Virus record (IMG/VR): IMGVR_UViG_3300049846_000815
Location: 1 to 33,462 of that record
Source of the DNA: a virus
Direction: 5' to 3' (one strand)
Length of the DNA: 33,462 bases
In this document: positions 1-33,462 of the stretch, piece by piece
Position numbering within the stretch: position 1 is the stretch's first letter
How the letters are laid out: the number at the start of each line of letters is the position of its first letter
The notes under the pieces: generated by a model
What the model saw: only the letters and a program-made list of their open reading frames with translations
Told to the model about the DNA's origin: nothing
Database searches by the model: none
Translations under genes and position numbers: made by a program

Positions 1-23
1 AGAGTACACAGAGGGGGATCTAA
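1..23 (+). CDS. 3' end of the tail terminator gene, continuing from the right edge
   Basis: If the two ends of the window are joined, the open frame that starts at 33057 continues over the junction and stops at TAA 21-23. That stop overlaps the ATG of the tail tube gene by one base (TAATG), the same coupling seen at the tape measure/distal tail junction. The purine-rich AGAGGGGG at 10-17 inside this end would be the ribosome binding site of the next gene. That the ends are adjacent is inferred from this perfect frame closure. Confidence 0.7.
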
Positions 24-955
24 TGGCGTGTAATACATCTAAATACAATCTGGGGATTAGGAATATTCTCCTTGGGAGTGACCGTGTGCAAAAGTTTTGC
101 ATTACGACCAAAGCAGACGTTAGTCAGTCACTTGAGAATAAATACTTTATCGTTCACGAGCCAGTGACTCAAGATAAGCATTATTTTTGGTATGAGGTTG
201 GTGGATCAGGAGGAACAGATCCTGCTGTCCCAAATGCTACTGGACATAAGATTAGTATTGCTACCGATGCTACGGCAAGCGCAGTAGCCACAGCCACACA
301 AGCCGTGCTAGACGCTCTTACTTGGCTTGTAGCAACTGTAGACGGTTATCATATCGAATGCGAAATGACTGCTGATGGTTATGCTTACGAAGCTCGTAAT
401 GCTTTAGCTTCTGCAAGTTCACCTAAGTTTAATTTTGAAATTGTTCAATTCGGATCTGTTCAAGAAGACCTAGGAGCAACAAACGGAGATATTACTTTTA
501 CTGTTGAAGAACAGACTAAAGAAATTAAATCTCCACAGACTGGTGATATGGTTCTAGGTGAGATTCGTAGGGGAGCTACTGTTGGTGCATCTTTTGAATT
601 GAAAGATACTTCAGCAGCTTCAATCAGAAGAGCGCTTAACTTTTACGGTGGAACAATCGTAACCGATGATGCTTCAAGCACTGTTCTAAGTGGATACGGA
701 ACATCTAATCTATTTAAGTCTACTGAGGATGTCGCGGATCAATTGATTCTTCGTCCTACCGATAAGGCCGCAGATTCTGATGCAAGCGAAGACTTTACAA
801 TTCATAAATCTAAACTTAAGCTTGGTGAAATGACTATGAGTTCAGAGAATGAGTTTGTTCTTCCAATTGAGGTAGTTGGTTACCTTGACACGAGCAAGAG
901 CGCATTCGCTAACTTGTTTAGTTACGGTGATGCGTCTGCACTTCCTGACGCGTAA
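23..955 (+). CDS. Major tail tube protein
   Basis: A 310-residue protein, predicted to polymerise into the hollow tail tube around the tape measure. The call rests mainly on position: it lies between the tail terminator gene and the frameshifted chaperone pair followed by the tape measure, the standard siphovirus order. The sequence is beta-rich and low in cysteine, with Ala/Thr-rich stretches around residues 85-105 that may form an inserted surface domain. The start ATG has a strong AGAGGGGG site and overlaps the preceding stop. No specific tail-tube family motif was matched by eye. Confidence 0.75.
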   Translation: MACNTSKYNLGIRNILLGSDRVQKFCITTKADVSQSLENKYFIVHEPVTQDKHYFWYEVGGSGGTDPAVPNATGHKISIATDATASAVATATQAVLDALTWLVATVDGYHIECEMTADGYAYEARNALASASSPKFNFEIVQFGSVQEDLGATNGDITFTVEEQTKEIKSPQTGDMVLGEIRRGATVGASFELKDTSAASIRRALNFYGGTIVTDDASSTVLSGYGTSNLFKSTEDVADQLILRPTDKAADSDASEDFTIHKSKLKLGEMTMSSENEFVLPIEVVGYLDTSKSAFANLFSYGDASALPDA

Positions 956-965
956 GGGGTAGAGC

Positions 966-1226
966 TTGGAATTTGTAGTTAAGCCAAAGAAATTAAATCT
1001 TAAGATGGATGGGAAATCGTACGAGATGCGGTTTCCCACTATCGGAGAACGTCGAGTATTTTTTGCAAAATTAAATGAGTGTCCTCCTGAAAAATCTTTA
1101 GATATGTGGATTGAATTATTTGCTCAACTTGGTCTTCCTGTTGAAGTAAGCGATTCAATGGATGCTTCAGATTTTTTTAGTTTGATTGACTTCATTTCGG
1201 ATGTAAAAAAAAACCAGACAGCTTAG
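966..1226 (+). CDS. Tail assembly chaperone, short form (G-like)
   Basis: An 86-residue protein starting with TTG, preceded by AAGGGGTAGAG. In long-tailed phages two chaperones are made from one start: the short G form here and a longer GT form made by ribosomal slippage. They bind the tape measure and feed tail tube subunits to it, and are not in the mature virion. The protein ends just after an A9 run (codons AAA AAA AAC), where a -1 shift leads into an open downstream frame. Position between tail tube and tape measure is the classic one. Confidence 0.75.
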   Translation: MEFVVKPKKLNLKMDGKSYEMRFPTIGERRVFFAKLNECPPEKSLDMWIELFAQLGLPVEVSDSMDASDFFSLIDFISDVKKNQTA

Positions 1227-1504
1227 ATGTATTTAAGGCTCAATTAGCATGGTTTTATGGATGGACTGATTCATATATTGAATCTTTGGACGTTGAGACG
1301 GCTAATTTATATTGGCAATGCATAACGATCATTGACGCGCAAAGGACGCTTGTTCAATTAAAGATCGAAGATTTCCCGCACATGAAAGACACAGATAGAC
1401 AGAAGTTTCATAAACAAATTGAAAAACTATCTAAACCAGTGTCAAAATCAAAAGAGAAGAAGCTCACGAATAAAGAGCTGGCCGATATACTAAGGAGAAG
1501 GTAG
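966..1504 (+). CDS. Tail assembly chaperone, frameshifted long form (GT-like fusion)
   Basis: A -1 shift at the A_AAA_AAC heptamer (1208-1214) fuses the G frame to the frame that is open from 1214 to the TAG/TGA-free end at 1504. The product would be about 179 residues: 83 from the first frame and 96 from the second. The T part is rich in Lys/Arg at its C end (near LTNKELADILRRR) and begins in the -1 frame with PDSLDVFKAQ. The second frame has no convincing start of its own with a ribosome binding site, which supports access by frameshifting. It stops three bases before the tape measure start. Confidence 0.75.
1208..1214 (+). other. -1 ribosomal frameshift slippery heptamer A_AAA_AAC
   Basis: A nine-A run (1205-1213) followed by C gives the efficient heptamer A AAA AAC, phased exactly so that the zero-frame codons are AAA (1209-1211) and AAC (1212-1214). 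After slipping back one base, reading resumes at CCA 1214-1216 and stays open to 1504. Zero-frame reading stops 12 bases later at TAG 1224-1226. Confidence 0.8.
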
Positions 1505-1506
1505 AC

Positions 1507-3216
1507 GTGGCAGATAATAGAATAGAACTTGAAATCGTACTAGATGACGGGTCTATTAAAAAAGCTTTTGCCAATATCAAAAAAGAAGCTAAGGAAACTG
1601 GTGATAGCGCGAAAGAGTCATTTAAAGATTTGTTCAAAATTGACGGTTTAGCTGATTTAAATGCTGGCCTATATTTGGCTAAAAAAGCAATACAATCATT
1701 CATTGATTCTATGAATGCATTGAAGACAGCGGCAGCCCAGGGAGAACAATTAAAGGCCGTTGGTCAGAGATTTGAATTAATAGCAAAACAGGCAGGATTA
1801 ATTCCTGATGCCTTGGCTGGAAAAATAGATCTTGCTGTTGGCGATGTTGTTGTTCTTGATGAAGCACTTAAATCAGCGTCAAAGGCCATTATTAATTTGG
1901 GATCTAATGGTAGTAAAATTCCTGAAATATTTGAATTAGCAAGAAAAGTTGCAGTTCAATATGGTGGAGATACCATTGAAAGATTTGAGCAAATTTCATC
2001 TGCAATAGCTTCAGGTAATTTAAAAACATTAAAAGAAATAGGATTAAAAACAGACGCTACAAAAGTAATCAAAGAGTATGCCGAAGCTCACGGTGAATCG
2101 GCTGATAATATTGGTGAACTTAGAAGACAACAAATTTTATTAGAGGCAGTTTTATCAAGAGGAAATACGGCATTTAAAAATGTAACTGAATCAACTACAC
2201 CATTAACTACAGCATTAGAAAAAAATAAGACTGCATGGGGTGAGTTAAAAGATATAATAGATACTGCAATCAACAATACTCTTGGATCTTCACTTAAGGC
2301 AGCGACTGAAGGAACAACAAGATTTCTTGGTGAGCTTACTGTTAAAATAAAAAAAGCATTTACAACTGAAACGATAACAGCAAAAGACAACATAATTCAA
2401 TTAAGAGAACAGATTGACAATCTAACGAGATCAATTCAATTAAATGAAGTTCGCGGATTTCCTACAGAAAATCTAACAAAAGAATTAGAGGAAAAGCGCA
2501 AGTTGCTTGCGGCAAATGAAAAGCTAGAGCAACAAAGAATTAATACAATCTCAAGCAGAAAAACACTTAGTAATGAAACAGATAAAAACACAGAAGCAAT
2601 AATTAAACAGAATGAAGCAATTCAAAACGCGACAGTAACAAACGAAAAATTTAATAATGGTTTTTCAAATACAATAAAAGATATGACCAACGGATCTAAG
2701 TTGATTTCTGGAATAGCAACAACTGCCGTTAATGGATTAACAAATGCTTTTGCTGCTTTTGGTGGTGCTTTGGTTACTGGTAAAAACGCATTCGCTGAAT
2801 TTGGAAAAGGCATTCTAAAAACTATTGGTCAATTGGCTATAATGATAGGTCAATTCATGGTTTTGGTTGGTATTGCATTTGAATCTGTAAGTTTTTTAGG
2901 TTTTCAGGGCGCTGGCGCTATCGCGGCTGGTTTAGGATTGATTGTTCTTGGTGGTGCGCTTCAAGCAATTGGTGGGGCTTCTGGAACAGCCGGAACTGCA
3001 GATGCTGTTGGTGGTGGTGTTGGTGCGGGTTCATCTAGTATTGCAAACACAGATTTAACTGAACCACAACAATTACAGAGAGAAGTTGGAACAACAGTGA
3101 ATCTAACTGTTCAGGGTGATATTTTCGACAGCGATGCTACGGGTGGAAGAATTGTAAATTTATTAAACGATGCTTTCGATAAGAATGGTGTTGTTGTTAG
3201 AGGGGCTACCGCATAA
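1507..3216 (+). CDS. Tape measure protein
   Basis: A 569-residue protein with GTG start directly after the chaperone stop. Tape measures fix tail length and are ejected ahead of the DNA. Visible signs are charged, helical coiled-coil-like stretches at about residues 270-375 and a long Gly/Ala-rich hydrophobic region with probable membrane-spanning helices at about 400-495. The last 60 residues look like a separate beta segment. By the usual rule of about 1.5 angstrom per residue it would specify a fairly short tail, near 85 nm. Its stop overlaps the next start (TAATG), so translation is probably coupled. Confidence 0.85.
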   Translation: MADNRIELEIVLDDGSIKKAFANIKKEAKETGDSAKESFKDLFKIDGLADLNAGLYLAKKAIQSFIDSMNALKTAAAQGEQLKAVGQRFELIAKQAGLIPDALAGKIDLAVGDVVVLDEALKSASKAIINLGSNGSKIPEIFELARKVAVQYGGDTIERFEQISSAIASGNLKTLKEIGLKTDATKVIKEYAEAHGESADNIGELRRQQILLEAVLSRGNTAFKNVTESTTPLTTALEKNKTAWGELKDIIDTAINNTLGSSLKAATEGTTRFLGELTVKIKKAFTTETITAKDNIIQLREQIDNLTRSIQLNEVRGFPTENLTKELEEKRKLLAANEKLEQQRINTISSRKTLSNETDKNTEAIIKQNEAIQNATVTNEKFNNGFSNTIKDMTNGSKLISGIATTAVNGLTNAFAAFGGALVTGKNAFAEFGKGILKTIGQLAIMIGQFMVLVGIAFESVSFLGFQGAGAIAAGLGLIVLGGALQAIGGASGTAGTADAVGGGVGAGSSSIANTDLTEPQQLQREVGTTVNLTVQGDIFDSDATGGRIVNLLNDAFDKNGVVVRGATA

Positions 3217-3995
3217 TGGCTCTAATGACTAAAGCTAAGTTTTATTACGGTCCAGAGATTGAAGAAAATAATGCTTCGATTGATGTGAATGATGGCGGAT
3301 TAGATTTTACTATTTCGATTCCAGTAAGATTATATTCTCCGAGTGAGCTTGCATCTTATGTTCAGGATGCTTTAAATGATTCAGGTGCAATTGAGTATTC
3401 TGTTTCGTTCGATAGAACAACTCGATTGTTTACTATTTCTGGAGATGCTCCTTTTGATTTATTGATTGGAAGCGGTCCCAATACTTTAAGCACTCTTTGG
3501 GATTACATGGGATTTACTGGCGTATCTGATTTGACCGGAGCTAGCACTTATACTGGAGATTCAGTTGTTGGTAGTGAGTTTGTTCCTCAATTTTATTTAT
3601 TGGATTACGTTGATCTCGAGGATTGGCAAGAAGTTGTGGAAGCATCAGTGAACAAAACTGGATCTGGCAAGGTTGAGGTTATTAAATACGGCATAGAGAA
3701 GTTCACATCATTTGCTATTGAGTTCATTACAGACCAGAAAATGAAAACTACAGAGACATTAGAAAGTGATCCAAATGCTGTTTCTTCCGCTCGTGCATTC
3801 ATGGTAGCCGCCACATCAAAGGGTATTGTCGAATTTATGAAAGACAGATCCGATGTTGACTCATATAGCCTTTTAATTTTGGAAAGAACGGAGCAAAATT
3901 CTAATGGTATAGGGTTTAAGCTTCAAGAGATGAAAGATTACGGAACTGGATTTTATAGAACTGGGCAATTAGTTTTTAGGGAGACTTCACTTTGA
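3216..3995 (+). CDS. Distal tail / baseplate protein
   Basis: A 259-residue protein encoded immediately after the tape measure, the usual place of the distal tail protein that connects tube and tip. Residues about 45-115 carry the pattern ISGDAPFDLLIGSGPN followed by GFTGVSDLTG, a segment seen repeatedly in phage virion proteins. The C-terminal part is mixed alpha/beta. The start overlaps the tape measure stop, and the gene's own stop overlaps the TTG start of the fibre gene. Family assignment is by context plus this motif, not by a full match. Confidence 0.6.
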   Translation: MALMTKAKFYYGPEIEENNASIDVNDGGLDFTISIPVRLYSPSELASYVQDALNDSGAIEYSVSFDRTTRLFTISGDAPFDLLIGSGPNTLSTLWDYMGFTGVSDLTGASTYTGDSVVGSEFVPQFYLLDYVDLEDWQEVVEASVNKTGSGKVEVIKYGIEKFTSFAIEFITDQKMKTTETLESDPNAVSSARAFMVAATSKGIVEFMKDRSDVDSYSLLILERTEQNSNGIGFKLQEMKDYGTGFYRTGQLVFRETSL

Positions 3996-6898
3996 GTGTA
4001 CTTAACGGACAAAAAGCGAACCAAAACACATTCAACAATGCCTTTGTTAGCAAGACAGCAACGACTGGAAACAATGTCACTGGGATTATTGGTTTAAATA
4101 ATGGCGGATCTGGTCCAGCAATAACAAACGTTCAACAAGAGATTAACGACAAGATTGATTCAAGTGAAAAGGGTGCTCCGAACGGAGTTGCTGAGCTTGA
4201 TGGAACTGGCAAGGTTCCTTCTGCTCAATTGCCTTCTTATGTAGACGATGTTTTAGAGTACGCCGATCTCGCATCATTTCCCGTGAGTGGTGAGACCGGA
4301 AAAATTTATATCGCTATCGACACAAGTAAAGCCTATCGATGGACTGGCTCAATTTATTATGAAGTTTCACCGTCTGAGGTCACTAGCGTCTTTGGAAGAA
4401 CTGGCGCGGTTACCGCTCAATCTGGTGATTACACAACAACTCAAGTTACCGAGGGAACGAATCTTTATTTTACCGATACGAGAGCTCGTACTGCCGCTGT
4501 TGAAGATACTATCGTTGATGGCGTTACGAATAGGGCACCATCTCAAAACGCTGTCTTCGATGCTCTTGCGACAAAACAGGATACTGGAAACTACATCACG
4601 GCTTTGACTGGGGACGTGGCGGCTAGTGGGCCAGGAAGCGCCACTGCTACTATTCAAGCCGATTCGGTGAGCAATTCTAAACTCGCTAACATGGCGACTC
4701 AGACGATTAAGGGCCGGACTACTGCTGGAACGGGAGATCCTGAAGATTTAACGGCTACACAGGCTACGGCTATTTTAGACAATTTCGTGGGGGATTCTGG
4801 AAGTGGGGGCACAAAGGGATTGGTTGTTGCTCCCGCTGCCGGAGATGCAACAAAGTTTTTAAGAGGCGATGCCACATGGCAGACAGTAACAAGCGGAGGC
4901 GGCGGAGGTTCTAAAAATTATTTATCTACTGTTAATGGTGTAAATGGAAATGGTGATTTTGAATTAGGCACTACGAGCAAATGGTCTTTGTTCAACACTA
5001 CTTTGACAAGTTTGATTCCTACGGGTGCTATATCATCAGGGGCCGCTTCTGTAACGACATTTAACACGGTTTCTAGTGGACAACTTGCCGGGACATATTC
5101 GCTTCAAACCGCATCAAGTGGCGCATGGTCTGCCGGACAAGGTTTCATCACAGACGCATTCACAATTGATTCAGAAGACAAAGCCAAAGTAATTACATTT
5201 AAGGCTTATTATTCTGCTATTTCTGGATCATCAAATATCAATTTTTCTGGCACGAGTTCAAATACATTCGCAATTTATGTTTATGACGTTACAAATTCGG
5301 CATGGATTCAACCTGCAGGTGTTTACGGAATAAATCAATCCAGCGGCGCGGGTTACGTTACTGGTACTTTTCAAACAACTTCAAACTCTACTCAATATCG
5401 TCTCGCAGTATTGGCAGTAAATGCATCAGCTGGTGCTGTGACAATGTACTGGGATGATTTTAGTTTCGGTCCTGAAACATCACCAATTGGTGTCCCTGCT
5501 AAGGATCTAGCCTTATTATCAGTTACCGCAACATCATTAATTGCAGCTACGACTACGAACCCAACTTTTGGGACTACTTCAGTTAATCGAGTTTTAGCTG
5601 GTAGAATCGCTGACCGTGGACTTGTTAAGTATGAGATTATTTATACATCAGCGGGTACGGCTGGGTCAGGTGACTATTTATTTTCCCTTCCATCGGGGTA
5701 TTCTTTCGATCCTAACTTTGTAACATATTACACAACCGTAGAGGGTTCCGGTGACTTCTCATTTAGGGGTAGTATTGTTGGTAAAGCTGGTGGGGATTTC
5801 CAAGGTAACGCCGATTTTAACGGTTTTTGTGTTGCTTATGATGCGACTAGATTTAGAATTTTTCAGCAACAAATAGCGACTGCCACTGCATCCAATGGCG
5901 TTGTAAGTTCAGCTACATTCGCGCCCGTTGGTACTTCAGGATCTTACTGGTGCGAAATTGATGCAAAAATGGCTGGATGGTCAGCTAATGTTCAAATGTC
6001 GAATGATACAGACACTAGGGTTGTTGCTTGTTACGCAGCCAGAACAACAACACAGTCAATCCCAAACAACACAGAAACAACAATAATTTTTAATAGCGTA
6101 TCATTTGATACACACGGTTCATATAATAATAGCACTGGAACTTACACTGCTTTTGTTTCTGGATATTATCAAATTGAGGCGCTTGTAGAATTTGACGGAA
6201 ATGCTACTGGACAAAGGTACATACACGTTTATAAAAATGGTACGACCAAGTTTAATCTTGCGTATGCTGGAAATCTTGCGACGGTAGCAACCATTCCTAC
6301 AGGATCAACTACAATACAATTAAACGCGGGTGATACTTTTGTAATACAAGGTTTTCAAAATAGTGGTGGGGCTTTAAATATTGGGTCTAATGGAAATCAA
6401 TACAATCATTTCAGTGTGTTTAAACTTTCAGGGCCATCGGTAATAGCTGCTAGTGAAACAGTTACGGCATCTTATGTGAGAACAACAACTCAAACGATCA
6501 CGAACGCTGCCGCTGATAATACAATGATTTATGATTCTAAGTTAGATGATTCCCACGGTGGGATGAATACATCTAATGGTAGATATTCGATACCAGTTTC
6601 GGGTAAGTATTTAATTGACGCAAGTGTATTTTATACTTCTTTCACTCCTGCATCCGGTAACGTATTCGGGATGAGATTTATAAGGAGAAATTCTTCTGGT
6701 ACTTCTTTACAAGATTTTTATAAGGATGTTTTCACTTGCGCTTCCACTCAAACCTTAGAAGTTAGCAATAGAGCATTCCACCATTTCAGATGCAACGCTG
6801 GTGACACACTTGAAGTCGTTGTTTATCAAACGAGTTCAGCATCAAGAACCACAATCGCTAATATAAATTTTGTTAATATTGCAAAGGTAGGAAATTAA
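3992..6898 (+). CDS. Tail fibre with CBM-like and two C1q-like domains
   Basis: A 968-residue receptor-binding candidate, TTG start overlapping the previous stop. Residues 1-300 form a fibrous shaft with the widespread fibre motif SVFGRTGAVTAQSGDY followed by NLYFTDTRAR. A Gly-rich hinge (about 302-307) leads to a jelly-roll, carbohydrate-binding-module-like domain at about 308-495 (contains NGDFELGTTSKW and ends near MYWDDFSFGP). A further beta domain covers about 500-660. Two C1q/TNF-like tip domains follow, at about 675-816 and 822-968, each with a GxY...VSGxYxI pattern and a later GDT segment. The modules suggest trimeric attachment to cell-surface glycans. Confidence 0.8.
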   Translation: MSVLNGQKANQNTFNNAFVSKTATTGNNVTGIIGLNNGGSGPAITNVQQEINDKIDSSEKGAPNGVAELDGTGKVPSAQLPSYVDDVLEYADLASFPVSGETGKIYIAIDTSKAYRWTGSIYYEVSPSEVTSVFGRTGAVTAQSGDYTTTQVTEGTNLYFTDTRARTAAVEDTIVDGVTNRAPSQNAVFDALATKQDTGNYITALTGDVAASGPGSATATIQADSVSNSKLANMATQTIKGRTTAGTGDPEDLTATQATAILDNFVGDSGSGGTKGLVVAPAAGDATKFLRGDATWQTVTSGGGGGSKNYLSTVNGVNGNGDFELGTTSKWSLFNTTLTSLIPTGAISSGAASVTTFNTVSSGQLAGTYSLQTASSGAWSAGQGFITDAFTIDSEDKAKVITFKAYYSAISGSSNINFSGTSSNTFAIYVYDVTNSAWIQPAGVYGINQSSGAGYVTGTFQTTSNSTQYRLAVLAVNASAGAVTMYWDDFSFGPETSPIGVPAKDLALLSVTATSLIAATTTNPTFGTTSVNRVLAGRIADRGLVKYEIIYTSAGTAGSGDYLFSLPSGYSFDPNFVTYYTTVEGSGDFSFRGSIVGKAGGDFQGNADFNGFCVAYDATRFRIFQQQIATATASNGVVSSATFAPVGTSGSYWCEIDAKMAGWSANVQMSNDTDTRVVACYAARTTTQSIPNNTETTIIFNSVSFDTHGSYNNSTGTYTAFVSGYYQIEALVEFDGNATGQRYIHVYKNGTTKFNLAYAGNLATVATIPTGSTTIQLNAGDTFVIQGFQNSGGALNIGSNGNQYNHFSVFKLSGPSVIAASETVTASYVRTTTQTITNAAADNTMIYDSKLDDSHGGMNTSNGRYSIPVSGKYLIDASVFYTSFTPASGNVFGMRFIRRNSSGTSLQDFYKDVFTCASTQTLEVSNRAFHHFRCNAGDTLEVVVYQTSSASRTTIANINFVNIAKVGN

Positions 6899-6901
6899 TC
6901 T

Positions 6902-7192
6902 ATGGCAACATATTCGAGCAACACGACAATAAAAATTCAAACAGCTATTTCAAATTCAACTACATCTGGAACACTTTATACATGTCCAGCAAATTCTTAT
7001 GCGATTGTTCAAGTATCTTACAATGGAAATTCTGCTGATGTTCTTAGTATTGGTGGACAAGATTTAGTAAAGAGTGGAAACAGCGGGCAGTTTACTGGAA
7101 TTTATGTAGGACCGGGACAGGCTGTTATATATATGCCAAACATATCAGGAACTGGAAAAATTTCTGGAGTAGAATTTAAAAACACGCCATGA
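6902..7192 (+). CDS. Small virion-like beta protein downstream of the fibre
   Basis: A 96-residue protein rich in Ser, Thr, Gly and Asn, with no membrane segment, starting three bases after the fibre stop with AGGAAA upstream. The composition and the ending ISGVEFKNTP resemble small beta-sandwich accessory proteins that sit on fibres or capsids. It could be a fibre cap or a chaperone. I do not recognise a named family. Its stop overlaps the next gene by four bases. Confidence 0.6.
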   Translation: MATYSSNTTIKIQTAISNSTTSGTLYTCPANSYAIVQVSYNGNSADVLSIGGQDLVKSGNSGQFTGIYVGPGQAVIYMPNISGTGKISGVEFKNTP

Positions 7193-7563
7193 TTGATTGG
7201 TTCAATGAATCTCAAACGATTTTAGGATTAGTCGGAGTGATCATTGGATGCTCTTCATGGTTAGTTAAAAAAGCTTTTGATTCGCATAATGAGTTGATGC
7301 TAACAAAACTTGAAAATCTTGAGGGGTTTATGAGTAATGCTAGTTTCGATATTAACGATTCAAAAAACAGACTTCATTCGATTGAAAAAGATCTCGCGGT
7401 TTCAAAAACTGAAACTAGCGGTATGTTCATTCGTATTGAAGAAATACTAAAAATGATCCGCTTAGAATCTGCCAAAAGTATGGATAGAATAGAATCACTA
7501 GAAGCCCATGCCTTTGTCAGAGCAAAAGCGGTAAATAAGAAAAGGAAAAAAGATCATGTTTGA
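7189..7563 (+). CDS. One-pass membrane protein with coiled coil; candidate holin
   Basis: A 124-residue protein with one hydrophobic helix at about residues 11-28 (TILGLVGVIIGCSSWLV), then a long charged helical/coiled-coil region to a basic C end (KKRKKDHV). This architecture is like XhlA-type holin-associated proteins. The gene opens a cassette that leads to spanins and endolysin, so a role in membrane permeabilisation fits. Start ATGA overlaps the previous gene; the stop overlaps the next gene by eight bases. A structural membrane anchor is an alternative. Confidence 0.5.
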   Translation: MIDWFNESQTILGLVGVIIGCSSWLVKKAFDSHNELMLTKLENLEGFMSNASFDINDSKNRLHSIEKDLAVSKTETSGMFIRIEEILKMIRLESAKSMDRIESLEAHAFVRAKAVNKKRKKDHV

Positions 7564-7777
7564 TTTAGAACATAAGATGAAATACGAAGCTGGTAATATT
7601 TCTTTCGTTGTTGACGTTAAGAATGAAGCTGGCGAAATCGTTGGTTACAACCACACTTCAATCAGTGCTGTAATGGCGATCAAAGCTATTATTGAAGCTT
7701 CACCAACTAAGGTAGATGATATTCTTTTGCCTTACCTAGAAACTCTTTCTAAACTTATTCCATCCAAGGAAGTTTAG
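7556..7777 (+). CDS. Hypothetical protein of the lysis cassette
   Basis: A 73-residue acidic protein starting with MFDLEHKMKYEAG, with no membrane helix and no motif I recognise. The N-terminal half looks like a short beta hairpin sheet and the C-terminal half like helices. It overlaps the candidate holin gene by eight bases, so it is probably translationally coupled to it. Function unknown. Confidence 0.65.
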   Translation: MFDLEHKMKYEAGNISFVVDVKNEAGEIVGYNHTSISAVMAIKAIIEASPTKVDDILLPYLETLSKLIPSKEV

Positions 7778-7781
7778 ACCG

Positions 7782-7826
7782 ATGAGCGCGATTAAATTAT
7801 TCCAGCTAGGAGATTTCCTTCCATGA
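7782..7826 (+). CDS. 14-codon upstream ORF (possible coupling leader)
   Basis: ATG at 7782 begins a 14-residue ORF (MSAIKLFQLGDFLP), with AAGGA 11 bases upstream, that stops at TGA 7824-7826, overlapping the ATG at 7823 as ATGA. Its last codons run through the left arm of the hairpin that hides the next gene's ribosome binding site. Ribosomes translating it would melt that hairpin. No homology can be claimed for such a short peptide; the arrangement is the evidence. Confidence 0.45.
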   Translation: MSAIKLFQLGDFLP

Positions 7827-7841
7827 ACTTTCTTAGCTGGA
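7801..7841 (+). promoter_or_regulatory. RBS-sequestering hairpin in front of the spanin genes
   Basis: TCCAGCTAGGAGA (7801-7813) pairs with TTTCTTAGCTGGA (7829-7841) over 13 consecutive pairs, two of them G-U. The left arm contains the Shine-Dalgarno AGGAGA; the 15-base loop contains the ATG at 7823. In the folded state the site is buried, giving a translational off state, as in the lambda S start region. The control role is inferred. Confidence 0.65.
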
Positions 7842-8059
7842 TCGCGTCTATTTTCATTGAAAAATTCATCAAGTATTTTTGGATTAAAGTCAGCGAACTT
7901 ACTAAGCATGTGATTGATGAGATTAAATTATCTAAGCTTAAAAAAATTGATGAACAAAATGCAGAAAAATATAATAAGGTGATCACAAGTGACAAAGCCA
8001 CTGAAGAAGAAATCATTAAAGCCACTACTGACCTGCTTAATGGCAGTGACAATAAGTAG
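7823..8059 (+). CDS. Probable inner-membrane spanin (Rz-like)
   Basis: A 78-residue protein with a hydrophobic/amphipathic N-terminal segment (about residues 3-23, FLSWIASIFIEKF and following) and a highly charged helical remainder. The start of a lipoprotein gene lies inside its 3' end in a different frame, the arrangement seen in Rz/Rz1 pairs. It would link the inner membrane to the o-spanin and help fuse the envelope membranes at the end of lysis. The membrane segment contains charged residues, so a peripheral membrane protein or a pinholin-like protein is possible. Its start lies in the loop of a strong hairpin. Confidence 0.5.
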   Translation: MNFLSWIASIFIEKFIKYFWIKVSELTKHVIDEIKLSKLKKIDEQNAEKYNKVITSDKATEEEIIKATTDLLNGSDNK

Positions 8060-8342
8060 TTGTGGAAGCACTCCAGTACCTCCAAAACCAATTTTATACG
8101 TTCCGATTATTGACAGGACAGTTTGCTCTGGGTCTGATTGCGTTATCAAAAATGAATGTCATGAGTATCATGTTGTTGGAAATTCTATTCCGGCGGTTTA
8201 CGAGTTCTACGCTTTTCATCCGTTAAAAAAGTGTGATGGAATTTTTGGAGTTGATGCTAATGATTTAGTTCAGATTAAAGATTATACTAGAAGGCTTAGA
8301 AAATATATTGAGGGATTGCAAGCCAATCAATGCTTTGAATGA
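7989..8342 (+). CDS. Outer-membrane lipoprotein spanin (Rz1-like)
   Basis: A 117-residue protein with GTG start, beginning inside the preceding gene in another frame. It has a lipoprotein signal peptide: basic n-region (KPLKKKSLK), hydrophobic stretch LLTCLMAVTIS and lipobox ending at Cys25 (ISSC-GS). The mature part has a Pro-rich start (TPVPPKP) like many o-spanins, then several cysteines (VCSGSDC, NEC, KKCDG) and the segment CDGIFGVDANDLVQIKDY. It predicts a Gram-negative host. It is longer than classical Rz1. Its stop overlaps the endolysin start (ATGA). Confidence 0.7.
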   Translation: MTKPLKKKSLKPLLTCLMAVTISSCGSTPVPPKPILYVPIIDRTVCSGSDCVIKNECHEYHVVGNSIPAVYEFYAFHPLKKCDGIFGVDANDLVQIKDYTRRLRKYIEGLQANQCFE

Positions 8343-8827
8343 GTGATGAAGAAATAAAGACAAAGGTTAGTGGGCTTAAGGTTATTGAAGATGCTGGAAA
8401 TCTTCCAAGATGGATGACATTTGCAATCAAAGAGCTAGGTCAAAAAGAAATTGTAGGCAATCAACATAATCCTCGCATTTTGGAATATCATAAAACGACT
8501 TCTCTAAAAGCTAATAATGATGAAACAGCATGGTGTAGTAGTTTTGTTAATTGGTGTTTGAAGCAAGCATTCATTAAGGGTACTGGCAGAGCCAATGCGA
8601 GATCATGGCTTGATTGGGGTTACCCTTGTTCTGATAATGTTTTAGGTTCAATAGTAGTGATGACAAGAGGTGATAATCCAGCTAATGGTCATGTGGGGTT
8701 CTTGGCTGGTTTCGATGATACTAGCGTCTACATTCTAAGTGGAAATCAGGATAATATGGTTAAGTACAAAAAGTTTGACCGTTCTATTGTACTTGATTAC
8801 AGATGGCCATTTTGGGGGTTAGAATAA
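8339..8827 (+). CDS. Endolysin, TIGR02594-type cysteine peptidase
   Basis: A 162-residue protein matching the TIGR02594 pattern: PRWMTFAIKELGQKEI near the N end, NPRILEYH, DETAWCSSFVNWCL, ARSWLDWG, GHVGFLAGF and LSGNQDNMV. The likely papain/CHAP-type catalytic set is Cys66, His118 and Asn136. It should cleave peptidoglycan peptide bonds. There is no signal peptide, so release depends on a holin. It directly follows the o-spanin gene, which favours host lysis over a virion role. However, a tail hub gene follows four bases later, so a tail-associated lysin is possible. Confidence 0.8.
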   Translation: MSDEEIKTKVSGLKVIEDAGNLPRWMTFAIKELGQKEIVGNQHNPRILEYHKTTSLKANNDETAWCSSFVNWCLKQAFIKGTGRANARSWLDWGYPCSDNVLGSIVVMTRGDNPANGHVGFLAGFDDTSVYILSGNQDNMVKYKKFDRSIVLDYRWPFWGLE

Positions 8828-8831
8828 TTGC

Positions 8832-11570
8832 ATGGCTTATGCGTTAACGGATCGAGCAAAACAATCATTAGATAGAACCCAAATTGAGCCTAACATTGTT
8901 CTGACGATAAAGGGTTACCCTTATTATTTCGGTGCTGACAATGTTTTTGTAGAAGCGTTTATCGGTCAAGAAGGTTTGGAAATTGGTAACTTCGACATTG
9001 GTGGTACATTCATTTCAGAGTTCTCGAAGGATTACATTTCTCTCACTGGATCGACTAACTCAGTATCTCATCAATTGGAGCCTGACAAAGGTGGTGCGAC
9101 ATCAACTCAGTCGATGAAAATTAAGATCACTGATTTTAATCAAGAAGTAACTAAACTCATATCACCAGGATTTGAGATCGAAGATATTTTGTATCGCGAT
9201 GCTAATGTATATTTGGGGTTTAAAGGCGGCGCATTTCCAGAAGATTACATTGATTTATTTTCTGGAAAGGTTCAAGCGATTAAATCACAGGGGTCGGCAA
9301 TTGAATTAACGATTGCACATCCAGAAGATTTGAAGCGTTCTGAAATATTTCCAAAGATCGACACGGTTTTAACACAAGATTTAGATTATTTTTCAGTTAC
9401 CATTCAAGATTTAAGATACACGCAGAGAGGTGATTTCTCTGGAACGGCTCAGGTTCGATATTTGTCTAATCCATTTTCAGGAGATACGGCAATAGTTTCT
9501 GTAGGTGGTAATCTAATCACGGTTCAGATTGATACGGCTGCAACAAAAGCATCGACAATTAAGCGAGAGTTAGAAGCCAGTAGTGCAGCGATGCAGCTAG
9601 TGTCCGTTAAAATAGTTGGGAATGGTGCCAATGTTCAAGCGGCTCAAGCGATTACAACACTCACGAGCGACAACGAAGTCTTTGTTGAAAGTGTCACTGG
9701 TTTTCTTAGCCCTGTTACTCCATTATTCAGAACTTATTTAAAAATAGACGATGAGATTTTAGAATACACTGGAATAGACACTATCGCTAATAAGTTCACT
9801 GGAGTGACTAGAGCAGACCTTGATTCATTCGGGGACTACCATGATACTGATGCACAGGTTTCTAGTTTTTATAAGCTTGGCGATAATACTGAAGATAGCA
9901 ATGCTATTGATCTAACGCTTAAATTGTTAATGAGTGGTGGAGATGAATTTTATGCTGACACAGTATCTGCCAACGATTTTGTAACGGTAGGATTAGATAC
10001 ATACACAAATGGAATTTTGTTTAGATCGCAAAATTTAATTAGGACGCTTAACATCAGAGTCGGTGATTACATCACCACTGAGGGTGCAACTAATGGCGCT
10101 AATAATGTTACTGAAGAGTTGATCGAAGATATTTTTCAGCATGAATTGGGAACTGTGATCCTGGTCTCTGGTCAGACATTTGTTTACGAAACTGAGAGCT
10201 CTTGTGTTGCAAAATTCAAATCGCAATATGCGACCTTGCCTGATGGCGTTGGCATGGTTCACAATCAGGTAGACATCGACAGATTTGAAGAGATCAAAGC
10301 CAAGTATGGTTCATCTTTAATGCCTTATGAGTTCTATTTAAAAGACACCGTGACAGTTAAAGAATTTATTAACGAATCAATTTACCTGCCGTCCACACTA
10401 TACGCCGTTCCAAGAAAGGGCCGTGTATCTGTTGGAATTACAGCTCCACCTCTTTATGAGAATGAATCTAAAATACTAGATCCCACGACGATTAAAAAGC
10501 CTTCTGATATTTCAGTCGACAGAAGCGTTAATAAAAATTTTTATAATGCTATCGTATACAAATACAATGAAGATTCAGTCACTGATAAATTTAAAAACGG
10601 TCGTGTAATCCTGTCGAATGAAAGTACGAACCGAATCAACGCAGCCACAAAACCATACACTATCCAGGCTAACGGATTACGGCCTGGGGCATTTACTAAT
10701 CAAAATATAGAGAGAAACGCTAGAAGGTATCTTGAGAGGTACAAATTCGCGGCTGAGATGATTCCGGTGGAACCAGATTTCAAGACTGGTTTTGAAATTG
10801 AAGTTGGTGACACTGCAATTTTTGGCGGCAACGATTTAAAACTTTCTGATTCTAAAAAAGGGAGTAGAGATTTCAGCCCTAGGATTTTTGAGGTTGTGAA
10901 TAAAGAATTTAATTGGGTCAAAGGTTCAATTAAGCTTTCACTCGTTGACACTAATTATTCTACTGGAGTTAGATATGGCGTGTGGTCACCGTCTAGTAAG
11001 ATTATTTCTGGTTCGACTACATCAGTGATTAATATTCAGGATTCATACGGCATTAGCACTAAAGAGCGCGACAAGTGGAATAAGTATATTGGTAAAAAAA
11101 TTAGAGTACATTCGCCGGATTATTCTTATGATGAGCTCACTGTTTTACAGGGTTTTAGTGCGGTTGATGATTACAAGATGCTGGTTTCTCCGGCGTTGCC
11201 TTCGGCTCCTTTAAGTGGGTATGTTGTTGATGTTCCTAATTACGATGATATTCCTGAAAAGATTAATGATCTTTATAAGGCAATAAATGTTTTCGTAACG
11301 CCTACGCTTTATGTAACGAGTGGAACATCGGGATTGGTCTTTGATGTTTCTGTTTCTGATGCGGCAAAACTTTTCGTTAATTCATATGTTAGGGTCCACG
11401 ATGAAACTTATGATATTAGAGATTCAGGCGTTGCTGGAATACAAGTTGAAAGCATTGTTGGAACTACAGTGACTTTAAAAAAGACTTTGGGATTTACGCC
11501 AATAGCTGGAGATTTAATTAACCTAGTTGGTTTTGTTAGCGATGAAGGTAATGCTTACGTTTGGGCATAA
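8832..11570 (+). CDS. Large tail hub / tip protein
   Basis: A 912-residue structural protein. The N-terminal third (MAYALTDRAKQSLDRTQIEP onward) resembles baseplate hub proteins. Residues about 285-345 contain the common tail-protein pattern YLKIDDEILEYTGI, then FTGVTRADLDSFG and YHDTDAQV. The middle and C-terminal parts are beta-rich and end in what looks like a small carbohydrate- or Ig-type fold. It probably closes the tail tip below the distal tail protein. Its ribosome binding site is weak and far from the ATG (GGGGGTTAG), unlike its neighbours. It is separated from the distal tail gene by the fibre and the lysis cassette, which is unusual. Confidence 0.7.
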   Translation: MAYALTDRAKQSLDRTQIEPNIVLTIKGYPYYFGADNVFVEAFIGQEGLEIGNFDIGGTFISEFSKDYISLTGSTNSVSHQLEPDKGGATSTQSMKIKITDFNQEVTKLISPGFEIEDILYRDANVYLGFKGGAFPEDYIDLFSGKVQAIKSQGSAIELTIAHPEDLKRSEIFPKIDTVLTQDLDYFSVTIQDLRYTQRGDFSGTAQVRYLSNPFSGDTAIVSVGGNLITVQIDTAATKASTIKRELEASSAAMQLVSVKIVGNGANVQAAQAITTLTSDNEVFVESVTGFLSPVTPLFRTYLKIDDEILEYTGIDTIANKFTGVTRADLDSFGDYHDTDAQVSSFYKLGDNTEDSNAIDLTLKLLMSGGDEFYADTVSANDFVTVGLDTYTNGILFRSQNLIRTLNIRVGDYITTEGATNGANNVTEELIEDIFQHELGTVILVSGQTFVYETESSCVAKFKSQYATLPDGVGMVHNQVDIDRFEEIKAKYGSSLMPYEFYLKDTVTVKEFINESIYLPSTLYAVPRKGRVSVGITAPPLYENESKILDPTTIKKPSDISVDRSVNKNFYNAIVYKYNEDSVTDKFKNGRVILSNESTNRINAATKPYTIQANGLRPGAFTNQNIERNARRYLERYKFAAEMIPVEPDFKTGFEIEVGDTAIFGGNDLKLSDSKKGSRDFSPRIFEVVNKEFNWVKGSIKLSLVDTNYSTGVRYGVWSPSSKIISGSTTSVINIQDSYGISTKERDKWNKYIGKKIRVHSPDYSYDELTVLQGFSAVDDYKMLVSPALPSAPLSGYVVDVPNYDDIPEKINDLYKAINVFVTPTLYVTSGTSGLVFDVSVSDAAKLFVNSYVRVHDETYDIRDSGVAGIQVESIVGTTVTLKKTLGFTPIAGDLINLVGFVSDEGNAYVWA

Positions 11571-11579
11571 GGGGGAATA

Positions 11580-12128
11580 ATGGCTGATGTTACACCGTTA
11601 AAACAGAATTTGCAGGAAGAGGATTTGAAATCTGGAGCTGCCGCCAGTGAATCGACCATGGATAAAGTCGGTAGCTCTGTAAATTTTTGGAACAACTATT
11701 ATGAGGGTGGAAGATTTTGGATCATAAATGGTCCATACGATATTACATCAGTGCCAGATAATGGAATTGATGGATGGGTTCCGTGCCCATTTGATATGGA
11801 AATATTTGGAGTGTTCTTTGCTGGTTTTGAATCTGGTACATCTGGAACAAGTGAAATTGACATTTTGAAATATCCAGTTGGCGGAGGATCTCCAGTGACA
11901 ATTTTTACTACTCGACCAGCGGCTCCGGCTTCTGTTGGTGATGATTTCATTATTCAGACTGAAGAAATTCCAAGTTATTCAATCGTTCGTCAAACTGTTG
12001 GAACGACTGCTCCGGTTCTTGTGAGCACACAGCTTGATAAGGGTGATGCGCTAAAATTGAATTGGGTAACTAAGGCAGTTGGTGGTGCGGGGTTAACGGT
12101 TGGTTTATTTATGAGACCTAGGTCATGA
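11580..12128 (+). CDS. Virion-associated protein, probably tail tip accessory
   Basis: A 182-residue protein with a strong AAGGGGGAATA ribosome binding site, placed after the tail hub gene. The first 45 residues are hydrophilic; the rest is beta-rich (GRFWIINGPYDITSVPDNGI and following). It has no membrane segment or catalytic motif. Composition and position suggest a tail accessory or fibre-attached beta-sandwich. I do not recognise the family. Its stop overlaps the next small gene as ATGA. Confidence 0.6.
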   Translation: MADVTPLKQNLQEEDLKSGAAASESTMDKVGSSVNFWNNYYEGGRFWIINGPYDITSVPDNGIDGWVPCPFDMEIFGVFFAGFESGTSGTSEIDILKYPVGGGSPVTIFTTRPAAPASVGDDFIIQTEEIPSYSIVRQTVGTTAPVLVSTQLDKGDALKLNWVTKAVGGAGLTVGLFMRPRS

Positions 12129-12217
12129 TGGAAGATCTCGAGGCGATCTTGATGTTGGTTGTGTGTTTGTTTGCGTTGGTGATGTTTAATATTTATCTTG
12201 GTGCTTTATTACCTTGA
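12125..12217 (+). CDS. 30-residue one-pass membrane peptide
   Basis: ATG at 12125 overlaps the preceding stop (ATGATGG). The 30-residue product begins MMEDLEAILMLVVCLFALVM and is almost entirely one hydrophobic helix with an acidic N end. Such peptides in late operons are often holin, antiholin or disruptin-like, but nothing specific can be assigned. Translational coupling to the upstream gene is likely. Confidence 0.5.
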   Translation: MMEDLEAILMLVVCLFALVMFNIYLGALLP

Positions 12218-12237
12218 GCACAAGGAGGTATCGAGCA

Positions 12238-12363
12238 TTGCTGCCCGACCCTCGCATGACACGACCTTGGAATAGTTCAATTGTAAATTATTGTTGTATA
12301 GAAACAAGGTTTAAATTTAAGGAAGGAACTACTGCCCATTACTGGGAAGCATTCCCTCCTTAA
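12238..12363 (+). CDS. Small basic protein at the end of the late operon
   Basis: A TTG-start ORF of 41 residues (MLPDPRMTRPWNSSIVNY at its N end) ending at TAA 12361-12363. It has the strongest Shine-Dalgarno sequence in this area, AAGGAGGT at 12222-12229, eight bases before the TTG. That site has no other obvious use. The final codons overlap the stop of the convergent zinc-finger gene by four bases. Function unknown; its short length leaves the call uncertain. Confidence 0.45.
   Translation: MLPDPRMTRPWNSSIVNYCCIETRFKFKEGTTAHYWEAFPP
12319..12361. terminator. Possible stem-loop between convergent operons
   Basis: AAGGA plus GGAA (12319-12328) can pair with TTCC plus TCCTT (12352-12361), with an inner CCCA/TGGG stem around 12335-12346. 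It lies where the + strand late operon and - strand replication operon meet. It has no convincing T-tract on either side and overlaps the coding end of the 41-residue ORF, so terminator function is weakly supported. Confidence 0.25.
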
Positions 12364-12620
12364 AGCACACCCATCGTTGTCTCGGGGGGAGGCGATGGAT
12401 TTTCGGAATTAACTTTTTTCTCGTGTTTAAAATCGTCTGCAAAAATGAAGTCGTCTTTTTTATGATTTCCCCATGATGTGATGAATTGAGATAAGCCTCT
12501 TTGAACTGCGATTTTGCAGTTGTGGCATTTGAACGCGTATAGGTGTTTAGTGATTTTGTGGTAGGCTTGTACGAACCCAGAATCGCGACATAGGCGGCAG
12601 TAAGTGTGAAAATTATTCAT
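12360..12620 (-). CDS. Zinc-finger protein, last gene of the replication operon
   Basis: An 86-residue protein with two CxxC pairs, Cys8/Cys11 (YCRLC) and Cys32/Cys35 (KCHNC), spaced 20 residues apart as in zinc ribbons. The C-terminal half is charged and ends in a Pro-rich tail (ENPSPPPETTMGVL). It may bind DNA or single-stranded nucleic acid in replication. It is 187 bases downstream of ssb on the same strand. The exact family was not recognised. Confidence 0.65.
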   Translation of the reverse strand: MNNFHTYCRLCRDSGFVQAYHKITKHLYAFKCHNCKIAVQRGLSQFITSWGNHKKDDFIFADDFKHEKKVNSENPSPPPETTMGVL

Positions 12621-12807
12621 AATCCGACAATTCCAATCATATAATATAAGCCTTTTTCCAGTTTCATTTATCGGTCACAGTTTTTATTTTGTTTTAAACC
12701 CGCCTAGCATTCGTTTTAAGACATTACTTATGCTTTTTGATGGTATGACCGCATTCTATTTCAAACGTCTAAAAATGCCAAAAAACGCGCACTAAACATT
12801 AAGTTGA
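12621..12807 (-). promoter_or_regulatory. Intergenic stretch with a possible - strand promoter
   Basis: No open frame of useful size is seen here. On the - strand, about 12640-12665, TGAAAC followed 17 bases later by TATATG, within TATATTATATG, could act as a promoter for the zinc-finger gene. A GTGCGCG run followed by six T near 12785-12797 (read on the - strand) lacks a proper stem and is a poor terminator. Confidence 0.25.
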
Positions 12808-13137
12808 TTAAAACGGTACGTCTTCATTAAACATAGGAAACTTGTCAGTTGTTTCATTCTTCGGTAGGATTTCAAAAAAATTGCAACAAACTTCCGTAGC
12901 CCATTGACCCTCGTACTTTCCAGCTTTGATCTTCGATGTACGGACGGTCCCCAAAAGCCTTAATCGGTCGTTTAACGAAATTTTCATGCATTCTTGATGA
13001 AATACCTTAACGGTGACAGAACCAACCCTAGAACCGTCTTTAAACTCGACGAACAAATTCGCCATTGGGCTGCCCTTGTCCCGGCCGTAAATCTTAGGTT
13101 CTGTTTTAACTATTCCAACAATCTCGACTTTATTCAT
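12808..13137 (-). CDS. ssb: Single-stranded DNA-binding protein
   Basis: A 109-residue OB-fold protein. Visible SSB features are the N-terminal strand MNKVEIVGIV, a mid-protein strand and loop VGSVTVKVFHQEC, the following LNDRLRLLGTVRTSK segment, and an acidic C-terminal tip NEDVPF matching the SSB tail that docks partner proteins. It is shorter than bacterial SSB because the linker is brief. It protects single strands during phage replication and probably works with the annealing protein encoded at 21195. A 134-base structured leader precedes it, so expression is likely regulated separately from the upstream genes. Confidence 0.85.
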   Translation of the reverse strand: MNKVEIVGIVKTEPKIYGRDKGSPMANLFVEFKDGSRVGSVTVKVFHQECMKISLNDRLRLLGTVRTSKIKAGKYEGQWATEVCCNFFEILPKNETTDKFPMFNEDVPF

Positions 13138-13142
13138 ACAGC

Positions 13143-13234
13143 ATTATCCCTTTCGTAGATTCAAATTATCCTCAAGGAAACCGCACCGAGGCGAAGTATG
13201 AACCCCGATGCGGAAACACTACGATTTGGATAAT
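13143..13234 (-). promoter_or_regulatory. Structured ssb leader with alternative pairings
   Basis: Read on the - strand: ATTATCC (13234-13228), CGTAG (13223-13219), an 11-bp hairpin CCGCATCGGGG/CCTCGGTGCGG (13213-13203 with 13191-13181, two G-U), GGATAAT (13171-13165), CTACG (13158-13154), and GGATAAT (13149-13143) inside the ssb ribosome binding region (AAAGGGATAAT, ATG at 13137). The first ATTATCC can pair with either GGATAAT. Pairing with the distal copy nests over CGTAG/CTACG and covers the binding site; pairing with the inner copy would leave it free. A -10-like TATTAT overlaps the first element, so it may instead lie at a promoter. Confidence 0.55.
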
Positions 13235-13271
13235 ATGAACTCAATTTTTCTAAACTCAATAACGATTCTTT

Positions 13272-13814
13272 TCAAGAAGTAAATTCTAAATTTTTCATCG
13301 TTGCATGAACCACGTTTGAAACCGCTGTAGGTTCGGGAAGCGCGGGGCGCTCATCAAGCTGCCCACGTTTTGCAAGTTTGATAATTGTTTTTGAATACTC
13401 GCGAATCTGAGCGCGATACATTCCTTCGTTTTCGTGGGTCATTGTTTCGCATAAATGTTTCCACCCGCCCATTCTAGTCACAGCCTCCCATCCGAGCTCG
13501 CCGATGTAATCTTTTGCGCGTTCTTGATTTGTGTAACCAAATTTTGAAATTGCAGTGATTACAGAATTAGCAACATCTTGAGAATTGTCATCAGAATTAA
13601 TTTCCGGTTCTATCTTTGATCGGATGTCTGATGGGTATGGAAATCCTTTTTCAGTCCGACCCCATTTATTTAATATGTTTAGTGTATTGTTAAAATCTAA
13701 ATCGCTAATGTCTTCCACCATCATTATTAGCGCCTGTGTTGATAATACCTTGCCAGTGATCTCGGCACGAATGGCTAATATATTTGCAATTTGTTTTTTT
13801 TGCTCAAAATTCAT
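13272..13814 (-). CDS. Probable helicase loader / replication accessory protein
   Basis: A 180-residue, mostly helical protein. The N-terminal half (LSTQALIMMVEDISDLDFNN, then the tryptophan-containing KWGRTEKGFPYPSDIRSKIE) resembles the small helicase-loader domain found in phage replication modules (G39P-like), where the PxPxDI segment is typical. The C-terminal half contains GELGWEAVTRMGGWKHLCET. It overlaps the replisome organiser by 11 bases and has AAAGGAACC upstream of its ATG. It would deliver the host DnaB-type helicase to the organiser-bound origin. Placement strongly supports this; sequence evidence is moderate. Confidence 0.55.
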   Translation of the reverse strand: MNFEQKKQIANILAIRAEITGKVLSTQALIMMVEDISDLDFNNTLNILNKWGRTEKGFPYPSDIRSKIEPEINSDDNSQDVANSVITAISKFGYTNQERAKDYIGELGWEAVTRMGGWKHLCETMTHENEGMYRAQIREYSKTIIKLAKRGQLDERPALPEPTAVSNVVHATMKNLEFTS

Positions 13815-14640
13815 TTTTGGTTCCTTTCATAAAATATTCTCCTGCTTCTTCGGCAGCTTTTTTATTTGATTGCGTCTTGTCGAGTTGATTGAGTTGGGCA
13901 TTGGTTACACTAATTCCAGTTCCTGCGAAATGATTTATTTCTGCAAGGTTTGTTAAAATCAAATCAAACGCATGGCGCTTTTTAATAAACCACGAATCAT
14001 TCATTTGCATAAAAGCATTTATTAAATAAGTTGACTTTTTAAGTCCGTGATCTCTGATTAGGGTCTTCGCATTCCCAACCCATTTGCCAGACATTGAAAC
14101 ATTTGTTTTATATTTTGTTTTCCACGCATCGCAATAATGAGCAATCAAAAGTTTAACATCTTCATTCGATTCTGTTTTAACAGAATCATCATTTCGCAAC
14201 GTTCTTTTTTCTTCTTTCTTTGATTCTTTATTCTTATATTCTTTATTCTTATATTCTAGGCGCGCTCTCGGCGCGGCGTTGTCGCGCGCTTGCCGCGCTC
14301 TACGTTGGTCTCTATCTAATGATTCCAACAACTTAGGCAATTCAATTTTCAACTCATTATCAACTCTTTCCCAAGAAAGTAGAGAAAATGTTTGGAAAAA
14401 GTTCAGAATTTCCTCAACTTTTGTTCTGGAAATCCTCAACTTTTGTCTGACCAATCTTTCGGAAAAGCTGAACTTTATATGAACATTTGTATAGGTTTCG
14501 TTCTGGTTTTTAGTCATCTTTTCAGCACACATTTCCAGCAATATAAACCATGCAGCATAACCAAGGTGCCCGAACCGATTCATAGCCTCAATGATCACAG
14601 TGTTCTCATTCGCATTCGTAAAATGTTTGAAATATTCCAT
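13804..14640 (-). CDS. Replisome organiser (origin-binding initiator)
   Basis: A 278-residue protein. The N end (MEYFKHFTNANENTVIIEAM, then GHLGYAAWFILLEMCAEK) is the winged-helix start typical of Lin1244/Lin1753-like phage initiators. Residues about 125-165 are a charged, low-complexity linker with the repeat EYKNKEYKNKE; the C-terminal region (DAWKTKYKTNVSMSGKWVG) resembles DnaD-like tails. It should bind the phage origin and recruit the loader encoded next. The DNA of the linker holds direct repeats beside a GC-rich block, a candidate origin. It is the first gene of the - strand operon and follows a leader terminator. Confidence 0.7.
   Translation of the reverse strand: MEYFKHFTNANENTVIIEAMNRFGHLGYAAWFILLEMCAEKMTKNQNETYTNVHIKFSFSERLVRQKLRISRTKVEEILNFFQTFSLLSWERVDNELKIELPKLLESLDRDQRRARQARDNAAPRARLEYKNKEYKNKESKKEEKRTLRNDDSVKTESNEDVKLLIAHYCDAWKTKYKTNVSMSGKWVGNAKTLIRDHGLKKSTYLINAFMQMNDSWFIKKRHAFDLILTNLAEINHFAGTGISVTNAQLNQLDKTQSNKKAAEEAGEYFMKGTKNEF
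14223..14301. repeat. Iteron-like repeats inside the initiator gene; candidate replication origin
   Basis: ATTCTTTATTCTTAT occurs twice in tandem (14223-14237, 14238-14252) with a partial third copy, making a very AT-rich tract. Immediately beside it (14258-14301) is a strikingly GC-rich block in which GCGCGCT recurs 24 bases apart (14260, 14284), each followed by a related CGC-rich stretch. An easily melted tract next to repeats within the initiator gene is the lambda-type origin layout. The block also encodes the initiator's Arg/Ala and Lys/Glu-rich linker. Confidence 0.45.
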
Positions 14641-14660
14641 TTATTAAACAACCCCCAAGA

Positions 14661-14702
14661 TCAAATAAAAACGCCCCACCAGAGTGCAGCTAGTGAGGCG
14701 TT
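14661..14702 (-). terminator. Intrinsic terminator in the leader of the replication operon
   Basis: On the - strand AACGCCTCACTAG (14702-14690) pairs with CTGGTGGGGCGTT (14682-14670) over 13 bp (two G-U) around a seven-base loop, followed by a T-rich run TTTTTATTTGA (14671-14661). It lies 20-60 bases upstream of the initiator start and just downstream of a TATAAT box. No - strand gene precedes it for many kb, so it probably acts as an attenuator or guards against distant antisense transcription. Confidence 0.7.
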
Positions 14703-14721
14703 CTTGCGATTGGTTTTACTC

Positions 14722-14750
14722 ATTATAAGAAAACCAAAATTTTTTCTGCA
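14722..14750 (-). promoter_or_regulatory. Promoter of the replication operon
   Basis: A perfect TATAAT on the - strand (14727-14722) with a weak -35 (TGCAGA, 14750-14745) 17 bases away. Transcription would start near 14715 and meet the leader terminator within about 15 bases. The weak -35 could indicate activator dependence. Confidence 0.45.
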
Positions 14751-14823
14751 CTAATTTACGAATCAATTATTACATTATCGCGATTAAGTCAAAATGCATA
14801 TTTGAATTAACATAAACGAAAAA

Positions 14824-14839
14824 GTTAAGTAATCTTAAC
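14824..14839. promoter_or_regulatory. 16-bp operator-like palindrome
   Basis: GTTAAG-TAAT-CTTAAC is a perfect inverted repeat with a four-base spacer, ending two bases before the ATG of the nuclease gene and in the divergent control region between the early and replication operons. Such sites suit a dimeric repressor. No further copy was found nearby. Confidence 0.4.
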
Positions 14840-14841
14840 AA

Positions 14842-15210
14842 ATGGCATGGAATAGATCGAGGTTTCAAAAGTATGGCGCAACAAGAGTAAAGCATCGCGG
14901 GTATTCTTTCGCATCGAAATTAGAAGCAGCGGTTTTCGATATTCTAAAGTTAAGAGAAAAAGCTGGAGAAATTTACGATATTAAAGTTCAACAAAGAGTT
15001 TACCTTTTAAAAGATCCTGATATTTATTATATCAGTGACTTTAGTTTCATTCATGACGATGTTTTGAAATATGCCGAGGCTAAGGGAATGGAAACTCCTG
15101 AATGGAAGATCAAGAAAAAGCTGTGGCAGCATTTCGGACCATCTGATTTAGAGATTTGGATGGGTTCTTACTCGAGACCTAAACTAATCGAGATTGTTAA
15201 GAGAAAATAA
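14842..15210 (+). CDS. DUF1064-like nuclease (PD-(D/E)XK fold)
   Basis: A 122-residue protein beginning MAWNRSRFQKYGATRVKHRG, then the family's FASKLEAAVFDILKLREKAGEI. Likely catalytic residues are Glu28, Asp66 (YISDFSF) and Glu79-x-Lys81 (YAEAKG), the last followed by the usual MxTPEWKIKKKL. The family is expected to cut branched or recombination DNA, replacing RusA-type resolvases in many phages. It is the first gene of the rightward early region, and an operator-like palindrome sits directly before its start. No clear Shine-Dalgarno sequence is visible. Confidence 0.75.
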   Translation: MAWNRSRFQKYGATRVKHRGYSFASKLEAAVFDILKLREKAGEIYDIKVQQRVYLLKDPDIYYISDFSFIHDDVLKYAEAKGMETPEWKIKKKLWQHFGPSDLEIWMGSYSRPKLIEIVKRK

Positions 15211-15237
15211 TATTTCATTCCTCGATTATTTTTTACA
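15205..15237 (+). terminator. Weak AT-rich stem-loop after the nuclease gene
   Basis: AAAATAAT and ATTATTTT can pair across the nuclease stop, followed by a short T-rich run. All pairs are A-T, so stability is low; it may at most reduce read-through. Confidence 0.2.
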
Positions 15238-15256
15238 ATTGTTTTAAATTTATTGC

Positions 15257-15361
15257 ATGGGAAATTTGAGCAGGGATGAAAGAGAAGCTACAACTCTAGG
15301 GGTAGTCGTTTTGATTGCGTTTATTTCAATAGGAGCTGTTTTTTATCATTGGATAATTTAA
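15257..15361 (+). CDS. 34-residue one-pass membrane peptide
   Basis: ATG at 15257 opens a 34-residue ORF with a charged N end (MGNLSRDEREATT) and a single hydrophobic helix (LGVVVLIAFISIGAVFY). Charge distribution suggests an N-in orientation is disfavoured by Asp/Glu and uncertain. There is no Shine-Dalgarno sequence, so expression is doubtful. The amino-acid pattern is typical of real membrane peptides and the codons are not repetitive. Confidence 0.4.
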   Translation: MGNLSRDEREATTLGVVVLIAFISIGAVFYHWII

Positions 15362-15399
15362 TTATAATTTTCCCGGCCCGATAAAAACGGGTAACGGGA

Positions 15400-15498
15400 T
15401 GCGAGAGTGGCTAAAAGCGGTTGACTCCGAAAGGTATTCGGAACCCCAATGCCGGGATGATGTAGGTTCGACTCCTGCACGAGCATTGGCCTCTCGCA
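15400..15498 (+). ncRNA. tRNA-like structured element (degenerate or unusual tRNA)
   Basis: The ends pair perfectly: TGCGAGAG (15400-15407) with CTCTCGCA (15491-15498). The 5' part aligns with a class II tRNA D region (GAGAGTGGCTAAAAGCGG). A canonical T-arm follows: stem GTAGG/CCTGC around loop TTCGACT (15462-15478). Between them is a hairpin CCGAA-AGGTA-TTCGG closed by GGTT/AACC, and CCAATGC (15454 region) pairs with GCATTGG (15483 region). A normal anticodon arm and an acceptor adjacent to the T-arm are missing, and no CCA follows. A -10-like TATAAT lies at 15363-15368. Confidence 0.4.
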
Positions 15499-15554
15499 AA
15501 AAATTTATGAAACGAAAAACAAAGGCGAAAGCCAGAAAGAAGATAAGGCGTAAA

Positions 15555-15926
15555 ATGAAAAATGAAATCAATGAGATCGAAATTAACGGCGAGATCTATG
15601 TGAAGAAATCTGAGGTGTCGCAAAACGCACCAGAAAAAGATGGCATGAAATATTGCATTGTTCGCACTTATTCGGCTGGTGTGTTTGCTGGATATGTTGA
15701 ATCTCGCAATGGACAAGAAGTTGTGATGCGTGATGCGCGCAGAATTTTTTACTGGGATGGCGCAGCTTCATTGTCTCAGCTTGCGATGAGTGGAACATCA
15801 AAACCACAAAATTGTAAATTTCCAGAGGCGGTTGACCGTGTTGAATTACTTCAAGCGATTGAGATTTTGGACGTTACTGAAAAAGCTCAAAAGTCTATCG
15901 CATCTGTTGGCATTTGGAAATGTTAA
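15555..15926 (+). CDS. DUF6948-like phage protein
   Basis: A 123-residue protein. The core KYCIVRTYSAGVFAGYVESR, then DARRIFYWDGAASLSQLAM, later KPQNCKFPEAVD and a C end near EKAQKSIASVGIWKC, matches a small family (DUF6948) common in phage early regions and of unknown function. The frame is open up to 15399, but that extension is a read-through of the tRNA-like element. The ATG at 15555 has AAGG nine bases upstream and is preferred; ATG 15507 is an alternative without a binding site. The next gene starts 10 bases after its stop. Confidence 0.75.
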   Translation: MKNEINEIEINGEIYVKKSEVSQNAPEKDGMKYCIVRTYSAGVFAGYVESRNGQEVVMRDARRIFYWDGAASLSQLAMSGTSKPQNCKFPEAVDRVELLQAIEILDVTEKAQKSIASVGIWKC

Positions 15927-15936
15927 GGAGCTAAGT

Positions 15937-16095
15937 ATGGAAACGGTTTCGAGTGGTAAAGGCTCAGGCTCGGGCTCAGGCTCGGGCTCAGGCTCCGGCT
16001 CCGGCTTCGGCGACGGCTTCGGCGACGGCTCCGGCTACGGCTACGGCGAAGGCTCGGGCTCAGGCTCCGGCTCCGGCTTCGGCGACGGATTGTAA
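15937..16095 (+). CDS. Gly/Ser-repeat low-complexity protein
   Basis: A 52-residue protein made almost wholly of GS, GD and GY repeats after METVSSGK, interrupted by GFGDGFGDG and GYGYGEG. ATG 15937 has AAGGAG seven bases upstream, strongly supporting translation. Upstream in-frame codons inside the previous gene are not part of it. Similar Gly/Ser/Asp/Tyr-rich short proteins occur in phage early regions with unknown role; a flexible or phase-separating peptide is conceivable. The codons use only GGC for Gly in the repeat, unlike the AT-rich surroundings, consistent with expansion of a hexamer. Confidence 0.6.
   Translation: METVSSGKGSGSGSGSGSGSGSGFGDGFGDGSGYGYGEGSGSGSGSGFGDGL
15958..16086. 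repeat. GGCTCN/GGCTTC/GGCGAC hexanucleotide repeat tract
   Basis: A run of roughly 20 six-base units (GGCTCA, GGCTCG, GGCTCC, GGCTTC, GGCGAC, GGCTAC) encoding the Gly/Ser repeats. The block GGCTCCGGCTTCGGCGACGG recurs at both ends of the tract. It is GC-rich against an AT-rich genome and a likely site of slippage and length variation. Confidence 0.8.
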
Positions 16096-16103
16096 CAACT
16101 TTC

Positions 16104-16147
16104 CCCGCAATGGTGCATGGATAAATTTAACTCCGCATGGGCGGGGA
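16104..16147 (+). repeat. Inverted repeat before the zinc-ribbon gene
   Basis: TTCCCCGC just after the Gly/Ser gene and GCGGGGAA near 16140-16147 are perfect 8-base complements. They would form a stem-loop in the mRNA ending about seven bases before the GGAGG site of the next gene, possibly tuning its translation. Confidence 0.4.
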
Positions 16148-16161
16148 ATGAATGGAGGAAT

Positions 16162-16416
16162 ATGAAACTAATAGAGATATTAAATCAATATCGATTTGAT
16201 TTTGATGGAATTTTAGAATGCGAGCATTGCGGATCAAATCAAACAGTGAAAAATGGTTATGACGACACAAATTATCATGTGAATGTTATTCCTAAAATCA
16301 CATGCATTAATTGCAGCAAATGTCGAGATGGAACAATCGGCGATCCACATAATATTGCTGGCGGGAAATTAGTTCACAAAATACCAAAAACAATAGAGGC
16401 GTGGGCTTTTAAATAA
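16162..16416 (+). CDS. Small zinc-ribbon protein
   Basis: An 84-residue protein with CEHC near residues 20-23 and CINCSKC near 50-56, a four-cysteine zinc-ribbon arrangement. The start at 16162 (MKLIEILNQYRFDFDG) is chosen because GGAGGA lies three to eight bases before it; upstream in-frame ATG 16117 lacks a site and falls in the inverted repeat. Function unknown; DNA or protein binding is plausible. It lies in the run of small early genes. Confidence 0.65.
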   Translation: MKLIEILNQYRFDFDGILECEHCGSNQTVKNGYDDTNYHVNVIPKITCINCSKCRDGTIGDPHNIAGGKLVHKIPKTIEAWAFK

Positions 16417-16437
16417 CCCCACCCACGAGGAGCGAGT

Positions 16438-16707
16438 GTGAATTGTTTCGTTTGCAATACAGAAATCGGCAAGCAGGTTCTTCAGCAACCAATTAAGTGT
16501 GAAGGCCGAATCCTTCCGGCGCATTTCAATTGCGGAATCGAATGGTCTGAGAAGGAACTTGAGGTTTTTAAGATCACGTTTGGAAATTCATACTACACGC
16601 TCACTCCCGATTTTGATGGGATGGAGGTCGGAGATGTTTTTGAGGTCGAAAAGGTTTTGATGAAACAAGGAGAATTTTATGCGTTGCCAGAATTTCAAGG
16701 GTTCTAA
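16438..16707 (+). CDS. Hypothetical protein with N-terminal cysteine cluster
   Basis: An 89-residue protein, GTG start with GAGGAGCGA upstream. Cysteines at 3, 6, 21 and about 32 with a nearby His (NCFVCN, KCEGR, AHFNCG) could bind zinc. The C-terminal part is acidic (DFDGMEVGDVFEVEKV). No family was recognised. Its position after another Cys-rich protein suggests a group of small host-interacting proteins. Confidence 0.6.
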   Translation: MNCFVCNTEIGKQVLQQPIKCEGRILPAHFNCGIEWSEKELEVFKITFGNSYYTLTPDFDGMEVGDVFEVEKVLMKQGEFYALPEFQGF

Positions 16708-16736
16708 CAACCCCCGCTTTGATGCGGCGGAGTTTA

Positions 16737-16750
16737 GGGAGGATGGATGA
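16737..16750 (+). repeat. Ribosome-binding cassette GGGAGGATGGATGA, copy 1
   Basis: A 14-base sequence containing a Shine-Dalgarno core and the start of the following gene (ATG 16747). An identical copy lies at 16984-16997. Upstream, CCGC-TTTGAT-GCGG forms a small hairpin in the gap between the two genes. Confidence 0.6.
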
Positions 16751-16947
16751 AGGTTAGAACACTAATTGAAGAGTTGAGTAAATTAAACGGCGATCTTGAT
16801 TTGATTTTGCAAATTGATCAGGAAGGCAATGGATACGAAGAGGTTAGAGGCATCGAAGAATGCAGTTTCGATGGTGATAGCGCGCTTCACCCAGATGACC
16901 TTGAAGAAGGTGTTGAATATGAGAAAAGGGCGGTGATTTACCCATGA
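16747..16947 (+). CDS. Small acidic phage protein
   Basis: A 66-residue acidic protein beginning MKVRTLIEELSKLNGDLDLI, a start seen in many small phage early proteins in which a helix is followed by a beta strand carrying acidic residues. No catalytic motif. GGGAGG is spaced four bases before the ATG. Function unknown. Confidence 0.65.
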   Translation: MKVRTLIEELSKLNGDLDLILQIDQEGNGYEEVRGIEECSFDGDSALHPDDLEEGVEYEKRAVIYP

Positions 16948-16983
16948 CCCCGCGCCGCTATTCCGTTTGGTCAAATTTGTTTC

Positions 16984-16997
16984 GGGAGGATGGATGA
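16984..16997 (+). repeat. Ribosome-binding cassette GGGAGGATGGATGA, copy 2
   Basis: Identical to 16737-16750. Here the ATG that is correctly spaced from GGGAGG (16994) opens only a six-codon frame (MSLWVI), so the cassette has been copied without keeping the gene in frame. The next gene probably starts at 17002 or by coupling. Confidence 0.6.
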
Positions 16998-17001
16998 GTT
17001 T

Positions 17002-17367
17002 ATGGGTTATATAAGACATGATGCAGTGATTGCAATTATCGGTGATTATTCTGAGGAAGATAAAAAGGCAGCGAAGGATATTGAAAAGCTTCGACGAAAA
17101 ATGAAAAATGATAAATCCGGAATTCGTGGCGTTCCAAACTGTATTCTTGGGCCAACCCATGGTGTGAATGGGTATAAAACTTATTTGTTTTCGCCAGACG
17201 GCTCTAAAGAGGGTTGGGATACATCCGAAGAATGCGATCGTTATCGGGCAGAATTTATCTCCATTATTAAGTCCACAGAATATCCAGCAATGGTTCATCT
17301 TCAATTTGGCGGTGACGACGGTGAAACAATTATTCATGATTCAACCGACCAAAGAAAAGGTTGGTGA
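17002..17367 (+). CDS. Conserved early phage protein (GYIRHDA family)
   Basis: A 121-residue protein beginning MGYIRHDAVIAIIGDYSEED, followed by a Lys-rich helix, then GVNGYKTYLFSPDGSKEGWD and LQFGGDDGETIIHDS. These segments are characteristic of a small conserved phage protein family with no known activity. In-frame ATG 16990 touches the Shine-Dalgarno sequence (no spacing), so ATG 17002, 12 bases from it, is preferred although somewhat distant. It probably belongs to the early takeover set. Confidence 0.7.
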   Translation: MGYIRHDAVIAIIGDYSEEDKKAAKDIEKLRRKMKNDKSGIRGVPNCILGPTHGVNGYKTYLFSPDGSKEGWDTSEECDRYRAEFISIIKSTEYPAMVHLQFGGDDGETIIHDSTDQRKGW

Positions 17368-17370
17368 TAT

Positions 17371-17580
17371 ATGAAGAATTTAATAAAATTTTACACGTTC
17401 GAGATATTCCTTCCAATTTTAGTTACCTCGTTTGTGGTTGCACAGGTATCTAGTGTATTTTGTGGAGCCGTTTTTCCAAAACCTAAATGCCACATCATTG
17501 GCCGATGGGATTATGTATTTCCTGGATGGGTAGCGGCGTGTGAAGTTAGAAATTGGCTTGATTATGAGGAGGCAGAATGA
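17371..17580 (+). CDS. Small membrane protein
   Basis: A 69-residue protein with an N-terminal hydrophobic segment (about residues 10-33, EIFLPILVTSFVVAQVSSVF) after two Lys, so probably a signal anchor or uncleaved signal. The remainder carries two Cys pairs' worth of residues (FCGA, KCHI, ACEV) and an acidic end. It starts three bases after the previous stop and overlaps the next gene by four. No family recognised. Confidence 0.6.
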   Translation: MKNLIKFYTFEIFLPILVTSFVVAQVSSVFCGAVFPKPKCHIIGRWDYVFPGWVAACEVRNWLDYEEAE

Positions 17581-17945
17581 TCAGCACCGCGAGACTAAGG
17601 GAGATGATCGAATTGGCGGGGAAGGCGACGCCTGGAAATTGGGAAGTGTTGGGGACCAATAGTGGCAGTAAAAGCCGCTATAGAATAATGCCTGACCCAA
17701 AAACCACAGAACAACAATATATTAACGCAAGATTTATAGAGTCAGCTGACCCCACTACAATCCAATCCATCCTCACAGAGTTGATCGAGGCGAGGGAAGT
17801 GATCAAATCTATTGCGAGCCAAAATGAACCAATGCACTCATATCAAAAGTATTGGTTAAAAATTAGTCATGAAGACTGTGCTCTTGTTTTGGCGAACGAT
17901 ACAAAAGTTTCACGAAAACACCTCAAGAAATGGAGTGGGGAATGA
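17577..17945 (+). CDS. Ea22-like phage protein
   Basis: A 122-residue protein with the Ead/Ea22 pattern: an N-terminal helix (STARLREMIELAGKATPGNW), a variable middle, then INARFIESADPTTIQSILTE and LIEAREVI. The family is common in the early regions of lambdoid and other phages and has no firmly known function. It starts with ATGA on the previous stop. The PGNW turn and the ADPTTI helix start are clear. Confidence 0.7.
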   Translation: MISTARLREMIELAGKATPGNWEVLGTNSGSKSRYRIMPDPKTTEQQYINARFIESADPTTIQSILTELIEAREVIKSIASQNEPMHSYQKYWLKISHEDCALVLANDTKVSRKHLKKWSGE

Positions 17946-18004
17946 GCACAGACGGCGACATTACTGGCTGCCTTTGGTTTATCATAGGGTTTTTTACACC
18001 CTGA
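17942..18004 (+). CDS. 20-residue membrane-like peptide
   Basis: ATGA-coupled to the previous stop, encoding MSTDGDITGCLWFIIGFFTP. The second half is hydrophobic enough to insert in a membrane. The first codons, ATGAGCACAGACG, are repeated at the start of the gene at 18548, suggesting copying of a start region. Very short; expression is uncertain. Confidence 0.3.
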   Translation: MSTDGDITGCLWFIIGFFTP

Positions 18005-18033
18005 TTTATCAATTGGATTAGGAGATTCAAGGC

Positions 18034-18429
18034 GTGAGTAAAAGAGAATGTGACTGGTATGGAACTGAACTTTTTAAATCAATAAAAGGCATGACATTTT
18101 CGAGCATCGAAAAAATCGGGAATTATGAAATAAAGTTTACAGAGTACAGTGGGCGTAAATTTATGATGAGTTGTTATGATGATTGCCGCGCTTCTTGTAC
18201 TATTGATGAGGTCCACGGTGACCTGTCTGATTTAGTTGGGTCTCCTATTTTGTTGGCTGAAGAAGTTGTTAGCAGAGAAAATCCTGAAGGTGTCACCAAA
18301 GGATATCAAGATAGCTTCACTTGGACTTTTTACAAATTAGCCACAATCAAAGGCTCAGTAACCATTCGCTGGTATGGCGAATCGAATGGGTACTATTCTG
18401 AGTCCGTAACATTTGAGGAATTAAAATGA
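18034..18429 (+). CDS. DUF7448-like phage protein
   Basis: A 131-residue protein, GTG start with TTAGGAGATTC upstream. The family pattern is clear: YDDCRASCTIDEVHGDLSDL, VGSPILLAEE and near the end TWTFYKLATIKGSVTIRW followed by YGESNGYYSE. Function is unknown, but the strong conservation of the last block suggests a defined fold. It overlaps the next gene as ATGA. Confidence 0.8.
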   Translation: MSKRECDWYGTELFKSIKGMTFSSIEKIGNYEIKFTEYSGRKFMMSCYDDCRASCTIDEVHGDLSDLVGSPILLAEEVVSRENPEGVTKGYQDSFTWTFYKLATIKGSVTIRWYGESNGYYSESVTFEELK

Positions 18430-18551
18430 GCAAGTTACCAGGAAGAATCGGAAAATGTGTGCTCTGTAAGAAACGTAGAAAGACAGCCCTCATTGTTGTT
18501 TTTGGCTTAACCATTCGATCATGTTTTAAATGCTGGGAGTATAAAAAATGA
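18426..18551 (+). CDS. 41-residue zinc-ribbon microprotein
   Basis: Coupled by ATGA at both ends (18426 and 18548). The product has two CxxC knuckles, KCVLCKK and SCFKCWE, separated by a basic, hydrophobic beta hairpin (RRKTALIVVFGLTIR), the minimal layout of a zinc ribbon. Too small for usual gene finders but well supported by the Cys pattern and junctions. Probably binds nucleic acid or a host protein. Confidence 0.6.
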   Translation: MSKLPGRIGKCVLCKKRRKTALIVVFGLTIRSCFKCWEYKK

Positions 18552-19021
18552 GCACAGACGAAAAGCGACCGAGAGAATGGAAAGCATTTGTTCAAGATGA
18601 ATCTCTTTTTGGGCATGAGAATATGACCGAGGCTCACATTCGTGCGCTTAAAATAAACCAGCCGATAATCACAGTGCGCGAAGTCCTCCCAGGCAATCAA
18701 GGCATCGAATGTGGTCCTTATGGAACTGCGGGAGGAACTTTCACTCCAAAACCAGGCAGGAGCGACACGGAGAGACTGGATTGGATGATAAAAACGGAGT
18801 ACAGAATTGTGGAGATTACTAAGGGAATATTTTATTTTAAAATCGGAGGTGGAATTTTTGAAGCAAAATCACCACGCGGAGCCATCGACGCGGCAATGGA
18901 CCAGGAGAGGCCAACCACATTAGCACAACTACCAATTCACGCATGTGATCGAGCCCCAGATGCTTCAGCAACATTAACCACCAATAGCAAATGCCCATAC
19001 TGTGGCGGAGGCATCCTATGA
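18548..19021 (+). CDS. Hypothetical early protein with C-terminal cysteine knuckle
   Basis: A 157-residue protein. The N part (MSTDEKRPREWKAFVQDESL) is charged; a central segment RLDWMIKTEYRIVEITKGIF is followed by FEAKSPRGAIDAAMDQ, resembling small phage helper proteins. The end contains KCPYCGGGIL, a rubredoxin-type knuckle. The family was not recognised. It starts and ends in ATGA overlaps. Confidence 0.65.
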   Translation: MSTDEKRPREWKAFVQDESLFGHENMTEAHIRALKINQPIITVREVLPGNQGIECGPYGTAGGTFTPKPGRSDTERLDWMIKTEYRIVEITKGIFYFKIGGGIFEAKSPRGAIDAAMDQERPTTLAQLPIHACDRAPDASATLTTNSKCPYCGGGIL

Positions 19022-19077
19022 CCCACGCACCATCATGCTTAATTTATATTTGCTCTTGCGGAGGTAAGAAGAAGTGA
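19018..19077 (+). CDS. 19-residue Cys-containing microprotein
   Basis: Lies between ATGA (19018) and GTGA (19074) overlaps and encodes MTHAPSCLIYICSCGGKKK. Its last codons contain GGAGGTAAGAAGAA, the ribosome binding site of the next gene. It may be a coupling ORF rather than a functional peptide. Confidence 0.3.
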   Translation: MTHAPSCLIYICSCGGKKK

Positions 19078-19730
19078 TCGACAAAAAATGGCTGGACAAA
19101 AACGGACTGGTTCGCACGAAGGAAATGTTTGAGGATTCGGGCAACGGAGCGGCGTATAGTTGTCTCGCTAATATTTTGTGCGAAGGAACTTATATTCCAC
19201 TGACAAGACTTTGGGATGCGAAGCGAGGAGTATTGGTTCGAACTCCTCAAAACACATATGGAAATGAGAGTTGGGACAACTACCTAGCGGTCGCTGTTTA
19301 TTGTTTAATGTTCAATAAAAGATGGGCGAGAGTCATTCTTTGGTCTGCAATTAAAAAACTTGGTTTCATGCAAAATTCATTCGAGAAAGGTGATTTATGG
19401 AGAAGTCAGATGTTCAGGTTTCCGGTAATTTGGGTGGTGATGATTGCTGCTGCATTCAAAATTATTGCGCCATTAAGTCGATTGATTCTCCAGGCTATGT
19501 GTATTTTTCATACTTTAAATCTTGCAGACGCAAGCGGAACGCAGCTTCAGTTTTTACAAAGATGGGCAATATATCGGATGGGTAATCCAAAGCCGATGAA
19601 GAAATTCCTCCAAAGCCTTAAAGATCAAGGCACTTCGATGAAAGAGGTCATGACTGGTTACTGGCAAGAGGGACATCCGGTTCTTGATGGGTACGACAAA
19701 TTCGAGAAAATGTTATTGCATAAAAATTAG
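19074..19730 (+). CDS. Hypothetical membrane-associated protein
   Basis: A 218-residue protein, GTG start with GGAGG eleven bases upstream. It is rich in Trp, Arg and Tyr. A hydrophobic segment at about 116-145 (FPVIWVVMIAAAFKIIAP and the following LILQAM) may span or lie on the membrane. The N-terminal part contains WDNYLAVAVYCLMF and the C-terminal part LDGYDKFEKMLLHKN. No family was recognised. Confidence 0.6.
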   Translation: MIDKKWLDKNGLVRTKEMFEDSGNGAAYSCLANILCEGTYIPLTRLWDAKRGVLVRTPQNTYGNESWDNYLAVAVYCLMFNKRWARVILWSAIKKLGFMQNSFEKGDLWRSQMFRFPVIWVVMIAAAFKIIAPLSRLILQAMCIFHTLNLADASGTQLQFLQRWAIYRMGNPKPMKKFLQSLKDQGTSMKEVMTGYWQEGHPVLDGYDKFEKMLLHKN

Positions 19731-19771
19731 CCATATGGATTAAAATTGTAATCGGGGGAGGGATAGCAGCA

Positions 19772-20470
19772 CTGGAAGCTTCTAGGCCTATTCTTGTGAT
19801 TTCTGATCTTCAAATACCCTATGAGCACCCGAAGGCGCTCTCATTCTGTACCTATCTAAAAAATCATTATAAAATACCCGATGAAAACATTTTAAATGTT
19901 GGAGATGAGACAGATGGTTACCATGCTGGCGATTGGCCTAAAGATCCAGACGCGGAGCTTTCGCCTGTTCATGAGCTTTCAATAACGAGGGAACGATTAA
20001 GACAATGGGGCGAAGTATTCCCTATAATGAAGCTTTGCATTTCTAACCACGGTATGAGGTGGATTAGAAAAGCCACAGGAGCTCAAATTCCTTCTCAGAT
20101 CATTAAATCATATCAACAGATATTCGAGACACCGCAAGGCTGGCAATGGCGCGAGGAATGGCGTTTCAATCAATTAAAACACCCATTCAGAATGATTCAC
20201 GGCATGGGATACAGCGGAAAGGATGGGCATATAAATGCGGCCAAGGATGCTCAAATATCCACAGCTATTGGGCACCTGCATTCATATGCTGGAGTAAATC
20301 ACGTCAGAATGATGGGTTCTGAAAGAATGTGGGCGATGAATACAGGATGCCTTATTCGTGAGGAAGCGGTAGCATTTAAATATGGGAAGTATTCGAGACC
20401 AAAACCTACGCTTGGATGCGGAATTATATTTAACTCAGGCTCAATGCCCGTTTGGATTCCATTGGAATGA
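19772..20470 (+). CDS. Calcineurin-like metallophosphoesterase
   Basis: A 232-residue protein with the metallophosphoesterase ligands in order: Asp12 (VISDLQIPYEHP), Gly44-Asp45 (NVGDETDG), Asn92-His93 (ISNHGMRW, normally GNHE), His143 (IHGMGY) and His168-x-His170 (IGHLHS). It should hydrolyse phosphomono- or diesters using two metals. Conventional start GTG 19796 would remove the first beta strand (RPILV) before ISD. CTG 19772 keeps it and sits nine bases after GGGGGAGGG, so I propose a CTG start; no ATG, GTG or TTG exists in frame upstream. It overlaps the next gene as ATGA. Confidence 0.75.
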   Translation: MEASRPILVISDLQIPYEHPKALSFCTYLKNHYKIPDENILNVGDETDGYHAGDWPKDPDAELSPVHELSITRERLRQWGEVFPIMKLCISNHGMRWIRKATGAQIPSQIIKSYQQIFETPQGWQWREEWRFNQLKHPFRMIHGMGYSGKDGHINAAKDAQISTAIGHLHSYAGVNHVRMMGSERMWAMNTGCLIREEAVAFKYGKYSRPKPTLGCGIIFNSGSMPVWIPLE

Positions 20471-20757
20471 AAATACCTAACGAAATTAGAATCAAGCGAG
20501 ATGTTACTTATGCGATTTTATGGCGTGATTCAATGGGCGTTGATTACAAGGGTAGAAAGATTTACGGCGAGTGCAACGGAAAAGAAAAACAAATTATCTT
20601 AACAATTGATCAATCGAAAACAGAGTCAATCAAAACACTAACCCATGAAATTTTCCATTGCATCGAGTACGAATATAAAATAGCTCTTCCACATCCAATT
20701 ATCTGCATTTTAGAAGAAGCGATATATCGCATACTAAAGCTAAATGGTTTAATCTAG
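20467..20757 (+). CDS. HExxH metallopeptidase (SprT/ImmA-like size)
   Basis: A 96-residue protein with zinc-binding motif THEIFHCIEYEY (His60, Glu61, His64) and a likely third ligand Glu83 or Glu84 in ILEEAIYRIL, as in gluzincins. The N-terminal strands (MKIPNEIRIKRDVTYAILW) and KQIILTIDQS fit the minimal ImmA/IrrE-like or SprT-like fold. Start 20467 overlaps the previous stop (ATGA). ImmA-type proteins cleave repressors, but no repressor gene adjoins it; two operator palindromes follow directly. Confidence 0.7.
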   Translation: MKIPNEIRIKRDVTYAILWRDSMGVDYKGRKIYGECNGKEKQIILTIDQSKTESIKTLTHEIFHCIEYEYKIALPHPIICILEEAIYRILKLNGLI

Positions 20758-20805
20758 TAATGGGGCCATTAATTATTTGACTAATGGGGCCATTATTGTT
20801 ATTCT
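20758..20805 (+). promoter_or_regulatory. Two TAATGGGGCCATTA operators with an overlapping promoter
   Basis: TAATGGGGCCATTA (TAATGG/CCATTA around GG) occurs at 20758-20771 and 20782-20795, 24 bases apart. Between and over the second lies TTGACT (20777-20782), a 17-base spacer and TATTCT (20800-20805). A dimeric regulator bound to the second copy would occupy the spacer. The promoter would drive the genes from 20812 on. Confidence 0.65.
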
Positions 20806-20811
20806 ATATTC

Positions 20812-21102
20812 ATGAACATAGCGGATATTTTAAAGGCAAGAGCGCAAGAACGAACGGAATTAGAAAACGAGCATTGCAAGCTTTCAGACGAAATAATTGA
20901 AGTCGAAGTTTATAGCGACGATTTCATTAAAATTAGGGCGGCTGACGTGATTGAAGAAATAATGAACTCAAAAGAATTTGAAGTATTTATTTTAAGAGAA
21001 ATCTTAGGAAGCGGCAATTCTAATAAATTGAATCAATTCATTGATGCGGCCATTTATAAAGTAGCATCTAGAGCGAGGGAAGAGCGATATGCAAAGTCTT
21101 AG
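20812..21102 (+). CDS. Hypothetical acidic helical protein
   Basis: A 96-residue charged protein starting MNIADILKARAQERTELENE, with a C-terminal helix AAIYKVASRAREERYAKS. It is the first gene after the operator-controlled promoter. The ATG lies close to the expected transcript start and has no clear Shine-Dalgarno sequence, so the message may be nearly leaderless. No family recognised. Confidence 0.6.
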   Translation: MNIADILKARAQERTELENEHCKLSDEIIEVEVYSDDFIKIRAADVIEEIMNSKEFEVFILREILGSGNSNKLNQFIDAAIYKVASRAREERYAKS

Positions 21103-21205
21103 ATTCTTAAATCTTAGTTATTTATATAAAGAAAAGCTAATTACACTTGATCAATTTTTAAGAGCAATAAACGATTTGAATTGGAGAATGAACGATGAGA
21201 ACTAA
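21089..21205 (+). CDS. 38-residue small protein
   Basis: ATG 21089 lies inside the end of the previous gene with GAGGGAAGAG upstream, and its stop lies inside the next gene. The product (MQSLRFLNLSYLYKEKLITL, then DQFLRAINDLN) reads as an amphipathic helix pair and has normal composition. Overlap at both ends fits the local coupling style. Function unknown. Confidence 0.5.
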   Translation: MQSLRFLNLSYLYKEKLITLDQFLRAINDLNWRMNDEN

Positions 21206-21824
21206 TTTTAAAACAAAAGCAGGAACAGAGCTTCCAATCCTTAACCTAAAAGGAAAGGAATATTTGCAAGTAGCATATCGAATCCAGTGGATGCGTGAGG
21301 AGCACCCAGATTGGTCAATTGAAACCGAACTCGTTCAATTCAATGAGACTTTTGTTGTTGCAAAAGCCGTGATCAAAAGTGAAAAAGGCGTGATTATTGG
21401 AATGGCTCATAAGCGCGAAGATATTAAACACTTCGCAGACAATATCGAAAAAGCAGAAACCGGATCTATTGGGAGAGCTCTTGCGCTTTGTGGATATGGT
21501 ACACAGTTTTGCGCCGACGATTTGGACGAAGGACAAAGGCTTGCAGATTCACCGCTCGGATCTCAGGCCGGAGTTAGACCCGATCAACCGGGAGAAGACG
21601 ACGGCGACCCGAATGCGGTTCATGAATATAGGCCTGGGTTTGGACAATGGTCTAAATACACTTTAAAAGAAATCGCATCTCTATTCGAGCGCGCAAAAAT
21701 TGAAGACTATATGGACAAGCTTGAGAGCTATATCGAGCAAGGAAAGTTTGTAGAAAATCACGATAAGATGAAAGATTTTATCGCGAGAATGTCACACTAT
21801 TTAGCGGAGATGGAAAATGGATGA
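21195..21824 (+). CDS. Single-strand annealing protein, Rad52/Erf-like
   Basis: A 209-residue protein. The N-terminal domain (LNLKGKEYLQVAYRIQWMRE, then the ETELVQF strand, IIGMAHKRED, IEKAETGSIGRALALCGYGT) has the beta sheet and the ETGxIGRALAxxG helix of phage annealing proteins of the Rad52/Erf type. Residues about 120-150 form an acidic Pro/Gly linker. The C-terminal helices may contact SSB. It would anneal SSB-coated strands in phage recombination and end repair, working with SSB (12808) and the DUF1064 nuclease (14842). The exact subfamily is uncertain. Confidence 0.65.
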   Translation: MRTNFKTKAGTELPILNLKGKEYLQVAYRIQWMREEHPDWSIETELVQFNETFVVAKAVIKSEKGVIIGMAHKREDIKHFADNIEKAETGSIGRALALCGYGTQFCADDLDEGQRLADSPLGSQAGVRPDQPGEDDGDPNAVHEYRPGFGQWSKYTLKEIASLFERAKIEDYMDKLESYIEQGKFVENHDKMKDFIARMSHYLAEMENG

Positions 21825-21915
21825 TTATAAATTAATTGACGACATTTTAGGGTTGATCTTGGGTGTATCAATGACATTTGTTTTGTTTAAGAATTGGAAA
21901 GGATTGAAGGAATGA
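21817..21915 (+). CDS. 32-residue one-pass membrane peptide
   Basis: Starts within the end of the annealing protein gene and stops with ATGA onto the next. It encodes MDDYKLIDDILGLILGVSMT, then FVLFKNWKGLKE: acidic N end, one hydrophobic helix, basic C end, giving an N-out orientation by the positive-inside rule. Function unknown. Confidence 0.5.
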   Translation: MDDYKLIDDILGLILGVSMTFVLFKNWKGLKE

Positions 21916-22121
21916 TCATGGAAAAGAAAATCAATCTAAGACTTAGTAAGAACTTGTCAGACGCTTTAGAAAGATTTGCTTTAAAAAAGAACATAAGCCT
22001 TAATGGTGGAATAAATTCTATCCTTCACCTATTCATGGACGCGTTAGACAAAAAATATCAGAGACAAAAAAACGTGGTAGAATTTAGAAGTGCGAACAAA
22101 GGGAAGCGTAAAAGTATTTAG
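21912..22121 (+). CDS. Ribbon-helix-helix DNA-binding protein
   Basis: A 69-residue protein with the Arc/CopG/MetJ-type layout: basic beta strand KKINLRLSK, helix SDALERFALKKN, turn ISLNGGIN and second helix SILHLFMDALDKKY. The C-terminal tail is basic. Dimers of this family bind operator palindromes through the strand. It is the only recognisable transcription regulator in the genome, hence a candidate to bind the TAATGG, TTGTAAAG or GTTAAG sites. Start 21912 overlaps the previous stop and has GAAGGA upstream; ATG 21918 is possible. Confidence 0.75.
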   Translation: MIMEKKINLRLSKNLSDALERFALKKNISLNGGINSILHLFMDALDKKYQRQKNVVEFRSANKGKRKSI

Positions 22122-22293
22122 AACCTTAAAAACATCGGATATTCTCACGATTATCGGCTCTCTCTTGGAAGAAGTTCAAACCGAAGAAGGTCAAAAGTTC
22201 GAGCATTTCTTTAGCGACGAAACCACGATGACCGTAAAAGTCGGCACACAGCTTTTCGTTTTAACGGCTCAAGTCAAAGATAAATTCAATTAG
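22090..22293 (+). CDS. Hypothetical protein, last gene of the early operon
   Basis: A 67-residue protein, GTG start overlapping the regulator gene by 32 bases. The sequence LKTSDILTIIGSLLEEVQTE then MTVKVGTQLFVLTAQ suggests helix plus beta hairpin. It is followed by a strong terminator 66 bases downstream. No family recognised. Confidence 0.55.
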   Translation: MRTKGSVKVFRTLKTSDILTIIGSLLEEVQTEEGQKFEHFFSDETTMTVKVGTQLFVLTAQVKDKFN

Positions 22294-22358
22294 CCTTGCG
22301 GTTGCCATAAATCGGCATCAAACTGGAATGGTTCGCATATACTCAAGGGCTTCGTATG

Positions 22359-22399
22359 GGTCCGTCGGTCTTGCCCTAGATCGGCGGGCCTTCTTTATT
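22359..22399 (+). terminator. Strong intrinsic terminator ending the early operon
   Basis: GGTCCGTCGGTCT (22359-22371) pairs with AGATCGGCGGGCC (22378-22390) over 13 bp (three G-U) around a six-base loop, followed by TTCTTTATTT. It separates the early operon from the late promoter just downstream. Confidence 0.8.
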
Positions 22400-22445
22400 T
22401 GTAAAGACTTGTAAAGTTTTGTAAAATGTTAATATTTCTTTACAA
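22399..22445 (+). promoter_or_regulatory. Late promoter embedded in a phased TTGTAAAG array
   Basis: TTGTAAAG/A starts at 22399, 22409 and 22419, exactly ten bases apart, and an inverted copy CTTTACAA lies at 22438-22445. Within it, TTGTAA (22399-22404) and TAAAAT (22422-22427) are 17 bases apart, a plausible sigma-70 promoter with start near 22434. One-turn spacing puts all boxes on the same DNA face, as expected for cooperative binding of a regulator controlling the late genes. Confidence 0.6.
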
Positions 22446-22520
22446 TTAAAATAGTCAACATTAGCCTTAAATTAGATTGTGTCCGGTGGATCAATCCAAA
22501 CTTTTCCGGTGGGGGGTTTA

Positions 22521-22706
22521 GTGGAAGAAAATATTACCTTTCAAGCCTATTTCAATAAGGCAACAACCGTCATCGACGGCGGCATTAGGGTCTCATTTGA
22601 CCTATCTCAAGATCAAGCGCAAGCAATGATTGAACTAATCAGATTGCAAGGGAAACTACTTCAAATAGCTGTCATACCAGTTCCAATTGGATTAAAAAAT
22701 GGCTGA
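22521..22706 (+). CDS. Hypothetical protein preceding the terminase
   Basis: A 61-residue protein starting at GTG 22521 with GGTGGGGGG upstream; an in-frame GTG at 22479 has no site. The sequence (VEENITFQAYFNKATTVIDG, then VSFDLSQDQAQAMIELIRLQ) gives a beta sheet followed by a helix. It is the first late gene after the promoter and overlaps TerS by eight bases. Function unknown. Confidence 0.55.
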   Translation: MEENITFQAYFNKATTVIDGGIRVSFDLSQDQAQAMIELIRLQGKLLQIAVIPVPIGLKNG

Positions 22707-23103
22707 AGAAAAAATCAATGGAAGGCCATCTAAATACAAACAAGAATACGATAAATTGCTAGTTGATCACATGGCTAGTGGCCTTAGTTATCTTTCATTT
22801 GCGGCAGTAGTTAACGTGAACGAGGACACTCTTTATGAATGGGAAAAAGTACACCCAAGCTTTTCCGAAGCCAAAAGGGACGGTTTTAGTCGGAATAGGC
22901 TTTTCTGGGAAAAGCTAGGCGTGGATTATATTACCCATCAAGATTCTAAATTCGGATCATCACCAAAGTTGAACAGCACGGTTTGGATTTTTAATATGAA
23001 GAACAGATTTCCTAGAGAATGGCGAGACCGAGTTGAAGTCGCTGAGACAAAAGCACCAAAATCTTTTAATGTAAAATACGAACGCAAAAATAAAAAAGAA
23101 TGA
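22699..23103 (+). CDS. terS: Terminase small subunit
   Basis: A 134-residue protein with a helix-turn-helix N-terminal domain (GRPSKYKQEYDKLLVDHMAS, then FAAVVNVNEDTLYEWEK), followed by HPSFSEAKRDGFSRNRLFWE and a C-terminal basic tail. These are hallmarks of small terminases that recognise the packaging site and stimulate the large subunit. It overlaps TerL by four bases (ATGA). The cognate pac or cos site may lie in or near this gene. Confidence 0.8.
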   Translation: MAEEKINGRPSKYKQEYDKLLVDHMASGLSYLSFAAVVNVNEDTLYEWEKVHPSFSEAKRDGFSRNRLFWEKLGVDYITHQDSKFGSSPKLNSTVWIFNMKNRFPREWRDRVEVAETKAPKSFNVKYERKNKKE

Positions 23104-24467
23104 GTGAACAGAATAGATCAACGCCGAGCTATTTTGATTTCAACCCTAATTTTATTCCTTATCAGATAGAAGTTTTAGATTCATTAGACGCTTATGATTA
23201 TTCTCAAGGACTTCATGAAGTTTTATTGTCTGGCAGTGTTGGATCGGCGAAGTCGATTCTATGTGCTCATGCGGCAGTAAGACACTGCATCGAGAATGAT
23301 CAAGCGAGATTCATTATCGGCAGAAGAACACTACCAGACATTAAAAAAACAATGTTTCAAATGATCGTCGAGCATCTTGAGTGCGATGAACTTGAAGAGG
23401 GTAGAGATTATTTCTTAAGAGAAAACACTGCAGAAGTATTCTTTAGAAATGGTTCAGAGATAGTTCCTTATTACTGGGCAGATAAAAAGTTTAAGCGTGT
23501 GAGATCGGTGAATGCGAGCTCTGGTTGGATTGAGGAGTTAACCGAGAACGATGAAAAGGATTCTAAGGCATTCTTTGAAATGAAGGCTCGTCTTGGACGA
23601 TTAAAGATAAAAGAGAAGTTCCTTTTGTGTTCAACTAACCCAGATTCTCCGGCTCACTGGGCGCATAAATACTTCATCGAAGGATCTAAAACATCAAATA
23701 CAAGGCACGTTTTTTATTCTAAAACGAGAGATAATCCATTCTTAGATCCAAGTTACATTAGACAGCTCGAGGAAGATCTAGACCCTAAAGAAGCAAGACG
23801 ATTAATTCATGGCGAATGGGTAGAAATTAATTCAGATAGAATTTATAGCCAATATGACTCAGAAAAGAATTACATTAATAAACCATACACAATTAAACGA
23901 GGTCACCCAATAGCTCTTTGCTTTGACTTTAATATCGGTCACGGGAAGCCTATGTCATCATGTGCTTTGCAAAGCGATGATAAGGAGTTTCATATATTTA
24001 ATGAGGTAGTCATCGAAGGAGCGAGAACTGAAGAGATCATGGATGAATGGTTTGAAAAAGGAATCTTTAACCATGGATCTAAAATATTAATTTACGGCGA
24101 TGCGTCGGGAAGAGCTAGGGATACTAGAAACATTCGATCTGATTACGATATTATCGAAAATTACCTTAAAAGAATTCAAGGTCTTAAATATGAAATGCGA
24201 GTTCCTCGAGATAATCCTGCAGTGAGAACAAGGCATAATCTGGTTAATGCGTATTGCTTAAACGAGGCCGGAGAGCGTCGCCTGTTTGTTTACAAAGATG
24301 CGAAGGTGACTCATGATGGAATGAGGCTAACAAGCTTGAAGCCTGGGGGAAATTATATTGAGGACGATTCAAAGCCTTATCAACATGTTACCACTGCGCT
24401 CGGATACTGTGTTGTTTACGAACACCATAATAGAAAGTTACAACCTATTTCAAACCAAAGAAGGTAA
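23100..24467 (+). CDS. terL: Terminase large subunit
   Basis: A 455-residue packaging motor. ATPase: Walker A GSVGSAKS at residues 45-52, Walker B-like GWIEELTE around 142-149, and coupling motif CSTNPDSP at about 177-184. Nuclease: Asp276 (ALCFDFN) and Asp334 (IYGDASG), with a further acidic residue near the C end (EDDSKPYQH). The order and spacing are those of headful or cos terminases. It cuts concatemers and drives DNA through the portal encoded next. The circular closure of the window fits terminal redundancy, but the cutting mode is not shown. Confidence 0.9.
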   Translation: MSEQNRSTPSYFDFNPNFIPYQIEVLDSLDAYDYSQGLHEVLLSGSVGSAKSILCAHAAVRHCIENDQARFIIGRRTLPDIKKTMFQMIVEHLECDELEEGRDYFLRENTAEVFFRNGSEIVPYYWADKKFKRVRSVNASSGWIEELTENDEKDSKAFFEMKARLGRLKIKEKFLLCSTNPDSPAHWAHKYFIEGSKTSNTRHVFYSKTRDNPFLDPSYIRQLEEDLDPKEARRLIHGEWVEINSDRIYSQYDSEKNYINKPYTIKRGHPIALCFDFNIGHGKPMSSCALQSDDKEFHIFNEVVIEGARTEEIMDEWFEKGIFNHGSKILIYGDASGRARDTRNIRSDYDIIENYLKRIQGLKYEMRVPRDNPAVRTRHNLVNAYCLNEAGERRLFVYKDAKVTHDGMRLTSLKPGGNYIEDDSKPYQHVTTALGYCVVYEHHNRKLQPISNQRR

Positions 24468-24473
24468 ATAATA

Positions 24474-25919
24474 ATGGCAATTAATCTTTTAAATTCATCA
24501 GTCAGAAAGCAGATAGTAGAAGAAACAAAAGGTTCTGAGAACATGAAAAGGAAATCTCTAAGCTTTGAACAATATGAGATTTTTAGAGATAGAATTAGGC
24601 CTTATGTCGAAAAGTATTTAGAGGATTTTTATGCTGCTTCTTCGATTAAAGAAATGCCAATCGTTAGTTCAATCAATATGGCTAAACGAATCGTTACACA
24701 AGAGGCAAGTCTTTATAAGTGTGGACCTGAAAGAACTTTCTATAATGTCACAGAAGAGCAAGCGATCATCCTTGGAGAGATTTACGAGGACATGAAGGTT
24801 GATACAGCCTTTTTAAAATCTAATCAGTATTACAAGCTTCAAGAGCAAAATCATATTTACGTTGTTCCAATGGGTGGGAGATTAAAGCTAAAAGTTTTAC
24901 TTGCTCACCAACTAGATGTCGTTCCTTCTACTGCCGATCAAGAGGTTGGTGAAGTTTATATTGTTAACGGTTTTGACAGAAGGTCAGAAGCAATTAAAGT
25001 AACGAGCAGCGGAGATTCATCAAACGAGATTATTGCCGATGAAGATGATTACCAGTCTCGATTGAATATGGCCGCAGTTTGGTCACCTTTATTTAATTTT
25101 ATCATGGATGAAAACGGAAACATTGTTTCACCTGAAACAGAAAATCCAATCTTAGGAATGGTTCCATTTATCGACATTCATGCTACGAAAGATGGCGAGT
25201 ATTGGGTTAGGTCTGGTGCTGCTCTTAATGATTTTACAGTTCAATTCAATGGATCTTTGACAGACCTACAGCACATTATCAGAATGCAGGGATTTGCACA
25301 GGCGTGGGTTAGTGGTCCTTCTGAGCTATTGCCTCAAAATATTAAGATTGGTCCTAGTTACGTTTTAAGACTTCCAACCGATAAAAACAATCCTGATGCT
25401 AAAGCGGAGTTTGGTTTTGCTAATCCTAATTCTGATATTGCTGGATCTATTGCGTATTTAGAAAACCTTCTTTCAATGTTTTTAACCTCAAGAGGATTAG
25501 ATCCTAAGCTTGTAAATGCCAAGGGTGAGGCCAGTAAATATTCTTCCGGATTTGATCGCTTATTATCAATGATTGACCAATTTCAACCTTCTGAAGCTGA
25601 CAAGGAAATATTTGAAGATGCAGAAGCAAAGTTATTTGAAATCATTAAGCGTTATATAAATACTTATGCTGGCACTCCGATACTTGGTAAGTACAATATT
25701 GGTCAGATTCCAGAGGATGCTTATGTTGAGATTAAATATCATAAGCCTCAAGCTGTAGTGAGTGAACAAGATAAACTTAATATTATCGCTCAAAAATTAG
25801 AGCTTGGATTAATGACCAAGGAAGAGGCTATCGCTTATGATCGAGAAATTGATCAAGAATCAGCCTCAGAAATTTACAAGAAACTTGAAGGCGAAATGAG
25901 ACCCGATGTAAATGGCTAA
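24474..25919 (+). CDS. Portal protein
   Basis: A 481-residue protein placed seven bases after TerL, as portals are. The N-terminal part (RDRIRPYVEKYLEDFYAASS) is followed by a beta-rich wing (NHIYVVPMGGRLKLKVLLAH) and a long helical stem region near LSMFLTSRGLDPKLVN, then an acidic C end. It forms the dodecameric channel at one capsid vertex. It overlaps the next gene by eight bases. Length is within the usual range. Confidence 0.8.
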   Translation: MAINLLNSSVRKQIVEETKGSENMKRKSLSFEQYEIFRDRIRPYVEKYLEDFYAASSIKEMPIVSSINMAKRIVTQEASLYKCGPERTFYNVTEEQAIILGEIYEDMKVDTAFLKSNQYYKLQEQNHIYVVPMGGRLKLKVLLAHQLDVVPSTADQEVGEVYIVNGFDRRSEAIKVTSSGDSSNEIIADEDDYQSRLNMAAVWSPLFNFIMDENGNIVSPETENPILGMVPFIDIHATKDGEYWVRSGAALNDFTVQFNGSLTDLQHIIRMQGFAQAWVSGPSELLPQNIKIGPSYVLRLPTDKNNPDAKAEFGFANPNSDIAGSIAYLENLLSMFLTSRGLDPKLVNAKGEASKYSSGFDRLLSMIDQFQPSEADKEIFEDAEAKLFEIIKRYINTYAGTPILGKYNIGQIPEDAYVEIKYHKPQAVVSEQDKLNIIAQKLELGLMTKEEAIAYDREIDQESASEIYKKLEGEMRPDVNG

Positions 25920-26505
25920 TGGACCTGGAATTAAATTATCTCAGGATTCAGTTACGCAAGAGATCGACTTGAGCGAAGTTGTAGGAAAAGACATTTCTAA
26001 TGACCCGTTGCTTGTTAGAAAAATAGGACAAGGGATAATTGATTACATTACTGAGAGAAGCGCAAAGGGGCTTGGAATAGGTGGGAACAAACTTAAATCT
26101 CCTTATTCAAAAGATTATATTAAAAGCTTACCATTCAAGGCGGCAGGTAAATCTCCTAATAAGGTCGACATGCGATTGTCTGGAGATATGATCGGTTCTC
26201 TTGATCTATTGGAGGAGAACGGATCTGTGATTAAATTTGGAATAGATGAACCAGATCAAGCCGTTAAAGGTTATGCACATCAAACTGGATTTGAAGGACA
26301 CCCAACGATTAAAGGTCCAAAGCGTGAATGGTTTGGAGTTACAATTGATGAGATTAAGAAGAATGTAATTCCAAAATTTAAAAGCGAGATAAGAAGTAGT
26401 GCCTCAACTCTTGCCGCAATACTTGCAAGTGAAGAAGCAGTCGCGCAGCAAAATAGGGTCATCAATGTAATTAACGCTTCTGATCTTTTTGAGGAAGAGC
26501 AGTGA
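25912..26505 (+). CDS. Head/neck morphogenesis protein A (gp10-like)
   Basis: A 197-residue protein with PYSKDYIKSLPFKAAGKSPN, MRLSGDMIGSLDLL and YAHQTGFEGHPTIKGPKREW. The order 'substrate loop, LSGxMxxSL, xxYAxxHxxG, PxRxWF' is that of phage virion morphogenesis/neck proteins (HK97 gp10-like). It follows the portal and would help join head and tail or mature the head. It overlaps the next gene, which looks related. Confidence 0.5.
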   Translation: MANGPGIKLSQDSVTQEIDLSEVVGKDISNDPLLVRKIGQGIIDYITERSAKGLGIGGNKLKSPYSKDYIKSLPFKAAGKSPNKVDMRLSGDMIGSLDLLEENGSVIKFGIDEPDQAVKGYAHQTGFEGHPTIKGPKREWFGVTIDEIKKNVIPKFKSEIRSSASTLAAILASEEAVAQQNRVINVINASDLFEEEQ

Positions 26506-27026
26506 TTAAGTTCAAAATCAAAAATGCATCCATTGATAAAATAGAATCTGACATAAGAAGAAAAGCAGAAGCATTGATAAAGAATCCAGAAATTCTAAAT
26601 GAACTAGCTGATACAGTTATTCAGGATATTAAATATCAAACTAAGAGAGGCGTATCGGCAAAGACTGGCGAACGCTTAATGGGATTGTCTGATTCTTGGA
26701 AAAAAAGAAGAGCAAAAATTGCGAGTTCAATTTCAACTGGAGAACTTTTTTCTGTAAACAGATCCAATTTGACACTAAGCGGCCAGCTTCTTGATTCTAT
26801 TTCAAAGAAGATTTCTAGCGTTGTAACGATATTTTTTGACGGTGACCATATGCCGTATCGCGTGAGGAGAAAGGATGGAACTGGCAGCTATAATGTAGGT
26901 GAGCGAATCAAAAACGAAAAGCTAGCAGAGTATGTTCAAGAGAAGCGGCCATTCTTCGCTGTGAGAGATTCTTTAATCCCTCGACTTAAAAAAATTGTAA
27001 TTAAATACATTCGTCGTAATATTTAA
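26502..27026 (+). CDS. Head/neck morphogenesis protein B (gp10-like)
   Basis: A 174-residue basic protein with LSDSWKKRRAKIASS, NLTLSGQLLDSISKKI, KNEKLAEYVQEKRPFFAVRD. It repeats the general plan of the preceding protein (LSGxLxxS, xLAxYxQ, RPFF), so the two may be diverged duplicates that act together. The start overlaps the previous stop. A neck or head-completion role is inferred from plan and place. Confidence 0.5.
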   Translation: MIKFKIKNASIDKIESDIRRKAEALIKNPEILNELADTVIQDIKYQTKRGVSAKTGERLMGLSDSWKKRRAKIASSISTGELFSVNRSNLTLSGQLLDSISKKISSVVTIFFDGDHMPYRVRRKDGTGSYNVGERIKNEKLAEYVQEKRPFFAVRDSLIPRLKKIVIKYIRRNI

Positions 27027-27066
27027 GAAATATTAACAATTGCAAATAAAAAGGGGGCAATTAATA

Positions 27067-27654
27067 ATGAATGAAGAGGCAAATAGCGGCGGTGCCGCAG
27101 GGTCTGAAAATGTCGGTGACAGTCAGCCAGGTAAAAACTCGGTCAAGTATGAAACCTACAAAAGAACAGTTGATGAGGTAAAATCTCTTAAAGCTGAACT
27201 CGAGAGCTTTCGTACTAAAGAATCCGAACGTGAAAGCAAAGCCTTAGCAGAACAAGGAAAATTCAAAGAGGCGCTAGATGGAGCTCTGAAAGAGAAACTC
27301 GATCTTAAGCAAAAACTAGAAGCCAAAGAAAAATCCTTTGCTAAGTCAATGTTTGAAGCTGAAGCGAAAAAAATGGCTTTAGAGTTCGGAGCGATGCCCG
27401 ATGCCTTGGATGACATTGTTAAAGTTGGAGATTGGTCATCTGTAGAAATCGACACCGATAACTTCAGAATCAACTCAGACCAGCTCAAAGAATCAATGTC
27501 AAAACTACAAAAAGAAAAGTCTTTCTTCTTTAAGAAGAATGCTCAAGCTCCAAATGATGTTCATACATCTGCGAGCGGATCAATGCCAAAGGCAAAGGGT
27601 CTGGGGGAACTGAGCAAGGACGAAATCATGGCGCAGCTAAAGGCGCTTAAATAG
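27067..27654 (+). CDS. Scaffolding protein
   Basis: A 195-residue, highly charged, mostly helical protein directly before the major capsid gene. A Gly-rich acidic N end is followed by a long coiled coil (about residues 25-110, for example KLDLKQKLEAKEKSFAK), and a C-terminal helix (LGELSKDEIMAQLKALK) that could bind coat subunits. No protease motif is visible. ATG 27067 is chosen because AAAGGGGG precedes it; upstream in-frame codons to 27040 lack a site. Confidence 0.75.
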   Translation: MNEEANSGGAAGSENVGDSQPGKNSVKYETYKRTVDEVKSLKAELESFRTKESERESKALAEQGKFKEALDGALKEKLDLKQKLEAKEKSFAKSMFEAEAKKMALEFGAMPDALDDIVKVGDWSSVEIDTDNFRINSDQLKESMSKLQKEKSFFFKKNAQAPNDVHTSASGSMPKAKGLGELSKDEIMAQLKALK

Positions 27655-27672
27655 TTTTCTAAGGGGGAAAAC

Positions 27673-28524
27673 ATGGCAGCTAACGTACTAACTAATACTA
27701 AACAGGATCTCATTGCAGCTCTTGTTTTGCGCGAATTAAAAGAAAAAGCATCATTATTGCCTTTCTGCGGTGATTATTCTTCACTTGCTGTTAAAGGTGC
27801 AAAAAGCATCTCTTTGCCGAAGCTTTCTAGCTTCACAGTTCAAAGCAGAACTTTGGGTTCAGCGGCAACTCCAAACTCTGCCTTAACTGACAGCAAAGAT
27901 ACTATTGATATTGATAAGCATAAGATTGTGCTTTTCAGTTACGATGCACACGATGAAGTTCAGAGCACTATTGATTATATGGCTTCTGCAATTTCTCGCG
28001 CTTCAGGCGCTCACGGTCGCCAAATCAACAGCGATATTTTGACCGAATGGTCAAGCGTTGCTGGTCTTAATATCAATGGTGGAACTCCTGCAGACATCAC
28101 TGCGGCTGACATTCTTGATATGCGCGAATTTATGTTACAAAATTTTGCAGATATGAGTAAGACATGGTTGATTGTTGGTCCAGATCAAGAAAAAGCCATG
28201 CTTAAGCTTTCAGAATTTTCTCGATATGATTATCGCGGGATTCCCGGCTCTCCATTAGTTAATGGGATGATCGGTAGCGTTTATGGTGTGCCAGTAGTGG
28301 TTCATACTCAAATCGCTGCTCAACAAGCTTTCATGGTTAACGCTGAAGGTTCTGGTTTCGCATTCCAGAAATCTCCTGCAGTTGCTGAGCAATCAGATGT
28401 TAGCTTCGGAACAGGTGGACGACTCGTTGCTGTTGACTGTGACTATGGCGTAAATGGATTACAGCTTGGTCAAGGTTCTGCAGCTTCTGGTAAATCTCCA
28501 TTTATCGTAAAACTAGCTGACTAA
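27673..28524 (+). CDS. Major capsid protein
   Basis: A 283-residue protein after the scaffold with a strong AAGGGGG site. The N end MAANVLTNTKQDLIAALVLR, the segment LPKLSSFTVQSRTLG, FSYDAHDEVQSTIDY and the C-terminal pattern YRGIPGSPLVNGMIGSVYGV with PVVVHTQI are typical of HK97-fold coats of the phage/encapsulin kind. It assembles the icosahedral shell. Codons are somewhat more GC-rich than in its neighbours, as expected for high expression. Confidence 0.85.
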   Translation: MAANVLTNTKQDLIAALVLRELKEKASLLPFCGDYSSLAVKGAKSISLPKLSSFTVQSRTLGSAATPNSALTDSKDTIDIDKHKIVLFSYDAHDEVQSTIDYMASAISRASGAHGRQINSDILTEWSSVAGLNINGGTPADITAADILDMREFMLQNFADMSKTWLIVGPDQEKAMLKLSEFSRYDYRGIPGSPLVNGMIGSVYGVPVVVHTQIAAQQAFMVNAEGSGFAFQKSPAVAEQSDVSFGTGGRLVAVDCDYGVNGLQLGQGSAASGKSPFIVKLAD

Positions 28525-28742
28525 TGTCGATTGTCCATAGCGACAAAATACCTAATTACATCGCCGCCGGAACTCCAATGGGGCTTCGGCGGTTGATGAT
28601 TTTGAAAAATGCAAAGCTCGGCGGAATGGTCGAGTATTTCAATATCCAATACGCAGAAATAAACGGGAAGAAAATGTGGGTCGCTTGGTATTACGAAACA
28701 ATAGACGACTCACAAATTAATGAACTATCGAGTAATCAATGA
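28524..28742 (+). CDS. Small protein after the capsid gene
   Basis: A 72-residue protein starting at the last base of the capsid stop (TAATG). It is compact, with YFNIQYAEINGKKMWVAWYY forming a likely beta hairpin. It could be a minor head protein. It overlaps the next gene by four bases. No family recognised. Confidence 0.6.
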   Translation: MSIVHSDKIPNYIAAGTPMGLRRLMILKNAKLGGMVEYFNIQYAEINGKKMWVAWYYETIDDSQINELSSNQ

Positions 28743-31093
28743 GCTTACCAGATAATAGAATAGATCGAGAGTTTGATAAGTTTAAGAATACTTCTCAAGG
28801 TACAGCGGTTAAAGTTTCTATTGTTGAAGGCGGCGGTGGTGGCGGTGGCGGTGGTGGAGATGCATCGCTCGCAGAGCAACAAGTTCAAACAGCATTACTC
28901 ACGGATATCGAGTCGAATCAAACTGATGGAACTCAAAAAACACAAATTACAAATGGAACAATAGAGGCAGGGATTAAGGATCTTTCCACAGCAATTGTAG
29001 GAACAGATAATGGATTAATCACTCATTCGGTCATTCATGGAAAAACAACTGGCGGTGGTGGTGGTTACGTTGATGTTAAGGTAACTCCTTCTGGAGCGAT
29101 GGCCACAGAATCAGTCATCACTAGCTCAGTACTTCCAACTGGAGCATCGACCGAAGCCAAGCAGGACGTTGGCAACGCTAGTTTAGCGAGCATTGATTCT
29201 AAATTAACGTCTCCAATAAATGTTCAAGCTACAAATCTTGATATCAGAGACTTATTATTCGCATCTGATAAAGTTGACGTTTCTGGTTCGTCTGTAAGCG
29301 TTTCAAATTTTCCAGCAACTCAAGATGTTAACATTGTTAGTTCTGTAGAGGTTGAGGTTAAAAACGATTCTGGAAGCCCTGTGCCCGTATCTGCAGCGTC
29401 TTTACCGCTTCCAACTGGTGCAGCAACAGAAGCAAAACAAGACGTAGGAAACGCGAGTTTAAGCAGCATTGATTCAAAGCTAACATCGCCACTGACTGTT
29501 CAAGCGACAAACTTAGACACACGCGATCTAGCATTTGCGACTGATAAGGTAGACGTTAGCGGATCTTCTATCGCATTAGATGCACCAACTTTGGCAGCGC
29601 TTGAGAGCATTACGGTTCAAAATGGCGGCGGTGCCTCGGCAGTAAATATTCAAGACGGTGGTAACTCGATTACCATTGATGCCACTTCTTTACCGTTGCC
29701 AACTGGAGCTGCTACGGCTGCAAATCAGGCGACTGAAATTGCATCTCTTGCATCCATTGATGGGAAATTAAATTCACTTGGTCAAAAGGTGATGGCCGCA
29801 AGCGTTCCTGTAACGATTGCATCGGATCAATCTCCTGTTGCAGCCGGTGTGAGTGTTACTGATAACTATGCGCCAAGCTCACCATACACAGAAGTTTCGA
29901 CAGAAAAATTAAAAACTGATCCAGATGGGCAATTATTAGTGAGAGGTGATGTTTTAACTGATGAGGGAACATTTCGGGATGATTTCTCAGGTGCCACTTT
30001 AGACGCTACTGTGTGGACATCGGCAATCACGACTACTGGGTCGATCAGTGTTGCAAACTCTTTAGCGTCTCTTTCTACAGGTAATAACGTATCAGGATCG
30101 GCATATATATTTTCAGATGGTGACTATGGGCCAATTTCATTTCGTGCTCAATTAAGTATCTCGCAAAGGGTTGCCAATCAAACTACAGAGGTAGGTTTTA
30201 GGGATACAGTCGTTGCCCCAACTAAATTTGCATTTTTTAGATTTACGGGAACTTCTGTCAATCAAGTAATTTGCGTGAGCGGTTCGTCAACGGCAGCGGC
30301 TGACACTCAAACTACGACAGTCACTTTAAATAACTATTCTTCAACAAGCTCAAATGATTATTATGTAGAGGTACAGCCTGATCAAGTATCGTTTCTAGTT
30401 AACAATCAAATCATAGCCACTCACAGATTGCATATTCCAGGGCCGTATGATGTGTTAAACGTTCATTCAGGAATATCAAACACAGGTGGGCCGGGAAATA
30501 ACACCACGCTTGCGATTGACTATATTTATTTTATCAATCAAAATTCACTACAAGTTAACAACTCATTCCAAGGTGATGCTTTACCAATAAAATACATCCC
30601 ATCTAATATTGCCACTTACTCAGCGGCGGCCACTGATGTCGTCATGGCAAATACCCCAACTGATGTTTTCACCATTACAGGGAGTGCTACAAAAATAATT
30701 AGAATTAAACACATTTCAGTAGACGGTACTCAAACGACGGCGGCAAATAGATCTGTGCTTTTAATTAAAAGGTCTACTGCTAACACAGCCGGGACATCGA
30801 CGACGTTGACCAATGTTCCATTTGATTCGACGGGGGTAGCGGCTACGGCAGTAGTTAGGGCGTATACCGCTAATCCAACACTAGGGACGGCAGTTGGTAC
30901 GATACATTCTGAAAAAGTGTATATCCCCACCGCTACGACTCTAGGTGATGAATGGAAATATGAGGCAACGGGGGATAAAGACGCGCAAGACATAGTTTTA
31001 AGGGGAACAAACGAGGTTCTATCAGTGAACTTTAACAGTGTTACCTCAGCGGGTAACTCAATGAATTTTTATATTACTTGGACGGAAGAATGA
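28739..31093 (+). CDS. Repeat-containing capsid fibre / decoration protein
   Basis: A 784-residue protein encoded in the head module. After a charged N end and a run of ten glycines (about residues 32-41) it carries repeats beginning LPTGA: at about 132, 224 and 320, with the first two also sharing TEAKQDVGNASLxSIDSKL and RDLxFAxDKVDVSGSS. A beta-sandwich, LamG-like domain follows (about 410-610, FRDDFSGATLDATVWTSAI to NTTLAIDYIYF), then a C-terminal beta domain. Such repeats are known from capsid and structural fibre proteins. A glycan-binding head fibre is the best reading; tail attachment is possible. Confidence 0.65.
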   Translation: MSLPDNRIDREFDKFKNTSQGTAVKVSIVEGGGGGGGGGGDASLAEQQVQTALLTDIESNQTDGTQKTQITNGTIEAGIKDLSTAIVGTDNGLITHSVIHGKTTGGGGGYVDVKVTPSGAMATESVITSSVLPTGASTEAKQDVGNASLASIDSKLTSPINVQATNLDIRDLLFASDKVDVSGSSVSVSNFPATQDVNIVSSVEVEVKNDSGSPVPVSAASLPLPTGAATEAKQDVGNASLSSIDSKLTSPLTVQATNLDTRDLAFATDKVDVSGSSIALDAPTLAALESITVQNGGGASAVNIQDGGNSITIDATSLPLPTGAATAANQATEIASLASIDGKLNSLGQKVMAASVPVTIASDQSPVAAGVSVTDNYAPSSPYTEVSTEKLKTDPDGQLLVRGDVLTDEGTFRDDFSGATLDATVWTSAITTTGSISVANSLASLSTGNNVSGSAYIFSDGDYGPISFRAQLSISQRVANQTTEVGFRDTVVAPTKFAFFRFTGTSVNQVICVSGSSTAAADTQTTTVTLNNYSSTSSNDYYVEVQPDQVSFLVNNQIIATHRLHIPGPYDVLNVHSGISNTGGPGNNTTLAIDYIYFINQNSLQVNNSFQGDALPIKYIPSNIATYSAAATDVVMANTPTDVFTITGSATKIIRIKHISVDGTQTTAANRSVLLIKRSTANTAGTSTTLTNVPFDSTGVAATAVVRAYTANPTLGTAVGTIHSEKVYIPTATTLGDEWKYEATGDKDAQDIVLRGTNEVLSVNFNSVTSAGNSMNFYITWTEE

Positions 31094-31839
31094 TAAACGT
31101 AAGCTGGACACATCTTAAGAATTTTGCAAATGAAAGGAATGTTTCGATTCAGAAAATTGAAACAGATGATCTTTATTATTTATGGGCTTTCGACGGTCCG
31201 ATGTGTGTTAGTGCTCAGATTAAAAAAGAAGATCCTGCAAATGAAGATCAAACAGATTTTGAAACAAACTACATTGCAAATTCAAATAAACCTCCAAAGT
31301 CAAACGTAGTTACCGCTTCAGAAGTGAACGATAAAACACTTAGAACATTTTGCGTTTTTAATGAAACAGATGCGAATGGGCAAGCTGAATTTATCGTATT
31401 GGTGCCTCAATCAAAGAGGTATGTTGCATATGGTGACATTGAGTTTGAGCAAAGACACTTTGGTGACTATGTATCTAAGATCGAGGTAGTGGATATCGAC
31501 AGATTGATCGCTTGGCAAACAGCACTTGCGATTAATCCAGCGGCGACTGAGCCAGTGGCAGATGAAATCGTACAGGCTAATGGATTTCCTTTTTATCCAG
31601 TGATTGGTCACTATGATGAAAAAGCCACAGCATCAATGCAAAATGATAATACCGTTGGGACATTAAAAGGCGGAATGGCTATGACTTTTGCTTATGGACT
31701 AACTGAAGCTCAGCCAATTGGTGGTTACGGTGAATTGCCTGGTGGTTTCTATTTTAGGGTATGCGCTCAAAAGGCGCAGGGTCATGGGGCTGGTTACAAA
31801 TGCCAGCTTTCGATAGATTGGGCTGAACCAAATGAGTGA
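31090..31839 (+). CDS. Virion-associated protein, head module
   Basis: A 249-residue protein. ATG 31090 overlaps the previous stop (ATGA). The N-terminal half (LYYLWAFDGPMCVSAQIKKE) and the C-terminal half (GGFYFRVCAQKAQGHGAGYK) look beta-rich, similar to proteins that sit on head fibres or capsids. It has no catalytic motif or membrane segment. It may assist the preceding fibre. Family not recognised. Confidence 0.55.
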   Translation: MINVSWTHLKNFANERNVSIQKIETDDLYYLWAFDGPMCVSAQIKKEDPANEDQTDFETNYIANSNKPPKSNVVTASEVNDKTLRTFCVFNETDANGQAEFIVLVPQSKRYVAYGDIEFEQRHFGDYVSKIEVVDIDRLIAWQTALAINPAATEPVADEIVQANGFPFYPVIGHYDEKATASMQNDNTVGTLKGGMAMTFAYGLTEAQPIGGYGELPGGFYFRVCAQKAQGHGAGYKCQLSIDWAEPNE

Positions 31840-32353
31840 GTTTAAGACTGGTGATGTCGCATTCGTAATTCATCACGAGAACATTATTAGTAAAATCATT
31901 GCATGGTTTATGAAGTCTAAATGGTCTCATTCTGCCGTTGTTTACGGATCAATGGGAGATAAGACTTTCGTATGTGAAACGTCTGATTTTGAGGTCGTGA
32001 TCAATAATCTCGATAGATATTTAAATGATCCAAGATGCTCAGTTGAAGTATACAGAAAGCCTTTAACACTTGATGACGCTGTCCTCATTCAAAAGAACTC
32101 TGACCAAATATGCGGAGTAATTTACGGATACCTGCAACTTATATCGCTTGGCATTAGAAGAATATTTAAACTTAAGATCAAAAACTTTTTTAAACAGGGC
32201 TTAGTTTGTTGCCACGTTATCTCTTATGCTTATGATGGAATAAGGGGCACTGGTTTTGAAAACTTAGAGCCAGAGTCATTTGATACCGAAGAGCTTTATC
32301 AAATTATTAAAAGCAGCGGTTGGGAAATGATTCATAAAAAGGATGGCAAATAA
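31832..32353 (+). CDS. Permuted papain-like (NlpC/P60, YiiX-type) peptidase
   Basis: A 173-residue protein with the order His33 (KWSHSAVVYG), Glu49 (CETSDF) and Cys126 or Cys127 (GLVCCHVISYAYD), which is the circularly permuted NlpC/P60 (LRAT/YiiX) active site. These enzymes cut peptide or amide bonds, often in cell walls or lipids. Here the gene lies between capsid-associated and connector genes, so the enzyme is likely packaged or acts in virion assembly. It overlaps both neighbours, by eight and one bases. Confidence 0.65.
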   Translation: MSEFKTGDVAFVIHHENIISKIIAWFMKSKWSHSAVVYGSMGDKTFVCETSDFEVVINNLDRYLNDPRCSVEVYRKPLTLDDAVLIQKNSDQICGVIYGYLQLISLGIRRIFKLKIKNFFKQGLVCCHVISYAYDGIRGTGFENLEPESFDTEELYQIIKSSGWEMIHKKDGK

Positions 32354-33060
32354 TGGCTATTTTTGGAGTTTTAGAGTTAGAGGATGTGGTTCAGGTTGGC
32401 GATAAGACGCGATTGTCTGGAGTTAAATCATTCGTAAGTAAGGATGAGGCGGCGATCACATTAGTAAGAATTAAGCCTGAATCAACTGGTTCCTTTGTAA
32501 CGGTTTCAGGGGTGTCTTTGACTTATAAAGATTGGTACTTGGATTGGTCTTATGCGACTAGCGGAACCAAAACAGTGACTATTGAAATTACAGCAGGATC
32601 AGTTCAGACGTTCACGAGAAATATTGAAGTTGTTTCAGAGGCAGACGATAAATTGCTTTCAAAGGATGCTGACTTGATTGCTTATGAGCCAGATATTCTA
32701 AAGTGGGTTCCATCCGGAAGGAGCTCATTTTTAAATCTGCATCGCGCTTCACAAAGATTAATATTAGACTGGTTAGATTCAATTCGTATCTGGCGTAATG
32801 ACGGGACGAAATTGACCAAGGATGATATTTCGGTCACGGATGACCTCAAACAACTGAGCGCATTTTTGACCTTAGAAATGATTTTCTTTGGATTATCTAA
32901 CAAGGTTGATGACACATTTCTTCAGAAGGCAAAGCTATATTATAGCAGAGCCGAAGGGGTTAAGAATCGTGGAAGGATTCAGGCCGATTTCAACGGAGAT
33001 GGAGATTTAGATTCTGGTGAGAATGAGGACATGAAGTCGTTTAAGTTGGTGCGCGGATGA
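32353..33060 (+). CDS. Head-tail connector protein with EF-hand-like loop
   Basis: A 235-residue protein. The N-terminal half looks like an Ig-like beta sandwich (VSGVSLTYKDWYLDWSYATS). The C-terminal half is helical (RASQRLILDWLDSIRIWRND, then LKQLSAFLTLEMIFFGLS), as in gp6/gp15-type head-tail adaptors. Residues about 212-223 are DFNGDGDLDSGE, a perfect EF-hand loop. It is one base downstream of the peptidase and overlaps the tail terminator by four bases. Calcium could stabilise the connector. Confidence 0.6.
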   Translation: MAIFGVLELEDVVQVGDKTRLSGVKSFVSKDEAAITLVRIKPESTGSFVTVSGVSLTYKDWYLDWSYATSGTKTVTIEITAGSVQTFTRNIEVVSEADDKLLSKDADLIAYEPDILKWVPSGRSSFLNLHRASQRLILDWLDSIRIWRNDGTKLTKDDISVTDDLKQLSAFLTLEMIFFGLSNKVDDTFLQKAKLYYSRAEGVKNRGRIQADFNGDGDLDSGENEDMKSFKLVRG

Positions 33061-33462
33061 GTTTAACTGCGCCAATTCCATACGCTATTCAGGAAATGAA
33101 TAAGCTTGGTTTTACCGAGTGGGAAGAGCCTTTTGATTTTGAGAATATTCCATCGACAATTCTTGATGGTGCATTTCATATCAGCATGGGTGAGTTCATT
33201 GGTGACACGAAGGATAATATCGCTCAATCAATTGATGCTCCTATATCGGTACGATGTTTTTTTAAGGGATTTAGAACCGTAAAGGAAGCTAGGGATACAG
33301 CGATATTGCGATGCAATGAAATAATTGCTGATTTCTTGAATCCTACAAATTTTAAAAGTTTTTCGCCTCCAATCACAGGAGTATTCTTTGATTCGGGTGC
33401 GATTGAGCCGCTCAATAATGAGCTGAATGATAATGTAGTAATTGCAGTTCTGACCTTTACAG
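33057..33462 (+). CDS. Tail terminator protein (cut by the window edge)
   Basis: The 5' 135 codons of a protein that begins MSLTAPIPYAIQEMNKLGFT and includes PISVRCFFKGFRTVKEARDT. Size, alpha/beta pattern and place between connector and tail tube genes fit the tail terminator/completion protein that caps the tube and joins it to the head. Joined to the start of the window it ends at base 23, giving 142 residues, a normal length. Start ATGA overlaps the connector stop. Confidence 0.65.
   Translation, partial: MSLTAPIPYAIQEMNKLGFTEWEEPFDFENIPSTILDGAFHISMGEFIGDTKDNIAQSIDAPISVRCFFKGFRTVKEARDTAILRCNEIIADFLNPTNFKSFSPPITGVFFDSGAIEPLNNELNDNVVIAVLTFT

Follow-up and report, generated by a model that had tools for sequence, protein, structure and literature searches.

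A hairpin-buried start and an overlapping 14-codon ORF in a tailed-phage genome: a candidate case of translational coupling

The gene run ahead of the CHAP gene

The window, i.e., the whole stretch of DNA analyzed, is the 33,462-base IMG/VR virus record IMGVR_UViG_3300049846_000815, and it carries the genome of an uncultured tailed phage. The ORF at 1507-3216 is tape-measure-like, with a weak match in Pfam (E 0.0024), and the gene encoding the terminase large subunit is at 23100-24467. A terminator-like stem of 16 bp, with a U run at the end of its 3' arm, is located on the minus strand at 14667-14705, at the edge of a minus-strand gene block.

Ahead of a CHAP-domain gene there is a run of small ORFs of 96 aa (6902-7192), 124 aa (7189-7563), and 73 aa, followed by an ORF of 78 aa and by a 117-aa lipoprotein ORF. 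Between 6902 and 8342 all neighbors overlap or nearly abut, with the sole exception of a 45-nt gap between the 73-aa and the 78-aa ORFs, and this gap is filled by a hairpin and a mini-ORF. The features of the locus are the following:

7556-7777, plus strand: 73-aa ORF; stop TAG at 7775-7777, 4 nt ahead of the mini-ORF; codon score 0.437 bits/codon, the highest among the frames compared
7748-7778, plus strand: weaker hairpin, 7748-7755 pairing with 7771-7778 and 7759-7761 with 7768-7770 (8+3 bp), -9.0 kcal/mol
7766-7772, plus strand: SD AAGGAAG of the mini-ORF, 9 nt ahead of ATG 7782; anti-SD duplex -5.5 kcal/mol; unpaired probability 0.29 (partly paired)
7782-7826, plus strand: 14-codon mini-ORF MSAIKLFQLGDFLP; its TGA at 7824-7826 overlaps the next start as ATGA (4 nt)
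7786-7791, plus strand: outer stem extension, 5' arm; 6 pairs with 7842-7847
7792-7800, plus strand: A/U-rich 9-nt bulge separating the outer from the inner stem
7801-7813, plus strand: main stem, 5' arm; holds the SD of the 78-aa ORF
7808-7813, plus strand: SD AGGAGA of the 78-aa ORF, wholly in the 5' arm, 9 nt ahead of ATG 7823; unpaired probability 0.007; opening cost 10.5 kcal/mol
7823-7825, plus strand: ATG start of the 78-aa ORF, in the 15-nt hairpin loop; unpaired probability 0.66
7823-8059, plus strand: 78-aa ORF behind the hairpin; predicted helical, amphipathic aromatic N-terminus
7829-7841, plus strand: main stem, 3' arm, inside codons 3-7 of the 78-aa ORF
7842-7847, plus strand: outer stem extension, 3' arm; pairs with 7786-7791
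7989-8342, plus strand: 117-aa lipoprotein ORF, putative o-spanin; lipobox-like TISSC, proline-rich past the Cys; accessible own SD; outside the hairpin
8339-8827, plus strand: CHAP-domain endolysin-like (or tail-lysozyme-like) gene; Pfam PF05257, E 7.9e-9; PHROG 1259; ATGA overlap with the lipoprotein ORF

An SD is weak or missing at the ATGA starts 7189, 8339, and 23100, for which coupling is nearly the only conceivable mode of use. Stop-start overlap appears to be used routinely in this genome, which supports the translation of the mini-ORF, yet also makes this mini-ORF less unusual.

The 78-aa ORF looks like a gene, judging by its codon score of 0.276 bits/codon in frame (in the part before 7989), the other two frames scoring about 0. 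Its product showed no significant family match in Pfam, PHROG, or NCBIfam, and the AlphaFold2 single-sequence model consists of two long helices only (pLDDT 74). The hydropathy maximum is 1.23 (19-residue), with charges within the segment, and thus there is no clear transmembrane segment. We have considered this protein as the i-subunit of a two-component spanin, for which neither a clear N-terminal transmembrane segment nor a family match was found. The gene neighbors suggest a role in lysis, but the evidence does not support naming the protein a spanin or a holin.

The 117-aa ORF carries its TISSC lipobox-like motif as recognized by eye, and the match to the Rz-like spanins of PHROG is very weak (E 0.18). 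The sequence-only reading had proposed that the hairpin gates spanin or holin synthesis. For the spanin this is not supported, since the putative o-spanin ORF starts at GTG 7989 behind its own accessible SD, the whole 30S site is cheap to open (5.2 kcal/mol), and this start takes no part in the stem; thus, the hairpin would not gate the 117-aa ORF directly. Ribosomes on the 78-aa ORF cross the start of the 117-aa ORF.

The hairpin and its departure from chance

The main stem is formed by TCCAGCTAGGAGA (7801-7813) and TTTCTTAGCTGGA (7829-7841), which make 13 uninterrupted pairs, 2 of them G-U. The sequence-only reading had described this pairing, the burial of AGGAGA, and the position of the ATG in the loop, and every coordinate holds; the mini-ORF ending as ATGA on the 7823 start was likewise given correctly, base for base. 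Two elements had been overlooked. The first one is the outer extension beyond the 9-nt bulge, which takes the local structure to -26.7 kcal/mol. The second one is the weaker hairpin at 7748-7778, which spans the stop of the 73-aa ORF and part of the mini-ORF SD; it is marginal, since 133 of 5000 synonymous randomizations fold as well (p = 0.027). In the nascent RNA, the full main stem is possible only after 7841 has been made.

The 91-nt region has an MFE of -31.6 kcal/mol versus -16.6 +/- 2.8 kcal/mol for its shuffles (z -5.3; none of 200 dinucleotide shuffles reached it). The two arms belong to different coding frames, and for this reason we have also used synonymous randomization: with both peptides and the stop-start overlap fixed, only 2 of 48,000 sequences fold as well, and the randomization of one side alone gave 2 of 2000. 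Within this genome, the start at 7823 has the lowest z by shuffles among 42 starts (-4.95; the runner-up has -2.89), and 1 of 741 background tiles reaches its value. This sole tile, at 32812-32902, has an equally non-random fold (z -5.27) and is located within the ORF 32353-33060.

The SD opening cost is the top among 41 starts and exceeds the 99th percentile of the background positions (9.5 kcal/mol). The opening cost of the whole 30S site at 7823 is unexceptional (13.4 versus a 95th percentile of 15.5), and thus the striking part is the burial of the SD itself. The length of the stem is not unique either: the window contains 4 other plus-strand stems of at least 13 pairs, each more G-U-rich. 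We have dropped the longest-stem count as a measure of chance, since G-U-rich stems of at least 13 pairs are common in the window and appeared in 72 of 3000 synonymous randomizations; folding energy was the measure used. The main stem is not a chance fold, and this observation is statistically solid.

A direct repeat (83% over 18 nt) joins 7790-7807 and 7921-7938. Its copies are read in the same frame, the one in the mini-ORF as AIKLFQL and the one in the 78-aa ORF as EIKLSKL; it is probably due to chance, given that the region also contains an exact repeat of 13 nt with comparable weight.

A non-random stem might serve the message rather than the start. RNase III sites and 3'-end barriers of this type are found between genes of T7-like phages, and a stem of about 19 bp is within the range used by RNase III. 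The interrupted 13+6 bp stem, with about 19 bp in total over two segments, could in this way act in mRNA processing or stability within the late transcript. However, it sits across a start site, its 3' arm is coding, and an Rfam search of the element gave nothing at the gathering score; we regard this function as improbable.

The stem could also form, together with the following UCUAUUUU, an intrinsic terminator that would end transcription unless ribosomes on the mini-ORF prevent the folding. There is indeed a U-rich stretch after the outer stem, but the U tract is broken by C and A, so that the combination of a GC-rich stem and a direct U run is missing. The element is absent from the terminator scan, which allows loops of 3-8 nt only. 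Moreover, the lipoprotein and CHAP genes lie downstream, and promoter-like sites in the region are no commoner than in shuffles. Termination at this point is thus most improbable.

The mini-ORF and the proposed coupling

The order of SD (7766-7772), ORF (7782-7826), second SD (7808-7813), and ATGA stop-start overlap is that of a leader cistron of the bicistronic-design type. The codon score of the mini-ORF is +0.27 bits in frame, a value of little weight for 13 codons only. Among the non-start ATGA sites of this genome, 8 of 237 (3.4%) have by chance an equally good SD-bearing mini-ORF. The mini-peptide is probably without a function of its own. A -1 frameshift from the mini-ORF into the frame of the 78-aa ORF was considered and dropped, because no slippery heptamer can be read ahead of the TGA.

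The best explanation of the element, and in our judgment a reasonably probable one, is translational coupling, in which the stem is opened by a ribosome translating the mini-ORF, and this ribosome then reinitiates at 7823. Several observations agree with what coupling calls for: the downstream start overlaps the upstream stop by 4 nt (ATGA 7823-7826), the RBS is hidden by a structure beyond chance (SD unpaired probability 0.007; 2/48,000), and, in the folding model with ribosome footprints, the upstream ribosome releases the RBS. The hairpin structure and the ORF geometry are read or computed directly, and from them we infer the control of expression.

In the free mRNA, the computed stem hides the SD of the 78-aa ORF, and ribosomes could then not load directly. 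They would load at the mini-ORF SD or continue from the 73-aa gene, which ends only 4 nt before the mini-ORF. A ribosome would then read all 14 codons, crossing the 5' arm, and terminate at TGA 7824-7826, as the geometry allows. The terminating ribosome may hold the stem open, sit on the overlapping ATG, and reinitiate with the freed AGGAGA, a release that appears in the modeling. As a result, the synthesis of the 78-aa protein would be tied to the flow of ribosomes from the upstream late mRNA.

That translation of the mini-ORF opens the stem had been proposed from the sequence, and the footprint foldings bear this out in part: with the ribosome at codons 1-3 the SD is still paired, and it becomes free when the ribosome stands at codon 4 or anywhere beyond, up to the stop. 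With a ribosome at the stop of the 73-aa gene only, the second SD is still buried in the model, while the first SD and its ATG are freed. These foldings predict a relay in which translation of the 73-aa gene assists the mini-ORF, and translation of the mini-ORF in turn exposes the 78-aa start. Since a ribosome positioned to open the stem sits on the SD as well, only reinitiation, or very fast loading, could use this SD. In the model, reinitiation by the same ribosome via the overlapping ATGA would be the likeliest route.

A stricter form of the relay can be envisaged, in which the terminating ribosomes of the 73-aa gene would open the first hairpin, with the mini-ORF SD, and those of the mini-ORF the second and stronger one; the 78-aa protein would then be made only on ribosome-trafficked messages, and the Pro-UGA end would set the dwell time. 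We consider this full two-stage scheme rather improbable.

The stem might instead act alone, lowering or delaying the synthesis of the 78-aa protein by repression at its start, the mini-ORF being an accidental frame without any role. The partial pairing of the mini-ORF SD is in line with this, as is the frequency of chance mini-ORFs, which is the one given above for the ATGA sites of this genome and 3.6% for the ORF starts of other phages. However, this mini-ORF occupies the sole long gap of the gene run, with a well-spaced SD and an exact 4-nt overlap, and with no opener a stem this costly to open at the SD (10.5 kcal/mol) would leave the gene almost silent. Thus, repression by the stem alone appears unlikely.

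The end of the mini-ORF raises the question of attenuation by a stalling leader peptide, similar to TnaC or erm, where a pause at the C-terminal Pro-UGA would set the time during which the stem is open. The Pro-TGA context slows termination, and a ribosome paused at this point would cover both the SD and the start. But the mini-ORF carries no known arrest motif, and such a ribosome would block, rather than help, initiation at 7823, making attenuation very improbable.

Taken as a purpose-built switch, as the sequence-only reading had it, the element retains the non-random stem that buries the SD and the mini-ORF with a well-placed SD; the part that named spanin or holin as its target lacks support, given an ORF of 78 aa without family match and with a hydropathy maximum of 1.23. 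If translational coupling is the true mechanism, the element would be a compact natural equivalent, at the beginning of the phage lysis region, of what has been engineered as bicistronic designs and hairpin couplers, and a phage could employ a non-functional 14-codon cistron purely as the opener of a buried start. It would also suggest that gene finders dropping very short ORFs conceal part of late-operon control. The understanding of translational coupling itself would be unchanged.

Four other mini-ORFs of this genome end on or beside gene starts. The one at 19018-19077 is a 19-codon ORF (MTHAPSCLIYICSCGGKKK, followed by its stop) whose first codon overlaps the stop of an ORF that ends at 19021 and whose stop overlaps the GTG start at 19074, by 4 nt in each case; its SD has -9.5 kcal/mol. 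The one at 18426-18551 is probably a small gene (41 aa, rich in Cys and Lys) that joins two genes via 4-nt overlaps at both ends. Those at 16679-16750 (23 codons) and 16944-16997 (17 codons) both end in REDG and a stop, and this shared end is due to an identical SD/start string, GGGAGGATGGATGA, ahead of two different genes.

Known systems, relatives, and base rates

The start region of lambda S, a lysis-cassette gene, is structured, and its stem-loop determines how the two starts of this gene are used relative to each other. The present element is likewise a structured start in a lysis cassette, but lambda S has no mini-ORF gate of this kind and here there is no second start; lambda S, which had been offered as the analogous case, is a weaker analogy. 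In the mok-hok system of plasmid R1, a small upstream ORF is translation-coupled to a small membrane-acting protein. Unlike here, hok is under the antisense Sok RNA and the refolding of its mRNA, neither of which is seen at this element. Antisense control of mok in plasmid R1 has been described (PMC8309996).

A review of 2025 covers both models of coupling as well as downstream starts masked by hairpins, including f1 VII/IX and MS2 coat-lysis, and describes short ORFs that may serve only to deliver a ribosome (PMC12548453). The VII-IX pair of phage f1 shares with the present element a 4-nt stop-start overlap and a predicted long hairpin that bars independent downstream initiation (PMC12548453). 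In f1, however, a true gene rather than a 14-codon ORF serves as the upstream cistron, and the hairpin is already closed before gene IX is reached, whereas here the SD is in the stem and the ATG in the loop. In the MS2 coat-lysis pair, RNA structure hides the lysis start and ribosomes terminating upstream expose it, as proposed here (PMC12548453), but the two MS2 genes overlap by 50 nt, and it is the coat gene that acts as opener.

The engineered systems are close as well. The BCD leader has a first cistron of less than 20 aa with its own SD, carries the SD2 in the 3' end of this cistron, and leads into the second start; it was devised so that ribosomes can pass inhibitory structure (PMC5995908). 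It differs from the present element in being engineered and in having no designed stem around SD2. In synTCE, the RBS is in a hairpin, the stop and start codons overlap, and upstream translation opens the hairpin; stems of at least 6 bp suppressed direct initiation (PMC11602170). That design is engineered with a 6-bp stem, unlike the natural 13+6 bp found here.

The architecture is already known, and the element is to be placed as a natural example of translational coupling, not as a new mechanism. The combined micro-ORF gate had been considered unusual, a view that we cannot maintain: coupling by a short ORF and an RBS hairpin has been both described and engineered (PMC12548453, PMC11602170), and this genome contains the four other mini-ORFs mentioned above.

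We have searched for relatives of the region by protein scans of viral contigs (78-aa, CHAP, 73-aa, 912-aa, 968-aa, and TerL proteins) and of genome contigs (912-aa and TerL proteins), and by DNA and protein searches of phage records, and none was found in these scans and searches. The protein scans gave only CHAP homologues in unrelated neighborhoods (L002-L004) and one tail-fiber homologue (L005), and all of these have only single genes in common with the window. Searches of viral contigs with a degenerate mini-peptide pattern and with a stem pattern gave no match.

The viral contig L005 encodes at 5001-6824 a tail-fiber-like homologue with 70% identity (best stretch of about 200 residues), and its lysis region differs. 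The gene order there is loosely similar, with a coiled-coil protein, an amphipathic protein, and a lipoprotein; the protein similarity in that region is very weak (a phmmer search of three sequences gave E 0.0028 at best, with the 124-aa protein), and the corresponding start is without special fold (z +0.8). L005 was therefore rejected as a partner for covariation, its similarity being too weak and its fold not unusual.

As a base rate, we have used 250 SD-bearing ORF starts, picked mechanically and not curated, from 8 other phage sequences (L002 and L004-L010). In 7 of these starts (2.8%), opening the SD costs 10.4 kcal/mol or more, and 9 of the 250 have an overlapping mini-ORF of 8-40 codons. 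The buried SD and the overlapping mini-ORF were found together in none of the 250, even at the 9 kcal/mol level. With each feature present at about 3% of starts, the combination is uncommon and would be expected now and then.

One of the buried starts in this set belongs to Edwardsiella phage eiAU (L010, position 30367), in the second of two adjacent annotated holin genes; its SD has an opening cost of 10.4 kcal/mol, and it lies 2 nt past the stop of the first gene.

Follow-up and report, generated by a model that had tools for sequence, protein, structure and literature searches.

We tentatively propose that the 134 nt preceding the ssb gene of this phage form a structured 5' leader that may limit ssb translation, which we regard as the best reading of this region. 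In the finished leader, a helix between elements A and C and an inner helix UCGUAG/CUACGA would enclose a 12-pair hairpin, and the A-C helix would bury the end of the ssb Shine-Dalgarno sequence. Before C is transcribed, A may pair with element B, and once C has been transcribed the closed form is predicted to be favoured by about 4 kcal/mol. The outcome would be ssb output that is kept low or confined to young messages. The elements, the sense-strand bias, and the two exclusive pairings with their calculated order are computational results; we infer that such an RNA is made, that ribosomes have restricted access to it in the cell, and that the two states may be used by timing or by a bound protein, possibly SSB itself.

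The ssb gene and the elements of its leader

The DNA analysed is of viral origin and comprises positions 1 to 33,462 of IMG/VR record IMGVR_UViG_3300049846_000815; this whole stretch of 33,462 nucleotides is called the window. The small operon that includes ssb lies entirely on the minus strand, and its features and those of the leader are as follows.

14640-13804, minus strand: operon gene 1, the replication gene, weakly Lin1244-like
13814-13272, minus strand: operon gene 2, just before the leader
13138..13271, minus strand: leader, the 134 nt that separate ssb from operon gene 2
13230..13259, minus strand: promoter-like TTGAGT-N18-TATTAT, weak, 9/12 matches
13228..13239, minus strand: element A, UUCAUAUUAUCC, with core heptamer AUUAUCC at 13234-13228; overlaps the promoter-like TATTAT
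13219..13224, minus strand: 5' strand of the inner helix, UCGUAG; its minimum-energy partner is CUACGA (P 0.997)
13181..13213, minus strand: hairpin CCGCAUCGGGG-loop-CCUCGGUGCGG, 11-12 pairs including G-U, arms at 13213-13203 and 13191-13181
13160..13171, minus strand: element B, GGAUAAUUUGAA, complementary to A at 11/12 bases; holds the first heptamer copy GGATAAT at 13171-13165
13153..13158, minus strand: 3' strand of the inner helix, CUACGA, partner of UCGUAG
13148..13153, minus strand: ssb Shine-Dalgarno sequence AAAGGG; GAAAGG at the corresponding position of relatives
13143..13149, minus strand: element C, GGAUAAU, the second GGATAAT copy; partner of A, shares bases with the end of the Shine-Dalgarno sequence
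12808..13137, minus strand: ssb, small single-stranded-DNA-binding protein of 109 aa, ATG at 13137
12620-12360, minus strand: operon gene after ssb

All elements named in the preliminary description of this DNA are present where it placed them, with the minus strand as the true 5' to 3' sense. Element C and AAAGGG are placed about 10 nt before the ssb AUG.

The name ssb appears sound for 12808..13137. An HMM of nine SSBs from related phages, with the window protein excluded, ranked this ORF first among the window ORFs (E 2.6e-7; runner-up, E 0.53), and an earlier family HMM had included the window protein. The protein ends in an acidic, DxPF-like tip (...NEDVPF) resembling those of the relatives' SSBs, and the gene lies downstream of the same neighbour as in five related loci (L045, L041, L076, L077, and L103). 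Its Pfam SSB match fell below the cut-off (E 0.12; E 0.009 in its own record), a PHROGs search with the window SSB gave no match, and a single-protein query against 50 related records also gave none, where the family HMM succeeded. The single-sequence AlphaFold model reached a pLDDT of 43, at which a fold search on the model is meaningless. A host taxon for the phage was sought and none was found. Elsewhere in the window, 15790-16165 holds two overlapping ORFs in different frames with Gly-Ser and Ala-rich repeats of low complexity.

The preliminary description had recognised no known riboswitch class in the leader, and Rfam agreed: nothing reached the curated gathering threshold, and the best permissive matches had E values of 5.9-8.2. 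ARAGORN detected no tRNA or tmRNA over the window. Tandem repeats, a sign of a replication origin, did not overlap the leader (the nearest rows start at 14202), and known phages and plasmids gave short chance matches only, the best of which lay beside Escherichia/Aeromonas phage integrase genes (E 0.04). In relatives a 75-80 aa gene precedes ssb; the leader shows no trace of this gene, and the reading as its remnant was rejected.

Fold strength, occurrence among relatives and rival readings

The preliminary claim of a stable structure involving the ssb ribosome-binding region holds for the sense strand. The core (13240-13138) folds with a minimum energy of -36.4 kcal/mol compared with -22.6 kcal/mol for shuffles (z -4.28), and none of 1000 shuffles was as good. 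The longest contiguous stem has 12 pairs on the minus strand versus 4 on the plus strand; the hairpin is confined to the sense strand because of its G-U pairs, and therefore RNA rather than DNA is indicated. A heptamer with its complement twice downstream was obtained in 14 of 5000 shuffles, nested helices of 7 and 5 bp in 143 of 5000, and both jointly in 1 of 5000; a hairpin of at least 11 pairs occurred in 61 of 1500. The leader fold ranks second among 45 gene-upstream regions of the window, several other regions of which fold about equally well. Since the site was selected by eye out of 33 kb, the evidence for non-randomness is only moderate, and the structure is probably, not certainly, under selection. 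Between convergent genes at 12129-12359, the window also contains two strongly folding minus-strand tiles (z about -3.8 and -4.6).

The related set consists of 80 phage loci gathered by terminase alignment. The closest relatives (L002, L019, and L020) share most structural genes with the window and have no ssb at the corresponding place. In at least five relatives ssb lies downstream of the same gene as in the window but has no leader; where measured, it starts 13-15 nt past the 75-80 aa gene. The preliminary description had proposed a covariance-model search for further copies; the model built from the one leader, with the limited reach of a single-sequence model, had no hit besides itself across 1.14 Mb of related loci and none at all in 49 related records. 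An exact-layout pattern likewise had no match in IMG/VR or GTDB genomes. Within the DNA searched, the leader thus occurs in one phage, and therefore no covariation is available among relatives. Near the place in L002 that corresponds to the window ssb, a tRNA-like gene whose anticodon is unclear sits between operon genes (7662-7733; ARAGORN tRNA-???; Rfam tRNA, 51.9 bits).

It is possible, if doubtful, that the leader has no regulatory role and is intergenic DNA, inserted or drifting, whose good folding is accidental. Its restriction to one phage among 1.1 Mb of related DNA is consistent with such an origin, as is the situation in L002, the closest relative, which lacks both ssb and leader at the corresponding place. 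The window has 7 copies of GGATAAT where 6.1 are expected, so the heptamer is not enriched. A search of 1.24 Mb of related DNA gave about 70 instances of the loose layout, defined as nested helices of 7 and 5 bp around a hairpin of at least 9, and a reversed control gave 91, so that about 2 occurrences per 33 kb are expected by chance. Contrarily, an accidental fold does not readily account for the z score of the core, for the rarity of the triple heptamer with nested helices in shuffles, or for the position of the third heptamer copy, which falls exactly on the ribosome site.

A second alternative, which we consider unlikely, is a promoter with operators: ssb transcription would be governed by a regulator that binds the DNA at three sites, A, B, and C, with A overlapping the -10 box. 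Element A does span the end of TATTAT in TTGAGT-N18-TATTAT, A and B match over 11-12 bp, and by coordinate arithmetic the heptamer centres lie 63 and 22 bp apart, or 6.0 and 2.1 helical turns. However, promoter-like sites are below chance in the region (4 versus 8.1 expected), the rest of the window shows no enrichment of GGATAATWTGAA, element C has only seven bases in common, and the reliance of the hairpin on G-U pairs suggests RNA.

The leaders before the replication gene may be a better lead than the ssb leader. In the window, a terminator-like hairpin with a T run behind it (14705-14667, minus strand) lies just upstream of the replication gene start at 14640 and might attenuate the replication operon. 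L002 (shortly before 6001) and L107 (before 2875) also have terminator-like hairpins at this place, unrelated in sequence, and the hairpins of the three sit 18-28 nt before the replication gene start. A structured replication-gene leader with a conserved terminator-like hairpin, for which Rfam gave no match, is shared by L076 (1620-1764), L077 (350-492), and L103 (3108-3255); a hairpin GCAACT/AGTTGC in this leader reads GCAAAG/CTTTGC in L103, with two compensated pairs. In L107 (2723-2875), a nested helix AATCCGG/CCGGATT and the terminator-like AAGGCTTTTGC/GCAGAAGCCTT overlap and are mutually exclusive, a layout that appears antiterminator-like. Seven-nt complementarity between the terminator loop and an upstream element is present in the window (AGTGCAG/CTGCACT; about 14752-14746 and the loop of 14705-14667) and in L002 (ATTGCAC/GTGCAAT; about 5890 and the loop before 6001), and is likely due to chance because both share the self-complementary TGCA.

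Exclusive pairings and access to the ribosome site

As the preliminary description had noted, ATTATCC can pair with either GGATAAT copy, and both the sequence and the folding calculations make the two pairings mutually exclusive. The A-B pairing extends beyond the heptamer, with 11 of 12 pairs between 5'-TTCATATTATCC (13239-13228) and GGATAATTTGAA (13171-13160). In the full leader, the calculated probability is 0.995 for A-C and 0.997 for the inner helix, and imposing A-B raises the minimum energy by about 4.3 kcal/mol and the ensemble energy by about 3.8 kcal/mol. In the growing RNA, A-B stands at 0.999 from the completion of B until C starts to emerge, including the RNA that ends at 13150, and A-C replaces A-B once C emerges. 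The barrier between the two pairings is about 15 kcal/mol by a direct path, a value to be taken as a rough upper estimate.

This order of pairings would suit a kinetic switch, in which nascent A-B pairing leaves the ribosome site free and the finished leader closes the site via A-C, although we consider such a switch quite improbable. If it operates, SSB would be made from fresh messages only, or when a protein, perhaps SSB, holds the A-B pairing. The switch suggested in the preliminary description is not supported so far: A-B is about 4 kcal/mol worse in the full leader, and no relative in the set carries the leader in which compensatory changes might be seen.

The final two G residues of AAAGGG are paired with a probability of about 1 in the full-leader calculation. 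The Shine-Dalgarno sequence thus lies in a stable helix, as in the T4 gene e type, by calculation only. In the model, opening the stretch from the Shine-Dalgarno sequence to the AUG costs about 7 kcal/mol, as opposed to 1.4-5.9 kcal/mol in five related ssb genes. This cost is 7.3 kcal/mol with A and 7.2 kcal/mol in A-less transcripts starting at 13226-13215; A-C is therefore not its sole cause, and a switch that depends on the start site is weakened. Timing of the T4 gene e kind, in which read-through messages with A would be shut and internal-promoter messages without A would be translated, is accordingly very unlikely. Element A supplies the 5' strand of the ribosome-site helix as well as part of a -10-like box, which parallels T4 gene e and related cases (PMC3014915); however, the candidate promoter is weak, and an internal promoter yielding an open message, attractive anatomically, is not supported by the modelled energies.

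A structured leader that limits ssb translation, our preferred reading, is favoured by the fold of the core (z -4.28), the sense-only hairpin with its G-U pairs, the A-C probability of 0.995, an opening cost above that of the relatives, and the joint layout found in 1 of 5000 shuffles. Against it stand the lack of a copy in relatives, the frequency of the layout by chance, the equal cost without A, and the similar folding of other regions. If real, the leader would place a further phage SSB gene under RNA-level control, outside the T4 group and with a layout unlike the gp32 operator, and would offer a small system for testing whether RNA folding is used by phages to time SSB synthesis. At present it is a single leader with a single occurrence.

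Comparison with known regulatory leaders

In T4 and RB69, the gp32 operator begins with a 5' pseudoknot of about 28 nt; the region after it is less structured, exceeds 40 nt, and carries both UUAAA/UAAA repeats and the ribosome site (PMC535899). Like the gene 32 operator (PMC535899), the present structure occupies the leader of a phage SSB message; unlike it, the ribosome site here is inside a nested helix, and no UUAAA/UAAA repeats lie between the hairpin and the ribosome site. Because of these two features we do not file the leader as a gp32 operator. Autoregulation in which SSB binds a leader pseudoknot, formed by A-B across CGUAG/CUACG, and covers the ribosome site merits very little credence: the crossing pairing is possible in sequence and autoregulation of a phage SSB has a precedent (PMC535899), but the full leader prefers the nested fold in a program that allows nested folds only, and an unstructured UUAAA/UAAA stretch that includes the ribosome site is absent from it. 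On the features compared, a likeness to the gp32 precedent invoked in the preliminary description is not supported.

In T4, genes e, soc, 49, and I-TevI carry inhibitory RNA structures at their translation starts (PMC3014915). The ssb leader resembles the e-type leaders in that a predicted long-range helix within the gene's own leader lies over the Shine-Dalgarno sequence and has its 5' strand at a promoter-like sequence (PMC3014915). It differs in that the 5' strand has an additional, competing partner in B, the loss of A does not free the ribosome site in the model, the promoter is only a candidate, and the gene concerned is a replication gene. A study on a Helicobacter pylori type I toxin mRNA describes metastable structures approached by genetics (PMC6733600). 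Both systems have a transient nascent pairing that gives way as the RNA lengthens, with genetics on the H. pylori side and pairings that are calculated only on ours (PMC6733600). By analogy, the working of the ssb leader may be more like that of the T4 inhibitory helices at translation starts than that of the gp32 operator.
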